Assembly: GCF_024758505.1 (NCBI RefSeq)
Contig: NZ_CP077970.1
Span: 3,720,001 to 3,784,000, forward strand
Source of the DNA: Bradyrhizobium arachidis
GTDB lineage: Bacteria > Pseudomonadota > Alphaproteobacteria > Rhizobiales > Xanthobacteraceae
Length of the DNA: 64,000 nucleotides
Direction: 5' to 3'
Positions 1-64,000 of this stretch are shown here, one piece after another. Position 1 is the first letter of the stretch; each line of letters starts with the position of its first letter. The position numbers and the translations under genes were made by a program. The notes below the pieces were generated by a model. It saw nothing but the letters and a program-made list of their open reading frames with translations, searched no databases and was not told the origin of the DNA.

Positions 1-1
1 C

Positions 2-685
2 GGAGACGGAACCAATTTTGCCGAGACCTGGGTCATTGCCGACGGCGGCGCGGGTCCCCAGCGCGTAGCCGCGGTTGGTCTGTATGGCGACGACTTGCGC
101 ATTGGCTACGGATCGATGGGCGGCTGGCAGCCATTTGGGCCGCTGCGCACCATCACCCGGGCCGAGGGAAACATCCTCTATGAGCTGGACGGGGGGTCAG
201 CGCTCGATCTCTATAAATCGTACCTAGGCCCGCACGCCGACCAGTTGCCAAGCTCAGCCTTGCTCTTTCCAATCCTGGTTACCGAGGCAAAGGGCGGCCA
301 AGGTGTCGTCCGGACAGTCCTGTCCGTGGACGAGCAGAACAAGTCGATGACGTTCGCAGGCGACATCCCACAGGGTGGAACGGCACAGTTGATGAAGACC
401 AACGTTGACGATCTGGTCGACGGCGCAACGGCCGCCGCCAAGGCCAGCCTCAGCGGGCTGGGCGACAGGCGACCAGATCTGGCAATTCTAGTGAGCTGTG
501 TCGGTCGCAAGCTTGTGATGAAGCAGCGCACCGAAGAGGAAATCGAGGCAATCCGAGATGTCTTTGGAAGGGATACGAAGATTTCCGGCTTCTACTCGTA
601 CGGCGAGCTTTCCCCCTTCATGCACGGTGGCGAGTGCCGCCTGCACAATCAAACCATGACCATCACAACTTTCGCCGAGGACTGA
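2..685 (+). CDS. FIST domain-containing sensor protein (5' end outside window)
   Basis: The frame is open from the window edge, so only the last ~227 residues are present and the true start lies upstream. Seen: a FIST C-terminal-like core, with a [13 protein letters not shown] stretch near window residue 32, an [10 protein letters not shown] segment, and a terminal part ending in [11 protein letters not shown] and the Cys-containing [14 protein letters not shown] domains are predicted small-ligand (amino-acid-like) sensors commonly encoded next to histidine kinases and cyclases. It ends 17 bases before the hybrid kinase, so it is probably the input protein of that operon. An internal TTG at 95 is unlikely to be the start because homologous-looking sequence continues upstream. 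The ligand is unknown. Confidence 0.85.
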
Positions 686-702
686 ACGGTCACAGGGCAC
701 CG

Positions 703-3609
703 ATGCACAGGCTGCTACGACGCCAGCTCAGAAAGCACCTCGGTGTCGAGGGAGAAGTACCGGCTGCGTTGCAGTCTTTCGTGGCAGCCGTCGATTCCGC
801 ATACACCGATTTCGATAGCGATCGGGCGATGGTCGAGCGCTCTCAGGAGCTGAGCTCGAAGGAGCTGTCGGAAGCGCACGACAAGGCTGCGCGGGCCCAG
901 ACTCGGCTGACCGACGCGCTCGAGAGCATCTCGGAAGGCTTTTTCCTGTTCGACGCAAGTGATCGCATGGTGCTGTGTAACTCGCGCTATCGCGAGCTCT
1001 ACCCGGGGCTGGCCGATCTTATGCGGCTAGGGCTGGAGTTCGAGCGTTTGATCAAGACCGTGGTCGAGCGTGGAATCGTGCCTGATGCAGCTGCACGACC
1101 TCAAGAATGGATCGAGCAAAGACTTGCTCGACATCGCAACCCCGGAGGGCCGTTTCTGCATCACCAATGGGACGGTCGCTGGATCCAGATCAGCGAGCGC
1201 AAGACTCAGGATGGCGGCACTGTAGGCGTGTTCACGGACGTGACTGAAATCAAACGGCGAGAGGAGGAGTTGGCTGCTGCGCGCGACAAGGCAACGGCGG
1301 CACAGCGCCGGCTCGTCGACGCGATCGAGAGCATCTCAGAGGGTTTCTCGCTTTACGACGCCGACGACAAGCTGGTGATATACAACCGGCGGTACCGGGA
1401 CATGCACGGCACCGGCAGCATCGATGTCGTGAAACAAGGCGTATCGTTCGAAGCGATCCTCCGCAACGCGACCGCGAGCGGCGAGATCCCCGACGCGGAG
1501 GGGCGCGTCGAGGCCTGGATCGCCGAACGTCTGGCGCGGCATCGCAATCCCAGGGGCACGCATATACAACACCGCTCCGACGGGCGCTGGATTCAGATCA
1601 ACGAGCGCAAAACCGACGACGGCGGCACGGTCGCGACTTACACCGATATCACCGACGTGAAGCAGGCCGAACAGGCGATCCAGGAGAGCGAGCAGCGGCT
1701 GCGTGTCATTGCCGAGGCCGCGCCGATGGCGGTGGCGATCGTCACCTTCGATGACGGGATCATCCGGTATGCCAATAAACGCTTCAGCGAAATGTTCGAG
1801 CTCGAAGGTTCGTCCGCCCTGGGCCTGCAAGCCAAAACCTTCTACGCAGACCCGCAGCATCGCGAGCACTTCATCGACGCGCTCACCGAGCGCGGCCATG
1901 TGGAGAGCATGGAGATGCTGCTCAAGCGGGCTGGGGGCGAGGAGTTCTGGGCGCTGATAGCGTCGCAGCGCGTCCAGTTCGAGGGGCGCCCGGCGATGAT
2001 CAACGGCCTTGCCGATATCAGCGACCGCAAGCGCATGGAAGGCGAGCTGCACAAGGCGATCTGGGCGAGCGAGCAGGCGACCCGCGCGAAGTCAAACTTC
2101 GTCGCCAGCATGAGCCACGAGCTGCGCACGCCCTTGAATGCGATCATCGGCTACAGCGAGATACTGTTCGAGGACGCCCAGAGCGCCGGGCGCGAATCGG
2201 AAATGGCGGACCTGCGCAAGATCCAGGATGCCGGCAAGCATCTGCTCGGCCTGATCGACAACATCCTCGATCTTTCCAAGATCGAGGCCGGCAAGATGAC
2301 GCTCTATCTTGAGACCTTCGAGCTGCGGCCCATGATTGATAGCGTCGCAGCGACCATCACCCCGCTCGCCAGGAAGAATGGCAACGCGCTCGTGGTGAAC
2401 TGCGCCGACGAGGTCGGCACGATGCACAGCGATCTGACCAAGGTGCGGCAGACCCTGTTCAACCTTCTCAGCAATGCCTGCAAGTTCACACGGAACGGGA
2501 CGATCACGCTGACCGTGCTCCGTGATATGGACGAAGCCCTCGACTGGGTCGAGTTCCAGGTGCGCGATACCGGTATCGGCATGACGCCAGATCAGCAGGC
2601 TAAGGTGTTCGAGGCCTTCACCCAGGCCGATGCCTCCACGACCCGCGCCTACGGCGGCACCGGGTTGGGCCTCGCCATCACCAAGAGCTTCTGCCGGCTG
2701 ATGGGCGGCGATGTGACGCTGATCAGCGCGGCCGGTAAGGGGACGACCTTCGTGGTTCGCCTGCCGGCGGTGACGCGCGCTGCATCGGACGCCGCGGGCT
2801 TGGCGGCAGAGAAGCGTTCCGAGCGTCCGCAGGTCGCCGAGCCCGAGCGTGCGCCGATCGTTCTCGTAGTCGACGATGATCCCAACGCGCGGGAGCTGCT
2901 GCGCCGACACCTGCAACGCGGTGGTTACGCCGTTCGCTTGGCTGCCAATGGCGAAGAGGCGATGAAGCTCGCCCGCACGCTGCGGCCCGATGTTGTCACG
3001 CTCGACGCTCTGATGCCGCACATGGATGGCTGGGCCGTACTCAGCGCCATGAAGGAAGATGCCGGACTCGCCGAAATTCCCGTGATCATGGTTACGATCG
3101 TAGATAACCAGGGCATTGGCTTCTCGCTCGGCGCCGCCGACTACCTGGTGAAGCCGATCGATCGCGACAGACTGGTTCGTGCAGTGGACAAGTGCTGCCC
3201 GAGGGGCGCGGCACGGCAGGTGCTGATAGTCGAGGATGACGCTCCGACCAGTGAGCTGATGGGGCGCGCCTTGCGGCAGATCGATTGCACGGTCACTCTA
3301 GCAGAGAATGGTCGGGTTGGTCTCGAGTGTTTGAGGGAGGCTTTACCTGACGCAATTCTGCTCGATCTCATGATGCCCGAAATGGATGGGTTCGAGTTCA
3401 TCGCGCGGCTGCGCGCTGAATCCCGCTGGCGGCGCATCCCGGTCATCGTCGTCACCGCAAAGACACTGACCGCTGAGGATCGCGCGCGCCTCAACGGCCA
3501 GGTACAGCATTTGGTGCACAAGGGCGAATATAGTGGCAAGGCTGTGCTGGCGGCGCTCGACGAGCTGGTACCCCGGCACGTCCGGCGCGCGAGTCCGGAT
3601 CGGCCATGA
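703..3609 (+). CDS. PAS-containing hybrid sensor histidine kinase with two receiver domains
   Basis: A 968-residue protein from ATG 703, chosen over an upstream start at 634 because it avoids overlap with the FIST gene. Order seen: coiled-coil-like N-terminus (~35-65); two near-duplicate PAS modules (~70-180, ~200-305), each with a WIQI-ER motif; a third PAS (~320-440); HisKA with [13 protein letters not shown] (His472); an ATPase domain with [15 protein letters not shown] and GGTGLGL; then two receivers with phosphoacceptors near Asp768 and Asp888. No membrane segments are visible, so it is probably cytosolic. Known for the family: autophosphorylation followed by phosphorelay. Its stop overlaps the next start (ATGA), so the downstream cyclase is translationally coupled and is the likely output partner. 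Confidence 0.92.
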
Positions 3610-5195
3610 GCATCGTTGACACCGACAGCGTGCGCGCCGGGCGCATCCAGCTGGCCCACCTTCGCCAGGAACTGTTGTCCCCGGTCAACGCCTTGCTCGG
3701 CTATGCAGAGATCGTGCACGAGGAGGCGTCGCGGAAGGGGAGCCCGGACGTCCTCCCCGATCTGAACCGTATCCTCGCCGCTGCCCGGGATCTCGCCGGC
3801 AAGGTCGACCGGATGGTGGAGGGCGATCGCGCCAAGAGCCCGCCTGGCTCAGCCGCCGCCACGCAAGAGCAGGAGCTGCGTCACGAATTGCGCACGCCGC
3901 TCAACGCGATCAAGGGCTATGGCGAGATGCTGCGCGAGGATGTAGCTGATTTATCAAGCAGCTCACTGCGTGCAGATCTCGACCGCCTGCTGGTGGCGGC
4001 CACCGACTTGCTGCTGCGTCTTGATCGCATCGTGCGATTCTCGGTCGATGTCGAGGAGACGCGTTTGGCCTCCGATCGGACCGGTGCGGTCATTGTTAGC
4101 GACTTGATGCGCAGCCTCGGGCCAATCCAGCATGAGCCGAATACTGTCAGCGAAACCGGCTCCATTCTCGTCGTGGATGATATCGAGGCCAACCGCGATC
4201 TCCTGTCGCGCCGACTGATCCGCGAAGGCCACCGCGTCGCTTCTGTGGCCAGCGGTCAACAGGCGCTGCAGGCGCTCGCCGACGATGAGTTCGACCTCGT
4301 CCTGCTTGATTTGATGATGCCCGATATCAACGGGTTTGAGGTGCTCGTGCGCATGAAGGCCGACGAGCGGCTGCGCCGCATCCCGGTTATCATGATCACG
4401 GCCCTGGCTGAGACCGAGAGCGCCGTCCGCTGCATCGAGGCCGGGGCCGAGGATTATCTGCCGAAGCCGTTCGATCCGGTCCTGCTGCGCGCGCGGATCA
4501 ATGCTTGCCTGCACAAGAAGCGCTGGCGCGACCGCGAGCAGAAGTACCTTCGCCGCATCGAGGATGAGACCGCCAAATTCGAGCGGCTGCTGTTGACCAT
4601 CCTGCCAAGGAAAGTGATAGGCCGCCTGAACCAGGGCGAAGCCATGATCGCCGACCGCTTCGAGGGTGTGAGCGTTCTGTTCGCCGATCTGGTGGGCTTC
4701 ACCGAGCACTCGGCACGGGTCACGCCTGCAGCGATGGTCGAGTATCTGAACCGGCTGTTCTCGGAGTTCGATGCGCTTGCCCGCGAGCTCGGTGTCGAGA
4801 AGATCAAGACCATCGGCGATGCCTACATGGCCGTCGCCGGCTTGCCCGACCCGAACCCCGATCCGGTCGCAGCGATCGCGACAATGGCGCTCGGCATGAT
4901 TGACCGGCTAGGCATCGTCAACGACCATTTCGGCTGGCCGTTGCAAATCCGGATCGGCATACATTCCGGTCCTGTGGTCGCCGGCATCATCGGCGAGCAC
5001 CGCTTCATCTACGACGTGTGGGGAGATACCGTAAATGTCGCCAGCCGGCTCGAGGCCTATTCTCTACCCAATCGAATCCATGTGTCCCAGGATATAGCCT
5101 GCCACCTCGTCGGTCCCTTCGCGCTGGAGCCACGCGGCAGCGTTGAGGTGAAGGGCAAAGGCAAACTGGAGACGTTTTTCTTGAGTCGGATCTAG
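3606..5195 (+). CDS. HisKA-like/receiver/class III adenylate cyclase fusion
   Basis: 529 residues, starting in an ATGA overlap with the hybrid kinase. Seen: two tandem HisKA-like dimerisation segments with no ATPase domain. The first has Gln21 where the His would be ([12 protein letters not shown]); the second keeps His93 ([11 protein letters not shown]). A receiver follows with phosphoacceptor Asp235 and a PKPF motif, then a class III cyclase domain from ~340. Catalytic landmarks are Asp361 (FADLVGFT), Lys401 and Asp405 (KIKTIGD), Asp470 (DVWGD), Asn477 and Arg481. The Lys/Asp pair is the usual adenine-selecting set, so cAMP is the expected product. Inference: the kinase phosphorylates the receiver (possibly His93 too) and thereby tunes cyclase activity. 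Confidence 0.9.
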
Positions 5196-5463
5196 ATGCG
5201 CGTCCCCCCGCGCCGGCGCCGGCAGGCTTGCTCCTTCAGAAGGTGCTGATCTTTTCAGGCAAATAGCGAGCACTTGGTGAACACAGGGCTCACCGGCCGA
5301 TGATGGTGATCGCAATCGGGTCCCGCGTCACCGGTTATTTGGTCTCGCGTCGGCTTTGGGCCCGCATGCGGGCATCCGCGCGTTGCCCGGTCTTGGTCCG
5401 CTCACGGCCCGAAGGCGGACAGTCCCGGACTCATGAGTGTACGCCCTGGTCGGCCCAATCAGG

Positions 5464-6330
5464 TCACGACTTCACGCGCTCGATCAGCTCCATGGCGCCG
5501 GCGGGAGCGCGCACCTTGCCCTCGTGGATGACATAGGCGAACACGTCGCGCGGCTCCTTCTTGGGCTTCGCCTTGTCGACCTTCGGCAGGTCGTCGGGTT
5601 CACTTCCCGCTGCCCAGGCCTGAAACCGCTTGCCCCAGGCGTCGAGCTCCTTCGGCGGATAGCAGGTCTTCAGCTCGTCATTGCCCTTCTGCAGCCGTGC
5701 ATAGACGAAGTCGCTGGCGACATCTGATATTGCCGGATATTTGCCGTGCTCGGCAAACACCACCGGCGTCTCGAACTCCCGTATCAGCGCCACGAAATCA
5801 GGCGTGCAAAAGCTGTCATGGCGCACCTCGACGACGTGGCGCAACGCGCGGCCGTCGATCTTGCGCGGCAGCAGTTCCAGGAATTTGCCAAAGTCGGCGC
5901 CGTCGAACTTCTTGGTCGGCGCGAATTGCCAGAGCACGGGTCCGAGCCGGTCGCGCAATTCCAGCACGCCGGAATCGTAGAAACGCTTGATGGAGTCGCC
6001 GGCTTCCGCGAGCACGCGACGGTTGGTGGCAAAGCGCGGTCCCTTGACGGAGAAGACGAACCCGTCGGGCACCTCGCTTGCCCATTTGCGAAAGCTCTCC
6101 GGCTTCTGCGAGCCGTAATAGGTGCCGTTGATTTCGATCGAGGTCAGCTTTGAAGCCGCATACGACAGCTCCTTGGCCTGCGTGAGCTTCTCCGGATAGA
6201 ACACGCCGCGCCAGGGCTCAAACGTCCAGCCCCCGATGCCGATATAGATGTTGCCGGATATTGCAGTCGCGGTTTTTGCTTTGGCCACGGGAGGATCTCG
6301 CGCGAGGGGGAGGGGCTTCATCCTATTCAA
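5464..6330 (-). CDS. DUF72 (YecE-like) family protein
   Basis: 288 residues. Seen: the DUF72 pattern of a TIM-barrel-like fold, with GIGGWTFEPWRGVFYP (~31), LTSIEINGTYYGSQKPESFRKWASEVP (~62-88), FVFSVKGPRFATNRR and the VEVRHDSF strand (~165). The biochemical function of this widespread family is unknown, so none is assigned. It has an extended N-terminus (RDPPVAKAKTATA) before the conserved core, and Met4 could be the actual start; no strong ribosome site separates the two. It converges with the cyclase operon across ~270 bases in which no gene is seen. Confidence 0.85.
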   Translation of the reverse strand: MNRMKPLPLARDPPVAKAKTATAISGNIYIGIGGWTFEPWRGVFYPEKLTQAKELSYAASKLTSIEINGTYYGSQKPESFRKWASEVPDGFVFSVKGPRFATNRRVLAEAGDSIKRFYDSGVLELRDRLGPVLWQFAPTKKFDGADFGKFLELLPRKIDGRALRHVVEVRHDSFCTPDFVALIREFETPVVFAEHGKYPAISDVASDFVYARLQKGNDELKTCYPPKELDAWGKRFQAWAAGSEPDDLPKVDKAKPKKEPRDVFAYVIHEGKVRAPAGAMELIERVKS

Positions 6331-6402
6331 ACGAGAAGTGATTGGCCAGTTGCGACGTCCCGTCTAAGCTGCACAGTGGGACCGCGAAAAAAGGAGAACA
6401 AG

Positions 6403-6762
6403 ATGCGGATGCTGATCGCAGCTGTTCTGGTCATGATGACATCTGCCGCCATCGCCGATGACGATGATGCGGGCGCGCAGAAGCTGGCGATGCAGGGCAG
6501 GGACTATTATTGGAAGTGCCTGGCGCGGGAATATTCGCGCGACAGCAACCAGGGCCTCTCGGAGCAGGATTTTTCCCGCTCGGTCGCCAGCGCCTGTCCC
6601 TCGGAGCGACAGAATTACCGGGTGACGCTGCTCGATTATCTGACGACGCAGTATCCGAACATCGATTCCAGCGCGCATCTCGCCACCGCGAACAGGGCGG
6701 TCGAATCGGCGCAGAAGGACGTCGTGACGGCTTACGTGAAGCACAGGCCGCCGACGCGATAA
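6403..6762 (+). CDS. Small exported hypothetical protein
   Basis: 119 residues. ATG 6403 is preferred over an upstream in-frame start because a good ribosome site (AAGGAG) lies 7-12 bases before it and it begins directly with a signal peptide (MRMLIAAVLVMMTSAAIA, cleavage near residue 18). The mature part is acidic at its start (DDDD) and then largely helical-looking, with two Cys (in YWKCLA and SACPSE) that could form a disulfide in the periplasm. Family not recognised. It stands alone between DUF72 and another small membrane protein gene. Confidence 0.7.
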   Translation: MRMLIAAVLVMMTSAAIADDDDAGAQKLAMQGRDYYWKCLAREYSRDSNQGLSEQDFSRSVASACPSERQNYRVTLLDYLTTQYPNIDSSAHLATANRAVESAQKDVVTAYVKHRPPTR

Positions 6763-6859
6763 GCCATTCGCCCCCATTAACCGTCGCGGCCCCAGGCCCT
6801 TCCGGCTGCGCATTCTTCCATGGTATCACTGCCCTCACTCGGAACAGGAATAGGCCCGC

Positions 6860-7066
6860 ATGTCGTCTGAATCGGTCGGAGGCATTTTTGGTGCGATCGT
6901 CGCGGCGATCGTTCTTGCGGTTGCCATCGTTTTCGGGCCGATCGGGCAGATCGGCAAGCCGGCCAAGCCCGCGAAGGCCGAGCAGTCAGCGCCGGCCGCC
7001 GTAGCGCCTGCGCCCGCCGCGCCGGCCCCGCGCGGGCCGGTGATCCGGGAAGTTCCGAACCAGTAA
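6860..7066 (+). CDS. Small Ala/Pro-rich membrane protein
   Basis: 68 residues. Seen: one hydrophobic segment (~8-29, GGIFGAIVAAIVLAVAIVFGP) followed by a Lys/Ala then Ala/Pro-rich tail ending in RGPVIREVPNQ. This architecture suggests a single-pass inner membrane protein with a flexible periplasmic or cytosolic tail. No family recognised. A weak ribosome site (ACAGGAATAGG) lies before the ATG. Confidence is moderate because low-complexity high-GC frames can stay open by chance, but the signal-anchor pattern supports a real gene. Confidence 0.6.
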   Translation: MSSESVGGIFGAIVAAIVLAVAIVFGPIGQIGKPAKPAKAEQSAPAAVAPAPAAPAPRGPVIREVPNQ

Positions 7067-7307
7067 GGCTTGAACCACCCCCTTGCGGACGGCCGGGAGG
7101 CTCCCTATCTAACTACCAACGGCGACGTTGAGCGAAAAACTCCGGCGCTGGGACGACCTTGGAATAGCTCGGCTGCGCCGGATGTACGCGCGCCCCTGTT
7201 CCGGGGTCGTTGGCATTTTAGGGCCGCTTTTGGCGGCTTTCCCACAAAAACCCCGGCCAAAAACCCCGACTTGGCATCGCAGGACGCGGCGGATATACGC
7301 TGCCGTC

Positions 7308-8450
7308 ATGAATGAAGCGATCAGACCGGGCCCCGAAAGCCCGCAGGCCCCGCAGCCGTCTCCGCGGTCGCCCGAGCTTTCGGTGATCGTGCCCACCTTC
7401 AACGAGCGCGATAACGTCACCGTCCTCTATCGGCGGCTCGAGGCGACGCTGCAGGGCGTGGCCTGGGAAGCCATCTTCGTCGACGACAACTCGCCCGACG
7501 GCACCTTCGATGTGGTGCGGAGCCTGGCCCAGCACGACAGCCGGGTGCGCTGCATCCGCCGCATCGGCCGGCGCGGCCTGTCGGGCGCCTGCATCGAGGG
7601 CATTTTGGCCTCCAGCGCGCCCTATGCGGCTGTGATCGATGCCGACCTCCAGCACGACGAGGCGCAACTGCCAAAAATGCTCGCGCTGCTCAGGAGCGGG
7701 CAGGCGGATCTCGTCGTCGGCAGCCGCTACATCGAAGGCTACAAGAACGAAGGTTTTAACAAGCAGCGCGCGGGCGCCAGCCAGCTTGCTACCGAAGTCG
7801 CCAAGAAGGTGCTCCAGGTCGAGATCGCCGATCCCATGAGCGGCTTCTTCATGATCCGCACCGACCGTTTCGGGGAGCTGGCGCCAAAACTCTCCGTCCA
7901 TGGCTTCAAGATTTTGCTCGATGTCGTCGCCAGCGCCCATGGCGGCCTTCGCGCGGTGGAAATTCCCTACACGTTCGGCGAACGCCAGCATGGCGAGAGC
8001 AAGCTCGACTCCATGGTCGCGCTGGACTTTCTCGGCCTGGTGCTCGCAAAACTCACCAACGACGCGGTGTCGCTGCGCTTCCTGTTGTTTGCGATGGTCG
8101 GCTCGATCGGCCTCGTGGTGCACCTCACGACGCTGTTCATCTCGCTGGAGGTATTCAAGGAGCCGTTCGCGGAGGCGCAGGCTGCCGGCGCGCTCGTCGC
8201 CATGACCAGCAATTTCATTCTCAACAACTTCCTCACCTATCGCGATCAGCGGCTGAAGGGGTTTGCGATCCTCCGCGGCCTCATCGCCTTCTACATCGTC
8301 TGCAGCGTCGGCCTGTTCGCCAATGTCGGCGTTGCCTTCTCGGTCTACGACCAGGAGCCGATCTGGTGGCTTGCCGGCATGGCCGGCGCGTTGATGGGCG
8401 TGGTGTGGAACTACGCGATGTCCGGACTGTTCGTCTGGCGCAAGCGATAG
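7308..8450 (+). CDS. GT2 polyprenyl-phosphate glycosyltransferase fused to a GtrA-like membrane domain
   Basis: 380 residues from ATG 7308 (an open frame extends upstream but lacks conserved sequence). Seen: a family 2 glycosyltransferase domain (~22-240) with LSVIVPTFNERDNV, FVDDNSPDGT and the DAD motif in VIDADLQHDE; then a GtrA-like domain (~255-378) of about four hydrophobic helices (FLLFAMVGSIGLVVHLTTLF, LVAMTSNFILNNFLTYRDQ). This is the dolichyl-phosphate-mannose-synthase-like type that moves a sugar from a nucleotide donor to undecaprenyl phosphate. It is 18 bases upstream of a PMT/ArnT-like transferase, the expected user of such a lipid-linked sugar. The sugar cannot be told from sequence. 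Confidence 0.9.
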   Translation: MNEAIRPGPESPQAPQPSPRSPELSVIVPTFNERDNVTVLYRRLEATLQGVAWEAIFVDDNSPDGTFDVVRSLAQHDSRVRCIRRIGRRGLSGACIEGILASSAPYAAVIDADLQHDEAQLPKMLALLRSGQADLVVGSRYIEGYKNEGFNKQRAGASQLATEVAKKVLQVEIADPMSGFFMIRTDRFGELAPKLSVHGFKILLDVVASAHGGLRAVEIPYTFGERQHGESKLDSMVALDFLGLVLAKLTNDAVSLRFLLFAMVGSIGLVVHLTTLFISLEVFKEPFAEAQAAGALVAMTSNFILNNFLTYRDQRLKGFAILRGLIAFYIVCSVGLFANVGVAFSVYDQEPIWWLAGMAGALMGVVWNYAMSGLFVWRKR

Positions 8451-8468
8451 TGCGCCGAGGGACCTGAT

Positions 8469-9974
8469 ATGGGTGGGGCTGACGCGCGGATCGTCCGCAA
8501 CACCGCGCTCACGATCCTCGCGCTGGTTGGCTTGCGGCTCGTTGCGGCCGCCTACACGCCGATCACCTTCGACGAAGCCTACTACTGGATGTGGTCGAAC
8601 AACCTCGCCGGGGGCTATTACGACCACCCGCCGATGGTGGCCTACGTCATTCGCGCCGGCACCCTGATTGGAGGCGATACCGAGTTCGGCGTTCGCCTGG
8701 TCTCGATCCTGCTCGCGCTGCCCATGAGCTATGCGGTGTACCGCGCGGCCGCGATCCTGTTCGGCGGCGCGCGCGTCGCGGCGACCGCCGCGATCCTGCT
8801 CAACGTCACGCTGATGGCGGCAGTCGGCACGCTCATCGTCACGCCCGATTCGCCGCTGCTGGTGGCCTCGAGCTTCGTGCTGTTGTTCCTGGCGAAGGTT
8901 CTTGAGACGGGTCGCGGTGCCTGGTGGCTCGCGGTCGGCGCCGCCGTCGGGCTCGCGCTGCTGTCAAAGTATACCGCGCTGTTCTTCGGCGTTGCGATCC
9001 TGATCTGGCTCATCGCCGTGCCAAAGCTGCGGCGCTGGTTCCTCTCGCCATGGCCCTATCTAGGCGGCATCGTCGCCCTTGCGGTCTTCTCTCCGGTGAT
9101 CCTGTGGAACGCAGACCATCAATGGGTCTCGTTCCTGAAGCAGTTCGGCCGCGCGCGGATCGAGGATTTTCGTCCCGTCTTCATCGCCGAGCTGATTCCA
9201 ACCCAGATCGCGTTCGCAACGCCCTTGGTCTTCATCCTCGGCGTCATGGGGCTTCATGCGCTGCTCTGGCGCAAGGTCGGCGCCTCGGCCTCGCGCGTGC
9301 TGATCAACACGATGGTCTGGGTCATCGTTGGCTATTTCGTCTGGCACTCCTTGCACGCCCGGGTCGAAGCCAACTGGTTCGCGCCGATCTATCCGGCCTT
9401 CGTGGTCGCAGCCGCAGCGGCCGCCAACATCGCGCAATGGAAGCCGCGCGAGCGGCGTACCGTCGACTTCTGCCTGCGCTGGGCCGCGCCGGTCGGCATC
9501 GTGATGTTCGCGGCGCTCATCGTGCAGGCGAATACCGGCGTGCTGTCGGGCTATCGCCGCGACGCCACCGTGCGCAGCGTCGGCGTCGGCTGGCGCGAGC
9601 TTGCCAATGAGATCGAGGCGGTGCGCGCGCGGACCGGCGCGACCTGCATTCTGGCGCCGGATTACGGTACGACGTCCTGGCTTGCGTTCTACCTGCCGCG
9701 CGGTACTTGCGTGCAACAGCAATCCCAGCGCATCCGCTGGATCAACATGCCCGAGCCGGATCCGAAACTGCTCGCCGGCAAGGCGCTCTATGTCGACGAG
9801 CTGCGTGCCGACGGACGTCCGTTCCTCAACGATATCTTCTGGCAGGTGAGCCGCGTCGCCGAATTGACGCGCAAGCGCGGACCGCTCGTCATCGAGACCT
9901 ACAGCATCGATCTGCTCGAGGGCGCCAAGCGTGACGTTCTGGACCGTTCGCCGCCGCCGGAACTGCAGAAGTAA
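8469..9974 (+). CDS. PMT/ArnT-like (GT39/GT83-type) membrane glycosyltransferase
   Basis: 501 residues. Seen: N-terminal membrane helix followed by the acidic periplasmic loop motif FDEAYYWMWSNNLAGGYYDHPPMVAYVIR (~34-62), in which the DE pair is the family's catalytic/metal site; about ten hydrophobic helices; a C-terminal soluble periplasmic part (~370-501). Family role: transfer of a sugar from a polyprenyl-phosphate donor to lipid A, glycan or protein on the outer face of the inner membrane. Operon partner of the preceding GT2-GtrA enzyme. The acceptor is unknown. Confidence 0.88.
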   Translation: MGGADARIVRNTALTILALVGLRLVAAAYTPITFDEAYYWMWSNNLAGGYYDHPPMVAYVIRAGTLIGGDTEFGVRLVSILLALPMSYAVYRAAAILFGGARVAATAAILLNVTLMAAVGTLIVTPDSPLLVASSFVLLFLAKVLETGRGAWWLAVGAAVGLALLSKYTALFFGVAILIWLIAVPKLRRWFLSPWPYLGGIVALAVFSPVILWNADHQWVSFLKQFGRARIEDFRPVFIAELIPTQIAFATPLVFILGVMGLHALLWRKVGASASRVLINTMVWVIVGYFVWHSLHARVEANWFAPIYPAFVVAAAAAANIAQWKPRERRTVDFCLRWAAPVGIVMFAALIVQANTGVLSGYRRDATVRSVGVGWRELANEIEAVRARTGATCILAPDYGTTSWLAFYLPRGTCVQQQSQRIRWINMPEPDPKLLAGKALYVDELRADGRPFLNDIFWQVSRVAELTRKRGPLVIETYSIDLLEGAKRDVLDRSPPPELQK

Positions 9975-9982
9975 GCGATCCG

Positions 9983-11872
9983 TCAGTTCACGGTGTCGGG
10001 CTCGGCGATCGCTTGGGTTGCTTGAGGCGCACTGCGCCAGAACCAGACGGTGAGCTCGCCGGTCCGGCCGCGGATCTGGGTCTGCAGGGGGCCGGTGAGG
10101 CGTCCCTCCGCCAGCGCCCCTCGGCTTCGGCCGGCTTCATTCAGCAATATATCGCTCAACGCCAGGCTCGCGCCGTGCTGGGCGGCGACTTCCATCAGCC
10201 GGCTCGCCACGTTCACGGTATCGCCGGTTGCGGTGATGTGGGCGTGGCTGCGGCCGCCGAGGCGCGAAGCCACGATCGTTCCGAAATGTGCGCCGATCTT
10301 GAAGCCGATCCGGTCCCCGATTTCGCGCGGCAGCAATGCGATCCAGCGCTCGACCATCTGATAGAGCCGGGCGCAGCATTCGACGGCGCGCGCGGCGTCG
10401 TCAGGTGCCTGCCGCGGCAGGCCGAACAGGATCATCGCACCGTCGCCGAGAAAGCCGGTGATCGTGCCGCCGCAAGCCGAGGCCTCCCGGTCGACCAGCG
10501 CGTGCAGCTCCTTGAGGAGGTCGCGAAGCTCGTCCGGATCGAGGTCTTCGCTGAGCGAGGTGAATCCGGAGAGGTCGATGAAGACGATCGCGGCGTTCTG
10601 CCGGACTGGCTTCAGCAGGAAATCCGGGTCTTGCGCCAGCCATTCCTGGACGGCGGGCGCCTGGAATTGCGCGAGCAGTCGGCTTCGCGCGGCAAAATAC
10701 TGGGTCCTGCGTCCACCGGCCCAGAGCTGCACGGCGGAAAAGATCGCAACCGGCGGCACCGTCGCCGCTAGCGTGGTCGCCGCGTTCAGCCAGACGCCGT
10801 GGGTGAAGGCAAACACGTTCAATGCGGCCCAGGCCAGAAACACGGCGGTGGCCGCGATGAGGCCGATCGCGCTGCGCCGCCATGCCAGGAGAGCGACCAG
10901 CAACATCGGCAGCATGATCACCATGATCGCCTCAGTGATGCGAACCTTGCGGTCATGCAAGATGCCGTCACCGGCCATCAGATGCGTGATCGCGGTCGAG
11001 ATCACCTCCACGCCCGGCATCAGGGAATCGAACGGCGTCGGGAAGAAGTCTCCGCCGCCGGCGACCGCCGCGCCGATCACCACGACCCGGTTCTGGATCG
11101 CCTTGCGGTCGAGGGTGCCGTCGAACACGGCTTGGGCGCTGACGGTGCGGATCGTGCGGCGAGGGCCGTAATAGGTGATCGGCAGCGCATAGCCGGCATC
11201 GGTTGCGACCGTGTGATCGCCGATCGAGAGATGATCCGGCGCCACGGTCAGCGGCTTGTCGAGCGCGCGCGTCGCCACTCGCAACGGAAACGACAGCTCG
11301 ACCTTGTCGCGCGTGCGGAACAGCATCGGGATCGACAGCGGCGATCCGGTCGCGACGTTGACGATGCCGACGTCGGCGTGATCAGCAAAGGCGGGAAGCG
11401 GCAGCAGGAAGCGCTCGGCCTGCGGCAGGCTCGCGAGCGCGTCCTGATTGCCCGCATCGACGGCTTCGATCGCTTCCGGGAAGATTGCGGCGGCGGCGAG
11501 CACCGTCGGCCTCGCGGCGAGTGATTTCGCGAGCAATTCGTCGTCGCCCGCAGAACCGCGATCCACCAGCAACAGATCGATCGCGATGAGTTTTGGTTCG
11601 AACTTTGCAATCGCCTCGACGACGCGCGCCAGATCGCTGCGCGCGAGCGGGAAATGGCCGCCGCGCTTCACGACGGTGTCGTCGATGGCGACGATGGTGA
11701 CGAGATCGGGCGGCGTCTTCACGCCGCGGACCAGCGTGCGCAGATCGGTCAACGGCGCCTCGAGGCGATCGAGGAAACGCAAATGGCCCGTGGCGTGGCC
11801 GACGTAAACGCCGACGCCCCACAGCGCCGTCAATGCGAGCGCGATCAGACTATGGAAACGACGCTTACTCAT
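9983..11872 (-). CDS. CHASE2 sensor-linked class III adenylate/guanylate cyclase
   Basis: 629 residues. Seen: N-terminal membrane helix (~9-27), an extracytoplasmic CHASE2 domain (~35-315, with TIVAIDDTVVKRGGHFPLARSDLARVV), three closely spaced membrane helices (~325-395), then a cyclase domain (~420-600). Metal-site aspartates are Asp433 (FIDLSGFT) and Asp477 (GFLGDGAM); the [10 protein letters not shown] motif with Asn and Arg is intact. The base-contacting Lys usually four residues before the second Asp is Gly473 here, so nucleotide preference is uncertain. It lies 41 bases downstream of a FecR-domain gene, a frequent partner in alphaproteobacteria. It converges tightly with the glycosyltransferase operon (8 bases). 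Confidence 0.9.
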   Translation of the reverse strand: MSKRRFHSLIALALTALWGVGVYVGHATGHLRFLDRLEAPLTDLRTLVRGVKTPPDLVTIVAIDDTVVKRGGHFPLARSDLARVVEAIAKFEPKLIAIDLLLVDRGSAGDDELLAKSLAARPTVLAAAAIFPEAIEAVDAGNQDALASLPQAERFLLPLPAFADHADVGIVNVATGSPLSIPMLFRTRDKVELSFPLRVATRALDKPLTVAPDHLSIGDHTVATDAGYALPITYYGPRRTIRTVSAQAVFDGTLDRKAIQNRVVVIGAAVAGGGDFFPTPFDSLMPGVEVISTAITHLMAGDGILHDRKVRITEAIMVIMLPMLLVALLAWRRSAIGLIAATAVFLAWAALNVFAFTHGVWLNAATTLAATVPPVAIFSAVQLWAGGRRTQYFAARSRLLAQFQAPAVQEWLAQDPDFLLKPVRQNAAIVFIDLSGFTSLSEDLDPDELRDLLKELHALVDREASACGGTITGFLGDGAMILFGLPRQAPDDAARAVECCARLYQMVERWIALLPREIGDRIGFKIGAHFGTIVASRLGGRSHAHITATGDTVNVASRLMEVAAQHGASLALSDILLNEAGRSRGALAEGRLTGPLQTQIRGRTGELTVWFWRSAPQATQAIAEPDTVN

Positions 11873-11891
11873 CCGCTCGTTCTAGTGTTCG

Positions 11892-11927
11892 TCCGAGACC
11901 TATTGTCCGAGTCCTATTGTCCGAGTC
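11892..11927. repeat. 14-bp tandem repeat at the FecR-gene 3' end
   Basis: The unit TCCGAGACCTATTG / TCCGAGTCCTATTG is present twice in tandem, plus a partial third unit beginning TCCGAGTC. It spans the stop codon of the FecR gene and most of the short gap to the CHASE2-cyclase gene, so copy-number change would alter the end of the FecR protein and the spacing of the pair. Confidence 0.75.
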
Positions 11928-12435
11928 TTGCCATCAAGGCCGCAACACGCGGCGCGCCCCAGCGCTTGACGACCAGCGCACCAGGACCTTCGACATCGAC
12001 GCCTTCGCCAACGCCAAGCGTGACAGACTTCCCGCCGGCGCGGCGGCCGACCGCAACGCGTCCGTCGGCGACGAACACGGCTGTCTTGCCGTCGGAGGCG
12101 TCGACCGCCCATCTGGTGCCGCGCACGGCTGCGATCGCCTGCGGTGTCAGCACCTTGAAACGATTGCCGCCCGGCTTCTTGGGAACTTCGACTAACAAGG
12201 CCTTGCTGCTCAATTCGATGGAGTCGATATGTCCGTCGCGATTATTGTCTTTAAGTTCAAATCTGGCGCCGCTTTCGGCGACGATTGTGATCCCATTGTC
12301 GCAACGCAATGTCTGGGTTGCGTTGGACGACGGGCTCGATGTGCAGCCGAGACTGGCGGGCTGCGCCGCGACCGGCGTGAACGTGAGACAAAGTGACGTC
12401 AAAACGACGAATCCCGCGCATGCGGCCTTGATCAT
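11914..12435 (-). CDS. Exported FecR domain-containing protein
   Basis: 173 residues from the Met at 12435. This start is chosen over 12447 because a strong GGAGG lies five bases before it and the earlier Met codon overlaps that site. Seen: signal peptide (MIKAACAGFVVLTSLCLTFTPVAA), two Cys in the mature N-terminus, and a FecR core (~95-150) with VLTPQAIAAVRGTRWAVDASDGKTAVFVADGRVAV. Free-standing FecR domains of this type are periplasmic and often occur with CHASE2-cyclases, as here. Inference: it may modulate or present a ligand to the CHASE2 domain. It is not a FecI/FecR iron regulator, because no sigma factor or TonB receptor gene is nearby. Confidence 0.85.
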   Translation of the reverse strand: MIKAACAGFVVLTSLCLTFTPVAAQPASLGCTSSPSSNATQTLRCDNGITIVAESGARFELKDNNRDGHIDSIELSSKALLVEVPKKPGGNRFKVLTPQAIAAVRGTRWAVDASDGKTAVFVADGRVAVGRRAGGKSVTLGVGEGVDVEGPGALVVKRWGAPRVAALMARLGQ

Positions 12436-12669
12436 GGAAGCCTCCATTCAGCGCTCGGCATACTCAAATCATCGTGATACGGCACCGTATCATGTGCAAC
12501 CCTGGGTGAAAAGCACCCTTTCGACGGCAATATGTACGGACCTATGTCCTTCTGCGGGCTTTTGAAGCTGCCTGGGGTCTTCGACCCGCGATCGAATTTC
12601 ATGCGAGGTCGGCGTCGGAACGGTCATTCGAGGATCGTCTTGTAAAGAATGAAACAGACGAGGTGACCC

Positions 12670-13365
12670 ATGAGCAGTCCAGTTTTGAAGCCCGCTGCAG
12701 AGCTCGCCAGCACCAACCGAACGCGTCATCCCAACGAAAGCGCCGATTATCGCCGCGCGCGGCAGGCGCTGCTCGTGGAGGAGATCGAACTCCGTCGCCA
12801 GATCGAGCGCGTCGCAGAATTGCGAAGAGCGCTGCCTGAAGGCGGCGAGGTGACGAAAGCCTATGTGTTCGAAGGCGAGCGCGGACAAGCTGCGTTTGCC
12901 GAGCTGTTCGGCGACAGGCAGACGCTCGTCGTCTACAGCTACATGTTCGGGGCGCAGCGCGAGCAACCCTGTCCGATGTGCACGTCGTTCATGAGCACGT
13001 GGGAGGCAAAGCTTCCCGACATCGAGCAGCGCGTTGCGTTCGCCTTCGTGGCGCGCTCGCCGATCGCGCGGCTGATTGCAGCGAAGAAGGCGCGCGGCTG
13101 GACGCGCCACAAGATCTATTCCGACACGGCCGGCGACTACACGCGGGATTATGTGAGCGCTGTTGACGCCGACATGCCGGGCTACAGCGTCTTCACCAAG
13201 CGCGGTGGCAGGATCCGCCACTTCTGGTCCGGCGAGATGGGAATGGACACGGCCGATCCCGGTCAGGACCCACGCGGCGCGCCCGACATGGACCCACTTT
13301 GGACAATTTTGGACACCACACCGGAAGGGCGCGGCAACGACTGGTACCCCAAGCTTGGCTACTGA
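12670..13365 (+). CDS. DUF899 thioredoxin-like family protein
   Basis: 231 residues, ATG preceded by GAGG. Seen: the DUF899 signature with a coiled N-terminus (RQALLVEEIELRRQIERVAELRR), the VVYSYMFGAQREQPCPMCTSFM segment (~95-116) carrying a CPMC redox-like motif, FVARSPIARL, and the tail WTILDTTPEGRG-DWYPKL. The family is a thioredoxin/peroxiredoxin-fold relative of unproven function, and the CxxC suggests thiol chemistry in the cytosol. It is a single gene with its own terminator downstream. Confidence 0.88.
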   Translation: MSSPVLKPAAELASTNRTRHPNESADYRRARQALLVEEIELRRQIERVAELRRALPEGGEVTKAYVFEGERGQAAFAELFGDRQTLVVYSYMFGAQREQPCPMCTSFMSTWEAKLPDIEQRVAFAFVARSPIARLIAAKKARGWTRHKIYSDTAGDYTRDYVSAVDADMPGYSVFTKRGGRIRHFWSGEMGMDTADPGQDPRGAPDMDPLWTILDTTPEGRGNDWYPKLGY

Positions 13366-13390
13366 AGATCGTGCCGCGGAACGAGGGGTA

Positions 13391-13414
13391 AGCCCGTGAT
13401 TTTGCGGGCTTTTT
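13391..13414 (+). terminator. Intrinsic terminator after the DUF899 gene
   Basis: A 6-bp stem AGCCCG/CGGGCT with an 8-base loop is followed directly by a T run (TTTTT, then CCC). It is 25 bases after the stop codon at 13365 and before the next plus-strand gene. Confidence 0.8.
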
Positions 13415-13582
13415 CCCAAATTGAGACAACGTTAACGAGTTGCCCTAGATCCGCCCGAACTTAATCCGCATTTAACTAAAAGTCGCCTTAATGACGCTCC
13501 GACCTCCTGCGAGATGCAGACTGGAACGTGACCAGCGGCACTTGAAGGGGGACTGAGTGACACCGTCCTGGACGCAAGGCGA

Positions 13583-14737
13583 ATGAGTACGAGTATCGCT
13601 GCGCAAAGTAACGCGGCACGGAAGTCCAAGAAGAATTCTCGGAAGTCTTCCCGGAAAGCTAGCTCCCAAAACATCGTAGGCGCCGCCGCGATCGGCGCCC
13701 TCGTGCTGGGCTGCGGCTGGACCGTGTACAGCAACGTCATCGCGTCGAGCCCCTATCCGACGCTCGGAGCCGCTGTCGACGACGAGCCCGTGATCAAGCG
13801 CGCCCCCAAGGTCGCGATGCGCGAGGCGGGCGCGGCGGTGAAGGAAGTGTTCGCACTTCTCCCCGATCGCTTGCAGGTCGCCGCACCCATAAGCCGCGAA
13901 ATGTTCAACGAGCGCTTTGCCGCCGCCGCGGCGCAGAGCGTGGAATCGAACGCAGCCAGCGCCGCGCCGGCCACGAAGATTGCCGACGCCAAAGACACCG
14001 CGAAGCCCGCTGAAGCTGCCAAGGTCGCGGAAGCGCCGAAGGCCCAGGGTCCCGCGAAGATCGCCGATGCCGCCAAGGCCAAGCGCGGCGCCGATGCGCC
14101 GACGCAGGTCGCGCTCAACGAACCCGCGCAGACCGCGCGCGCGCCGGAGGCGAAGCCGAAATCCCTCGCGGAGCGCGCCAAGGCGGCGGTGCTGTCGATC
14201 GCCTCCAACGACAGGCATTCGATGGTCGAAAAACTCTGGGGCAAGCGCGGGCCGTCAGGTGGGTTGCTCGCCTATGCGTCGGCAGATGCCAGCATCACCG
14301 CGAGCATCGCGCCGAAGGAGCAGAATCCGATGCTCGGCGGCGCGCCGCCCTACGATCGCGAGACCGCGGTCTACGACATCACAGCGAAGATGGTTTACCT
14401 GCCTGACGGAACCAGGCTCGAGGCGCATTCGGGCCTCGGCGCCAACCTCGACAATCCGCGCTCGTCCAACCAGCGGATGCGCGGCGTGACGCCACCGCAC
14501 ATCTACACGCTGAAGCCGCGCGAAGCGCTGTTCCACGGCGTGCCGGCGCTGCGGCTGACGCCGATCGGTGGCGAGAGCGCGATCTTCGGCCGTGACGGTC
14601 TGCTCGCTCACACCTTCATGCTCGGGCCGAACGGCGATTCCAACGGCTGCGTGTCGTTCAAGGACTACTACGCCTTCCTCGACGCGTATCGCAACAAGGG
14701 CATCCGCAAGCTCGCCGTGCTGGCGCGGGTCGAGTAG
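13583..14737 (+). CDS. DUF2778 / Tlde1-like L,D-transpeptidase-fold protein, membrane anchored
   Basis: 384 residues. Seen: a very basic cytosolic N-terminus (Lys/Ser-rich, ~1-30), one membrane segment (~32-52), a long Ala/Lys/Pro-rich linker (~110-215), and a C-terminal DUF2778 domain (~255-384). The domain contains LEAHSG, the MRGVTPPHIY segment and the catalytic-type motif HTFMLGPNGDSNGC (His343, Cys356). The family includes the Salmonella effector Tlde1, which acts on peptidoglycan tetrapeptides. Here the anchor and lack of secretion genes nearby argue for a resident envelope enzyme facing the periplasm rather than an injected toxin (inference). Confidence 0.82.
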   Translation: MSTSIAAQSNAARKSKKNSRKSSRKASSQNIVGAAAIGALVLGCGWTVYSNVIASSPYPTLGAAVDDEPVIKRAPKVAMREAGAAVKEVFALLPDRLQVAAPISREMFNERFAAAAAQSVESNAASAAPATKIADAKDTAKPAEAAKVAEAPKAQGPAKIADAAKAKRGADAPTQVALNEPAQTARAPEAKPKSLAERAKAAVLSIASNDRHSMVEKLWGKRGPSGGLLAYASADASITASIAPKEQNPMLGGAPPYDRETAVYDITAKMVYLPDGTRLEAHSGLGANLDNPRSSNQRMRGVTPPHIYTLKPREALFHGVPALRLTPIGGESAIFGRDGLLAHTFMLGPNGDSNGCVSFKDYYAFLDAYRNKGIRKLAVLARVE

Positions 14738-14746
14738 ACCCGCGTT

Positions 14747-15376
14747 TCAGGCCGCTACACTTTTCCGTAACGCCGTCTCCGTCGCGATCGCCTCCCGCAC
14801 GGCAGGCCGCGCCTGCATGCGTTCGAGATAGGCCGACAACGACGGCCATTGCGCGATGTCGACACCTGCGGGACGAAGCATCAGCAAGGCCCAGGTGAGA
14901 TACGCATCCGCGACGGTGAAGCTGTTGCCGACGAGGAATTCGCGGCCGGCAAGATGTGCAGATGGTACCGACAATGTCTGCGCGATCCTCGCGCGCGGTT
15001 TGGCGAGCGAGCCATCGTCCTTGTACCAGAAGGTCGGAAACAGGAACGCCTTGTGGATCTCGGCGCCGATGAAGCTCAGCCATTCGTGAAGCCGGTAGCG
15101 ATCTGTATCGCCAGCTGGCGGTGCGAGGTCACGCTCAGGATTCACGTCGGCGATGAATTGCAGCACCGCCGCGCATTCGGTCAGCCGCTCGCCGTTTTCC
15201 AGCACCAGGACCGGCACCGCGCCCTTCGACGAAAGGTCGCGAAAATCGCTCTCGTCGTCCACGACCTTCTTGGTCAAGAGATGCACCTGATGATAACGCG
15301 CATCGAGGCCGGCCTCCATCAGCGCGATGCGGCTTGCAAGCGAGCAGGCCATCGGCGAGAAATAGAGTTGCAGCAT
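14747..15376 (-). CDS. Glutathione S-transferase family protein
   Basis: 209 residues. Seen: N-terminal thioredoxin-fold half (~1-80) starting MLQLYFSPMACSLASRIALMEAG, where Ser12 in ACSLA is the likely glutathione-contacting residue, the cis-Pro in GAVPVLVL and the ERLTECAAVLQFI segment; helical C-terminal half (~90-200) with the FTVADAYLTW motif. The Beta-class-like pattern is usual in proteobacteria. It is 12 bases downstream of an isochorismatase-type gene and probably cotranscribed with it. Substrate unknown. Confidence 0.9.
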   Translation of the reverse strand: MLQLYFSPMACSLASRIALMEAGLDARYHQVHLLTKKVVDDESDFRDLSSKGAVPVLVLENGERLTECAAVLQFIADVNPERDLAPPAGDTDRYRLHEWLSFIGAEIHKAFLFPTFWYKDDGSLAKPRARIAQTLSVPSAHLAGREFLVGNSFTVADAYLTWALLMLRPAGVDIAQWPSLSAYLERMQARPAVREAIATETALRKSVAA

Positions 15377-15388
15377 CGCGTTGCTCCG

Positions 15389-15982
15389 TCATTTCAGCGC
15401 ATCGCCGCGCGCGATGATCGCGAAGCGGTCGGATAGCTCGGCGAGTGCAACCTCGTGGATGGTCCGGGCGTCCAGCGTGCCGCCGAGGCCGTCGGGCAGG
15501 TCGCGCGTGGCGCAGGCGTCGGCGTCAACAGTCGTGCGAAAGCCGAGGTCGAGCGCGGCGCGCGCCGTGGAGCTGACGCACATATGCGTCATGAAGCCGG
15601 CCAGGACGATGTTCTTCTTGCCGGTCGCGGCAAGGCGCGCCTGCAAATCGGTGCCGGCAAAGGCATTGGGTAGCTCCTTCTCGATCACCAACTCGCCGGT
15701 ACGGGGGCTCAGCTCGGCGACGATGGCGCCGCGGTCGGCACCACGATCGAACAGGCTGCCGGCCTTGCCGCAATGGGCGATATGGATGATCGCGGCTTTA
15801 CTCTCGCGTGCCCGTGCCAGGAGCGCAGCCACGCGTGCGATCGCGGGCCGGGCGCCGGGCAAGGCAAGGGGACCTGCGAGATATTCGTTCTGGATATCGA
15901 TCAGAACCAGTGCGGCGTCGCCAAGACGCGGCGGGTTGAGATCGGCGCCGGCGAACTGCAGCAGGGTCTTTGCGGTCGTCAT
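15389..15982 (-). CDS. Isochorismatase-family cysteine hydrolase
   Basis: 197 residues. Seen: the family fold with the catalytic Asp in ALVLIDIQNEYL (~29), Lys in VIEKELPNAFAGTDL (~101) and nucleophile Cys in GFMTHMCVSSTARAALDLGF (~135), plus the cis-peptide region before it. Members hydrolyse small amides or vinyl ethers (nicotinamide, carbamates, isochorismate); which one this cleaves cannot be stated. It is first gene of a two-gene minus-strand operon with a GST. The divergent LysR gene starts 128 bases away and probably regulates it. Confidence 0.9.
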   Translation of the reverse strand: MTTAKTLLQFAGADLNPPRLGDAALVLIDIQNEYLAGPLALPGARPAIARVAALLARARESKAAIIHIAHCGKAGSLFDRGADRGAIVAELSPRTGELVIEKELPNAFAGTDLQARLAATGKKNIVLAGFMTHMCVSSTARAALDLGFRTTVDADACATRDLPDGLGGTLDARTIHEVALAELSDRFAIIARGDALK

Positions 15983-16033
15983 GGTCTGGAAATCTCCGGG
16001 GTAAGAGGCGCGACAAACATAGTCCCGAGAATG

Positions 16034-16080
16034 CCTGCCAATATGCAGGGATATTGCAGCGGGTGGCTGCGATATTGCAG
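16034..16080. promoter_or_regulatory. Candidate LysR operator region
   Basis: Between the isochorismatase/GST operon and the divergent LysR gene there is an inverted repeat CCTGC-N6-GCAGG at 16034-16049, followed by two direct copies of ATATTGCAG at 16051 and 16072, spaced 21 bp (two helical turns). This arrangement resembles the recognition and activation sites of LysR regulators. It is a prediction only. Confidence 0.5.
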
Positions 16081-16110
16081 GTTACCCCCGGCCGGTATAA
16101 CCTCGCTGCA

Positions 16111-16944
16111 ATGAACTGGGACGATCTGCGCATCATCGCTGCCGTCAGGGACGAGGGTACTTACGCCGGCGCCAGCGCGCGGCTGCGCATCGACGAAACC
16201 ACGGTCGGGCGCAGGCTGTCGCGGATCGAGCGTGCGCTCGGCTTACGTCTGTTCGAGGCCGCCGACGGCGTCCGCAGGCCGACTCGGCAATGCGAGGCGG
16301 TACTGGCGCATGTCGAAGCGATGGCCACACACGCCGCCGAGATCGGGCGCGTCGGTCAAAGCCTGGCAGGTCCGGTGGGACGCCTGCGCATCGCCACCAC
16401 CAACACGGTCGCCGAGGAGGTGTTGTCGCCGCGCGCGAGCGACTTCCTGCGCGCCAATCCCGGCCTGACGCTGCAATTCCTCACCTCGAGCGAGAACGTC
16501 AAGTTTTCGCGCTGGGAGGCCGATCTCGCCATCCGGCTCCGCAAGCCCGACAAGGGCGACTTCGCGATCTCCAGGCTCGGCGACATCCGCCTCTATTATT
16601 TCGAGCCTGTTGCGACCGAGGGCGAGCCGACGCTGTGCGTCTATCCGGACGAACTCGGGGCCACTCCCGAGATGCAATTTCTGCGTACCAAGCAAGCCCG
16701 CGCGCGCTGCGTCACCGACAATGTTCGCGTCATCCGCAACCTGATCCGCGCGCATCAGGCCGCCGGCGTGCTGCCGGAGTACGTTTGCGAGGATCTGCTC
16801 GGGGATCGTCGCCTGCGCGCCACGCTGCTGCCGAAACGGCGCGACGCCTGGCTGCTCGTGCAAAATCACCTCAAGCGCGATCCTGCGACCCGCGTGACGA
16901 TCGACTGGGTGAGGGCGTGTTTCCAGGACATGTCGCGCAGTTGA
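16111..16944 (+). CDS. LysR-family transcriptional regulator
   Basis: 277 residues from ATG 16111, with conserved sequence beginning MNWDDLRIIAAVRDEGTYAGASARLRIDETTVGRRLSRIE. Seen: winged helix-turn-helix (~1-60) and a co-inducer-binding part (~88-275) that is shorter and more divergent than usual. It is divergent from the isochorismatase/GST pair and probably controls it and itself. No ligand can be inferred. Confidence 0.9.
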   Translation: MNWDDLRIIAAVRDEGTYAGASARLRIDETTVGRRLSRIERALGLRLFEAADGVRRPTRQCEAVLAHVEAMATHAAEIGRVGQSLAGPVGRLRIATTNTVAEEVLSPRASDFLRANPGLTLQFLTSSENVKFSRWEADLAIRLRKPDKGDFAISRLGDIRLYYFEPVATEGEPTLCVYPDELGATPEMQFLRTKQARARCVTDNVRVIRNLIRAHQAAGVLPEYVCEDLLGDRRLRATLLPKRRDAWLLVQNHLKRDPATRVTIDWVRACFQDMSRS

Positions 16945-16957
16945 GGCGATGCCGCGG

Positions 16958-16975
16958 TGTGACGATCGCGTCACA
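16958..16975. promoter_or_regulatory. Inverted repeat upstream of the sigma-54 promoter (candidate activator site)
   Basis: TGTGACG-ATCG-CGTCACA, 7-bp perfect arms with a 4-base spacer, lies 28 bases upstream of the sigma-54-type element and just after the LysR stop codon. Enhancer-binding proteins bind dyads upstream of sigma-54 promoters, so this is a candidate site for an RtcR-type or other activator. No such activator gene is in the window. The distance is shorter than typical (~80-200 bp), so a roadblock or LysR-related role is also possible. Confidence 0.45.
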
Positions 16976-17002
16976 GCGCAAGATGAGCGACGAAAAATCT
17001 TG

Positions 17003-17018
17003 CGGCACCCCCCTTGCA
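17003..17018 (+). promoter_or_regulatory. Sigma-54 (RpoN) type -24/-12 promoter
   Basis: Seen: CGGCACCCCCCTTGCA, with GG at 17004-17005 and GC at 17016-17017, the required 10-bp gap between them, plus the flanking CAC and TTG-A of the consensus TGGCAC-N5-TTGCW. Predicted start near 17029, just before the structured leader with tRNA-like modules. Known: bacterial rtcBA operons in enterobacteria are sigma-54 dependent and activated by RtcR. The match at exactly this place is therefore meaningful, although such motifs can occur by chance. Confidence 0.65.
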
Positions 17019-17130
17019 ACCCGGACGTGCTTCGTCTATTAGCGCGCTCCTTCGCTAGGCCATGTGTCCGGGCTCTCTGAGATCCCGGCTGGCGCGTACC
17101 GGCTTCCGGTGTCGTGTTCCGCCGAACGAA

Positions 17131-17211
17131 GGACAAAAGCAGGATGTAGCTCATGGAGAGCGTCGGGCTGAACACCCGAAGGCATCGGTTCGATTCCGGT
17201 CTCTTGTCCCA
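17131..17211 (+). ncRNA. tRNA-Phe(GAA)-like RNA module 1
   Basis: Seen: D-arm GCTC/GAGC (17149-17161) with a shortened 5-base loop; perfect 5-bp anticodon arm TCGGG/CCCGA (17163-17179) with loop CTGAACA, U33 and anticodon GAA at 17170-17172; 4-base variable loop; T-arm ATCGG-TTCGATT-CCGGT (17184-17200); acceptor-like strands GGACAAAAG (17131-17139) and CTCTTGTCC (17201-17209), 8 of 9 paired; CCA at 17209-17211. Odd: seven extra bases (CAGGATG) lie between acceptor strand and the TA before the D-arm, the discriminator would be C, and position 37 is C. A normal elongator tRNA is therefore unlikely. It resembles tRNA-like domains of bacterial Y RNAs or a decayed tRNA. Confidence 0.65.
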
Positions 17212-17285
17212 CAAAGGATAGCTCAGTTGGGTAGAGCAGGTGACGTTGAAATCATCGGGTCGCGGGTTCGAATCCCGCTCCAAGC
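17212..17285 (+). ncRNA. tRNA-Phe(GAA)-like RNA module 2
   Basis: It abuts module 1. Seen: TA then D-arm GCTC-AGTTGGGTA-GAGC (17221-17237) with a canonical GG-containing loop; anticodon arm GGTGA/TCATC (17239-17256) with an 8-base loop containing T-GAA-A (GAA at 17248-17250); 5-base variable region; perfect T-arm GCGGG-TTCGAAT-CCCGC (17262-17278). The acceptor is broken: CAAAGGA against TCCAAGC leaves only three inner pairs, and no CCA follows. It keeps the elbow (D and T loops) and the Phe anticodon but cannot be aminoacylated as a normal tRNA in this form. Confidence 0.6.
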
Positions 17286-17293
17286 GCTCCGTT

Positions 17294-17310
17294 TCAGCCT
17301 GAAAAGCTGA
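17294..17310 (+). ncRNA. Third GAA anticodon-like stem-loop
   Basis: A perfect 5-bp stem TCAGC/GCTGA encloses a 7-base loop CTGAAAA, the exact layout of a tRNA-Phe anticodon arm (C32 U33 GAA A37). No clear D- or T-arm surrounds it, although a weak CTTCAGT loop between GCG and CGC lies 3' (17334-17346). It may be a remnant or a minimal mimic of the same arm. Confidence 0.45.
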
Positions 17311-17618
17311 TTCCTCTGACGAGGACCGGACGCGCGCTTCAGTCGCAGTCCGGCCGTTTTGCCGAAAGGCTTTCCGTCCGAACCTAGACACTGTGAGACC
17401 GGCTTCGCGCCGCGGTGGATACCGCTTGCGCTGATGCCGGGTAGCTCCGCACGGCCACGCGACCTTTGTCGCGTGATCGCGCGCGTGCGCCCGTCATCGC
17501 GCAGGCTCAAGCCTCGGCCCGCCGATTTTTTCAGGAAGCGTCGTCCGCGTCCTCACGTCTTTTGCAAACGAAACCTGTTGCCCGGCATCCGGCCGGGCGC
17601 AAATGAAGGAGGCGTGCC

Positions 17619-18770
17619 ATGAGTTGGCATTTGCTGACGCTGAACGTGACGGTGAAGGATGGCGAGCGTGCATTGCTGACGCGCAATGGGCTGCTCGTGC
17701 GCGTGCTCGCGCCCGGCCGGCATCGCCTGTTCGATCCCCTGCATGAGTTGAAGGCCGAAGTGCTGAACGTGGTCCGCAGCGAATTCCCCGCGGATCGCTA
17801 TGCGGTGCTGAAGGCCGCGCGGCCCGATCTCGCCGCCGAGCTGTTCGAGGCGGTCGAGACCGGGGCTGACGAGGTTGCCATCGTCAGCCTCGATGGCCGG
17901 CCCGTACACCTGCTCACGCCCTGGCAGATCCGCGTCTACTGGAAGGTCGCGACCCGCATCGATGTCGAGCGCATCGATGTGTCCAGCGATCCCCGGATCG
18001 GTGCGCGGCACCTGGCCATGATCGAGCGCAACCGTGCGACCATCTCGATGGAAGCGGTGGTCGAGAACCACGAAGCGGGCCTGCTCTATGTCGAGGGTCG
18101 GCTCGTGGAGCGGCTCGCGCCTGGCCGGCACGCTTTCTGGACCGTCGGTCGCAAGATCGAGGTCAAGCGCCTCGACCTGCGGCCCCAGGCGGTCGAGATC
18201 ACGGCGCAGGAGATGCTGACCAAGGATCGCATCGCGCTGCGGGTGACGCTGACGGCGTTCCGCCGGGTGGTCGATCCCGAGCGGACGGTTGCGACCGTGC
18301 CCGACGTGGATGCGTGGCTGTACCGCCTGGTGCAGTTCGCGATCCGCGAGGCGGTGGCCGGCCGCACGCTGGACGAGGTGCTGTCTGCGAAGGCAGCGCT
18401 GGATGCGGAGCTGCGCGACTATGTGCGCGCACGCGTCGCGGAGTCTGGCGTCGAGGTGACGGAACTCGGCGTGAAGGACGTGATCCTGCCCGGCGAGATC
18501 CGTGAGCTCGTCAACAAGGTGGTGGAGGCGGAGCGGGTCGCCAAGGCGAACCTGATCCGCCGGCAGGAAGAGACCGCGGCGACGCGTTCGCTTCTCAACA
18601 CCGCCCGCCTGATGGAGGAGAACCCCCTGCTGCTGCGGCTCAAGGAGCTGGAGTCGCTGGAGCGGCTGGTCGAGAAGGTCGGCCGCATCGACCTCCATGC
18701 CGGCGACGGCGAGGGCCTCGATGCCCTCTTGACCCGGCTCGTGCGCCTGAAGGCGCCCGAGAGCGCGTGA
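17619..18770 (+). CDS. Slipin / SPFH (band 7) family protein
   Basis: 383 residues with a strong GAAGGAGG site. Seen: an SPFH-type N-terminal part with two related segments (VKDGERALLTRNGLLVRVLAPGRHRLFD ~11-38 and VENHEAGLLYVEGRLVERLAPGRHAFW ~148-174), then VKRLDLRPQAVEITAQEMLTKDRIALRVTLTAF and the helical EVTELGVKDVILPGEIRELVNKVVEAERVAKANLIRRQEE assembly region (~270-320). No convincing membrane helix is seen, unlike most slipins. SPFH proteins form large oligomeric scaffolds, and slipins are recurrent neighbours of RtcB. First gene after the tRNA-like leader; likely a scaffold for the repair system (inference). Confidence 0.88.
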   Translation: MSWHLLTLNVTVKDGERALLTRNGLLVRVLAPGRHRLFDPLHELKAEVLNVVRSEFPADRYAVLKAARPDLAAELFEAVETGADEVAIVSLDGRPVHLLTPWQIRVYWKVATRIDVERIDVSSDPRIGARHLAMIERNRATISMEAVVENHEAGLLYVEGRLVERLAPGRHAFWTVGRKIEVKRLDLRPQAVEITAQEMLTKDRIALRVTLTAFRRVVDPERTVATVPDVDAWLYRLVQFAIREAVAGRTLDEVLSAKAALDAELRDYVRARVAESGVEVTELGVKDVILPGEIRELVNKVVEAERVAKANLIRRQEETAATRSLLNTARLMEENPLLLRLKELESLERLVEKVGRIDLHAGDGEGLDALLTRLVRLKAPESA

Positions 18771-18778
18771 GACCTAAG

Positions 18779-18802
18779 AAGGGCCGCCCACGGGCGGCCC
18801 TT
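18779..18802. terminator. GC-rich hairpin, copy 1 of 3 (after slipin)
   Basis: A perfect 10-bp inverted repeat AAGGGCCGCC-CACG-GGCGGCCCTT begins 8 bases after the slipin stop codon. A-tracts on one side and TT on the other make it resemble a bidirectional terminator, but the weak T tail (TTCATT) and its position inside an apparent operon fit partial termination or 3'-end protection as well. Near-identical copies follow the next two genes. Confidence 0.75.
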
Positions 18803-18834
18803 CATTGAGGGAGAATATACGTTAGGAGGCCACT

Positions 18835-19419
18835 ATGGCTGAAATTTATTGGAGCGCGGACAACATCGCCACGATCGCCGGTTTCCTCTCGGCAGCCGAA
18901 TGCGAGGACTATGTCCGGCTGGGTGAAGCGACCGGCTTCGAAGAAGCCCCCATCACCACGTCCAGGGGCATGATCCTGATGAAGGACGTGCGCAACAACG
19001 ACCGGGTCATGATTGATGATCCGGAGCGAGCGCTTGCGCTCTATCGGAAGCTCTCCGGTGAACTGGCGCCGAGATTCGAGAGAACATGGACCCCGGTCGG
19101 GTTCAACGAGCGGCTCCGTCTGTACCGTTACGATGTCGGGCAGCAGTTCGACTGGCATCGCGACGGCTATTTCCAGCGGCCGAACGGAGAACGCAGCTTC
19201 TTCACGTTCATGGTCTATCTGAACGACGACTACGAGGGCGGCGCGACGTCGTTCAGCGACAATGGCTCCAGCCTCGGCCGGCCCATTCGCATCACGCCGG
19301 CGATGGGGATGGGACTTCTGTTCCATCATCCGATCGTGCATCGCGGCGATCCCGTCGTGGCGGGGCGCAAATACGTGCTGCGAACGGATGTGATGTACCG
19401 TCGCGTCGCGGCGACATGA
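18835..19419 (+). CDS. Prolyl-4-hydroxylase-like Fe(II)/2-oxoglutarate oxygenase
   Basis: 194 residues, ATG preceded by AGGAGG. Seen: the double-stranded beta-helix iron triad His108-x-Asp110 in FDWHRDGYF and distal His169 in FHHPIVHRGDPVVAGRKYVLRTDVMY, with Lys179 ten residues later as the expected 2-oxoglutarate ligand (P4H type). LRLYRYDVGQQF and FFTFMVYLNDDYEGGATSF are the usual P4H core strands. Cytosolic. It sits between slipin and rtcB, each separated by a copy of the same hairpin. Its substrate is unknown: a protein (ribosomal, slipin or RtcB) or a nucleic acid component of the system are possibilities. Confidence 0.9.
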   Translation: MAEIYWSADNIATIAGFLSAAECEDYVRLGEATGFEEAPITTSRGMILMKDVRNNDRVMIDDPERALALYRKLSGELAPRFERTWTPVGFNERLRLYRYDVGQQFDWHRDGYFQRPNGERSFFTFMVYLNDDYEGGATSFSDNGSSLGRPIRITPAMGMGLLFHHPIVHRGDPVVAGRKYVLRTDVMYRRVAAT

Positions 19420-19421
19420 CG

Positions 19422-19445
19422 AAGGGCCGCCCAAGGGCGGCTCTT
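19422..19445. terminator. GC-rich hairpin, copy 2 of 3 (after oxygenase gene)
   Basis: AAGGGCCGCC-CAAG-GGCGGCTCTT, 10-bp stem with one G-T pair, begins 2 bases after the oxygenase stop codon. The arm sequence is the same as copies 1 and 3, which follow the flanking genes. Confidence 0.75.
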
Positions 19446-19513
19446 CACCACATGAACGCAGTTGCGGCAAGACGCAACTGAAGCTTGGATCGAATTTACC
19501 GGAGTGTCCCAAA

Positions 19514-20857
19514 ATGATTGACGGAAACACGCTGATCGCCTGGGGTTTTGCACCGGGCCGCTGGTTCAGGGACGCCCTGGAGACCGCCAACGCCATGCGT
19601 GCCGGCGGCGCGGACGACGATGCGATCTTCATCGCTCTTCAGACCTTGCAGCCGATCGAAACGCTGATGCGGACGAACGGCATTCCGTTCTCGATGCTGA
19701 TCGAGGCGGAGAACGAGGTGGAACGCGCCAACGTCACGGCGGTGGCCCAGCACATGGATGCGTTGATGCGCGTGCCGACCATCATGGCTGGCGCCGTGAT
19801 GCCTGACGCCTGTCCGTCAGGGACAGCACTCGGAACCATCCCGGTTGGCGGCGTCGTCGCATGCGACGACGCGATCCATCCCGGCTTCCACTCCTCCGAC
19901 ATCTGCTGCTCGGTCGCCATCACGGTGTTCGGCCGTAGGGATGATCCGAAGCGGGTTCTCGATGCCGTTCACGATGTCACGCATTTCGGTCCAGGCGGCC
20001 GCGACGGAATCCGCATGCCGCCTGACGAGGTGATGGCGGGGTTCGATCGTAATCCCTTCCTGAAAGGGCTCGAGCGGTTTGCGATCGGTCACTTCGCCAC
20101 CCAGGGCGACGGCAACCACTTTGCGTTCGTCGGCCATCTCAAGTCGACGGGCCATGTGGCGCTGGTGACGCATCATGGCTCCCGTGGTCTCGGCGCTCAA
20201 GTCTACAAGCGCGGAATGGCGGTTGCGAGGAAGCATACCGCGATCCACGCGCCGAAGGTCCCGAACCACAACGCCTGGATCAAGGCATCGAGCGATGACG
20301 GACGAGCCTATTGGGAGGCGTTGCAGATCGTGCGGGGCTGGACCAAAGCCAATCACATCGCGATTCACGATCTCACGGCCGCGCGCCTCGGCAATGCGAT
20401 CGCTGATCGTTTCTGGAACGAGCACAACTTCGTGTTCCGGAAGGCAGATGGTCTTTTCTATCACGGAAAGGGAGCCACCCCGAGCTGGGCCGGCTTCTCG
20501 GAGGACGACGACGGGCGCACCCTCGTGCCGCTCAACATGGCGGAGCCCGTCCTGATCCTCAGGCATAGGGATAACAGGAGTGCGCTCGGCTTCGCTCCCC
20601 ATGGAGCCGGGCGCAACGTTGGACGCAAGGCCTTCCTGCGCGAGAACAAGCCGCAGCTTCCGGCTGGAATTGACGCTCGTTTCTACTGCGGCAAACCCGA
20701 CCTGTCAGAGCTGCCGCAGGCCTACAAGAACGCCGCTTCCGTGCGTTCGCAGATCACGAAGTACGGTCTCGGCGAGGTGATTGATGAGGTGATCCCGTAC
20801 GGCTCAATCATGGCCGGCGATTGGGAAGCCGAGGCGCCTTGGCGCAAGCGCGGGTGA
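19514..20857 (+). CDS. rtcB: RtcB-family RNA ligase
   Basis: 447 residues. Seen: Mn-binding region GGVVACDDAIHPGFHSSDICCSVA with Asp129 and Cys132 in the place of the DxxC of RtcB; GDGNHFAFVG; THHGSRGLGAQVYKRGM; and HGAGRN with His363, the residue that is guanylylated in the family. The motifs diverge from the E. coli protein (CDDAIHPGFHSSD instead of GVDIGCG), marking a distinct subgroup. RtcB joins 2',3'-cyclic-phosphate/3'-phosphate ends to 5'-OH ends using GTP, the ends left by anticodon nucleases and other ribotoxins. No rtcA, archease, rsr or rtcR gene is in the window. Last gene of the operon. Confidence 0.93.
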   Translation: MIDGNTLIAWGFAPGRWFRDALETANAMRAGGADDDAIFIALQTLQPIETLMRTNGIPFSMLIEAENEVERANVTAVAQHMDALMRVPTIMAGAVMPDACPSGTALGTIPVGGVVACDDAIHPGFHSSDICCSVAITVFGRRDDPKRVLDAVHDVTHFGPGGRDGIRMPPDEVMAGFDRNPFLKGLERFAIGHFATQGDGNHFAFVGHLKSTGHVALVTHHGSRGLGAQVYKRGMAVARKHTAIHAPKVPNHNAWIKASSDDGRAYWEALQIVRGWTKANHIAIHDLTAARLGNAIADRFWNEHNFVFRKADGLFYHGKGATPSWAGFSEDDDGRTLVPLNMAEPVLILRHRDNRSALGFAPHGAGRNVGRKAFLRENKPQLPAGIDARFYCGKPDLSELPQAYKNAASVRSQITKYGLGEVIDEVIPYGSIMAGDWEAEAPWRKRG

Positions 20858-20873
20858 GGGTGCATGAATCAGG

Positions 20874-20897
20874 AAGGGCCGCCCACAGGCGGCCCTT
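20874..20897. terminator. GC-rich hairpin, copy 3 of 3 (after rtcB)
   Basis: AAGGGCCGCC-CACA-GGCGGCCCTT, perfect 10-bp stem, lies between the convergent stop codons of rtcB (20857) and the autotransporter (20901). Here a bidirectional terminator is the natural reading. Confidence 0.8.
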
Positions 20898-20900
20898 CAT

Positions 20901-23900
20901 CTACCAGCCGTAGCGCAGCGTTGCCGTTCCGGAATAGGCGTTGCCGCGGCCGAACAGCTCGGCGTCCACCTTTGAGGCGAGCGAGAAGCCGCGAGCAAAG
21001 CGCAACTCGCTGCCGAGCGACAGCAGTGCCGCGTCGCGAACCGCGGGCGCGCCGATCACGGTGAGCTCCGTTCCCGGCAATACCTGGAAGGACGAAGTGG
21101 CCGTGATGCGGTCGGAGAAATCGTGCAGCCAGGCTGCACGTCCGCGCACGATCAGCTCCGTCCCGCTGTCGATTATGAAGCGATTGTCGAAGCGTGATCC
21201 GAGCTCGCTGCGAACTTGCGTCGAGGTTTGCGCGGCGTAGGCGAGCGCAAAGCCGCCGGCGCCGGCGAGGCCGGTCTCGGTATAGGCAGGCGTGCGGAAG
21301 CTTTGGGCCTGTCCGGCGGCATAGGGCGTGATGCGGAAGCTCATCAACGCGATGCGATAGCCGGCCTCGATGCGTCCGCCATAGTTTTGCGCCTTGAAGC
21401 TGGCGTCGAGCCGGTCAAACGCACCCGGCAGCATCACGGTGCGACTGGTGCTGAGATCGTGCCAGCCATAGGCGAAGGCCGCCGAGAGATAGGAGTTGCC
21501 GAGCCTGGTCGAGGAATAGAGGCCGGCCTGGAAATTCTCGCCGCGACCGGAGCCGAGCGTGTCCACGCCCCAATTGGTGAAGCCGCCTGAGATCGCGGCG
21601 CCGATGACGGTGTTTTGGGAGACGCGATAGTCGACGCCGGCCGCGCCGCCGCCATTGCGCGCATCGAGCGCATGGCTGCCGACGGGCGTGTCGGCGTTGC
21701 GCTTGGCCTGCGCGCCATAGGCCGCCGCCCAGGTACCCCAGCGCCGATCGATGGTGTCGTAGCTTGATGCCGGCATCGCGCCCGCGGCATTGTTCGCCGC
21801 GGCGACCGCAGGCGGAAGCGCTTGTTCTGCTGCATAGCCGATCGCGCGCGGCTGCGACGGTCCGTTGCCGAGCTGGGTGTCCAGGAACGGGTCGAGCATC
21901 ATATTGAGGAACGAGTCCGTTGCTCTGAAACCTGCCGCCGAGGCACCGGTTGCGACTTCGCCGGAGATCTGGTCGAGACCGTTCGTCAGCGCCGCGCCGC
22001 TGAGGCCGAACAGCGTGACGAATTGCGCGGGCAGTGCGTTCCCGGCATTGAAATAGGTGTTGAGCGCCGTCGCGACGGAGGACTGGTTGGGGGCGAGGGC
22101 GGTGCTGTTGCCTCCGCCTCCGCCGCCGCCACCGCCGCCACCGCCGCCGCCCGTGCCACCGCCACCGGTGCCCCCGAGGTCGGCGGTGAGGTCGAGCTTC
22201 GCGTCGGTTGCGGTGTAGGACAGGTTGGCCTTGAAGCCGGAGGGCAGGCCGACGGTGCTCAGGCTCGCGAACGTGCCAGTGCGGCTGCTCGACGTGAGGA
22301 TAGTGTAGGACTTTGCGACGTAGTTGCCCGCCGCGAAGGTGGCCTGGACGGTGCCCGCGAGACTTGCCGTGCCGCTCACATTCGTCGTGTCCGACAGCGA
22401 CGGCATGACATCGACGAGATATTTGCCGGTGCTCGTCTGCACGAAGTTTCCGAGAACGATCGACGTCATCATCCCTCCGACGCCGCCGGGGGCATAGCTA
22501 CCCTTGTTGGTAAAGCTGTTGCCGGCGCCGATCGTGATCACCTGCCCGGAATTGTAGAGTCCCGAACTCTGGTTGGTGAGGCTGTTGGTGCCGGCGCCGA
22601 GATCGACCCAACCCGTCATCGTTCCGAAATTGCTGATGGTCTCGTTGCCGGTGTGGCCGAGCACGGCGTAGCCGTTGAAGCCGGTGGTCGTGGAGATGTT
22701 GCCGGTCGCCGAGTTGGTCAGGCTGTTGCTGGAGCCGCCGATGAAGTCGACGCCGTGGGCGCCGACGATCTTGGCGTTGTTGGTGATGGTGATGTTGCCG
22801 GTGCCGGCCGTGCTGGCATAGATGCCGGCCGAGCCCGCCTGGATCGCGCCATTCGCCGTGATGACGGTGTTGGAACTATTCGCGGCGTTGCCGATCGTGG
22901 TCATGACGCCCATCGTGTCGGCGTAGATTTTGCCGGCGGTAACGTTGATGGCGCCGGACGCGCCCGTCGGATTCGACGCCACGATGCCGACTCCGCCGAC
23001 GGGGGCACCAACTCCTCCGGGCCCGCCCGGACCGCCGATCTGACCGCCGGTCATGTTGACGACGACATTGCCCGTGCCCAGGGACGCCGCGCGCAGGCCG
23101 TCGCCTCCGGTCTGGATCGTTCCTGCCGTCATGTTGATGGTGGTCGTGCCGCCGGTCCCGCCTGCGGTCACGGCCCTGCTGTTGGTGTCGGTGCCGGCGT
23201 TGACGTCGGCAGCGACATTGATGGTGAGCGCACCGCTTCCCATGCTTCTTGCGTCGACGCCGATGATGTTGGTCGCCAGCGCCGTGATGGACGCGTTGAC
23301 GTTCACGGTGACGGAGCCGCTGCCGGCGGTGCTGGCGTAAATCGGCCCCTGGTCGAAGGAGACGGGCGCCGTAGTGACGGCGATCATGCCGTTGGAATCG
23401 ACCCGGACGTTGCCGGTGCTCGCGGCGTTGGTGATCTGCGCGTAGACGCCGGTGTACTTCGCATAGATCGCTCCGGCGGTGACGAAGACGTCGCCGGCGG
23501 TCCCTGAGCTCTGTGCGTAGATCCCGGCGTTGGGAGTTGCCGCCGCCGAGCCGATCGAGCCGCCGGTCATGTTGACGCGCACGCCGCCGGTGCCGGAGGA
23601 GGCGGCTTCGATCCCGATGGCGTTACCGGTCACGCTCCCGGCGGTCATGTTGACGGTGGTGGCGCCGTTGACGCCGAACGCCGTGACGGCGCCGAAGAAG
23701 ACGCCGGCGGCCATCACGTCATTGGCGATGTTCAGCGTCGTGACGCCGCCGAGCGTGGTTTGGGTCGCGATACCAGACGTGAAGCCGGACGAGATCGCGC
23801 CGGTGCCATTGAAGGTGATGTTGCCGCCGACATTCGTCATGTAGACGCCGGCATTGCTGCCGCCGCCGTCCACTAACCCCGAACCGCCATAGGTGATCGC

Positions 23901-24296
23901 GCCGCCATTGCCGTCGGCTTGCACTGCGCCGCCGGTGACACCGGCCATGCTGATGCTGGCCTGGCCGTTGTTGGTAATGTCGATGGTGTGCGGCGTCGCG
24001 CCCGTCGCCTCCAGCTCGATCCCCGCGCCGCCGATGCTGATTCCGGAGTGAATCGTGCCGACGAGGTTGGCATCGAACGACTGGATGCGATCGCTGGTCG
24101 AAGTGTTGGTGCTGGTCGTATTGGTGGTGTTGGTCGTGGTCGTGCTGGCCGCACAGTCGATGGTGACCGTGGTGGTGCCATTGGCGATGCACGCCGCCAT
24201 CGCCTGCGGCATGCCGAGGAGAGGGGCGGTCAGAAGTGCCGAGGATGCCAGCAGCGCGCTCTTGCGCGAGGATCGATACGCAGACAGGAATTTCAC
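20901..24296 (-). CDS. Autotransporter with beta-helical passenger (type V secretion)
   Basis: 1131 residues. Seen: signal peptide (MKFLSAYRSSRKSALLASSALLTAPLLG...QAMAA, cleavage near 34); a Thr/Asn/Gly-rich passenger (~35-700) with many short repeats of the type GTGNVxVNMTGGxIG / xxTINMTAG, typical of a right-handed beta-helix; a glycine linker with 14 consecutive Gly codons (22111-22152); and a C-terminal ~280-residue beta-barrel with alternating strands ending in TATLRYGW (terminal aromatic). Expected to be exposed at the outer membrane. Adhesive or other function is not readable from sequence. Convergent with rtcB; nothing suggests a functional link. Confidence 0.9.
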   Translation of the reverse strand: MKFLSAYRSSRKSALLASSALLTAPLLGMPQAMAACIANGTTTVTIDCAASTTTTNTTNTTSTNTSTSDRIQSFDANLVGTIHSGISIGGAGIELEATGATPHTIDITNNGQASISMAGVTGGAVQADGNGGAITYGGSGLVDGGGSNAGVYMTNVGGNITFNGTGAISSGFTSGIATQTTLGGVTTLNIANDVMAAGVFFGAVTAFGVNGATTVNMTAGSVTGNAIGIEAASSGTGGVRVNMTGGSIGSAAATPNAGIYAQSSGTAGDVFVTAGAIYAKYTGVYAQITNAASTGNVRVDSNGMIAVTTAPVSFDQGPIYASTAGSGSVTVNVNASITALATNIIGVDARSMGSGALTINVAADVNAGTDTNSRAVTAGGTGGTTTINMTAGTIQTGGDGLRAASLGTGNVVVNMTGGQIGGPGGPGGVGAPVGGVGIVASNPTGASGAINVTAGKIYADTMGVMTTIGNAANSSNTVITANGAIQAGSAGIYASTAGTGNITITNNAKIVGAHGVDFIGGSSNSLTNSATGNISTTTGFNGYAVLGHTGNETISNFGTMTGWVDLGAGTNSLTNQSSGLYNSGQVITIGAGNSFTNKGSYAPGGVGGMMTSIVLGNFVQTSTGKYLVDVMPSLSDTTNVSGTASLAGTVQATFAAGNYVAKSYTILTSSSRTGTFASLSTVGLPSGFKANLSYTATDAKLDLTADLGGTGGGGTGGGGGGGGGGGGGGNSTALAPNQSSVATALNTYFNAGNALPAQFVTLFGLSGAALTNGLDQISGEVATGASAAGFRATDSFLNMMLDPFLDTQLGNGPSQPRAIGYAAEQALPPAVAAANNAAGAMPASSYDTIDRRWGTWAAAYGAQAKRNADTPVGSHALDARNGGGAAGVDYRVSQNTVIGAAISGGFTNWGVDTLGSGRGENFQAGLYSSTRLGNSYLSAAFAYGWHDLSTSRTVMLPGAFDRLDASFKAQNYGGRIEAGYRIALMSFRITPYAAGQAQSFRTPAYTETGLAGAGGFALAYAAQTSTQVRSELGSRFDNRFIIDSGTELIVRGRAAWLHDFSDRITATSSFQVLPGTELTVIGAPAVRDAALLSLGSELRFARGFSLASKVDAELFGRGNAYSGTATLRYGW

Positions 24297-24518
24297 GTCT
24301 CACCCAGAATTGCCAATGAATCAAATCATTTGGCCAATCTGCATGGGGCCGCCAAAACTGTCTTGTTCTGGGCTGGACTGGATTTGGACTGGACGCGCCT
24401 GGTGCCGATTTGGCAGGCTTGTCGCCTTTTTGCCACGCCGGGCGCACACGCCGTGATTGAACCCTCTTGACCTTGGATGGACCAATGTTAGGGACTGAGA
24501 GAGGTTGGGGCGCGGGGC

Positions 24519-25481
24519 TTGGCGATACAGAAATTCACGATCTCGACGGGTCAGCCCTCGGCTCATCTGTATGACGAAGCGCGCTTTCGGCTTTGGCAGG
24601 AGACCTATTGCGGGCGGATCGAGGATATCAAGCGCCTGACCAGCGACCCCTTCGTCGGGCGGTGGAGCTTTACCCGCATCAGGGATTTTGGCATGTGCCG
24701 GTTTCGCGGCACGCCGCATGCGGGCCAGCGCGAGGCTCACCAGATTCCCGCGGCCGGCGACGAGAAGCTCAGCATCGGATTCAATCTGGCGCAAACCGCG
24801 CACCGGTTCTCCCAACTCGGCCGGGAGCATACCGTGCCGGACACCCAGCCTCTCTTCTACCGCGCGGACGAGGCGTACCAATATGTCGGCGCCAGCGACT
24901 ATGTCGTGATGGCGTTTCCAAAGCGCATGCTCGGCGCGTTCGGCTCCAGGGCCGAGGCGCTTCTCGGCCGGCCGCTGGATGGCGACCTGCCGGCGCTGCG
25001 GCATCTGCGCCGCTATCTGTCCCTGCTCGACGAACCCGATCTGGCCACCGCCGACCAGGCGCTTGCCGATCACATGCTCGATACGGTCGAGGATCTCATC
25101 GTGCTGTCGCTTGGCGCTTCGGGCGATGCGGCCGACATGGCGCGGATGCGCGGATTGCGCGCTGCGCGTTACGCCGAGATCGGAGGTCTGATCGCGCGGG
25201 GCTTTGCCGATCCGGGCTTTTCCGTGCAGCGCGTCGCCGTGACCACTGGGCTATCGCCGAGCTACATCCAGAAGCTGCTCTCGGAAGGCGGCCATAGTTT
25301 TACCGAGCGCGTGCTGGAGCTCAGGTTGAAAAAGGCACGCGACATGCTCGCGGATCCGCGCAATGACGCCCTCAAGGTGAGCGAGATTGCGCTCGCCTGC
25401 GGTTTCAGCGATATCTCCTACTTCAACCGCTGCTTCCGACGCCGCTTTGGAGCCACGCCGAACGAATGCCGCGGTGGATGA
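24519..25481 (+). CDS. AraC-family transcriptional regulator
   Basis: 320 residues from a TTG start (MAIQKFTISTGQPS). Seen: an N-terminal effector-like domain (AraC-binding-like type, ~20-190) and a C-terminal double helix-turn-helix (~215-318) with FSVQRVAVTTGLSPSYIQKLLSEGGHSFTERVLELRLKKAR and VSEIALACGFSDISYFNRCFRRRFGATPNE. It has a close paralogue in tandem downstream, so the pair arose by duplication. Target and ligand unknown. Confidence 0.88.
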   Translation: MAIQKFTISTGQPSAHLYDEARFRLWQETYCGRIEDIKRLTSDPFVGRWSFTRIRDFGMCRFRGTPHAGQREAHQIPAAGDEKLSIGFNLAQTAHRFSQLGREHTVPDTQPLFYRADEAYQYVGASDYVVMAFPKRMLGAFGSRAEALLGRPLDGDLPALRHLRRYLSLLDEPDLATADQALADHMLDTVEDLIVLSLGASGDAADMARMRGLRAARYAEIGGLIARGFADPGFSVQRVAVTTGLSPSYIQKLLSEGGHSFTERVLELRLKKARDMLADPRNDALKVSEIALACGFSDISYFNRCFRRRFGATPNECRGG

Positions 25482-25514
25482 GCCAATGGCCGACGCCCCG
25501 CGAGAGCTGCAACG

Positions 25515-26470
25515 ATGCGGAAACTGACGATTTCGACGGCGGAGCTTCCCGCGCAGCTCGATGATCAGGCGCGCTTCAGATTTTGGCACGAAAGCTTTTG
25601 CGAGTGGGTCGTCCGCTGTGACATGAAGCGGCTGTCCGACGAACCCTTTGCCATGGAATGGACGTTCAACGAATTGAACGAGGTGAGGTTCGGTCGGGTA
25701 TGCGGCGCGTCTCGCTCAACCTCGGTCATGCCGCAGCATATTTCCTCGACAACGCCTGACATGCTCGCCCTGGGCTTCAACCTTGGCGCTTCGGCGAGTT
25801 GGTTCTCCCAGCGGGGGGAGTTGACCCGGGCGAGCGGGCAGCCGCACCTCTATAGTTTGACCGAGGCCTATCGCTCCGCAGGCGCAACCGACGCCCTCAG
25901 CGTGGCGATGCCGCGACGCGCGCTGCAGGCGCTGGTCCCCGATCCCGAATCGCTGTTGTCGGCGCCGCTCGACGGCAGCTTGCCGGCGATGCGGCAGCTG
26001 CGGCGCTATCTCTGCATGATGAACGAGCCGGGCAGCATCAGCGTCTCATCGATCACGTCGAAACCACGATTCTGGATCTCGCCGCGCTCGCGCTTGGGGC
26101 GCAACGCGACGTCGCGGAGCTTGCAAGCATGCGTGGCTTGCGCGCCGCCCGGCATGCCGAGATCGTCCGCGTGATCGGCAAGGGATTTTGCGACCCGGCG
26201 TTCTCGGTGCAACGTGTTGCGATCGCGACAGGCCTGTCGCCGAGCTACATCCAGAAGATATTGCACCAGACGGGCCAAAGCTTCACCGAGCGGGTGCTCG
26301 AGCTGCGGCTTGGCAAGGCCCGCCGCATGCTGGTCAATCGCAGCAATGACAGCCTCAGGATCGGCGAGATCGCGCTCGCCTGCGGTTTCAACGACATCTC
26401 CTACTTCAACCGGAGCTTTCGCCGCCGGTTCGGCGCGGCCCCCAACGAATGCCGCGGCAACGCGCATTGA
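25515..26470 (+). pseudogene. AraC-family regulator paralogue, frameshifted
   Basis: The N-terminal part (MRKLTISTAELPAQLDDQARFRFWHESF) reads in one frame to about 26036. The rest continues in another frame: HQRLIDHVETTILDLAALALGAQRDVAELASMRGLRAARHAEIVRVIGKGF, then an intact HTH with FSVQRVAIATGLSPSYIQKILHQ and IALACGFNDISYFNRSFRRRFGAAPNE. Aligned to the neighbour, the junction lacks about 10 bases (EPDLATADQ versus EPGS/HQ), which is not a homopolymer, so a genuine small deletion is likelier than a base-calling error. The first frame runs on to a stop at 26174. An ATG at 26129 could still give a 113-residue DNA-binding fragment. Confidence 0.75.
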
Positions 26471-26583
26471 ACGCAGGTCGAGCGACCCGCGACCAAGATG
26501 GCGAGGCCGGCGGGGATTGCGTGCGCGGCGCCGCGCGGTAATCTCGACGCCGACGACGAGACAAGCTTGGGCAGGGCAGGTGC

Positions 26584-27330
26584 ATGACCGCTCTTCAGGA
26601 CGCCGTAAAACCTTCGCCGCGGTCCAGGGAATGGAAGGCGGTCGTCATCCTGATCCTGCTGATCCCCGTGCTGTGGTCGCCGCCGTTCCTGGTTCGCTTC
26701 TTTCTGTACCAGCCCTTTAGTATCCCCTCGAGCTCGATGGTGCCGACGCTCTTGATCGGCGACGATGTGTTCGCCGCAAAGTATGCCTATGGCTACAGCC
26801 GCTACTCGTTTCCGGGATGGCTGCCGGCGTTTTCAGGGCGCGTCTTCGGATCGGAGCCCCTGCGCGGCGACGTGATCGTTTTCCGCCTGCCGAGCGACAC
26901 CAAGGTCGACTACGTCAAGCGCGTGGTGGGCCTGCCGAACGATCGCATCCAGATCAAGCAGGGCCAGCTCTTCATCAACGACAAGCCCGTGACGCGGCAG
27001 CGCCTGAAGGACGGCGTGGAGGACTATGCCTGCGGAATCGAGCCGGGCACCAAGGCGAAGCGCTGGTGGGAGACGCTGCCAAACGGCGCGAGCTACGAGA
27101 TCCTCGATTGCATCGACAACGCCTACTACGACAATACGAATGTCTACACCGTGCCGCCGGGCCATGTCTTCGTGCTCGGCGACAACAGGGACAACTCGAC
27201 CGACAGCCGCGTGCTAACGACCGTGGGCTACGTGCCGATGGAGAACATCGTCGGAAAGGTGACGCGGATCTACCTCTCCATCGGCACTGACGACATCCGG
27301 CCCGAGCGGATCTGGATGAAGGTGAAATAG
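26584..27330 (+). CDS. lepB: Signal peptidase I
   Basis: 248 residues. Seen: one N-terminal membrane helix (~17-40, VVILILLIPVLWSPPFLVRFFL), box B with catalytic Ser51 (SIPSSSMVPTL), GDVIVFRLP, catalytic Lys112 in DYVKRVVGLPNDRIQI, and the box E motif GDNRDNSTDSR. The Ser/Lys dyad enzyme cleaves signal peptides on the outer face of the inner membrane. The cis context (AraC genes, repeats) is not the usual lepA/rnc neighbourhood, so this may be an additional lepB paralogue (inference). Confidence 0.93.
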   Translation: MTALQDAVKPSPRSREWKAVVILILLIPVLWSPPFLVRFFLYQPFSIPSSSMVPTLLIGDDVFAAKYAYGYSRYSFPGWLPAFSGRVFGSEPLRGDVIVFRLPSDTKVDYVKRVVGLPNDRIQIKQGQLFINDKPVTRQRLKDGVEDYACGIEPGTKAKRWWETLPNGASYEILDCIDNAYYDNTNVYTVPPGHVFVLGDNRDNSTDSRVLTTVGYVPMENIVGKVTRIYLSIGTDDIRPERIWMKVK

Positions 27331-27348
27331 GGTAAGACCATCTTCCCT

Positions 27349-27746
27349 CGTCATTCCGGGGCGCGACGAAGTCGCGAGCCCGGAATCCATCCCGCCCAAC
27401 GCTCAGCTCACGATTTGCGGATACAAATCAATCCACTGCGGATTTTCTTCTTCGATGAGCCGAATCTTCTAATCCCTGCGCCATTTCTTCAATTCCTTCT
27501 CGCGCTCGATGGCGGTCACGGGGTCGTCGTAGATCTCGAACCAGACCAATCTGTCGACAGAGTATCTCTTACTGAAGCCAGCGGCGGCTTTGGTCTTGTG
27601 CTCATGAATGCGACGGACAATGTCGTTCGTAACGCCGAGATACAGCGTCCCGTATTTCTTGCTCGCGAGAAGATAGACGTAATACGCCATGAGTCCGCGG
27701 AGGAATGGATTCCGGGCTCGGCGCTACGCGCCGCCCCGGAATGACG
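27349..27746. mobile_element. Split family-A palindrome carrying a GIY-YIG nuclease gene
   Basis: Outer ends CGTCATTCCGGGGCG (27349) and CGCCCCGGAATGACG (ending 27746) are perfect inverted repeats. Inner boundaries ...CCCGGAATCCAT (to 27390) and ATGGATTCCGGG... (from 27706) are inverted too. Each end folds as its own hairpin. The same two half-sites occur back to back, with no insert, in the ~80-bp copies at 31332, 36314 and 37278. So this looks like the long form of that repeat with a nuclease gene at its midpoint. Mobility is inferred; target duplications are not evident. Confidence 0.6.
27469..27690 (-). CDS. Single-domain GIY-YIG endonuclease family protein
   Basis: 73 residues, essentially only the catalytic domain. 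Seen: YYVYLLASKKYGTLYLGVTND (the GIY..YIG pair reads VYL..LYLG), the Arg in DIVRRIHEHK and the metal-binding Glu in AIEREKELKKW. This is the UPF0213/YhbQ-like size class. It fills most of the interior of a split interspersed repeat (27349-27746), with ends facing outward. Known: such small nucleases are common and multicopy in rhizobia. Inference: it may nick or move the repeat, in the manner of RAYT transposases with REP sequences. Confidence 0.82.
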   Translation of the reverse strand: MAYYVYLLASKKYGTLYLGVTNDIVRRIHEHKTKAAAGFSKRYSVDRLVWFEIYDDPVTAIEREKELKKWRRD

Positions 27747-27774
27747 AGTGGATATTACCTCTGATTGCAGGGTG

Positions 27775-27808
27775 ACAAAACAAAAACCCCGGCATCGCTG
27801 CCGGGGTT
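27775..27808 (-). terminator. Intrinsic terminator of groESL
   Basis: On the minus strand a 10-bp stem AACCCCGGCA/TGCCGGGGTT with a 4-base loop is followed by TTTTGTTTTG. It starts 35 bases after the groEL stop codon. Confidence 0.9.
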
Positions 27809-27842
27809 CTGCATTTCGTGGTTCGCGTGAAGCGGTCGGACC

Positions 27843-29513
<1,671 letters not shown>

Positions 29514-29582
29514 TCACCCTTGCTCACCTTTGGCGAGGCGCCCGGCAGGCGCTCCTCAGGGGTGAGCGGTGCGAGCGTTGGA

Positions 29583-29897
29583 TTAGGCGGCTTTCTTCTT
29601 GGAAGCGGGGACGTCGAGCACGCCCATGATGTCGCTTTCCTTCATGATCAAGAGGTCGACGTTGTCGATCTTGACTTCGGTGCCGGACCACTTGCCGAAC
29701 AGCACGCGGTCACCGACCTTCAGATCGATCGGGATCAGCTTGCCGGCTTCGTCGCGGCCACCGGGGCCGACGGCGACGACTTCGCCCTGGGAGGGCTTTT
29801 CCTTGGCAGTGTCGGGAATGATGATGCCGCCAGCGGTCTTCTCTTCTGCGTCGATGCGCTTGACCACGACGCGGTCGTGAAGCGGACGGAATTTCAT
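29583..29897 (-). CDS. groES: Co-chaperonin GroES (10 kDa)
   Basis: 104 residues starting [35 protein letters not shown], with the mobile-loop region (~17-35), [17 protein letters not shown] and [13 protein letters not shown]. The sequence continues past the usual end with a short VPASKKKAA tail. The ribosome site AGGAGG precedes the ATG. It caps the GroEL ring. First gene of the operon, behind the CIRCE operator. Confidence 0.98.
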
Positions 29898-29941
29898 GCA
29901 GTCCTCCTAACCATTTGCACGAGATGGAGATTTTTGGGGTG

Positions 29942-29968
29942 TTAGCAATCGATGCCCGCGAGTGCTAG
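29942..29968 (-). promoter_or_regulatory. CIRCE operator (HrcA site)
   Basis: TTAGCAATC-N9-GAGTGCTAG matches the CIRCE consensus TTAGCACTC-N9-GAGTGCTAA with one mismatch in each arm and the exact 9-base spacer. It lies in the groES leader, 44 bases before the start codon, just after the predicted -10. HrcA repression relieved by heat is the expected control. Confidence 0.9.
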
Positions 29969-29982
29969 CGCGGGCGAGACTG

Positions 29983-30011
29983 AAATAGGACAGGATTTTT
30001 GCGGGAGCAAG
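29983..30011 (-). promoter_or_regulatory. RpoH (sigma-32) type promoter of groESL
   Basis: On the minus strand CTTG (30008-30011) and CCTATTT (29983-29989) are separated by 18 bases, matching the alphaproteobacterial heat-shock consensus CTTG-N17/18-CYTATNT. The transcript would start a few bases before CIRCE, placing the operator over the initiation region. The stretch from here to the usg gene (30012-30287) shows no gene. Confidence 0.7.
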
Positions 30012-30287
30012 GGCTTCTAGCAGAAAAATCAGCACTCTGAAGGGCCGCCTGCCAGAAATGTTTACCATCGTTAATGGGCGGGAATGAGCCGCCGGGACCG
30101 TATTAGCACGGAGCGGGTTCTGCTGCTAACGCATTGAATTTCAACAGCTTGTTAAACTTTTGGGCTTGAGATGAATTGTCAGTTTGCGTCACATTTCTCT
30201 TATGTGAGCGCATCTCCACCGGGTGGCTCGTAAGCAGCGTACCGGATCAAGCCACCCCCTGAATGCGCTCCTGCAAAGGAGGTTGGC

Positions 30288-30575
30288 ATGGGACTGCGGG
30301 TTGGGGGCGTTTCCGACGATTTCCGGAAACAGATGCTGGGTTACGGGCTGACGACGGCGCAGATCCTGTATCGGATGCCGGATCACCCCGCGCTGCTCCA
30401 GACTTATGTCTGGCAGAACTACGATCTCTTCCCGAAATTCCCGGCGCTGACCGATTTCCTCGCCTTCTGGCAGCAGAAGCTCGACGGTCCGCTGTTCTCG
30501 GTGACGGTGGCGCATTCCAAGCTGATCAAGCCCGCCGAGCTGCGCGCGGTCGACGGTGTGTTCAGGCTGCATTGA
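30288..30575 (+). CDS. usg: Usg family protein
   Basis: 95 residues with a strong AAGGAGG site. Seen: DDFRKQMLGYGLTTAQILYRMPDHPALLQTYVWQNYDLFPKFPALTDFLAFWQQKLDGPL, the conserved pattern of Usg proteins, named for an ORF near trp genes in some alphaproteobacteria. Function not established; here no trp gene is close. Single gene, followed 6 bases later by a long palindromic repeat that may act as its terminator. Confidence 0.85.
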   Translation: MGLRVGGVSDDFRKQMLGYGLTTAQILYRMPDHPALLQTYVWQNYDLFPKFPALTDFLAFWQQKLDGPLFSVTVAHSKLIKPAELRAVDGVFRLH

Positions 30576-30581
30576 GGAAGT

Positions 30582-30693
30582 GTAGGGTGGGTTAGCCTCG
30601 CGGCTGCGCGAAGCGCAGTCCGCTGGCGTAACCCACCGCTTCTCGCGCAGCGACGGAAGTGGTGGGTTACGCCTTCGGCTAACCCACCCTACG
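30582..30693. repeat. Family C interspersed palindrome, copy 1
   Basis: Ends GTAGGGTGGGTTAGCC and GGCTAACCCACCCTAC are inverted repeats, and an inner pair GGCGTAACCCACC / GGTGGGTTACGCC is inverted as well. A second, longer copy is at 45698. Intergenic, between usg and the cupin gene. Confidence 0.85.
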
Positions 30694-30747
30694 ATTCCAG
30701 AAATTTGTGTTAGCCTCCCTCCAGAACAAGAACGGGAGGCACGAGCC

Positions 30748-31326
30748 ATGGCCAGGAAGACCAACAAGACCAAAAAGCCGACATCGCGCAGCGCAGCTCA
30801 ATCCGCAGTAAAGAAGAAGTGGAGCGGCAGCAAGGCCGCCGCCCGGCCATCGGCACGCAAGACGCCGTCAGCCCGCAAGGCCGTGAAGTCGAAGGCACGC
30901 ACGACAGCCGCCAAATCCTCCGTCAAAAAACCTGCGCGTCCGAAGCAGCGCATCGCCGTCAGCCATCATCGCGAAGAGGATTTCAAGGCGGACGGTCTGC
31001 GCGCCTACGCGCAATATCGCGACCTCGGCATATCAGATGCGACCCACGGCCTCGCGCAAGCGCACGTCATCCGGCTGCAGGGTCCCTGCAACCCGGACGA
31101 GGTCTCAAAGCTTCACTATCACGACGTCGAATTCCAGATGGTCTATGTGCTCAAGGGCTGGGTGAAGACCTACATGGACGGGCAGGGCGAGACGCTGATG
31201 AAGCAAGGCAGCGCCTGGACCCAGCCGCCGAAGATCAAGCACATGATTTTGGACTATTCCGACGACGTCGAACTGCTGGAGGTCATCTTGCCGGCGGAGT
31301 TCAAGACGGTGGAGTTGAAGGCGTAG
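30748..31326 (+). CDS. Cupin-domain protein with a Lys/Ala-rich N-terminal tail
   Basis: 192 residues. Seen: residues 1-72 are extremely basic (Lys/Ala/Ser/Arg repeats, histone-H1-like), followed by a single cupin barrel (~90-190) with KLHYHDVEFQMVYVLKGWVKTYMDGQGETLMKQGSAWTQPPKIKHMILDYSDDVELLEV. The His pair in HYH, the Glu in VEFQM and His in IKHM are the likely metal ligands. The cupin substrate is unknown. The tail could bind nucleic acid or polyphosphate (inference). Confidence 0.82.
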   Translation: MARKTNKTKKPTSRSAAQSAVKKKWSGSKAAARPSARKTPSARKAVKSKARTTAAKSSVKKPARPKQRIAVSHHREEDFKADGLRAYAQYRDLGISDATHGLAQAHVIRLQGPCNPDEVSKLHYHDVEFQMVYVLKGWVKTYMDGQGETLMKQGSAWTQPPKIKHMILDYSDDVELLEVILPAEFKTVELKA

Positions 31327-31331
31327 TGATC

Positions 31332-31411
31332 CGTCGTTCCGGGGCGCGCGCAGCGCGAACCCGGAACCTCGAGATTCCGGGTTCGGTGCTGCGCACCGCC
31401 CCGGAATGACG
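31332..31411. repeat. Family A interspersed palindrome, copy 2 (short form)
   Basis: Two hairpins back to back: CGTCGTTCCGGGGCG...GAACCCGGAA and TTCCGGGTTCGG...CGCCCCGGAATGACG, joined by a CTCGAGA-like centre (CCTCGAGA). It lies between the convergent stops of the cupin gene and the nucleoside transporter gene, so it may serve as a shared terminator. Confidence 0.85.
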
Positions 31412-31419
31412 AACGGGAA

Positions 31420-32670
31420 TTACGTCAACACCCCCACGATCGCCCCCATCAGACACGTCGTCAGCGTGCCCGATACGATCGACTTCAGCCCGAGCGCGTT
31501 GATCTCGTCGCGCCGCTCCGGCGCCATCACGCCCAGGCCGCCGATCATGATGCCGAGGCTGGCAAAATTGGCGAACCCGCACATCGCATAGAGCATGATC
31601 AGCCGCGAGCGGGCATCGAGCGCGTCGGGCGGGAGTTTTGACAGATCGACATAGGCAATCAGCTCATTGAGCACGGTCTTGGTGCCCATCAGGCTGCCGG
31701 CGGTGATGGCCTGGTCCCAGGGCAGGCCCATCAGCCAGCACACCGGTGCCATCACCAGACCGAGGAGCCTTTGCAACGAGATCGCGGCACCGCCGACATT
31801 GGGCAAGAGGGCGAGCACGGCATTGACGAGATAGACCAGCGCGACCAGCACCAGCAGCATGGCGACGATGTTGAGCAGCAGTTCGAGCCCTGCGGAAGTG
31901 CCCTTCACGATGGCGTCCATCGTGCTCGAGGCATGCATCTCGGGGTCGCCCAGCGTCCCCCCGGTCAGCTTGTCGCTGGTTTCGGGCACCATGATCAGGC
32001 TGACGAGGATCGCGGCCGGCGCGCCTAGCACGGAGGCGATGACGAAATGCGCGGCCGCGTCGGGTATCAGCGGTGCCAGGAACGTCGCATAGAGCACCAG
32101 CACGGTGCCGGCGATCCCGGCCATGCCGCCGGTCATCACCAGGAACAATTCGCTGCGCGTCATCTGCGCAAGGTAGGGCCGCACGAACAGCGGCGCTTCG
32201 ACCATGCCGAGGAAGATGTTGGCGGCGGTCGACAAGCCCACCGCGCCGCCGACGCCGAGCGTGCGCTCGAGCAGCCAGGCCATGCCGCGCACGATCGGCG
32301 GCAGCACGCGCCAGTAGAACAGCAGCGTCGTCAGCACGCTCATGACCAGCACGATCGGCAGCGCCTGGAAGGCGAGGATGAAATCCGCGCCGGGCACCTT
32401 CAGCTCGAAGGGCAGGGCGCCGCCGCCGACATAGCCGAACACGAAGGCGCTTCCTGCGCGCGAGGCTGACGAGATCGCGCCAACCGCGTCGTTGATCGCG
32501 CCAAAAGCATGCGCGACGACGGGCAGCTTGAGCAGGATGACGGCCGTAGCGAACGTCGAAACAAGCCCGATCGCCGCCTGCCGCAGCGAGACCGCACGGC
32601 GGTTCTCCGCGAGCGCCCAGGCGATCAGCAGCAATGCGAAAATGCCGAGTGCCGATTGCAATCGCAGCAT
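31420..32670 (-). CDS. Concentrative nucleoside transporter (CNT/NupC family)
   Basis: 416 residues from Met 32670 (GGGGA before it), with an upstream open extension lacking family sequence. Seen: about ten hydrophobic helices; the nucleoside-recognition/Gate domain signatures GMVEAPLFVRPYLAQMTRSELFLVMTGGMAGIAGTVL and the C-terminal SLMGTKTVLNELIAYVDL and CGFANFASLGIMIGGLGVMAPERR. Ion-coupled uptake of nucleosides across the inner membrane. Single gene. Confidence 0.92.
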   Translation of the reverse strand: MLRLQSALGIFALLLIAWALAENRRAVSLRQAAIGLVSTFATAVILLKLPVVAHAFGAINDAVGAISSASRAGSAFVFGYVGGGALPFELKVPGADFILAFQALPIVLVMSVLTTLLFYWRVLPPIVRGMAWLLERTLGVGGAVGLSTAANIFLGMVEAPLFVRPYLAQMTRSELFLVMTGGMAGIAGTVLVLYATFLAPLIPDAAAHFVIASVLGAPAAILVSLIMVPETSDKLTGGTLGDPEMHASSTMDAIVKGTSAGLELLLNIVAMLLVLVALVYLVNAVLALLPNVGGAAISLQRLLGLVMAPVCWLMGLPWDQAITAGSLMGTKTVLNELIAYVDLSKLPPDALDARSRLIMLYAMCGFANFASLGIMIGGLGVMAPERRDEINALGLKSIVSGTLTTCLMGAIVGVLT

Positions 32671-32837
32671 GATGTCCCCAATCCCCTGGTGATTATGGCA
32701 GTTAGCGCATTGCAAAGGCAATGCCGCGCGGCTGGCGGCTCGCCCCCTTGTTGACAAGCGGGCCCGGCTCAGCCACGCGGTGGATTCATCCCCTTTCGGG
32801 CCGCACCAGGCCCCCAAGCAACAGCCAAGAGCAGTCG

Positions 32838-34055
32838 ATGTCCGCGAAACCGCCGGTCAGCGCTGGCGCACTCCTCAAGCACCGGGCGTTCCTGTTCTTC
32901 CTGCTCTCGCGCAGCCTGTCGCGCTTTTCCAGCCAGATCGCGGCGGTCGCGATCGGCTGGCAGATCTACGACCTCACCGGCAGCGCTTTTGCGCTCGGCA
33001 TGGTCGGCCTCGTGCAGTTCCTGCCCACAGCGCTCCTGGTGTTCGTCGCCGGCCACGCCGCAGACCGCTACGAGCGCAAGCGCGTGGTCCAGCTCTGCCA
33101 ATTGGCGGAAGCGGCCACCGCGCTCTACCTCGCGGTCAGCACCTATTACGGCGCGGTCGGCGAGGTGCAGATCTTTGTCGCGACCTTCGTGCTCGGCATT
33201 GCCGGTGCGTTCGAAAGCCCGACCACCGCGGCGCTGTTGCCCCTGATCGCGCCGGAGGGGTCGCTGCAGCGCGCAACCGCGGTCTCCAGTGGCGCGGCGC
33301 AGATCGCAACCATTACGGGGCCGGCGCTCGGCGGCTTTGCCTACGCGATCGCGCCGCACATCGCCTATGGCATCATGGTGCTGTTCTGGATCCTCGGCAT
33401 GATCTTTACCGGCGTGATCCGGCCGCGGCCGCAGGCGATCCCCAAGGCTGATGACGACGACATCTATGCCGGCGTTCGCTTCATCCGCTCCAATCCGGCG
33501 ATCCTCGGCACCATCTCGCTCGACCTGTTCGCGGTGCTGCTCGGCGGCGTCACGGCGCTGCTGCCGATCTATGCCCGCGATATCCTGCAGACCGGACCGA
33601 TGGGGCTCGGCGTGCTGCGCGCAGCGCCCGCGGTCGGCGCGCTCGTCATGACCATGGTGCTGGCGCGGCACGCGATCAATCGGCGCGTCGGCATGCGGAT
33701 GTTTCAGTCGGTGATCGTGTTCGGCATCGCGACGGTGGCCTTCGCGCTGTCGCACTGGATGTGGCTGTCCGTGGCCTCGCTCGCGATCCTCGGTGCTGCC
33801 GATACGATCAGCGTCGTGATCCGCTTCTCGCTGGTGCAGCTTGCCACCCCTGACGAGATGCGCGGCCGCGTCGGTGCCGTGAACTTCCTCTTCATCAACG
33901 CCTCCAACCAGCTCGGCCAGTTCGAGAGCGGGCTGACGGCCGCGCTGTTCGGCGCGATGCCGGCCGCGGTTCTCGGCGGCGTCGGCACCATCGCGGTGGC
34001 GTTGTTGTGGATGAAGCTGTTCCCGAGCCTGCGCAAGGTGGAGCGGCTGGAGTAG
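32838..34055 (+). CDS. MFS transporter, EntS-like exporter subgroup
   Basis: 405 residues from ATG 32838. Seen: 12 predicted membrane helices; the loop 2-3 motif GHAADRYERKRVVQL; FESPTTAALLPLIAPEGSLQRATAVSSGAAQIATITGPALGG in the first half; and RGRVGAVNFLFINASNQLGQFESG near the C-terminus, all typical of the MFS_3/EntS-type exporters. Substrate (siderophore, drug or metabolite) cannot be determined; no siderophore gene is near. Divergent from the nucleoside transporter. Confidence 0.88.
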   Translation: MSAKPPVSAGALLKHRAFLFFLLSRSLSRFSSQIAAVAIGWQIYDLTGSAFALGMVGLVQFLPTALLVFVAGHAADRYERKRVVQLCQLAEAATALYLAVSTYYGAVGEVQIFVATFVLGIAGAFESPTTAALLPLIAPEGSLQRATAVSSGAAQIATITGPALGGFAYAIAPHIAYGIMVLFWILGMIFTGVIRPRPQAIPKADDDDIYAGVRFIRSNPAILGTISLDLFAVLLGGVTALLPIYARDILQTGPMGLGVLRAAPAVGALVMTMVLARHAINRRVGMRMFQSVIVFGIATVAFALSHWMWLSVASLAILGAADTISVVIRFSLVQLATPDEMRGRVGAVNFLFINASNQLGQFESGLTAALFGAMPAAVLGGVGTIAVALLWMKLFPSLRKVERLE

Positions 34056-34072
34056 GGGCAGCGCTCTCTCCC

Positions 34073-34152
34073 CGTCATTGCGAGCGCAGCGAAGCAATCC
34101 AGAATCTTTCCGCGGAGACAGTCTGGATTGCTTCGCTGCGCTCGCAATGACG
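34073..34152. repeat. Family B interspersed palindrome, copy 1
   Basis: CGTCATTGCGAGCGCAGCGAAGCAATCCAG and its inverted partner (ending CTCGCAATGACG) flank a short centre with CCGCGGA. A second copy is at 43979. It lies between the convergent MFS and SDR genes. Confidence 0.88.
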
Positions 34153-34209
34153 ATTATGGAGGCAGTGTGGGCCTCTCCCCGCAAGCGGGGAGAGGGAGAG
34201 GAGAGAGCC

Positions 34210-34968
34210 TTAGCCCCGTCCAACGAACGGCATCTTCGTCGCCATGACCGTCATGAACAGCACGTTGGCGTCCAGCGGCAGGCCGGCCATGTAGGCCACG
34301 GCATCGCCGACGGCTTTTGCGTCCATGCGCGGCTCGTGCTTCATCGTGCCGTCGGGCTGCATCACGCCGGGACCGGCGACCATGCGGTCGGTCATCGGCG
34401 TCGCTGCGTTGCCGATGTCGACCTGGCCGACCGCGATGTCATAGGCACGGCCGTCGAGATTGCTCGCGCGGGTGAGGCCGGTGATGGCGTGCTTGGTCGA
34501 GGTGTAGGCCGCCGAGAACGGCCGCGGTGCATGTGCCGAGATCGAGCCGTTGTTGATGATGCGGCCGCCGCGCGGCGACTGGTCCTTCATGATGCGGAAG
34601 GCGTGCTGGGTGCACAGGAACGGGCCGGTGAGGTTGGTGTTCACCACCGCCTGCCACTGCTCGAGCGTGAGATCCTCGAAATTCACCGGCGGCGCGCCCA
34701 TGCCGGCGTTGTTGAACAGCACGTCCAGCCGGCCGTAGCTGTCCTTCACCTTGGCAAACAGCGCGGCGATCGAGTCGGCGTTGGTCATGTCGGCGGACAC
34801 GCAGAGGCTCTTTCCGGCCGGGCCGAGCTTTGCGGTCTCTTCCAGCTTGTCGAGCCGTCGTCCCGTGAGCACCACGGTGAAGCCGGCATCCATCAGCGCC
34901 AGCGCGGCCGCGCGCCCGACGCCCGTGCCGGCGCCCGTCACCACTGCGATCTTCTTTGCTTCGCTCAT
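34210..34968 (-). CDS. Short-chain dehydrogenase/reductase (Anbu-linked)
   Basis: 252 residues from Met 34968. Seen: Rossmann NAD(P) motif TGAGTGVG (~11-18), NNAGMG (~87), catalytic Ser in NGSISAHAP and YTSTK (Tyr/Lys), typical classical SDR. GRRLDK after strand 2 suggests NADPH preference. It lies 22 bases after the Anbu protease gene and is probably cotranscribed with it. The substrate is unknown, and whether the enzyme belongs to the Anbu system is open. Confidence 0.9.
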
Positions 34969-34990
34969 CGTTTCCTGCCTTTTCTGTTTG

Positions 34991-35749
34991 TCAGGTTTTG
35001 GAGTCTTTTTCGTTCTTGTAGGGCGGCCGCGGGATATTCTGATGGGCCGCGCGCAGCGCCGCCGACCAGCGCGAACGCAGATCGTGGAAATAGGGCTCGC
35101 CCGCTTCGATGCGATGGTTGAGGTCGGCGTCGCAGACATCCGTGCGTGCGACCAGCACGTCGATCGGCAGGCCGACGCCGAGATTGGAGCGCATGGTCGA
35201 GTCCATCGAGATCAGGCTCGTCTTCAGCGCCTCATAGAGCTCGATGTCGTAATGCATGGCGCGGTCGAGCACGGGCTTGCCGTATTTGTGCTCGCCGATC
35301 TGCAAATAGGGCGTGTCGGTGGTGCATTCAATGAAGTTGCCGGCCGGATAGACCATGAACAGGCGCATCCGCGAGCCCTTGATCTGGCCGCCGAACAGGA
35401 AGGAGACGTCGAAATTGATGTCCTCGGCCTTCAGCGCCGCGCCCTCGGTCGAATGCACGGCACGGATGGCGCGGCCGATGCGCTGCGCTGCCTGAAACAT
35501 GGTCGGCGCGTTCATCAGCGTCTCGATCTCGCCGGTCTCCGGATCTTCGAGGCCCTCGGTCAGCGTCGACAGCACGGACTGGCTGATCGCGAGATTGCCG
35601 GCGCTGGCGATCGCCATGATGCGTTCGCCGGGTTTTGAGAAGATGTGCAGCTTGCGGAAGGTCGAGACGTTATCGAGGCCGGCATTGGTCCGGGTGTCGG
35701 CGATCATGACGAGGCCTTCCCGAACCAGGATTCCGCAGCAATAGGTCAT
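34991..35749 (-). CDS. Anbu / proteasome-type protease subunit
   Basis: 252 residues beginning [37 protein letters not shown]. Thr2 becomes the N-terminal nucleophile after Met removal, and Lys32 lies in the expected position. Asp18, the Ntn-hydrolase fold strands, [16 protein letters not shown] and [20 protein letters not shown] are typical of Anbu (bacterial proteasome homologue). Known: Anbu genes cluster with a transglutaminase-like protein, an alpha-E protein and a circularly permuted ATP-grasp enzyme, all of which are encoded upstream here (36417-39747). Role proposed to involve peptide ligation/cleavage; physiological substrate uncertain. Confidence 0.92.
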
Positions 35750-35905
35750 TTCCAGTCCCCGAACGCACCATCTTGAACGCGGAAATTACTAGCCAATTTC
35801 ATCGGCGGCTCCAACCCCATTTCCCTGCGCGGCAGCCCTGAAACCTTTCCTTGGCGCGTGCCGTATCAAACGGCTAGAAATCGACCCTACGGAGGAGGGC
35901 GGGGA

Positions 35906-36304
35906 ATGAGAAAGCTGGTGCTCGGCAGCCTGGTTGCGGCGGCCGTTGGCGTGAGTCTTGGCATGATTGGCGGCGCGGCGTTCGCTGGTCCCTGGGAGGA
36001 CGGCATGGCCGCCTACAACCGGGGCGACTATGTACCGGCGGTCCAGGTGTTCCGCGGCATGGCGAAGGCCGGCAATGCCAAGGCGCAGATGATGCTGGGC
36101 TCGATGTATCAGCGCGGACAGGGCGTGGCGAAGAGTTCTGCGCACGCCTTCATGTGGCTCACGCTAGCCGCGTCCCGTGGCGACGCGAAGGCGAAGGCGG
36201 AGCTGAAGGCGGTCTCGGCGACCATGACGGCGGAGGACCTGTCGCACGCGCGCGCGATGATGCAGACCTGCGAGGCGTCGGATTACAGGAATTGCGAGTA
36301 TTGA
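35906..36304 (+). CDS. Exported Sel1/TPR-like repeat protein
   Basis: 132 residues from ATG 35906 (GGAGGAGGG site upstream). Seen: signal peptide (MRKLVLGSLVAAAVGVSLGMIGGAAFA) and Sel1-like helical repeats (GMAAYNRGDYVPAVQVFRGMAKAGNAKAQMMLGSMYQRGQGVAKSSAHAFMWLTLAA), plus two Cys near the C-terminus. Periplasmic scaffold-type protein of unknown partner. It lies on the opposite strand between Anbu and the rest of its gene set, splitting the cluster. Confidence 0.85.
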   Translation: MRKLVLGSLVAAAVGVSLGMIGGAAFAGPWEDGMAAYNRGDYVPAVQVFRGMAKAGNAKAQMMLGSMYQRGQGVAKSSAHAFMWLTLAASRGDAKAKAELKAVSATMTAEDLSHARAMMQTCEASDYRNCEY

Positions 36305-36313
36305 GTCTTACAT

Positions 36314-36405
36314 CGTCATTCCGGGGCGCGCGTAGCGCGAACCCGGAATCTCGCGCCACAATCTCCAGATTCCGGGTTCGATGCTTCGCATCGCCCCGGA
36401 ATGAC
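36314..36405. repeat. Family A interspersed palindrome, copy 3
   Basis: Two hairpin halves CGTCATTCCGGGGCGCGCG...GAACCCGGAATC and ATTCCGGGTTCGATG...CGCCCCGGAATGAC with a 12-base insert (GCGCCACAATCT) at the centre. Between the convergent Sel1-like and transglutaminase genes. Confidence 0.85.
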
Positions 36406-36416
36406 TCGCAAAACTG

Positions 36417-37262
36417 TCACCCCTGCCATTGCGATTGCGACTGCCCGCCGGAACGCCCGGCCTGATCGACCCTAACCGTCACCGTCAGCGTCTCCATGCC
36501 GCCGCCATAGCGGGTGCCGCGCACGGGAGCGGCGCCGAGATAATCGAGCCCGATCGCGACACGGACATGGGCGTCGGTCGAGCAGAGGCAGTTGGCGGGA
36601 TCGAAGCCGACCCAGCCGAGGTCCGGCACGAAAGCCTCGGCCCAGGCGTGACCGGCATCCTGATGGACTGCGCCGTCGGAGCGTAAGAAGTGGCCGGAGA
36701 CGAAGCGCGCCGGCACGCCCGCGCTGCGCGCGCAGGCGATGAAGATATGCGCATAATCCTGGCAGACGCCGCGCTTGAGCGTGAACGCCTCCGCCGCCGA
36801 GGTGCCGCTATGCGTCGGATCCTCGTCGAACGTCATGTGCTCGCTGACCTGCGACATCAGTGAATGCAGGAAGCCGAGCGTGTCGCTCTCGGCCTCGGCG
36901 CGCAAGCTCTTCGCGAACGCCGCCATCGCCGGGTTGACCCCGGTGAGGTCGGTGGAGCGCAGGAACATCCCGGCCGGAAAGCGCTCGTCGGCGCCGCGCA
37001 GCACGCCGCCGGTGTCGTGGGTCTCGATCAGGCCCTCGGCAGTGATCCTGATGTCGCTGACGGGACCGCAGGACAGCACATGCGTGACGTTGCCGAACGC
37101 GTCCTCGTGCATGTCGAGCTTGGTGTCGGTCGAGACGTCGATCTGCCATTCCGCCACATACTGCCCGTCATGGCTGCCGGGTGTCATGCGCAGGATCTGG
37201 ATCACGCTGGAGGCCGCCGGCTCGTAGCGATAGGTCGTGGTGTGCAGGATTCGCAGGCGCAT
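36417..37262 (-). CDS. Transglutaminase-like protein of the Anbu cluster
   Basis: 281 residues from Met 37262. Seen: N-terminal beta-rich domain (MRLRILHTTTYRYEPAASSVIQILRMTP, the Bact_transglu_N pattern, ~1-85) and a transglutaminase/papain-like core with Cys167 (KRGVCQDYAHIF), His205 (DAGHAWAEAF) and Asp221 (GFDPANC). The triad is complete, so peptidase or amide-forming activity is plausible. No export signal. Part of the Anbu-linked set; separated from the alpha-E gene by a family A repeat. Confidence 0.92.
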   Translation of the reverse strand: MRLRILHTTTYRYEPAASSVIQILRMTPGSHDGQYVAEWQIDVSTDTKLDMHEDAFGNVTHVLSCGPVSDIRITAEGLIETHDTGGVLRGADERFPAGMFLRSTDLTGVNPAMAAFAKSLRAEAESDTLGFLHSLMSQVSEHMTFDEDPTHSGTSAAEAFTLKRGVCQDYAHIFIACARSAGVPARFVSGHFLRSDGAVHQDAGHAWAEAFVPDLGWVGFDPANCLCSTDAHVRVAIGLDYLGAAPVRGTRYGGGMETLTVTVRVDQAGRSGGQSQSQWQG

Positions 37263-37277
37263 GGTGCTTCTGGCTCG

Positions 37278-37358
37278 GTCATTCCGGGATGGTCCAAAGG
37301 ACCAGACCCGGAATCTCGAGATTCCGGGTTCGATGCTTCGCATCGCCCCGGAATGACG
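37278..37358. repeat. Family A interspersed palindrome, copy 4
   Basis: GTCATTCCGGGATGGTCC...GACCCGGAATCTCGAGATTCCGGGTTCGATG...CGCCCCGGAATGACG: two hairpins joined at a CTCGAG centre. It sits inside the presumed Anbu-linked operon, between the alpha-E and transglutaminase genes (strand of transcription: minus), so it may create a 3' end or processing site there. Confidence 0.85.
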
Positions 37359-37379
37359 ACGGGTTGAGACTGTGTTCGA

Positions 37380-38324
37380 CTAGATCAAATACTGCTTCGT
37401 GATGATTTCGCCCAGCCTGGAATTGTCTGCGATGAATTCCTGAATGAATTCATGCACGCCATGCTGGAAGATGTCGGTCATGTTGGAGTGTTCCAGGCGG
37501 TTGCGGATGCCGCGGGCGTGGCGCTGGGCCGGGCCCTGGCGGCCATAGGCCACACCGATCTGGTCGAGATTGCGCACGAGATTGTCGTAGCAGCTCGCAA
37601 GCGAGCGCGGCAGCGTGCCGTTGAGAATGAGCAGATCCGCGACCAGCCACGGTTTCAGCGTCTCGCGATACACCCAGTGATAGGCAGTCAGCGCCGACAC
37701 CGACCGCAGGATCGAGCTCCACTGATAGAAGTCGAGCGGACCGCCGACGTGCTCCTCTTCCGGCAGCAGCACGTGATACTTCACGTCGAGAATGCGTGCG
37801 GTGTTGTCGGCGCGCTCCAGGTGCAGGCCGAGGCGCGAGAACCAGTAGGCGTCGTTGCGCAGCATGGTCCGGTAGGCCGAGCCGTCGAAGCGCAGCGAGG
37901 TCTCCTGCACGAAGCGCAGGAATTTTGCCAGGTCCTCGCGCGTCGAGGTGCCCTTGCTCCAGACCTCCTGCAGCTCGATCCAGGCCGAGTTGATGGTGTC
38001 CCACATCTCGCTCGTCAGCGCGGTGCGCACCGAGCGCGAGTTCAGACGCGCCGCCTCGATGCAGTTCCGGATCGAGGACGGATTGTTCGCCGAGAACGAG
38101 AGATAGTCGACGACGTTGTTCTCGTTGGCTTCCTCATATTGCTGATAGAAGCTGGCGGCGACGCCGGCGGTGAGCAGCGCCGAGTCCCATTCGTTGGTCT
38201 TGCCGACATAGGCGGCGGGTAGCGCGGTCACACGCAACGTCGCGTCGATGGTGCGCGCGAGATATTCCGCACGTTCGACGTAGCGGGCGAGCCAGTAGAG
38301 GTTTTCGGCGGTACGCGACAGCAT
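37380..38324 (-). CDS. Alpha-E domain protein
   Basis: 314 residues, almost all helical. Seen: MLSRTAENLYWLARYVERAEYLARTIDATLRVT (the conserved N-terminal signature), SVRTALTSEMWDTINSAWIEL, FSRLGLHLERADNTARILDVKYHVLLP with the conserved ER pair, and a long helical C-terminus. Known: the alpha-E domain accompanies circularly permuted ATP-grasp and transglutaminase proteins in Anbu-type gene neighbourhoods; its biochemical role is unproven. The start is 4 bases after the ATP-grasp stop codon, so the two are translated together. Confidence 0.93.
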   Translation of the reverse strand: MLSRTAENLYWLARYVERAEYLARTIDATLRVTALPAAYVGKTNEWDSALLTAGVAASFYQQYEEANENNVVDYLSFSANNPSSIRNCIEAARLNSRSVRTALTSEMWDTINSAWIELQEVWSKGTSTREDLAKFLRFVQETSLRFDGSAYRTMLRNDAYWFSRLGLHLERADNTARILDVKYHVLLPEEEHVGGPLDFYQWSSILRSVSALTAYHWVYRETLKPWLVADLLILNGTLPRSLASCYDNLVRNLDQIGVAYGRQGPAQRHARGIRNRLEHSNMTDIFQHGVHEFIQEFIADNSRLGEIITKQYLI

Positions 38325-38328
38325 CTCT

Positions 38329-39747
38329 CTACTCGTCCAGAATCCAGGTGTCTTTGGTGCCGCCGCCCTGGCTGGAATTCACCACGAGCGAGCCTTCCTT
38401 CAGGGCGACGCGGGTCAGTCCACCAGGCACGACGGTCGTGCGCTTGCTGCCCGTGAGCACGAAGGGGCGAAGATCGACATGGCGTGGCGCGAGGCCGGAC
38501 GCCGTGCAGGTCGGGCAGGTCGAGAGTGCCAGCGTCGGCTGCGCGATGAAGCCTTCCGGCTCGCGCTTCAGCTTCTCGCGGAAGGCCTCGATGGTCGCCT
38601 TGGTCGCGGCCGGCCCGATCAGCATGCCGTAGCCGCCGGAGCCGTGCACTTCCTTCACGACGAGCTCGCCGAGATTGTCGAGCACGTAGGCGAGATCCTT
38701 CGGCTCACGGCAGCGCCAGGTCGGCACGTTCTTCAGGATCGGCTCCTCGCCCAGATAAAATTTCACGATGTCGGGCATGTAGGAGTAGATCGCCTTGTCG
38801 TCGGCGATGCCGGTACCGACCGCGTTGGCGAGCGTGATGTTGCCGGCCGCATAGGCCGACATCAGGCCGGGCACGCCGAGCACGGAATCGGGGCGGAAGG
38901 TGAGGGGATCGAGGAAATCGTCGTCGACGCGGCGGTAGATCACGTCGACCCGTTTCAAGCCCTCCGTCGTGCGCATGAACACTTCGTTGTTCTTGACGAT
39001 GAGGTCGCGGCCCTCGACGAGCTCGATGCCGAGCTTGTCGGCGAGGAAGGAGTGCTCGTAATAGGCAGAGTTGTAGACGCCGGGGGTGAGCAGCGCGACC
39101 GTCGGCTCGGACGAGGCGCTCAGCGGCGCCACCGAGCGCAGGGCAGCCAGCAGCTCGTCCGGATAACGCTCGACCGGCGCCACCCTGTGCCGGGCAAACA
39201 GGTCCGGAAACAGCCGCATCATGATCTCGCGGTTTTCCAGCATGTAGGACACGCCGGACGGCGTGCGCGCATTGTCCTCGAGCACGATGAAGTCGTTGGC
39301 GTCGACCCGGACGATGTCGATGCCGGCGATGTGCACATAGACGTCGTGCGGCACCTGCTGGCCGTTCATCTCCGGGCGGAACACCGGGTTCTGGAAGATC
39401 AGGTCGTCCGGCACTATCTCGGCGCGCAGCACCTCGCGGCCATGATAGATGTCACGCAGGAACATGTTGAGCGCGCGCACCCGCTGCTTCAGGCCCTTTT
39501 CCAGCAGTGCCCATTCCTTGCCCGACATGATGCGCGGGATGACGTCGAACGGGATCAGCCGCTCGGTGGCCTCCGCATCGCCATAGACGGCGAAGGTGAT
39601 GCCGATGCGGCGGAACAGAAGCTCCGCCTCCTGACGGCGATATTCGAGCGCCTCGGAAGGCGTCTCCTTGAGCCAGCGTGCCAGCTCCTGATAGGCGGGA
39701 CGGAGGTCCCCCCCGGGAATATTCATTTCATCGAACGCGACTGCCAT
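38329..39747 (-). CDS. Circularly permuted ATP-grasp protein
   Basis: 472 residues from Met 39747 (MAVAFDEMNIPGG), chosen because family homology begins there; the frame stays open further upstream. Seen: the DUF404/407/403-type architecture with DLIFQNPVFRPEM, VDANDFIVLEDNARTPSGVSYMLENR, VDVIYRRVDDDFLDPL, ANAVGTGIADDKAIYSYMP and GELVVKEVHGSGGYGMLIGP (the permuted nucleotide-binding part). Proposed to ligate peptides using ATP. First gene of the alpha-E/transglutaminase set. Confidence 0.93.
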   Translation of the reverse strand: MAVAFDEMNIPGGDLRPAYQELARWLKETPSEALEYRRQEAELLFRRIGITFAVYGDAEATERLIPFDVIPRIMSGKEWALLEKGLKQRVRALNMFLRDIYHGREVLRAEIVPDDLIFQNPVFRPEMNGQQVPHDVYVHIAGIDIVRVDANDFIVLEDNARTPSGVSYMLENREIMMRLFPDLFARHRVAPVERYPDELLAALRSVAPLSASSEPTVALLTPGVYNSAYYEHSFLADKLGIELVEGRDLIVKNNEVFMRTTEGLKRVDVIYRRVDDDFLDPLTFRPDSVLGVPGLMSAYAAGNITLANAVGTGIADDKAIYSYMPDIVKFYLGEEPILKNVPTWRCREPKDLAYVLDNLGELVVKEVHGSGGYGMLIGPAATKATIEAFREKLKREPEGFIAQPTLALSTCPTCTASGLAPRHVDLRPFVLTGSKRTTVVPGGLTRVALKEGSLVVNSSQGGGTKDTWILDE

Positions 39748-40027
39748 AGATCCCGACTGTTCTCCCGAGGCGTTGCGCAATTGGTCAGGTCGCATAGGCC
39801 TTGGTGAAGACCGCAACGTCCTGTGGCCATGCGCAGAGAGTGCATGACTTATCGGGGTGGTAGCAAGGGCCGGGCCAGCGCGATATGCATGGACTAACGG
39901 CATTTGACGGGGATAGCCGGCGGCGTGCCTGAAAAAATGGCGGAGGACTGCTTATTTCGGCAGCAAAACCGCGTGACTTCAACGCGTTACCTCGGCAAAG
40001 TTGGCGCCACAGGTGAGGAATGGGTTT

Positions 40028-40765
40028 ATGAGCGAGATCGTCACGGCGGGCATTCTGGTGATCGGGGACGAAATCCTCTCCGGCCGGACCAAGGACAAGA
40101 ACATCGGCTTCATCGCCGAGTACCTGACCAATATCGGTATCGACCTGAAGGAAGTCCGGGTCGTCTCCGACGACGAGGACGACATCATCGCCGCCCTGAA
40201 TGCACTGCGGCAACGCTACACCTACGTCTTCACGACAGGCGGCATCGGGCCGACCCATGACGACATCACCGCCGACAGCGTGGCCAAGGCCTTTGGTGTC
40301 GGCATCGACCACCACCCGGAGGTGGTGGCGCGCTTCCGCGAGCGCTGGAGCGGGCAGGACCTCAACGAGGCGCGGCTGCGCATGGCCCGCATCCCCGACG
40401 GCGCCGAGCTGATCCAGAGCGCGACCATCCTCGCCCCCGGCTTCAAGATCGGCAATGTCATCGTGATGGCGGGGGTGCCCTCGATCATGCAGGCGATGAT
40501 GGACATCGTTTCGCCCAAGCTGAAGTCTGGCGTCCGCATGCTCTCGGAGTCGGTCCGCGCCAACGCGCGGGAGGGCGACATCGGCAGCCCGTTGCGGGCC
40601 ATTGCCGCCGCCCATCCCGACACCATCATCGGCAGCTATCCCTTCATGGACGAGGACTCGAAGCCCAACACCAATCTGGTGGTGCGCTCGCGCGACCCGG
40701 AGAAGCTTTCCGCCGCGATGTCCGCCGTGAAGGAAATGCTGGCGGGATTGAGTGTGAATCGCTAG
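40028..40765 (+). CDS. Molybdopterin-binding (CinA N-terminal/MoCF) domain protein
   Basis: 245 residues from ATG 40028. Seen: the MoCF-biosynthesis fold with [25 protein letters not shown] start ([23 protein letters not shown]), [13 protein letters not shown], the [21 protein letters not shown] signature and [16 protein letters not shown]. It corresponds to the N-terminal domain of CinA only: the ~150-residue nicotinamide-nucleotide amidase (PncC) domain is absent. In CinA this domain has ADP-ribose/NMN-related pyrophosphatase activity. Followed 37 bases later by gpt; likely cotranscribed. Confidence 0.88.
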
Positions 40766-40802
40766 CACGACACCGCCGGACGATGATTGGCAGGAGACGA
40801 CG

Positions 40803-41321
40803 ATGAACGGTGAATTGACTGCACAGGAACGGGCGGGCAAGGCCTTTCCGGTCTCGTGGGACCAGTTCCACCGCGATTGCCGAGCGCTGACCTGGCGGCT
40901 CAACGAGGTCGGCCCGTTCCATGCGGTCATCGCCATCACCCGCGGCGGCCTGGTGCCGGCCGCAATCGTGGCGCGCGAGCTCGGCGTGCGCATCATCGAT
41001 ACCGTCTGCATCGCGAGCTACGACCACGACAAGCAGGGCGATCTGCAGGTTCTCAAGGGCATTTCCGACGCGGCGATGAAGCTCGGCGGCGGCACCGGCA
41101 AGGGTCTGTTGATCGTCGACGACCTCGTCGACACCGGCAAGACCGGCAAGCTGGTGCGCGAGATGCTGCCGGATGCGCATTTCGCCACCGTCTATGCCAA
41201 GCCGAAGGGCCGTCCGCTGGTCGACACCTTCATCACCGAGGTATCGCAGGACACCTGGATCTTCTTCCCCTGGGACACCGCGCTCTCCTACCACCCGCCG
41301 CTGCGGGATGGTGCGGCGTAA
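40803..41321 (+). CDS. gpt: Xanthine-guanine phosphoribosyltransferase
   Basis: 172 residues. Seen: [57 protein letters not shown] and the PRPP-binding loop [15 protein letters not shown] (~105-119), then TWIFFPWD for base stacking. Salvages guanine and xanthine with PRPP to GMP and XMP. Cytosolic/peripheral. Downstream of a CinA-type domain gene; a family A palindrome follows 7 bases after the stop. Confidence 0.95.
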
Positions 41322-41327
41322 GAGGAT

Positions 41328-41429
41328 GTCATTCCGGGGCGATGCGAAGCATCGAACCCGGAATCTCGAGATTCCACAATGTGCAATTGCACATTGGGGT
41401 TCGGCTCTTCGAGCCGCCCCGGAATGACG
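41328..41429. repeat. Family A' interspersed palindrome, copy 1
   Basis: It shares the outer ends GTCATTCCGGGGCG and CGCCCCGGAATGACG with family A, but has a different right half: after CTCGAGATTCC comes an extra small palindrome (CAATGTGCAATTGCACATTG) and GGTTCGGCTC. A close relative is at 55626. Located after gpt. Confidence 0.85.
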
Positions 41430-41451
41430 GCAGTTGAATAGGCGCGCTTTC

Positions 41452-42069
41452 ATGCCGCTGCAAAACCGCGTCACGCCCACCGGCGACATCATCGCGACAC
41501 CCCATCGCGGGATGTTTACCGGCAATCGTGGCATCATCCACGATCCCGCGTCCAAGACGCTTCTCAAGAAGCGCTGGTCAAGTCCGGCCTGGCTCACCTG
41601 CACCTGCGAATTCCGCGGCCGTCGCCGCGAGGTGATGGCGCAGCGGAGCTGGACCGAGCTGTTCTTCCTGGACGAGGCCACCGCACTCGCTGCCGGCCAT
41701 CGTCCCTGCTTCTATTGCCGCCGCGACGACGCCAACCGCTTTCGCGCGGCCTGGGAGAAGGGCAATCGCGTCCATGACGTTCGCATGCACGATATCGACG
41801 CCGTGCTGCATCATGAGCGACTCGATGATGGCAGGAAGCGGCTGCATGAGCTCGTGATGCCGATCGAGCAGCTCCCCGATGGAGCGATGGTGCTAAAGGG
41901 CGAGGAGAGTTTCCTGGTGACGCAGGGCAGGGTCCTGCTGTGGTCGTCGGCAGGCTATGCCAATGCTGCGCGGCAGCTCGACGATGCGAAACTCCTGACG
42001 CCGCCTTCAACCCTTCGGGCGTTGAATGCAGGATACCAGGTCGTGCTGCATCCGACGGCCACGCGCTAG
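41452..42069 (+). CDS. Conserved hypothetical protein with CxC/CxxC motifs
   Basis: 205 residues from ATG 41452 (a TTG 18 bases upstream is possible; neither has a good ribosome site). Seen: RVTPTGDIIATPHRGMFTGNRGIIHD, then WLTCTCEFRGRRREVM and HRPCFYCRRDDANRF, giving four Cys arranged CxC...CxxC (~53-95) as a probable zinc site, and a WTELFFLDEATALAAGHRPC segment. No catalytic family recognised; possible nucleic-acid-binding treble clef or Ada-like metal domain, unproven. It lies just downstream of a repeat element. Confidence 0.7.
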   Translation: MPLQNRVTPTGDIIATPHRGMFTGNRGIIHDPASKTLLKKRWSSPAWLTCTCEFRGRRREVMAQRSWTELFFLDEATALAAGHRPCFYCRRDDANRFRAAWEKGNRVHDVRMHDIDAVLHHERLDDGRKRLHELVMPIEQLPDGAMVLKGEESFLVTQGRVLLWSSAGYANAARQLDDAKLLTPPSTLRALNAGYQVVLHPTATR

Positions 42070-42130
42070 CGCAGCGGCCGTCCCTGTTCGCCGACAGTCA
42101 GCCGCACATCGCGCAGTGCTCATTCGCGGA

Positions 42131-43153
42131 TCACTTCAACTTCTCGCGCGCCAGCGCAGCACCGGCGCCGAGCGCCATCAGTTTTGCTTCCGCGATGTCC
42201 CGCCGCATCGGCGCCATGCCGCAATTGGTCGTGGCGATGATGTTGCTCTTGGGCACGAATTTTGCGACGTCCTCGATCACCTTGACGACGTCCTCGGCGG
42301 TCTCGACCGTGTCGCTCGCGACGTCGATCACGCCGGCCTGGACGATCTTGTTCTTGAGCAGCGCCAGGAGGTCGAGCGGCACCTTGGAATTGCGGCATTC
42401 GATCGCGACCTGCTGGATTGGGCTGGCGTCGATCGCGGGAAAGATCTGCTCGTACTGCCGCCACTGTTCGCCGAGCGTTTCCTTCCAGTCCGTGTTGGCC
42501 TTGATGCCGTAGCCGTAGCAGATGTGCACGGCGGTTGCGCAGGTCAGCCCTTCGGCGGCGCGCTCCAGTGCCTTGATGCCCCAGTCGTTGACCTCGTCCA
42601 TGTAGACGTTGAAGGCCGGCTCGTCGAACTGGATGAGGTCGACGCCGTCGGCCTGCAACGCCTTGGCTTCCGCGTTCAATAGTTCGGCAAAGGCAAAGGC
42701 CATCTTGACGCGGTCGCCATAATAGCGGTCGGCGATGGTGTCGATGATGGTCATCGGGCCGGGCAGGGTGAACTTCAGCTTCCGGCCGGTGTGCGTCCGG
42801 GCGACGCGCGCCTCAAATTCATGGACGCGCTCCCTAAGCTGCAGGGGCGCAACGACCTGCGGCACCATCGCCTTGTAGCGGTCCTTGCGGATGCCCATCT
42901 CGACCTTGTGGGCGAAGTCGATGCCCTCGATCTTCTCCAGAAAACCGTGCACGAAATGCTGCCGCGCCTGCTCGCCCTCGGTCACGATGTCGATGCCGGC
43001 GTCGTCCTGGATCTTCAGCCAGATCAGCGTCGCGTCGCGCTTGGCGCGCAAAAGCTCGTCGCCCTTCGCCTTCCAGGGCGCCCAGAGCATGTTCGGCTCG
43101 GCGAGCCATTCCGGCTTCGGCAAGGAGCCGGCAATCGTGGTTGGAAACAGCAT
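42131..43153 (-). CDS. Core MetE-type (cobalamin-independent) methionine synthase-like protein
   Basis: 340 residues from Met 43153 (MLFPTTIAGSLPKPEWL). This corresponds to the C-terminal catalytic barrel of MetE only; the ~400-residue N-terminal half is absent, as in the short core-MetE forms. Seen: zinc ligands His210 and Cys212 (AVHICYG), Glu252 (AIECRNS) and Cys311 (TTNCGM), plus GPMTIIDTIAD and LIQFDEPAF. Methyl transfer to homocysteine is expected; short forms may take methyl groups from donors other than methyltetrahydrofolate. Divergent from the GST gene. Confidence 0.88.
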   Translation of the reverse strand: MLFPTTIAGSLPKPEWLAEPNMLWAPWKAKGDELLRAKRDATLIWLKIQDDAGIDIVTEGEQARQHFVHGFLEKIEGIDFAHKVEMGIRKDRYKAMVPQVVAPLQLRERVHEFEARVARTHTGRKLKFTLPGPMTIIDTIADRYYGDRVKMAFAFAELLNAEAKALQADGVDLIQFDEPAFNVYMDEVNDWGIKALERAAEGLTCATAVHICYGYGIKANTDWKETLGEQWRQYEQIFPAIDASPIQQVAIECRNSKVPLDLLALLKNKIVQAGVIDVASDTVETAEDVVKVIEDVAKFVPKSNIIATTNCGMAPMRRDIAEAKLMALGAGAALAREKLK

Positions 43154-43259
43154 GGCGGCCTCCCGGGGGTTCTCGTTGCGCACCTTCCTGCCATGTCTTA
43201 ACGTCGAGGTACAGAACAACAAAAGTCGTCGTCAACCGGCGACGCCGACAGGGAAGGTC

Positions 43260-43964
43260 ATGATCGATCTCTACTACGCGCCGACGCCGAACGGCTGGAA
43301 AGTCTCGATCATGCTGGAGGAACTGGGGCTTCCCTATCAGGTCATTCCCGTCAACATTCGCACCGGCGAGCAGTTTCGCCCCGAATTCCTGGCCATCTCT
43401 CCGAACAACCGAATTCCCGCGATCGTCGATCACGCGCCGGCCGATGGCGGCGAGCCGTTCTCGGCGTTCGAGACCGGTGCCATCCTCATCTATCTGGCGG
43501 AGAAGACGGGCCGCTTGCTGCCCGCTGATCTCCGCGGGCGCTCGCGCACCATTCAATGGGTGATGTGGCAGATGGCGGGCCTCGGTCCCATGCTCGGCCA
43601 GCACGGCCATTTTGCACTCTATGCCGCGGAAAGGATTCCATACGCCATCGAGCGTTATCGCGACGAGGCGGCGCGGCTTTACGGCGTGCTCGACCGGCAG
43701 CTCGGAAAGACCGGTGCCTATGTCGCGGGTGACGACTACTCCATCGCCGACATCGCCTGCTTCCCGTGGACCATGACTCACAAGGCGCAGGGCTTTACGC
43801 TCGACGACTATCCGAGCGTCAAGCGCTGGTACGCCACTGTGCGCGCGCGTCCGCAGGTGCAGGCCGGGCTTGCGATCGGCAAGTTCGTCAAGGAACCCTT
43901 CGACGAGGAATCACGCAAGATCATGTTCGGCCAACGTGCGAAGGAATTGTTGGGAAAGAAATAG
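43260..43964 (+). CDS. Glutathione S-transferase (YfcG/YghU-like)
   Basis: 234 residues from ATG 43260. Seen: MIDLYYAPTPNGWKVSIMLEELGLPYQVIPVNIRTGEQFRPEFLAISPNNRIPAIVD with the NGWK motif (Asn glutathione-contact type of the Nu class), ETGAILIYLAEKTG, then a helical C-terminal domain with GDDYSIADIACFPW. Nu-class members act as disulfide-bond reductases or peroxidases. Probably leads the plus-strand group with the HCCA isomerase and quinone oxidoreductase, interrupted by a family B repeat. Confidence 0.92.
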   Translation: MIDLYYAPTPNGWKVSIMLEELGLPYQVIPVNIRTGEQFRPEFLAISPNNRIPAIVDHAPADGGEPFSAFETGAILIYLAEKTGRLLPADLRGRSRTIQWVMWQMAGLGPMLGQHGHFALYAAERIPYAIERYRDEAARLYGVLDRQLGKTGAYVAGDDYSIADIACFPWTMTHKAQGFTLDDYPSVKRWYATVRARPQVQAGLAIGKFVKEPFDEESRKIMFGQRAKELLGKK

Positions 43965-43978
43965 GCTGCCGCCACACC

Positions 43979-44057
43979 CGTCATTGCGAGCGCAGCGAAG
44001 CAATCCAGGCTGGTTCCGCGGAAAGATTCTGGATTGCTCGCTTCGCTCGCAATGACG
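43979..44057. repeat. Family B interspersed palindrome, copy 2
   Basis: CGTCATTGCGAGCGCAGCGAAG...CTTCGCTCGCAATGACG with a CCGCGGA centre; related to 34073-34152 with internal differences. Between the GST and HCCA isomerase genes. Confidence 0.87.
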
Positions 44058-44096
44058 GGGGATGGAGCGACATGAACAACAAACAAGGAAACGCCC

Positions 44097-44705
44097 GTGA
44101 TCGAATTCTTCTTCGACTGTTCCAGCCCCTGGACCTATCTCGCCTTCCACAACATCCGGCCGCTCGCAAAAGAGCTCGGGGTCGAGATCGTCTGGCGGCC
44201 GATCCTGGTCGGCGGCATCTTCAACACGGTGAACCCCAGCGTCTACGCCCAGCGCGAGACGCCGGTGCCGTTGAAGGCGCGCTACATGAAGAAGGACCTG
44301 CAGGACTGGGCGGGCTCGGCCGGCCTTGCGATCAAGATGCCGCCGACGGTGTTTCCCGTGAACAGCGTCAAGGCGATGCGCGGCTGCATCTGGCTGGGTG
44401 CGGACATGGTGCCGTTCGCAACCGCCGTGTTCGAGACCTATTGGGGCGGCGACAAGGACATCTCGCAGGACGCGGTCCTTGCCGAGGTCTGCAAAAAGGT
44501 CGGCATCGACGAGCAAAAGTTCTTTGCCGGGATTTCGGCGCAGACCATCAAGGACCAGCTCAAGGCCAACACCGAGGAGGTCGTGGCGCGCGGCGGATTC
44601 GGCTCGCCCACGATCTTCATCGACAAGACCGACATGTACTTCGGAAATGACCGGCTGCCGCTGATCCGCGAGGCGATTTTGCGCCGCAAGGCGAGTGCGG
44701 CCTGA
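44097..44705 (+). CDS. 2-hydroxychromene-2-carboxylate isomerase family protein (DsbA fold)
   Basis: 202 residues from GTG 44097 with AAGGAA upstream. Seen: MIEFFFDCSSPWTYLAFHNIRPLAKELGVEIVWRPILVGGIFN (glutathione-site Ser in CSSPWTYLA), MPPTVFPVNSVKAMRG and GGFGSPTIFID with the cis-Pro. This kappa-GST-like isomerase class acts in aromatic catabolism using glutathione. Its stop overlaps the next start (TGATG), so it is coupled to the quinone oxidoreductase. Confidence 0.9.
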   Translation: MIEFFFDCSSPWTYLAFHNIRPLAKELGVEIVWRPILVGGIFNTVNPSVYAQRETPVPLKARYMKKDLQDWAGSAGLAIKMPPTVFPVNSVKAMRGCIWLGADMVPFATAVFETYWGGDKDISQDAVLAEVCKKVGIDEQKFFAGISAQTIKDQLKANTEEVVARGGFGSPTIFIDKTDMYFGNDRLPLIREAILRRKASAA

Positions 44706-45682
44706 TGGTGCGCGCCGTCGTTTGTCGTGCGCTCGGTGCGCCCGAGACCCTGCGGCTCGAGGAATTTCCGTCGCGGCCCTTGAGCCCGGGCGAGGTGCGC
44801 GTCGCGATCCGCGCTGCCGGTCTCAATTTCCCCGACGTGCTGATGGCGGCGGGCGAATACCAGCTCAAGCCGGAGTTGCCGTTCACGCCGGGCATGGAGG
44901 CCGCGGGCGATGTGACCGAGATCGGCGCGGAGGTGAAAGGCGTCTCTGTCGGCGACAAGATGATCGTCAAGATGCGGCACGGCGCCTTCACCGATGAAGC
45001 CGTCGTCATGCCGTCGCAGTTGACGTCGATGCCGTCGACCTTCGACTATGCGGAGGCCGCGACGTTTTTGGCCGGGCACGGCACCGCCTATCACGCGCTG
45101 ATCGACCGCGGCAAGGTCGAGCCCGGCGAGGTGTTGCTGGTGCACGGCGCCGGCGGCGGCGTCGGGCTTGCCGCGGTCGAGCTCGGCAAGATGCTGGGCG
45201 CCACCGTGATCGCGACCGCATCGAGCGATGAGAAGCTCGCGATCGCAAAGGCGCGCGGTGCCGATCATCTCGTGCGCTACGACAGGGAGCCGTTCCGCGA
45301 TGCCGTCAAGCGCATCACCGATGGCCGCGGCGCCGACGTCGTGTTCGATCCCGTCGGCGGCGAGGTCTTCGAGAACTCGATGCGCTGCATCGCCTGGGGC
45401 GCGCGTCTCCTGGTGATTGGCTTTACCGGCGGCATCGGCTCGGCGAAAACCAATCTCCTGCTGATCAAAGGCGCGAGCGTGCTCGGCGTGCGCGCCGGCG
45501 AAGCGGTGCGCAGGAATCCGGCGCGCGGCGAGGTCAGGCTGAAGGCGCTGCTCAATTGGGCGGAGGAGGGCAAGCTGCGCCCCAACGTCTCCCATCGTCT
45601 GCCGCTGCAAGATTACGCCAAGGCGATGCGGCTGCTGATCGACCGCAAGGCGATCGGCCGAGTCGCGCTGGTGATGGATTGA
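44705..45682 (+). CDS. NADPH:quinone oxidoreductase family (zinc-independent MDR)
   Basis: 325 residues. Seen: medium-chain reductase fold with SPGEVRVAIRAAGLNFPDVLMAAGEYQLKPELPFTPGMEAAGDV (QOR type, no zinc ligands), LVHGAGGGVGLAAVELGKMLGATVIATASS (NADPH Rossmann motif) and the C-terminal VSHRLPLQDYAKAMRLLIDRKAIGRVALV. Reduces quinones or activated double bonds with NADPH. Translationally coupled to the HCCA isomerase gene. Confidence 0.92.
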   Translation: MVRAVVCRALGAPETLRLEEFPSRPLSPGEVRVAIRAAGLNFPDVLMAAGEYQLKPELPFTPGMEAAGDVTEIGAEVKGVSVGDKMIVKMRHGAFTDEAVVMPSQLTSMPSTFDYAEAATFLAGHGTAYHALIDRGKVEPGEVLLVHGAGGGVGLAAVELGKMLGATVIATASSDEKLAIAKARGADHLVRYDREPFRDAVKRITDGRGADVVFDPVGGEVFENSMRCIAWGARLLVIGFTGGIGSAKTNLLLIKGASVLGVRAGEAVRRNPARGEVRLKALLNWAEEGKLRPNVSHRLPLQDYAKAMRLLIDRKAIGRVALVMD

Positions 45683-45697
45683 CGGTGCTGTGCCTTC

Positions 45698-45843
45698 GTA
45701 GGGTGGGTTAGCCCCGCGGATTGCGCGAAGCGCAATTCCGCTGGCGTAACCCACCTCTTTACTGTCCGCTTGGAGAGAGAAGTGGTGGGTTACGCCGTGC
45801 GGACTGCGCTTAGCGCGCAGCCGCGGGGCTAACCCACCCTACG
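45698..45843. repeat. Family C interspersed palindrome, copy 2
   Basis: GTAGGGTGGGTTAGCCCCGCGG... and its inverted end CCGCGGGGCTAACCCACCCTAC, with inner GGCGTAACCCACC / GGTGGGTTACGCC. Its last bases overlap the stop codon of the minus-strand hydrolase gene (45839), so insertion shaped that C-terminus. Confidence 0.87.
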
Positions 45844-46516
45844 ATCGCGAATGCGTCGGAAAGCGTCCATCCCGCAGGAAGCCGATCGTCGCCGCAATCG
45901 CTTCGTCATTTCGCATCAGCCACGGATGGGTTGCGTGGACCACCACGTGGTCGGTCATGCCATCTAGCTTCGTGTTCGCCACCGAGACGCGTCCGTCGTG
46001 GGGCCGCGGCAGCAACGCTCCAGTCACTGGATAGATCGAACGATCGCCGGCAATGATGCCGACGGGATAGTCGATTTGCGGCAGCAGCGCCGCGGTCGCG
46101 GCGTCGCGATGCGTGCCGAGTTGCTGTCCGGCCGGGCCGAAGAAGGTGCGGTAAGGGTACGAGTTCTTGAGGCGATCGGCGATCTCGCTGCCGCCGTTGG
46201 GCGTTCCCAGCATCACGACGCGCCCGAGATTTTGCACGCGGTGTCGCGCGAGATAGACGCGCGCCAGAAGTCCGCCCATGGAGTGGCAGACGAAATGCAC
46301 GGAGCCACCAAGCGCGCCGGCAAACAACTCGATCGCGGGGTGAATGTCCTCCGCGAGTTCCTCGAGCGCCTTGCGACGGCTGGCATAGTCGAGGTTGAGC
46401 GTTGCATAGCCGCCGTGCTCGATCGCAAGCTCCATCTTGCGAAACGAGCGCGCCGTCCGGCTGATCCCGTGCAGGAAGACGACGCCGTCCCGAGGCGTCG
46501 CCGACCCCACGCTCAC
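45839..46516 (-). CDS. Alpha/beta hydrolase (lipase/thioesterase-like)
   Basis: 225 residues. Seen: VVFLHGISRTARSFRKMELAIEHGGYATLNLDYASRR, nucleophile elbow CHSMGG (Ser ~77), LGTPNGGSE, and the final His region VVVHATHPWLM. The short size and HGISR oxyanion segment fit the PGAP1/lipase-like group. It starts in an ATGA overlap with the crotonase gene, so the two are coupled. Substrate unknown. Confidence 0.87.
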   Translation of the reverse strand: MSVGSATPRDGVVFLHGISRTARSFRKMELAIEHGGYATLNLDYASRRKALEELAEDIHPAIELFAGALGGSVHFVCHSMGGLLARVYLARHRVQNLGRVVMLGTPNGGSEIADRLKNSYPYRTFFGPAGQQLGTHRDAATAALLPQIDYPVGIIAGDRSIYPVTGALLPRPHDGRVSVANTKLDGMTDHVVVHATHPWLMRNDEAIAATIGFLRDGRFPTHSRS

Positions 46517-47403
46517 TTATAGTCCCGCTCGGTCCACCACGGGAAATAGTCGGGCATGTCGCTCGACACCTTGTTCTTGAACTGTGCGGGCCGCTTCTCC
46601 AGGAACGAGACGACGCCTTCCTTCACGTCGTCGGAGCGGCCCCGGGCATAGATGCCGCGGCTGTCGACCTTGTGGGCTTCCATCGGGTCGTCGGCGCCCA
46701 TCATGCGCCACATCATCTGGCGGATCAGCGCCACTGATACAGGCGCGGTCTTGGCGGCAAATTCCTTGGCGAGCGCGCGCGCGGTCGGCAGCAGATCATC
46801 GGGAGCCACGACCTTGCTGACGAGCCGGCCGGCAAGCGCCTCCTGCGCCGGGAAGACGCGACCCGAATAGCACCATTCCAGCGCCTGCGAGATGCCGACG
46901 ATGCGCGGCAGGAACCAGCTCGAGGCGGCCTCGGGCACGATGCCGCGCTGGGAGAACACGAAGCCGAAGCGCGCGGCGTCGGACGCGATGCGGATATCCA
47001 TCGCGAGCTGCATGGTGACGCCGATGCCGACCGCAGGACCGTTCACGGCCGCGATGACAGGCTTGAGGCACTTGAAGATTCGCAGCGTCACCTGGCCGCC
47101 GCCGTCGCGCACCTGCGGGTCGCTGTAGTCGACGGCGCCGCTCGCAAGCCGCTTCACCGGCCCGCGCCGCGCGTCACGGTCAAACGTGTTGGCGCCGGAG
47201 GAGAGGTCTGCGCCGGCGCAGAAGCCGCGGCCTGCACCGGTCACGATGATGGCGCGGACGTTGTCGTCCTTGTCGGCGGCGTCGAACGCGTCGATCAGCT
47301 CGGCTTGCATCTGTGCGTTGAAGGCGTTGAGCTTGTCGGGCCGGTTCAGCGTAATGGTGAGAATCTGATCGGCGACCTCGTATTTGATGGTCTCATACGC
47401 CAT
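46513..47403 (-). CDS. Enoyl-CoA hydratase/isomerase (crotonase) family protein
   Basis: 296 residues. Seen: ILTITLNRPDKLNAFNAQMQAELIDAFDAAD, the first oxyanion region VTGAGRGFCAGADLSS, VNGPAVGIGVTMQLAMDIRIAS with the second oxyanion Gly, and FGFVFSQRGIVPEAASSWFLPRIVG with Glu in the acid/base position region. This fits a hydratase or isomerase of fatty or aromatic acyl-CoA. Coupled to the downstream hydrolase gene; the amidase gene lies upstream across 150 bases that show no gene. Confidence 0.93.
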   Translation of the reverse strand: MAYETIKYEVADQILTITLNRPDKLNAFNAQMQAELIDAFDAADKDDNVRAIIVTGAGRGFCAGADLSSGANTFDRDARRGPVKRLASGAVDYSDPQVRDGGGQVTLRIFKCLKPVIAAVNGPAVGIGVTMQLAMDIRIASDAARFGFVFSQRGIVPEAASSWFLPRIVGISQALEWCYSGRVFPAQEALAGRLVSKVVAPDDLLPTARALAKEFAAKTAPVSVALIRQMMWRMMGADDPMEAHKVDSRGIYARGRSDDVKEGVVSFLEKRPAQFKNKVSSDMPDYFPWWTERDYK

Positions 47404-47555
47404 GGCGGGTTTCCTTCCTTGTCTTTATGAATTCTGTCATTGCCGGGCGGAGCCGTTTGAAGGACGGCGTCGCTTCCGCTCGCCTATGCCCGACAACCAT
47501 CCGTTCTGAGACGCATGGATGCGCGGGCAGAGCCCGCGCGACTTGTGCCTAGCCG

Positions 47556-48977
47556 CTACTTCTTCGGCGGGCTCGGCCACGGCCGCTGCGGCCCGCGCAG
47601 ACTCTCGAACGCCTTGGCCATGCCGAGCACGCCGATGTCATCGAAACGGCGCCCGACGATCTGCACGCCGATGGGAAAGCCCTTGGCGTCGTAGCCGCCG
47701 TTGATTGCGATCGCCGGGTTCTCCGACATATTCCACGGTACGGTATAGCAGATGTGCTCGAACGGCTTCATGGGATCGTTGACGGGCGAAGCAAACTCCG
47801 CCGGATAGTTCACGTTCGGCGCGGTCGGCGAGATCAGATAGTCGAGCTCGCAGAACAGCGTTTTTGCGGCCGCGCGGATCGCCATGGTCTGGTTAAAACC
47901 CCTGATGACGTCGACGCCGGAGAGCTTTGCACCCGACTCGCCCCATTTGAAGATGTAGGGCAGCACCTTGGCCTGCTCGTCGGGCGTGAGCTTTGAGAGG
48001 TCGTCCCACATCCGCGCGCGCCAAAAATTGTCGAGGCCGTCAAGCATCTCGCGCGTCAAAATGCCGTCGACTTCGGTGACGACGGCGCCCGCGGATTCGA
48101 ACGCCTTGGCGGCCTTCACCGCGACCTCGCGCACCGGCTTCTCCAGCGGTTGGCCGACGCCGAGATCGAGCATCAGGCCGATTCGCAGCTTGCGCGGCGA
48201 TTTTTCCAGTGCCTTCCAGTTGATGGTGTCGGCGGGCAGGCTCATGCCGTCGCGCCGGTCGGGCTTCGCGATCACGCTCATCATCAGCGCGCAATCATCC
48301 ACGGTGCGGGTCATCGGACCCGCGACCCGGCCCACATAGGGCGGATCGATCGGCACGCGGCCAAAGCTCGGCTTCAGGCCGACGAGACCGCACCATCCGG
48401 CCGGCAGCCGGATCGAGCCACCGATATCGGTGCCGAGATGCAGCGGGCCGTAGCCGGCCGCACCGGCAGCACCCGCGCCGGCGCTGGACCCGCCGGGATT
48501 TTTGGTGAGATCCCAGGGATTGCGGGCGAGCGCATGAAAACTCGAAAGCCCCGACGACAGCATGCCGTAATCGGGCATGGTGGTCTTGGCGAACAGGATC
48601 GCGCCGGCTTCGCGCAGGCGCGCAGCCGGCGGTGCATCCTTCTCGGCCGGCACCAGCTTGACGCTGGCGGCGCCCAGCGGCACCGGCGTGCCCTTGGTCG
48701 CGATGTTGTCCTTGATAGTCACAGGCACGCCGTCGAGTGGGCCGGACGGCTCGCCGCCGGACCAGCGCGCGGTTGAGGCCTTTGCGGCCGCGCGTGCGCC
48801 ATCGGGATCGAAGGCGTAGAGCGCCTTGAGCTGCGGCTCCCACACGGCGACATGCGCGAGCAGATCCTCCAGCACCTCGCTCGGCGAGAATTGCTTTGCG
48901 CGATAGCCCGCGATCAGATCGACCGCGGAGAGATCATGCAGGGAGGTGACGGCCTCCTCGGTGCGCGGCTTATGCAT
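47556..48977 (-). CDS. Amidase-signature family hydrolase
   Basis: 473 residues from Met 48977. Seen: the Ser-cisSer-Lys triad in LDGVPVTIKDNIATKG (Lys ~78), NPGGSSAGAGAAGAAGYGPLHLGTDIGGSIRLPAGWCGLVGLKPSFGRVP (both Ser), typical amidase length. Hydrolyses amides to acids plus ammonia or amine; member of the peptide/amide catabolic block. Its first codons overlap the stop of the M20 gene by 8 bases. Confidence 0.93.
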   Translation of the reverse strand: MHKPRTEEAVTSLHDLSAVDLIAGYRAKQFSPSEVLEDLLAHVAVWEPQLKALYAFDPDGARAAAKASTARWSGGEPSGPLDGVPVTIKDNIATKGTPVPLGAASVKLVPAEKDAPPAARLREAGAILFAKTTMPDYGMLSSGLSSFHALARNPWDLTKNPGGSSAGAGAAGAAGYGPLHLGTDIGGSIRLPAGWCGLVGLKPSFGRVPIDPPYVGRVAGPMTRTVDDCALMMSVIAKPDRRDGMSLPADTINWKALEKSPRKLRIGLMLDLGVGQPLEKPVREVAVKAAKAFESAGAVVTEVDGILTREMLDGLDNFWRARMWDDLSKLTPDEQAKVLPYIFKWGESGAKLSGVDVIRGFNQTMAIRAAAKTLFCELDYLISPTAPNVNYPAEFASPVNDPMKPFEHICYTVPWNMSENPAIAINGGYDAKGFPIGVQIVGRRFDDIGVLGMAKAFESLRGPQRPWPSPPKK

Positions 48978-50142
48978 GAGCTCCGACCGGCATGCGCGTT
49001 TCGATGATGCGGGCGAACATGCTGGCGCCGATCGGCAAGATCTTGTCGTCGAGCACGTAGCCGGGATTGTGCACGGGCACGGAGCCGTCATGCCCAACCC
49101 AGAAATAGGCGCCGGGAATGGTCTGCAGCATGTCGGCAAAATCCTCGCTGCCCATCTTGGGCTGCGTGCGGGTGATGACGTTGGCCGGGTTGACGACGGT
49201 GCGCGCGACGTCCTCGACCACCTTGGACTGCTCGACCTGGTTGACCAGCACGCCAAAGGTATCGCGAATGTCGGCCTCGATCTCGCACTGAAAGGCGCTC
49301 GCCACGCCGGCGCAGATCGCGCGCATGCGCTCGCGGATCAGCGCGCGGACCTCGTCGGAGAAGGCGCGCACGGTGCCGCAGAGATGCGCGTCACCGGGAA
49401 TGACGTTGTAGGCCGAGCCGGCATGGATCTGCGTGATCGAGACCACCGCAGCCTGCAGCGGATCGACGTTGCGGCTGACGATGGTCTGAATGGACTGCGC
49501 CAGCGTGGTCGCGATAACAACCGCGTCCTTGGAGCGCTCGGGCATCGCGCCATGCGCGCCATAGCCGCTGATGCGGAGATCGAAGAAGTCGGCGCCGGCC
49601 ATCGCCGGTCCGGGCAGGATGGCGATCTCGCCGTGATTGAGGTCGGGCGCGTTGTGGAGGCCGTAGAGCTCGTCGCAGGGAAACTTTTCGAACAGCCCGT
49701 CCTTGATCATCGCGCGCGCGCCGCCGAGGCCTTCCTCGGCCGGCTGGAAGATCAGGTGCACGGTGCCGTCGAAATTGCGGGTCTCGGCGAGGTAGCGTGC
49801 GGTGCCGAGCAGCATGGTGGTGTGGCCGTCATGGCCGCAGCCGTGGAAGCGGCCGGGAATGGTCGAGCGCCATTTCAGGTTTGTGTTCTCCTCCATCGGC
49901 AGCGCGTCCATGTCGGCGCGCAGGCCGATGCGCTTGCCGCTGGTACCGTTGCCCTTGATGACGCCGATCACGCCGGTGCCGCCGAGACCACGATGCACCT
50001 CGACGCCCCAGCTCTTCAGCTTGTCGGCGACGATGCCCGACGTGCGGACCTCCTCGAAGCCGATCTCGGGATGGGCGTGCAGGTCGCGGCGGATGGCGGT
50101 GAGTTCATCGGCGTAGCCGTCGATGCGATCGATGGTGGGCAT
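48970..50142 (-). CDS. M20 family amidohydrolase (hippurate hydrolase/aminoacylase type)
   Basis: 390 residues. Seen: RRDLHAHPEIGFEEVRTSGIVADKL, metal/catalytic residues in GRFHGCGHDGHTTMLLGTARYL, FQPAEEGLGGARAMI (Glu base), and the dimerisation/lid part with AHGAMPERSKDAVVIA; PKMGSEDFADML near the end. Removes acyl groups from N-acyl amino acids or similar. Overlaps the amidase start; 18 bases after the M81 gene. Confidence 0.94.
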   Translation of the reverse strand: MPTIDRIDGYADELTAIRRDLHAHPEIGFEEVRTSGIVADKLKSWGVEVHRGLGGTGVIGVIKGNGTSGKRIGLRADMDALPMEENTNLKWRSTIPGRFHGCGHDGHTTMLLGTARYLAETRNFDGTVHLIFQPAEEGLGGARAMIKDGLFEKFPCDELYGLHNAPDLNHGEIAILPGPAMAGADFFDLRISGYGAHGAMPERSKDAVVIATTLAQSIQTIVSRNVDPLQAAVVSITQIHAGSAYNVIPGDAHLCGTVRAFSDEVRALIRERMRAICAGVASAFQCEIEADIRDTFGVLVNQVEQSKVVEDVARTVVNPANVITRTQPKMGSEDFADMLQTIPGAYFWVGHDGSVPVHNPGYVLDDKILPIGASMFARIIETRMPVGAHA

Positions 50143-50160
50143 CTGGTTTCTTCTGTCCGG

Positions 50161-51666
50161 TTAGCGTGATGGGGGATTGAATACGGGGCCGTTCGGCTTG
50201 ATGCGGACGCCCGGACGCAACCTCGTCCAGGGCAGGGACGCGGTGTCGGCCGGCATCGCGCCGGGCGCGGCGCAGATCAGAAGCTTTGCGGCGATCGGCT
50301 CGAAATCGGCGCGGTAATGCACGGAACTCTTGTTGACGAGGATGGCCTGCTCGGTCGGCTCGATGCCGACATATCGGTACATCGCCTGATCGGCGAGCTG
50401 TGCCTTGTGCGAGCTCACGACGACGCGGACGTCGCCGATCCGCAAGGCGGCCGACGGGCCCATCTCCATCTCGCGGCCGCCATAATAGGGGCCGGGCGCG
50501 ACGAAGCGGCCATCGGACAATTTTTCGACGACGAAGGTCTCAGTGTAGGGAGCATCGCCGGGAATGCCGGACTTGCCGCCGAGCGACAAGGTGACGGTTG
50601 CACCGACACCGGCGGCGTGCGCGGCCTTCGCCGAGACCGGATCATAGATCACGCCGGTGGCCGCACTTGCCTTGTTGCGCACCAGCGCGCGCAACATGCC
50701 TGTGGTGTCGGAATCGCCGCCGGCGCCGGGATTGTCCTGAGTGTCGGCGATGATGATCGGCTTGCTCGCGTCCTTGGCGAGCTCCATCGCATGGCGCACG
50801 CCTTCGTCGGGCGACCAGATTTTTCCGTCAAAGTCGTCCTCGTGGCTTTCGATCAGCTTGACGATCGCATCTGCCGCGCGGTCGGCGTCCGCTTGCGTCA
50901 CGCCATAGGCGAACACGCTCGGACCGCAATCGCGGAAGTCGGCGGCAGGGAAGCCGGGTGCAAAGGAGAGGGTGGGGACCGCATCGCTCTCGAGCGCGGC
51001 GAGTGTTTCGTAGATGCCTTCGGTCGGCTGGTCGTTGGTGCATTGCCAACTGATCGGGATCAGGAACGGCAGTTGCCGGAACGCCTTTGCCAGGCGTTGT
51101 TTGGTGTTGAGCAACAACGCGAGATGCTTTGCCGAGGCACGGCCTGTCTCCGCCATGTCGACATGCGGATAGGTGCGATAGGCGATCAGCGCGTCCGCAT
51201 GCTCGACCATTTCGGGCGTGACGTTGGCGTGCAGATCGAGGCTGGCGACGAGCGGAACATCCTTGCCGATCACCTTGCGGACACGCGCGAGGATTTCGCC
51301 TTCGCCGTCGTCAAGATGCTCGGTGACCATGGCACCGTGGAGATCGAGATAGACGGCATCGAGCGGGCCGGCCGCCTTGATGCCGTCGACCATCACTTTC
51401 ACGATGCGCTCGAACGCATCCTCGGTGACATGGGCCGACGGGCTCGCGCCGCAGGCAATGGTCGGTATGAGTTCCCAGCCGTTGGCTTCGGCACTCTCGA
51501 CGAAACCGGCGAGCCCGACATTGATGCGGCGCATCACCTTCAGCACATCGGCGCCCTCAGTCATCGCCGGCCAGCCGCCGCCATGCTGGAAGTCGGCAAA
51601 TGTGGCCTTCGTCGGAGCGAAGGTGTTGGTCTCATGCAGGAAGCCGCCGACGGCGATGCGTGTCAT
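50161..51666 (-). CDS. M81 family metallopeptidase (MlrC-like)
   Basis: 501 residues. Seen: MTRIAVGGFLHETNTFAPTKATFADF, the zinc-site region VYLDLHGAMVTEHLDDGEGEILARVR (Asp/His), SLDLHANVTPEMVEHADALIAYRTYPHVDMAETG, and ADTQDNPGAGGDSDTTGMLRAL; C-terminal MlrC_C part. The family is named for MlrC of microcystin degraders, which cleaves a linear peptide product. Here, next to peptide transport and M20/amidase genes, a role in breaking down imported small peptides or amides is more likely than cyanotoxin use (inference). Confidence 0.92.
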   Translation of the reverse strand: MTRIAVGGFLHETNTFAPTKATFADFQHGGGWPAMTEGADVLKVMRRINVGLAGFVESAEANGWELIPTIACGASPSAHVTEDAFERIVKVMVDGIKAAGPLDAVYLDLHGAMVTEHLDDGEGEILARVRKVIGKDVPLVASLDLHANVTPEMVEHADALIAYRTYPHVDMAETGRASAKHLALLLNTKQRLAKAFRQLPFLIPISWQCTNDQPTEGIYETLAALESDAVPTLSFAPGFPAADFRDCGPSVFAYGVTQADADRAADAIVKLIESHEDDFDGKIWSPDEGVRHAMELAKDASKPIIIADTQDNPGAGGDSDTTGMLRALVRNKASAATGVIYDPVSAKAAHAAGVGATVTLSLGGKSGIPGDAPYTETFVVEKLSDGRFVAPGPYYGGREMEMGPSAALRIGDVRVVVSSHKAQLADQAMYRYVGIEPTEQAILVNKSSVHYRADFEPIAAKLLICAAPGAMPADTASLPWTRLRPGVRIKPNGPVFNPPSR

Positions 51667-51667
51667 T

Positions 51668-51697
51668 CAATCAGTCCAAAGCCAATCAGTCCAAAGC
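51668..51697. repeat. 15-bp tandem duplication upstream of the M81 gene
   Basis: CAATCAGTCCAAAGC occurs twice in direct tandem, immediately upstream of the M81 start codon (minus-strand gene), so it lies in the 5' untranslated or spacer region between the transporter and M81 genes. The second copy places identical sequence where a ribosome site would be expected. Confidence 0.7.
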
Positions 51698-51841
51698 GAT
51701 GTGTCGCGCGACGTTACCCGCCTTTGCGGCAAGAGCAAGCAAGGGACGCCATCGCGCCGCGCATGGCCTCAAGCCGTTTTGGGAATGGTGCTGGTACACG
51801 GTGCGTGTCGTGAGCGTAGTGATCCGCCAACCCCTCAGTGT

Positions 51842-51964
51842 CGTCCTGGCGAAAGCCAGGACCCATACCGCGAGGTCCATCGATTTTGTGCGGTGCGAGT
51901 CCCGGGCGACGAGTCGTCGCCAAAGCTCTCCCTGGGGTAATGGGTCCTGGCTTTCGCCAGGACG
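51842..51964. repeat. Family D interspersed palindrome
   Basis: CGTCCTGGCGAAAGCCAGGACCCAT at 51842 and its exact inverse ending at 51964 flank a ~70-base centre; each end also folds on itself (CCTGGCGAAAGCCAGG). It occupies most of the ~300-base gap between the M81 gene and the ABC ATPase gene, in which no protein gene is seen. Its end abuts the ATPase stop codon (51968). Confidence 0.88.
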
Positions 51965-51967
51965 ACG

Positions 51968-53626
<1,659 letters not shown>

Positions 53627-53629
53627 TGC

Positions 53630-54520
53630 TTACTTCCCGCTCTCGCGCTGCTTCATGCGTGGATCAAGCGCGTCGCGCGCGGCGTCGCCGATCAGGTTGA
53701 TGCTGAGGATGGCGATCGACAGCAACAGGCCGGGCCAGAAGATCAGCGACGGCTTGATCTGGAAGAACTGGCGTCCCTCGGCCATGATATTGCCCCAGGT
53801 CGGCGTTTCCGGCGAGATGCCGGCGCCGAGGAAGGAGAGGATGGCCTCGGTGAGGATCGCCGATGCACAGACATAGGTGCCTTGCACGATCAGCGGCGCA
53901 ATCGTGTTCGGCATCAGATGCCGCACCATGATCTTCGGCAGGCTTGAGCCGACCGAGATCGCCGCTTCCACATAAGGCTCTTCGCGCGCCGACAACACGA
54001 CGGAGCGGACGAGGCGCGCGACGCGCGGGATTTCGGGGATGGTGATCGCGACCATCACGGTCCAGATGCTGGCGCCGGACAGCGACACGACGGCGATTGC
54101 GAGCAGAATGCTCGGCATCGCCATCAACCCGTCCATCACCCGCATCATGACCGCGTCGACCAGCTTGAAAAAGCCGGAGACGAGGCCGATGGCGAGGCCA
54201 ATCGCGACCGACAGGATGGCGCAGCCGATACCGATCAAGAGCGAAATGCGGCCGCCATAGATCACACGGGACAGGAGGTCGCGCCCAAAGGCGTCTGTGC
54301 CGAGCAGGAACTGCGCGGAGGCCGGCTTCAGCCGTTGCGAGGGCGCCAGCAGGATCGGGTCGTGCGGCGCGATCAGCGGGGCAAGGATCGACGCGAGGAT
54401 GATCAGGCTGAGGCAGACCGTTGCTGTCGCGATGATCGGCGTCGACGTCAGGAAGCCGAAGCGCGGACGCAGCGGCGTCGTGATCGGGATTGACGGTTCG
54501 GGTAGGGTTGCGATGGACAT
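53630..54520 (-). CDS. Dipeptide/oligopeptide ABC transporter permease (DppC-like)
   Basis: 296 residues. Seen: N-terminal membrane helix (~33-53), LLGTDAFGRDLLSRVIYGGRISLLIG, and the EAA loop region EEPYVEAAISVGSSLPKIMVRHLMPNTIAPLIV contacting the ATPase; six helices. Inner membrane channel subunit for peptides or related amides. Operon: DppB-like, DppC-like, fused ATPase. Confidence 0.94.
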   Translation of the reverse strand: MSIATLPEPSIPITTPLRPRFGFLTSTPIIATATVCLSLIILASILAPLIAPHDPILLAPSQRLKPASAQFLLGTDAFGRDLLSRVIYGGRISLLIGIGCAILSVAIGLAIGLVSGFFKLVDAVMMRVMDGLMAMPSILLAIAVVSLSGASIWTVMVAITIPEIPRVARLVRSVVLSAREEPYVEAAISVGSSLPKIMVRHLMPNTIAPLIVQGTYVCASAILTEAILSFLGAGISPETPTWGNIMAEGRQFFQIKPSLIFWPGLLLSIAILSINLIGDAARDALDPRMKQRESGK

Positions 54521-54534
54521 GTCTGAACCCTTCC

Positions 54535-55476
54535 TTAGTACCGGATACGCGGATCGAGCAGCGTATAGGCGACGTCGATCAGGAGATTGACGGTGACGTA
54601 AACCAGCGAGGTCAGAAGGATCATCGCCTGGATCACCGGATAGTCGCGCGCCAGCACCGCATCCACCGTGAGGCGGCCGATGCCGGGAATGTTGAACACG
54701 CTTTCGGTGACGACCACGCCGGAGATCAGCAGCGCAAAGCCGGTGCCGATCACGGTGATGACGGGCACGGCGGCGTTGCGCAGCGCGTGCCGCAGCAGCA
54801 CGGCGGTCTCGTTGATGCCCTTGGCGCGCGCGGTGCGGACATAGTCCTCACCGAGCACGTCCAGCATCGCCGCGCGCGTCATGCGCGCGATCAGCGCGAT
54901 ATAGATGAAGGACAGCGCACAGGTCGGCAGCACGATGCGCTCGAAGAACGGTCCAAAGCCGTTGAAGATGCTGCGGAAGCCCTGCACCGGCACCCAGCGC
55001 AGGTCGATCGCAAAGAGCTGGATCAGGACATAGCCGACCACGAATACCGGCACCGAGAAGCCGAGCACGGAAAGACCCATCACGAAGCGGTCGATCCAGG
55101 TGCCGTGCTTCCAGGCCGCAATCACCCCCAAGGGAACGGCTACGACGACCGCAAGGATGATGGTGCACAGCGCGAGCGAAATCGACGGCTCGACGCGCTG
55201 GCTGATCATCTTCAGCACCGGCAAATTGGAGATCAGCGACGTGCCGAGATCGCCATGCAGCAGCCGGTTCAGCCAGGTGATGAACTGCACGATCAAGGGC
55301 TCGTTGAGGCCGAGCGTCTCGCGGATACGCTCGAGCCGTTCCGGCGTCGCGTTGTCGCCGGCGAGGATCGCGGCGGGGTCGCCCGGGGTGAGCCGGAGCA
55401 GGAGGAAGACAAACAGCGCCACCACGCCCATCACGGGCACGGCGGCGAAGATTCGGCGAACGAGATATCCCAGCAA
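54535..55476 (-). CDS. Dipeptide/oligopeptide ABC transporter permease (DppB-like)
   Basis: 313 residues. Seen: MLGYLVRRIFAAVPVMGVVALFVFLLLRLTPGDPAAILAG, the binding-protein-dependent permease core and EAA-type region DYVRTARAKGINETAVLLRHALRNAAVPVITVIG, VVTESVFNIPGIGRLTVDAV. First gene of the transporter operon, 14 bases before the DppC-like gene. The solute-binding protein is probably that encoded at 57141. Confidence 0.94.
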   Translation of the reverse strand: MLGYLVRRIFAAVPVMGVVALFVFLLLRLTPGDPAAILAGDNATPERLERIRETLGLNEPLIVQFITWLNRLLHGDLGTSLISNLPVLKMISQRVEPSISLALCTIILAVVVAVPLGVIAAWKHGTWIDRFVMGLSVLGFSVPVFVVGYVLIQLFAIDLRWVPVQGFRSIFNGFGPFFERIVLPTCALSFIYIALIARMTRAAMLDVLGEDYVRTARAKGINETAVLLRHALRNAAVPVITVIGTGFALLISGVVVTESVFNIPGIGRLTVDAVLARDYPVIQAMILLTSLVYVTVNLLIDVAYTLLDPRIRY

Positions 55477-55625
55477 GTTGGATCCGTCAGATTAGAGTCA
55501 AATCGGCGGTGATGCCGTCGGCAGGCTGCCACGAGCCTAACATTTCAGCAATTCCCGTGCCATTGCGGCCGTCGTTTTTGCGATGCAGCCAACACGTTTT
55601 GCGCGCTGCGGCTGTCTCTCACGCT

Positions 55626-55727
55626 GTCATTCCGGGGCGATGCGAAGCATCGAACCCGGAATCTCGAGATTCCACAATTCGCAATCGCGAATTGGGGTTC
55701 GGCTCTGCGAGCCGCCCCGGAATGACG
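55626..55727. repeat. Family A' interspersed palindrome, copy 2
   Basis: Same architecture as 41328-41429: GTCATTCCGGGGCG...CTCGAGATTCC, a central small palindrome (CAATTCGCAATCGCGAATTG), GGTTCGGCTC...GCCGCCCCGGAATGACG. It lies between the DppB-like gene start and the 3' end of the M20 peptidase gene. Confidence 0.85.
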
Positions 55728-55736
55728 GCTTCGCCT

Positions 55737-56867
55737 TCACTCCAGCGTCGCCAAGAGCCCCGCCATCAGCCGGCCGCGCTCGGCGAGGCTGTCGACCTCG
55801 ATATGCTCGTCGAGCGTGTGCGCATTGGCGCCGCGCACGCCCAGGCCGTCGAGCGTGGGGATTCCCATCGCGCCGGTGAAGTTGCCGTCGGAACCGCCGC
55901 CGGCGCTGGCGTGCGGCAACTCGGCGCCGAGCTGCTTTGCGAGACCGCGCGCCTTTTCATAGAGCGCCATGGTGCCGGCATCGGGTTCCCAGACCGGCCG
56001 GGTGACGCCGCGCGTCACCTTGAAGGTCACGTCGTTGCTGGTGCCTGACAGTGCCAGCATCCTCTCGACGCCGCGGTCGAGATCGGCCTGGCGCTTGGCC
56101 ATGGAGAGCGCTTCGCCGGTCGCGGTGGTGGCGACGCAATTCACCCACTGGCCGCCATGCACGATGCCGACCGAGAAGGTGCAGTCGTCCGTCGTCATGG
56201 CGTCGATCGCGAGAATCTGCCGCGCCATTTCCCGTATCGCGGAACGCCCGGAGGATAGTGTCGCGCCGGCATGGCTCGGCCGTCCGGTGGCTTCCAGGTT
56301 GAAGCGCGCGATCGCATAGCGGCCGGTGACGACGCCGTTGTCGGGACGGCCGGGTTCCGGCACCAGCACGTATTTGTTGCGCGCGGCTTCCGCCTCGATG
56401 ATCTCCCGTGTCGAGGGCGTGCCGACTTCCTCGTCCGGCGTGAACAGGACGGTGATCGGCAGCGGCGTGGTGAAGGATGCGCGCGCCAACTGCCTGATGG
56501 CCTCGAGCGAGAGGTAGTTGCCGCCCTTCATGTCGAAGATGCCGGGGCCGTAGCACTTGTTGCCCTCGCGTCGCCATTTCAGCTTCTCGATGGTGCCGAC
56601 GGGATGCACGGTGTCCAAATGGCCGGCGATCAGGATGCCCGGCTCGCCCTGCCGCGGGTGGGGGAAGCGCGCGCGAACGACGCCGCCAAAGCCCTGTCGG
56701 CCGGCGATGCGCTCGATCGTCGCACCCATAATCGCCATGTCGCGCGCGGCGAGGTCCAGCATGCGGTTCACCGCATCAGCGTCCCAGGTCGGGCTTTCGC
56801 ATTCCACCCACGCGCGCAAGCCTTGCAGCATGGCCTCGGAATCAAAGGGAAGATTGGCTGGATTCAT
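55737..56867 (-). CDS. M20 family carboxypeptidase (CPG2/ArgE-like)
   Basis: 376 residues from Met 56867 (MNPANLPFDSEAML); a longer upstream frame is antisense to the divergent gene. Seen: metal ligands in LIAGHLDTVHPVG, GIFDMKGGNY, VLFTPDEEVGTPSTREIIE (catalytic Glu pair), and SAGGGSDGNF with the late His in NAHTLDEHIEV. Carboxypeptidase-G2-like enzymes release C-terminal Glu or other residues. It is transcribed divergently from the solute-binding protein gene across 273 bases in which no other gene is seen. Confidence 0.93.
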   Translation of the reverse strand: MNPANLPFDSEAMLQGLRAWVECESPTWDADAVNRMLDLAARDMAIMGATIERIAGRQGFGGVVRARFPHPRQGEPGILIAGHLDTVHPVGTIEKLKWRREGNKCYGPGIFDMKGGNYLSLEAIRQLARASFTTPLPITVLFTPDEEVGTPSTREIIEAEAARNKYVLVPEPGRPDNGVVTGRYAIARFNLEATGRPSHAGATLSSGRSAIREMARQILAIDAMTTDDCTFSVGIVHGGQWVNCVATTATGEALSMAKRQADLDRGVERMLALSGTSNDVTFKVTRGVTRPVWEPDAGTMALYEKARGLAKQLGAELPHASAGGGSDGNFTGAMGIPTLDGLGVRGANAHTLDEHIEVDSLAERGRLMAGLLATLE

Positions 56868-57140
56868 CGCTGATCTCTCGGGGCTTCGAGCGCGGCGCAA
56901 CGAGGTCGCGCACGTGTCAGGGAATGTTCTACGGGCGGATTTGTAAAGTGAAATGGCCGAGACGAGAGCCCGTGCGGCGCTGTCGTGGGCATGCACCGAA
57001 AGCGGATTGACGGGCTCGGCGCTTGATGCAAGTCTCGAAAAGATAAAGGCGTTGCAGCACGTTAGGTCGCCTAAAGAACGAACCGAATGCACAAGCAATG
57101 ATCCGCCTTTGACCAGTTTCACGTCAGGAGAAACTTTCAA

Positions 57141-58751
57141 ATGATCCACTTCACGCGCCGGGGACATCGCACGCTCGTCTCCAAACTTGCGCTGTCCGTC
57201 GTCGCGCTGTCGACGGCACTGGCCTCGCCAGTGCTTGCCGCCGCCAGCAAGACGATCACGGCGGTGATGCACTCCGATCTGCGCATCATCGATCCGATCT
57301 TCACCACGGCCTACATCACGCGCGACCATGGCTACATGGTTTACGACACGCTGGTGTCGACCGATTCGAGCTTCAAGATCCAGCCGCAGATGGCCGACTG
57401 GAAGGTCTCCGACGACAAGCTCACCTACACCTTCACGCTGCGCGATGGGTTGAAGTGGCATGACGGCGCGCCCGTCACCGCGGAAGACTGCGTGGCTTCG
57501 CTGCAGCGCTGGGCCAAGGTCGACGGCATGGGCCAGAAGCTGATGGACTTCACTGCTTCCATCGAGGCCACCGACCCGAAGACCATCACGCTGAAGTTGA
57601 AGGAGCCCTACGGCCTGGTGCTCGATTCGATCGGCAAGCCGTCCTCGCGCGTCGCCTTCATGATGCCGAAGCGTCTCGCCGAGACGCCGGCCGACAAGCA
57701 GATCCCCGAGCAGATCGGCTCCGGTCCCTTCAAGTTCGTGCAGGGTGAATTCCAGCCTGGCGTCAAGGCGGTCTACGTCAAGAACACCGACTATGTGCCG
57801 CGCAAGGAGCCGGCGAGCTGGACGGCCGGCGGCAAGGTGGTGAAGGTCGACCGCGTCGAATGGATCACCATGCCGGATTCGCAGACCGCAGTGAACGCGC
57901 TGCAATCGGGCGACATCGACTTCATGGAGAACCTGCCGTTCGACATGCTGCCGGTGCTCGAGGCGAACAAGGAACTTACGGTCGAGGTCTCGAACAAGTT
58001 CGGTTTCCAGACCCTCGGGCGCATGAACTTTCTGCTTCCGCCCTTCGACAACGTGAAGGTTCGTCGCGCAGCGCTGCTGGCGATGAACCAGAAGGACGTG
58101 CTCGACGCGCTCGTCGGCAATCCCAAATACCAAAAGATCTGCGGCGCCTTCTTCATCTGCGATACGCCGCTCGCGACTGACGTCGGCTCCGAGACGCTGG
58201 TCAAGGGCAACGGCATGGCGGAAGCCAAGAAGGCGCTCGCCGAGTCCGGATACGACGGCACGCCCATCGTGATCATGGCGCCCGGCGACGTCACCACTCT
58301 GAAGGCGCAGCCGATCGTGGCGGCGCAGCAGCTTCGCGAGGCTGGCTTCAAGGTCGACCTTCAGGCGACCGACTGGCAGACGGTGGTGAGCCGTCGCGCC
58401 AGCCAGAAGCCCACCAAGGAAGGCGGCTGGAACATGTTCTTCACCAACTGGGTCGCGGCCGACGTCTCCAACCCGATCGCCAATCTCTCGATCGGCGGCC
58501 TGGGCAAGAAGGGCTGGTTCGGCTGGGCTGAGAACGCCAAGATCGAGCAGCTCAAGGACGCGTTCGTGCGTGCGGCCTCGCTCGACGAGCAGAAGAAGAT
58601 CGCCGCCGACATTCAGAAGGAAGCCTACGAGCAGGTGATGTACGTCCCGCTCGGCCAGTATCTCCTGCCGAGCGGCTGGCGCAAATCACTCTCCGGCGTG
58701 CTGGATGGTCCGGCGACGCCGCTGTTCTGGAACGTCGACAAGTCGGAGTAG
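57141..58751 (+). CDS. ABC transporter solute-binding protein, family 5 (dipeptide type)
   Basis: 536 residues, AGGAGA before the ATG. Seen: signal peptide (MIHFTRRGHRTLVSKLALSVVALSTALASPVLAA), the SBP_bac_5 pattern DPIFTTAYITRDHGYMVYDTLV, YTFTLRDGLKWHDGAPVTAEDCVASLQRWAKV, IGSGPFKFVQGEF, DKSE end. Periplasmic receptor; the DppBC-DF membrane part is encoded on the other strand at 51968-55476, so this is its likely partner. A strong terminator follows. Confidence 0.95.
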   Translation: MIHFTRRGHRTLVSKLALSVVALSTALASPVLAAASKTITAVMHSDLRIIDPIFTTAYITRDHGYMVYDTLVSTDSSFKIQPQMADWKVSDDKLTYTFTLRDGLKWHDGAPVTAEDCVASLQRWAKVDGMGQKLMDFTASIEATDPKTITLKLKEPYGLVLDSIGKPSSRVAFMMPKRLAETPADKQIPEQIGSGPFKFVQGEFQPGVKAVYVKNTDYVPRKEPASWTAGGKVVKVDRVEWITMPDSQTAVNALQSGDIDFMENLPFDMLPVLEANKELTVEVSNKFGFQTLGRMNFLLPPFDNVKVRRAALLAMNQKDVLDALVGNPKYQKICGAFFICDTPLATDVGSETLVKGNGMAEAKKALAESGYDGTPIVIMAPGDVTTLKAQPIVAAQQLREAGFKVDLQATDWQTVVSRRASQKPTKEGGWNMFFTNWVAADVSNPIANLSIGGLGKKGWFGWAENAKIEQLKDAFVRAASLDEQKKIAADIQKEAYEQVMYVPLGQYLLPSGWRKSLSGVLDGPATPLFWNVDKSE

Positions 58752-58794
58752 GGGATCAACGCGGCGTCCGCTCCGCGCGCTCCGTCCCAACGCA

Positions 58795-58826
58795 AAACGG
58801 CGCCGCTGTCACCAGCGGCGCCGTTT
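58795..58826 (+). terminator. Intrinsic terminator after the solute-binding protein gene
   Basis: A 14-bp perfect stem AAACGGCGCCGCTG/CAGCGGCGCCGTTT with a TCAC loop is followed by CTGTTTC. Symmetric A and T flanks mean it may also stop the convergent SDR transcript. Confidence 0.88.
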
Positions 58827-58871
58827 CTGTTTCAGTGACCCGTGTCAGCGCGGCGTGACTCCCGCAGGGAA

Positions 58872-59771
58872 TCATTTCTTGGTGCTCGGTGATCCCTGAA
58901 CGCGCTCGATTAGCGCATCTGAAGCGGCGAGCAGGCCGCTTCGATGGGCCGGGTCGACGACGCCGGGGCTGGGCAAGATGGCTTCGGCCTTGTTGTTGAA
59001 CATGGCGCCGCTGTGTCCCCCGATGTCTGATGACACGAGGAGAGGGACGATGCGCTCCGCATAGACCTCGGGTGCGAGGGTCATGAGGCTCGTCAACGCT
59101 TCGACGATCCCGCGCAGCCATTTCCAGCCGAACAGATTGGCGCGAATGTCGGTCTTCACGAAACCGGGGTTGAGGCCGAACGCGTCGATGTGCGGATATC
59201 GGTCGCGCGCGTCGAGCACGATCGCCTCGTTGCCGGCGACCGTGTTCATATGCGCTTTCCAGCGCCCATAGTTCCTTTCGGAATTGAGGTCGTCGACGTC
59301 ACCGGCCTGGCCGCTGCCCGGGAAACCCATCACGAAAACGCGGGGCTTCGTGCCAGGGTTGGCTCGACCGGTCCCGAGGCGCGGTGCAATCTGCTTCAGG
59401 ATCACGTAGCGGCTGAGATAGCTGACCGCCAGATCGCGCTCGATCGCTTCGCCCGTCACCTCGCGCTTCGGGCCCGCCATCACGCCCGTGGTCATGATGA
59501 CGATGTCCAGCGTCTCCGCGGGAAGTTCGCGGGCCACGCGCTGCGCCTCCTTCATCAGGCTCAGATCCGCCCTCATGAAGGTGATGCCCGGTGTGGCTGC
59601 GTCGCGAAAAGTCTGGCCGACCACCAGCACGTGGGCGCCCTGTGCGGCGAGCGACAGGGCAAGCGCTCTGCCGATGCCGCCGGTCCCGCCGACGATTGCG
59701 ACCTTGAGGCCCTTCAGATCCAGCGTTTTCACGGCGACAGGCGACAGGTGGATGGAGGGATCACGCTTCAT
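58872..59771 (-). CDS. SDR family oxidoreductase
   Basis: 299 residues. Seen: VAIVGGTGGIGRALALSLAAQGAHVLVVG (Rossmann, TGGxGG-like), ADLSLMKEAQRVARELP, TTGVMAG in place of NNAG, and YGRWK as the YxxxK pair (~165). The HMNTVAGNEAIVLDAR region is typical of the fungal/retinol-dehydrogenase-like extended SDRs. It lies downstream of the Old Yellow Enzyme gene (16 bases), so both are probably one operon controlled by the divergent LysR gene. Confidence 0.88.
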   Translation of the reverse strand: MKRDPSIHLSPVAVKTLDLKGLKVAIVGGTGGIGRALALSLAAQGAHVLVVGQTFRDAATPGITFMRADLSLMKEAQRVARELPAETLDIVIMTTGVMAGPKREVTGEAIERDLAVSYLSRYVILKQIAPRLGTGRANPGTKPRVFVMGFPGSGQAGDVDDLNSERNYGRWKAHMNTVAGNEAIVLDARDRYPHIDAFGLNPGFVKTDIRANLFGWKWLRGIVEALTSLMTLAPEVYAERIVPLLVSSDIGGHSGAMFNNKAEAILPSPGVVDPAHRSGLLAASDALIERVQGSPSTKK

Positions 59772-59787
59772 ATGTGTTGCGTCCCCG

Positions 59788-60870
59788 TCAGTGCGCGGCC
59801 GCCTGGCCCGACGACTGGGCCAGGGTGGGATAGTCGGTGTAGCCGTTCGCGCCCGGCGTATAGAACGTCGCGCGGTCGGGCTGGTTCAACGGGGCGTTGC
59901 GGCGGAAGCGTTCGGGAAGATCGGGATTGGCGAGGAACGAACTGCCGAATGCAACGGCATCGGCCTTGCCTTCTCTGAGGAGAGCTTCGGCTGAATCCCT
60001 GGTGAGGCCGCCGCCGACGATGTAGGCGCCGCCAAAGCGCGGACGCAGCAGGGCGTGGTAGTCCTTGGCTGTGCCGAACAGCGCGACATGCAGATAGGCC
60101 ATGTCCTTCGCGTTGAGATGTTCGACGAGGTAGCCGTAGGTCTCCTCCGGCGCATCGTCCTTGATGTCGTTGAAATTCATCTCCGGCGAGATTTTCAGGC
60201 CGACGCGGCCCGGGCCGGCCTCTTCGATCATGGCGGCAAGCGTCTCCAGGATGAAGCGCGCGCGGTTTTCAAGCGAGCCGCCATAGGCGTCGGTGCGGCG
60301 GTTGCTGCCGGATGACAAAAATTGCTCCGGCAGATAGCCGGTGGCGCCGTGCAGCTCGACACCGTCGAACCCTGCGGCAAGCGCGTTCCCGGTCGCGCGC
60401 CGGTAGGCGGCGATGATGTCCTTCACCTCGACGGTGGTAAGCGCGCGGGGGGTGACAAAATCCTTTTGACCTTCATCGGTCCAGGACTGCCCCTGCGGGC
60501 GGATCGCCGACGGCGCGACCGGCGCTTTCCCCTCCGGTTGCAGCAGGGGATGCGAGATGCGCCCGGTGTGCATCAACTGCATGAAGATGCGGCCGCCGGC
60601 ATCGTGAACCGCCGTAGCTACGGCCTTCCACCCGGCGATCTGCGCCTCGGTCTCGATGCCCGGCGTGCGGACATATCCCTTGCCGTCGGCGGACGGAAAC
60701 ACACCCTCGGTGATGATGAGCCCGGCATCGGCCCGCTGCGCATAATAAGTCGCGGCCAGGCTGCCAGGGGAGCCGTCCACATTGGCGCGAGACCGCGTCA
60801 TCGGCGCCATCACGAAACGATTGAGAATGTCGGCCTTGCCGAGCCTGACGGGGGTGAAGAGCGATTGCAT
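59788..60870 (-). CDS. Alkene reductase (Old Yellow Enzyme family)
   Basis: 360 residues. Seen: LFTPVRLGKADILNRFVMAPMTRSRA, QLMHTGRISHP, the active-site strand GVELHGATGYLPEQFLSSGSNRRTDAYGGSLENRARF, and late FMN-phosphate loop YIVGGGLTRDSAE / AVAFGSSFLANPDLPERF. FMN- and NADPH-dependent reduction of activated C=C bonds or nitro groups. Odd: the second substrate-anchoring residue of the HxxH/HxxN pair is Thr177 (His174 kept). First gene of an operon with the SDR. Confidence 0.92.
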   Translation of the reverse strand: MQSLFTPVRLGKADILNRFVMAPMTRSRANVDGSPGSLAATYYAQRADAGLIITEGVFPSADGKGYVRTPGIETEAQIAGWKAVATAVHDAGGRIFMQLMHTGRISHPLLQPEGKAPVAPSAIRPQGQSWTDEGQKDFVTPRALTTVEVKDIIAAYRRATGNALAAGFDGVELHGATGYLPEQFLSSGSNRRTDAYGGSLENRARFILETLAAMIEEAGPGRVGLKISPEMNFNDIKDDAPEETYGYLVEHLNAKDMAYLHVALFGTAKDYHALLRPRFGGAYIVGGGLTRDSAEALLREGKADAVAFGSSFLANPDLPERFRRNAPLNQPDRATFYTPGANGYTDYPTLAQSSGQAAAH

Positions 60871-60896
60871 CGGAGATCCTTTCTGTCGGTGAAAGG

Positions 60897-60949
60897 ATAG
60901 GAATTCCTATTCTGGAATAAATACGGTAGAATGGAATTTATTGTTCCAT
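60897..60949. promoter_or_regulatory. Operator/promoter region between OYE and LysR genes
   Basis: The 94-base divergent spacer is AT-rich compared with its surroundings. It holds a perfect 14-bp palindrome ATAGGAATTCCTAT (60897-60910) and a second dyad ATGGAA-N7-TTCCAT (60931-60949), both built on GGAA/TTCC halves. These are candidate sites for the LysR regulator encoded at 60965. Confidence 0.6.
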
Positions 60950-60964
60950 AAATGGCAAGGTCGG

Positions 60965-61840
60965 ATGGAATTGCTGAACGACATGGCTCTGTTCGTGGAA
61001 GTGGTGAAGGCGAACAGCTTCAGCCGCGCCGCCGAAGCGCTTGAAATGCCCAACTCCACGCTGTCGCGCCGGATCAGCCTGCTCGAGAAGGAGATCGGTC
61101 TGCGGCTCCTGCACCGGACCACAAGGCGCATCGAGCTGACGGAAGCGGGCCAGATCTACTTCGAGCGCAGCAAGCGGATCGTCGAGGAAGCTCGGCTCGC
61201 GCACGAACAGCTTGGCGAGATGGTCGCGCAGCCGACCGGAACGTTGCGTGTCTCGATGCCGGTCGATTTTGCGACGACCTATGTCGCGCCTCTATTGCCG
61301 AAATTCGCAAACCTCTATCCGGGTCTCGCGTTCGAGTTCGACCTCACGCCGCGCAACGTCGATCTGGTGGCCGAGCCCTTCGACCTCGCCATCCGCATGG
61401 CAAGGCCGGAGCCGCAAAACCTCATCGCGCGGGTGATCGCGAGGGTCTCGGCCCAACTCTACGCCTCGCCCGACTATCTCGGACGCTACGGCATGCCTGA
61501 TCACCCGGCGGAGCTCGAAGGGCGGCAGTGCCTGACCATGCATACGCTGTCGAGCTGGGGGCTCTATTCAGGAACCGACACGTTCGAGGTGAAGGTCGGC
61601 AGTCGCTTCGCCTGCAACAGCGTCGCGATGATCCGGCGTCTGGCGGCGCTCGGACTGGGCATTGCCTTTCTTCCGGAGCGCGTCGTCGCCGAAGACCTTC
61701 AGGCCGGCCGTCTCGTGAGCATTTTGCCTGCGTGGCAGGGGCATCCGACCTCGGTCTATGCCGTAACGGAAACGCGGCTGCTCCCCGCCAAGACGCAGCG
61801 CTTCATCGAGTTCTTGCAGGAGGAGCTGAGAGGGGAGTGA
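60965..61840 (+). CDS. LysR-family transcriptional regulator
   Basis: 291 residues from ATG 60965. Seen: winged helix-turn-helix (NDMALFVEVVKANSFSRAAEALEMPNSTLSRRISLLEKEIGLRLLHRTTRRIELTEAG) and a substrate-binding domain (~88-290) with GTLRVSMPVDFATTYVAPLLPKFANLYP. CrgA-like type. It is divergent from the OYE/SDR operon and shares a palindromic spacer with it; likely senses an electrophile or quinone-like inducer (inference by analogy). Confidence 0.93.
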   Translation: MELLNDMALFVEVVKANSFSRAAEALEMPNSTLSRRISLLEKEIGLRLLHRTTRRIELTEAGQIYFERSKRIVEEARLAHEQLGEMVAQPTGTLRVSMPVDFATTYVAPLLPKFANLYPGLAFEFDLTPRNVDLVAEPFDLAIRMARPEPQNLIARVIARVSAQLYASPDYLGRYGMPDHPAELEGRQCLTMHTLSSWGLYSGTDTFEVKVGSRFACNSVAMIRRLAALGLGIAFLPERVVAEDLQAGRLVSILPAWQGHPTSVYAVTETRLLPAKTQRFIEFLQEELRGE

Positions 61841-61851
61841 CGCGCCGCGGC

Positions 61852-63123
61852 TCACGCGCCGCGATGATGCGGCCGGAACAGCCGCCCCTTTTCCACCACC
61901 AGCACGATCGCGAGCGACGCCAATGTGCAGAGGAAGAAGCCGGTCGCGAACGGCAGCAGCGTGCCGTCAAAGCTCTGGCCCATGACGACGCCGATCACGA
62001 TCCCGACCAGCGTCGTGATCGAGCCGTAGAGCGAGGAGGCGGTGCCGGCGATGTGGCCCTGCGGCTCCATGGCGAGCGCGGTGAAGTTGGCGATCATCAT
62101 GCCGAAGGCGAACATCATCAGCCCCGACAGCACCAGAAACAGCGCCAGCGGCAACATATGCAGGCTCTCGGCGAGCAGCATTGCGGCCGCGACGACGGTG
62201 TAGAGCGTCAACGCGCCATGCGAGATCACGCGCATGCCGAGCCGTCCGACCAGCCTTGCGTTGAGGAACCCGGCGATTGCGGTGCCGGCCGCGATGGCGG
62301 CGAAGGCGAGCGGGAAATAATGGCCGAGGCGATAGATGCCGACGAAGACCTGCTGGGCCGAGAACACATAGGCGAACAGCGAGCCGATGACGCCGCCGGC
62401 CGCGAGCGCATAGCCGATAGTCTGGCGGTTGGTGACGGTCTGCTTGAAGGCGTCGAGCACGTCGCCAAGCGCGAGCGACCTGCGTTCGCTCTCCGGCAGG
62501 GTCTCCGGCAACCGCAACACGCTCCACGCCAGCGCGAGCAGCCCATAGAGCATCAGCACGACGAAGATGCCGCGCCATTGCGTCAGGAGCAGCACGGCCT
62601 GGCCGAAGGACGGCGCGATCACGGGCACGGCGATGAACACCATCATGGCGAGCGACATCACGCTCGCCATGCGGCGGCCGACATAGCAGTCGCGCACGAT
62701 CGAGGTGGCGATGACGCGCGTCGCCGAGGTGCCGAGCCCTTGCAGCGCGCGGGCGAGCAGCAGCGTCTCGAACGAGGGCGCGGCGATCGCAAGGACACTG
62801 GCGATCGCATACACCGTCATGCCGCCGAGCAGCACCGGCCGCCGGCCGAAGCGGTCCGACAGCGGGCCCATGACGACCTGGCCCACGCCAAAGCCGAGCA
62901 GGAAGGTCGACAGCACGAGCTGGAGATGATTGGCGACGGGAATCTTGAAGGCCGCGCCGATATTGGGCAGCGCCGGCAGCATCATGTCCATCGCCAGCGG
63001 ATTGAGCGCCATGATGGCGGCGATCACCACGACGAATTCGGGAAATCCCATCGGACGGTGTCCCGAGGACACCCAATTGTCGGCATTGACGTCGGACACG
63101 AAAGAACCTGCTGCAAATGACAT
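61852..63123 (-). CDS. MFS transporter, Bcr/CflA drug-resistance subfamily
   Basis: 423 residues from Met 63123 (AAGGTG ahead of it; an earlier Met at 63153 and a later one at 63050 are possible). Seen: 12 helices; ALNPLAMDMMLPALPNIGAAF (the MDxYLPAxP signature of this family), GQVVMGPLSDRFGRRPVLLGG (motif A) and ARALQGLGTSATRVIATSIVRD (motif C-like). Proton-coupled drug efflux. Convergent with the LysR gene (11 bases). Confidence 0.9.
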   Translation of the reverse strand: MSFAAGSFVSDVNADNWVSSGHRPMGFPEFVVVIAAIMALNPLAMDMMLPALPNIGAAFKIPVANHLQLVLSTFLLGFGVGQVVMGPLSDRFGRRPVLLGGMTVYAIASVLAIAAPSFETLLLARALQGLGTSATRVIATSIVRDCYVGRRMASVMSLAMMVFIAVPVIAPSFGQAVLLLTQWRGIFVVLMLYGLLALAWSVLRLPETLPESERRSLALGDVLDAFKQTVTNRQTIGYALAAGGVIGSLFAYVFSAQQVFVGIYRLGHYFPLAFAAIAAGTAIAGFLNARLVGRLGMRVISHGALTLYTVVAAAMLLAESLHMLPLALFLVLSGLMMFAFGMMIANFTALAMEPQGHIAGTASSLYGSITTLVGIVIGVVMGQSFDGTLLPFATGFFLCTLASLAIVLVVEKGRLFRPHHRGA

Positions 63124-63256
63124 GCACCTTGTAGCGTGCATGCTGCGTCGCACAAGCGGCGTTTCGGGATGGCAGCTAGGCGACGTAGTGACCGGACAAC
63201 AATCGGTGAAGGCGGCGTGATGGTTGGGGTGGGTCCGGTCCGAGGCTGACCCGCGA

Positions 63257-63577
63257 TCAGGCCGAGGCGTGCAGCAAGCGCGCCCGCGCTCTGCGCTCCC
63301 ATCGGTCGAGCATTGGCCCGAGATCGCCGAGCCCCGCGGGCGTTGCTTGGCCCTGAGGCATCACCTCATTCGCATTTGCTGGCTGCGGCGACTCCGGTTC
63401 CCTGTGGTCCTTCCACCTGCGCGCCTGGTCGTGTCGCATGCGCGAGATGTGGGCGCGGGTGAAGTAGCCCGCAGCGTACGACATCGCGAGAATAATCAGG
63501 AGTACAACAACATCCACCAGATACACTCCGCTCTCAGAGCACGGCAAAGGGCTCGCCGAGATGGTTAGCTCTTGCAA
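63257..63577 (-). CDS. Small membrane protein, hypothetical
   Basis: 106 residues if started at 63577; a GTG about 17 codons in (before YLVDVVVLLIILAMSYAAGYF) with a GAGAGCGGA upstream is an equally good start. Seen: one membrane segment followed by a charged Arg-rich region (FTRAHISRMRHDQARRWKDHREPE) and a short helix (LDRWERRARARLL). Family not recognised. Isolated gene. Confidence 0.5.
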   Translation of the reverse strand: MQELTISASPLPCSESGVYLVDVVVLLIILAMSYAAGYFTRAHISRMRHDQARRWKDHREPESPQPANANEVMPQGQATPAGLGDLGPMLDRWERRARARLLHASA

Positions 63578-63685
63578 AACATATCGCGCATTTCGTTGAC
63601 AAAAACGCGGCCAAGTTGGGGAAGCGCGCGGCTCATTCCGAGTTGGCGAACTATCCCGACCGTGGTCGCGCGCAGCGGACTTCCG

Positions 63686-64000
63686 TCACAATTTGATCAG
63701 CGCGATGCCGAGATCCTCGCGCTTCCTGCGGCGCAGATGCGCGGCGGTCTCTGCAATGGTGACCTCGAGCGTCGGCTGGACGGTGCCCGAGAGAAGATGG
63801 CCGCCGCGGACGGAGCCGTCCTTGAGCCCGAGCACCGCATGCAGATGCAGGCTGGCCTTGCCGTCATCGCCCTCTGCGAGATCGCCGAGCAGGCTCAACA
63901 CTTCGCATTGCTCGCCCACATCGATCGGCTTGTATTGCTTTTTTGCCAGGTCGAACCAGCCGACCTTGGCCTGCGAGAACGCACCGATCGCGGTGACCGA
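63686..64000 (-). CDS. PPC/DUF296-domain DNA-binding protein (5' part outside window)
   Basis: The minus-strand frame is open to the window edge: SVTAIGAFSQAKVGWFDLAKKQYKPIDVGEQCEVLSLLGDLA precedes the apparent GTG at 63919, which is therefore not the start. Seen: the DUF296 core SLHLHAVLGLKDGSVRGGHLLSGTVQPTLEVTIAE, with the conserved His pair of HLHAVLG and GGHLL. The domain forms trimers, is related to plant AT-hook PPC proteins and occurs alone in bacteria with unknown ligands. At least ~40 N-terminal residues are missing. Confidence 0.85.
   Translation of the reverse strand, partial: SVTAIGAFSQAKVGWFDLAKKQYKPIDVGEQCEVLSLLGDLAEGDDGKASLHLHAVLGLKDGSVRGGHLLSGTVQPTLEVTIAETAAHLRRRKREDLGIALIKL

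Follow-up and report, generated by a model that had tools for sequence, protein, structure and literature searches.

Within the window, by which we mean the whole 64,000-nucleotide stretch of DNA analysed here, two tandem tRNA-like modules lie in a putative RNA leader 5' of a slipin gene, and sequence comparison with relatives indicates that this leader and the slipin are the constant unit of the locus. The comparison shows two cloverleaves, their tie to the slipin, weak acceptor stems and a fast-changing anticodon loop in module 2. The locus comprises the following features:

16959..16974, unstranded: dyad GTGACGATCGCGTCAC (GTGACG-ATCG-CGTCAC), 5' of the promoter, columns 30-90% conserved in 90 leaders
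17003..17017, + strand: apparent sigma-54 -24/-12 box GGCAC-N5-TTGC, present in the window
17014..17042, + strand: probable sigma-70-type promoter TTGCAA-17-TATTAG, from conservation in 90 leaders
17048..17133, + strand: 5' conserved leader domain (hairpins), from conservation, with predicted closing helix UCCUUCG/CGAAGGA
17139..17207, + strand: tRNA-like module 1, from Rfam tRNA match and covariation
17216..17281, + strand: tRNA-like module 2, with 3-bp acceptor stem and hypervariable anticodon loop, from Rfam tRNA match and covariation
17324..17356, + strand: conserved hairpin block ACCGGAC...GTCCGGCCG; across 90 leaders, identity is 97% or more in most columns
17387..17424, + strand: second conserved leader block, 5' of slipin, from conservation
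17619..18770, + strand: slipin (SPFH/Band_7), Pfam PF01145, 110.1 bits
18780..18801, unstranded: GC hairpin 3' of slipin
18835..19419, + strand: accessory 2OG-Fe(II) oxygenase, prolyl-4-hydroxylase-like, Pfam PF13640, 46.6 bits; PDB 3itq
19423..19444, unstranded: GC hairpin 3' of oxygenase
19514..20857, + strand: divergent "A-type" member of the RtcB RNA ligase family, Pfam PF01139, 94.2 bits (cut-off 27)
20875..20896, unstranded: GC hairpin 3' of RtcB

The dyad, the near-identical hairpins after each gene and the identities of the three proteins, the last borne out by Pfam, agree with an earlier sequence-only reading of this DNA.

The leader accompanies slipin across genomes

A full leader was detected in 92 of the 94 slipin-bearing genomes of the genus, compared with 0/171 genomes without slipin. 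The genus relatives numbered 93, of which four with broken slipin genes were left out. Outside the genus, 36/37 slipins have a leader match upstream on the same strand; 31 of these matches reach at least 45 bits, and 25 exceed 62.2 bits and outscore every ordinary tRNA cluster seen. Most of these slipins (30/37) were absent from the training rows of the leader model, and 29 of the 30 nevertheless match. The matches carry 15 different family labels, 14 of which remain above 62.2 bits, with some order-level matches being short or confined to module 2 (L358, L372) and those of L369, L374 and L375 also short. The order-level alignment A3, for which 27/38 loci were supplied, leans to stronger matches because of the loci left out (L352, L353, L354, L355, L358, L365, L367, L369, L371, L372, L375) and because L374 lay below the threshold.

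Two covarying cloverleaves and a hypervariable loop

The Rfam tRNA model matches module 1 at 17140-17207 with 44.4 bits and module 2 at 17216-17281 with 43.2 bits (gathering score 29), and ARAGORN calls a single tRNA-Phe in the leader, at 17139-17211. The two tandem modules of the sequence-only reading are thus present, but the Phe identity it gave them is not fixed, because ARAGORN calls a Phe module in 31/90 leaders and returns another reading or no call elsewhere. Modules were delimited in the leaders by alignment. Alignment A2 holds 92 sequences, 85 from the genus and seven from other families, after removal from the 90 leaders of four repeats and of L299, which lacks most of module 1. Both cloverleaves are conserved and covary in this set, with 96.3% paired, a value reached by 0/500 shuffles; the test of leader structure by covariance proposed with the earlier reading therefore came out in favour of both modules, and two covarying cloverleaves upstream of slipin make up a tandem tRNA-like - slipin unit. 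Support for the cloverleaves comes from covariation, since single-sequence folding is uninformative: they are absent from the minimum-energy fold of the leader (z -0.87). That both modules score as tRNA would also fit ordinary tRNA gene remnants from an integration event, yet such an origin is contradicted by the covariation and by conservation over the family labels given above, and we consider it scarcely credible.

The acceptor stems fall short of the 7-bp stem of a functional tRNA, with six pairs in module 1 (85.4% of cells paired) and three in module 2. The anticodon loop of module 2 has seven bases in 81/92 sequences, among which 20 anticodon triplets occur; A37 is kept in 79/81 of these loops and U33 in 63/81 (absent in 18/81). 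Parsimony on the slipin tree assigns 20, 19, 33, 16, 1, 28, 1 and 17 changes to the successive loop columns, compared with a mean of 1.1 for stems and 4.5 for other unpaired columns in the same count. The loops of module 1 range in length between 2 and 10 bases, and often they cannot be true anticodon loops. Across the 90 leaders, few parts are as constant as the D arms and T arms.

Hypervariability of this kind can also arise where an anticodon loop is simply unconstrained. It is conceivable, though we think it unlikely, that the cloverleaves are entry sites for RNase P and RNase E that free the slipin mRNA from its leader, their loops drifting because enzymes do not read them. Constant D and T arms are what would be expected if elbow-reading enzymes matter, and the anticodon loop is the most variable part of module 2; against this, the strong covariation of the two retained modules includes both anticodon stems, and module 2 retains A37 and a loop length of seven. 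In our best reading, the mimics, apparently unchargeable, would respond to tRNA damage as a bait, guide or sensor.

Promoter and control

The sequence-only reading had derived sigma-54 control from the -24/-12 element. The box exists in the window, but a GG at -24 with the window's spacing is found in only 1/90 leaders, which is the window itself, and positions 17003-17008 underwent 27-35 parsimony changes each on the slipin tree versus 0-9 for the -35 hexamer. It is most likely a chance feature of the window genome, where a genome-wide search for RtcR with PF06956 also gave no match (the E. coli positive control matches). By comparison, 73/90 leaders carry TTGCAA at -35, and T17037 and A17038 are conserved in at least 97% of the 90. 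CTA occurs in 55 leaders, all with a spacer of 17, and is missing at this place from the remaining 35. A promoter scan with the E. coli consensus reported none. A sigma-70-type promoter is likely used in the window genome, and we infer a transcription start near 17048.

Relatives in beta- and gammaproteobacteria differ in this respect. Four of nine plasmid-collection records with this slipin were examined. The order tRNA-like module (twice) - slipin - RtcB with a divergent rtcR occurs in two of them, one from Burkholderia and one from Photobacterium (L388, L389), and the two modules are absent from L386 and L387. RlaP, an RNA-repair nucleotidyltransferase family, is encoded 3' of slipin in L387 and 3' of RtcB in L388. 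Judged by these gene neighbourhoods, the link of the tRNA-like leader to RNA repair holds. A TGGCACG box with a -12 GC is present in L386, L387 and L388. Together with the divergent rtcR, it would suit the sigma-54/RtcR-type repair operon resembling Salmonella rsr-yrlBA-rtcBA that had been proposed for the window. However, a box with at most two mismatches occurs in 1/32 other leaders (Burkholderia), where shuffles expect 1.65, and with the box unconserved in the genus and RtcR not found in the window genome, we regard this proposal as very improbable.

The conserved promoter precedes the modules, the position of the leader 5' of slipin on the same strand is fixed, and conserved hairpin blocks separate module 2 from the slipin gene. 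This layout is compatible with a cis-acting sensor, in which mimics in the 5' leader of the slipin mRNA would be targets of anticodon nucleases or binding sites for tRNA-handling proteins, and the cut or the binding would affect slipin, and RtcB where there is one, at the level of stability or translation; we see this as possible, if doubtful.

Slipin, RtcB and oxygenase

Stomatins usually carry a membrane anchor. The slipin, which contains an internal repeat and whose closest solved structure is a stomatin homologue, showed no membrane segment by hydropathy (19-residue maximum 0.94) and is predicted to be a soluble SPFH protein.

The A-type RtcB scores below the NCBIfam RtcB cut-offs. It contains HGAGR, GDGNHF and HHGSRG, which we take to be the RtcB catalytic motifs, and its ligase activity is predicted. 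RtcB lies within 20 kb of slipin in 28/94 genus genomes, with 35/35 places on the slipin strand, compared with 0.3 places expected from random placement if shared ancestry is ignored; this count omits nine low-scoring rows (28-38 bits), all more than 20 kb from slipin. With the A-type query, 66/94 slipin genomes of the genus yielded no RtcB within this distance of 20 kb, and the 5-13 kb examined at 27 loci of other genera revealed neither RtcB nor oxygenase nor TROVE. We therefore rejected RtcB as the defining part of the locus; on this distribution it is recurrent cargo and, like the oxygenase, is not core. Most leader-slipin pairs showed no RtcB in their neighbourhood, so repair would not have to take place at the locus. 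Of the gene order described earlier, leader and slipin are conserved in relatives but RtcB and oxygenase are not, and of the two supposed extra parts the oxygenase is indeed optional, whereas slipin is the constant partner of the leader.

PADLOC named no defence system at the locus; its sole match was a CRISPR-associated 2OG model, on the oxygenase. Phage and viral relatives of the A-type RtcB exist. A phage origin of the locus was rejected, as tRNAs occur in only 15/80 viral loci and the genus loci occupy a conserved place near groEL (47/56 loci with long enough flanks).

Proposed function

We propose, with a confidence approaching but not reaching even, that the leader's tRNA mimics serve as unchargeable bait or guide RNAs for anticodon-loop enzymes. 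The locus would be one alphaproteobacterial variant of a module for RNA repair, with the two-mimic RNA leader and the soluble slipin as its constant part. The mimics, presumably uncharged, would display tRNA-like anticodon loops to enzymes that cut or mend those of tRNAs, slipin would be the oligomeric scaffold of the particle, RtcB, where present, would reseal cut RNA, and the oxygenase would act as an optional modifier. Control would differ between lineages, with rtcR divergent from the unit in two beta-/gammaproteobacterial relatives and a likely sigma-70-type promoter in the window genome, which lacks a detectable RtcR.

A wider joint reading, which we consider rather doubtful as a whole, sees in the paired unchargeable tRNA mimics an RNA family that is widespread, so far undescribed and, in alpha-, beta- and gammaproteobacteria, hard-wired to a soluble SPFH protein. 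The module-2 anticodon loop would be under diversifying selection because of a role as bait, guide or sensor towards anticodon nucleases, slipin would relate to the mimic RNA as Ro60 does to Y RNAs, and the tandem mimic, with a T arm followed by the next D arm, could be the source of the permuted YrlA fold. What appears new is the leader as a widespread RNA family with a hypervariable module-2 loop; slipin-rtc links may already have been described by Burroughs and Aravind in 2016.

Comparison with known systems

In the accessible text of PMC7790460, the Salmonella rsr-yrlBA-rtcBA operon combines the partner protein Rsr (Ro60), the RNA YrlA and control by RtcR; as in the window, tRNA-like RNAs are clustered with RtcB. 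The leader consists of ordinary cloverleaves, whereas YrlA has a T-arm-then-D-arm fold, and YrlA membership was rejected at 25.2 bits against RF02553 (gathering 69; positive example L114, 92.7 bits). Pfam found TROVE (Ro60) in none of the three locus genes, and the window genome has a Y-RNA-like - rsr - rtcB cluster of its own at another place, where its TROVE gene, at C1:4454965, lies beside another RtcB. Because of this cluster and the ordinary cloverleaves, the locus is not simply a reshuffled Salmonella operon, contrary to the earlier view of a differently composed version.

In Anabaena, as far as the accessible part of PMC10272220 describes, loss of the repressor TrcR raises rtcB, a slipin gene and an operon of 26 tRNAs. 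Here too tRNAs, RtcB and slipin come together, in that a single repressor controls them and translational stress releases them; in contrast to the window, the genes are unlinked, the tRNA operon is a real one and the repressor is TrcR. The SPFH gene PaFlo8 of P. aeruginosa likewise lies among rtcA, rtcB and rtcR, although the word "tRNA" is absent from the main text of PMC13086221, and the same text reports that deletion of this rtc-linked SPFH gene left growth, pyocyanin, protease and biofilm unaffected.

The nearest precedent for a set of which the sequence-only reading knew no described function is a differently composed one from a single genome. In Pelobacter carbinolicus, according to the accessible text of PMC3543383, the mutant tRNA Pcar_R0061 lies between rtcR and stomatin-like - rtcA - rtcB, and the authors propose it as a substrate or guide. 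Both loci thus place a tRNA-like gene with a kept cloverleaf and an altered anticodon directly 5' of stomatin-like and rtc genes. Pelobacter has one tRNA with rtcR and rtcA, whereas the window has two modules, an oxygenase and a probable sigma-70-type promoter in a genome without rtcR. Our comparison turns this one-genome curiosity, a mutant tRNA beside rtc genes, into an RNA-protein pair that is conserved in alpha-, beta- and gammaproteobacteria. A group of bacterial slipins gains a candidate RNA partner, and simple deletions could test what tRNA mimics do in RNA repair.

Leader and slipin as the constant part of the locus

In the window, two tandem tRNA-like modules precede genes for slipin, an oxygenase and RtcB in the order described by the sequence-only reading, and the hairpins it had placed after each gene are present as GC hairpins 3' of all three.

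Features of the window locus (window positions)
16959-16974: dyad, 5' of the promoter
17014-17042: putative promoter, between dyad and leader
about 570 bases: leader, containing both tRNA-like modules
17139-17207: tRNA-like module 1, within the leader
17216-17281: tRNA-like module 2, within the leader
17619-18770: slipin, 3' of the leader
18835-19419: 2OG-Fe oxygenase, between slipin and RtcB
19514-20857: divergent (A-type) RtcB, last gene of the locus

Besides this RtcB gene, the window genome (9.43 Mb, single contig) carries two others. Across the genus, slipin was detected in 94/265 genomes (E up to 1e-30) and a full leader (at least 197 bits) in 92, every one of them slipin-bearing; the two slipin genomes lacking a full leader contain slipin fragments only. 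Leader pieces without a slipin match were found at one further place in the genus (L335:6045-7632). A-type RtcB occurs in 11/265 genomes, and in 10 of these 11 it starts 1.2-4.7 kb downstream of the slipin start. A further type of RtcB, with about 30% identity, occurs in 52/94 slipin genomes versus 48/171 others (Fisher p 2e-5, uncorrected for shared ancestry). In 28/94 slipin genomes, a gene of one or the other type sits no more than 20 kb from slipin, on the same strand in 35/35 places; more distantly related types may escape a search with the window RtcB, and some loci end at contig ends. The oxygenase was found in 10 of the 89 relatives (of 93) whose leaders were fetched; for 29 of them, coverage was limited to about 2.6 kb measured from the start of slipin. 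Since the leader is present in 92 of 94 slipin genomes, whereas RtcB and oxygenase occur in a minority of loci, the constant unit is leader plus slipin, and the proposed three-gene set narrows to this core with RtcB and oxygenase as recurrent additions.

Within the order Rhizobiales, 47/397 genomes gave a slipin match (E up to 1e-20), with 40 places reaching at least 233 bits, 37 of them outside the genus. A covariance model built on both modules (R1) was run on 38 of the 40 (L338-L365 and L366-L375), of which only L338 lies inside the genus, while seven of the 37 others had served as training rows. A match 5' of slipin and on its strand was obtained in 27/28 and 10/10 loci, respectively, or 36/37 outside the genus; at L355, where none was found, the contig gives fewer than 500 bases ahead of slipin. 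Outside the genus, the R1 score is at least 45 bits in 31 of the 37 loci and above 62.2 bits in 25; R1-positive loci carry 15 family labels, those above 62.2 bits 14. Ordinary tRNA clusters also score up to 62 bits; a match below that level therefore indicates tRNA-like character, not membership of the leader family. Five loci are weak (17-37 bits; L352, L353, L354, L365, L374), the match is limited to module 2 in L358 and L372, and it is short in L369, L374 and L375. The search for the same gene order in relatives recovered leader with slipin at these loci, but no RtcB, oxygenase or TROVE (Ro60/Rsr) gene in the 5-13 kb covered at 27 other-genus loci, seven of which had upstream flanks of only some 1-2 kb. 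RtcR, RlaP and RtcB were likewise not found in 38 loci (two genomes counted twice).

Conserved cloverleaves with variable loops

Covariance bears out the expected conservation of leader structure. Across 92 sequences, pairing over the 37 base pairs of the two cloverleaves amounts to 96.3%, compared to 37-53% for slid control structures, and 19/37 pairs show double changes; 0/500 shuffles reached any observed value. At order level (26 leaders, 18 outside the training set), in an alignment fitted to R1 and taken from 27/38 loci with mostly stronger matches, 97.7% were paired, double changes occurred at 26/37 pairs, and 198 cells were changed on both sides versus 56 in shuffles. The cloverleaves were not seen in a single-sequence minimum-energy fold. 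Over the two sets, the module 1 loop measures anywhere between 2 and 10 bases. Because its acceptor stem has only 3 bp, module 2 should not be chargeable.

The module 2 anticodon loop has seven bases in 81/92 sequences. Its columns changed 1-33 times on the slipin tree, at least 16 times in six of eight, compared to averages of 1.1 in stems and 4.5 at other unpaired positions (Mann-Whitney p 0.0005). Such turnover is consistent with a processing or insulation element whose loops simply drift, which we consider improbable. Among the 81 seven-base loops, U33 is found in 63 and A37 in 79, around 20 different triplets at positions 34-36. Order-level loops are similar (seven bases in 23/26, U33 in 19, A37 in 18, 13 triplets). 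The position of the leader directly 5' of slipin would also suit a cis-acting damage sensor, an explanation we regard as unlikely, if slightly less so. Tentatively, we favor a reading in which the tRNA mimics would serve as bait or guide when anticodons are damaged and repaired; slipin would be the scaffold and RtcB, where present, the ligase. Support extends to anatomy and association; the mechanistic steps are a proposal.

Promoter and relatives with RtcR

The suggested sigma-54 control did not hold: GG at -24 occurs in 1/90 leaders, namely the window's, the -24 positions rank among the fastest-changing columns, and no RtcR was found in the window genome. A sigma-54 box with up to two mismatches was present in 1/32 other-genus leaders (Burkholderia; shuffle expectation 1.65). 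TTGCAA is found in 73/90 leaders, and the spacer measures 17 bases in all 55 with CTA at -10; the remaining 35 mostly have TTTATT or similar. Conservation is at least 97% at both T17037 and A17038. The 17014-17042 site did not appear in the results of a scan with the E. coli promoter consensus.

The slipin subfamily also appears in nine plasmid-collection records (32-42% identity), four of which were inspected. Tandem tRNA-like RNAs lie 5' of slipin in two of these, from the betaproteobacterium Burkholderia cenocepacia (R1 71.2 bits) and the gammaproteobacterium Photobacterium (R1 96.2 bits; Rfam tRNA 54.1 and 46.4); in both, RtcB follows slipin and rtcR is divergent, with RlaP downstream of RtcB in Burkholderia. 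A Citrobacter plasmid carries slipin-RlaP with rtcR in divergent orientation. R1 gave nothing above 9.6 bits on this record and no match on the E. coli record L386, and both leaders retain one T-arm-like GGGTTCGATTCCCA. At least 80% of the L386 leader-slipin stretch is present in 1621/5426 E. coli genomes. In L386 and a second E. coli locus (L390), where the leader retains one T-arm-like hairpin, slipin is followed by a gene annotated with a nucleotidyltransferase domain, which, by analogy with Citrobacter (L387), may encode RlaP.

Comparison with known RNA-repair systems

In other genera, A-type RtcB relatives often come after TROVE, which lies on the same strand in 33/80 loci, and in one (L073) TROVE and RtcB share one open frame. 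R1 matches, some down to 15 bits, fall between TROVE and RtcB in 25/33. YrlA-like RNAs were detected in all five loci scanned (L052, L066, L114, L120, L131), above the gathering score only in L114 (92.7 bits); in rhizobial loci they stand in series between TROVE and RtcB (L114:4949-5990, L120:5128-5990, L131:5198-5990). Apart from the window locus, a Y-RNA-like - rsr - rtcB cluster is also present in the window genome: at L052:5029-8256, Y-RNA-like RNAs precede TROVE, with RtcB immediately after. Compared to this cluster and L066, slipin occupies the place of Rsr in the window locus.

The literature searched, which included few subscription papers, held no description of the tandem leader as an RNA family. 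Pelobacter has a mutant tRNA with intact cloverleaf between rtcR and stomatin-like - rtcA - rtcB, proposed as substrate or guide (PMC3543383), and the P. aeruginosa rtc locus includes an SPFH gene (PMC13086221). In a metagenome-derived genome, an A-type RtcB relative is immediately preceded by a tandem run of five tRNA genes (Leu, Ser, Leu, Leu, Leu; L082:1975-2491). Another array (L051:4375-7753; G000:C1:3039374-3042749) comprises 22 tandem ARAGORN tRNA genes, most low-scoring, and an internal HNH endonuclease-like ORF. This array resembles the Anabaena trn operon, which shares one repressor with rtcB and slipin (PMC10272220).
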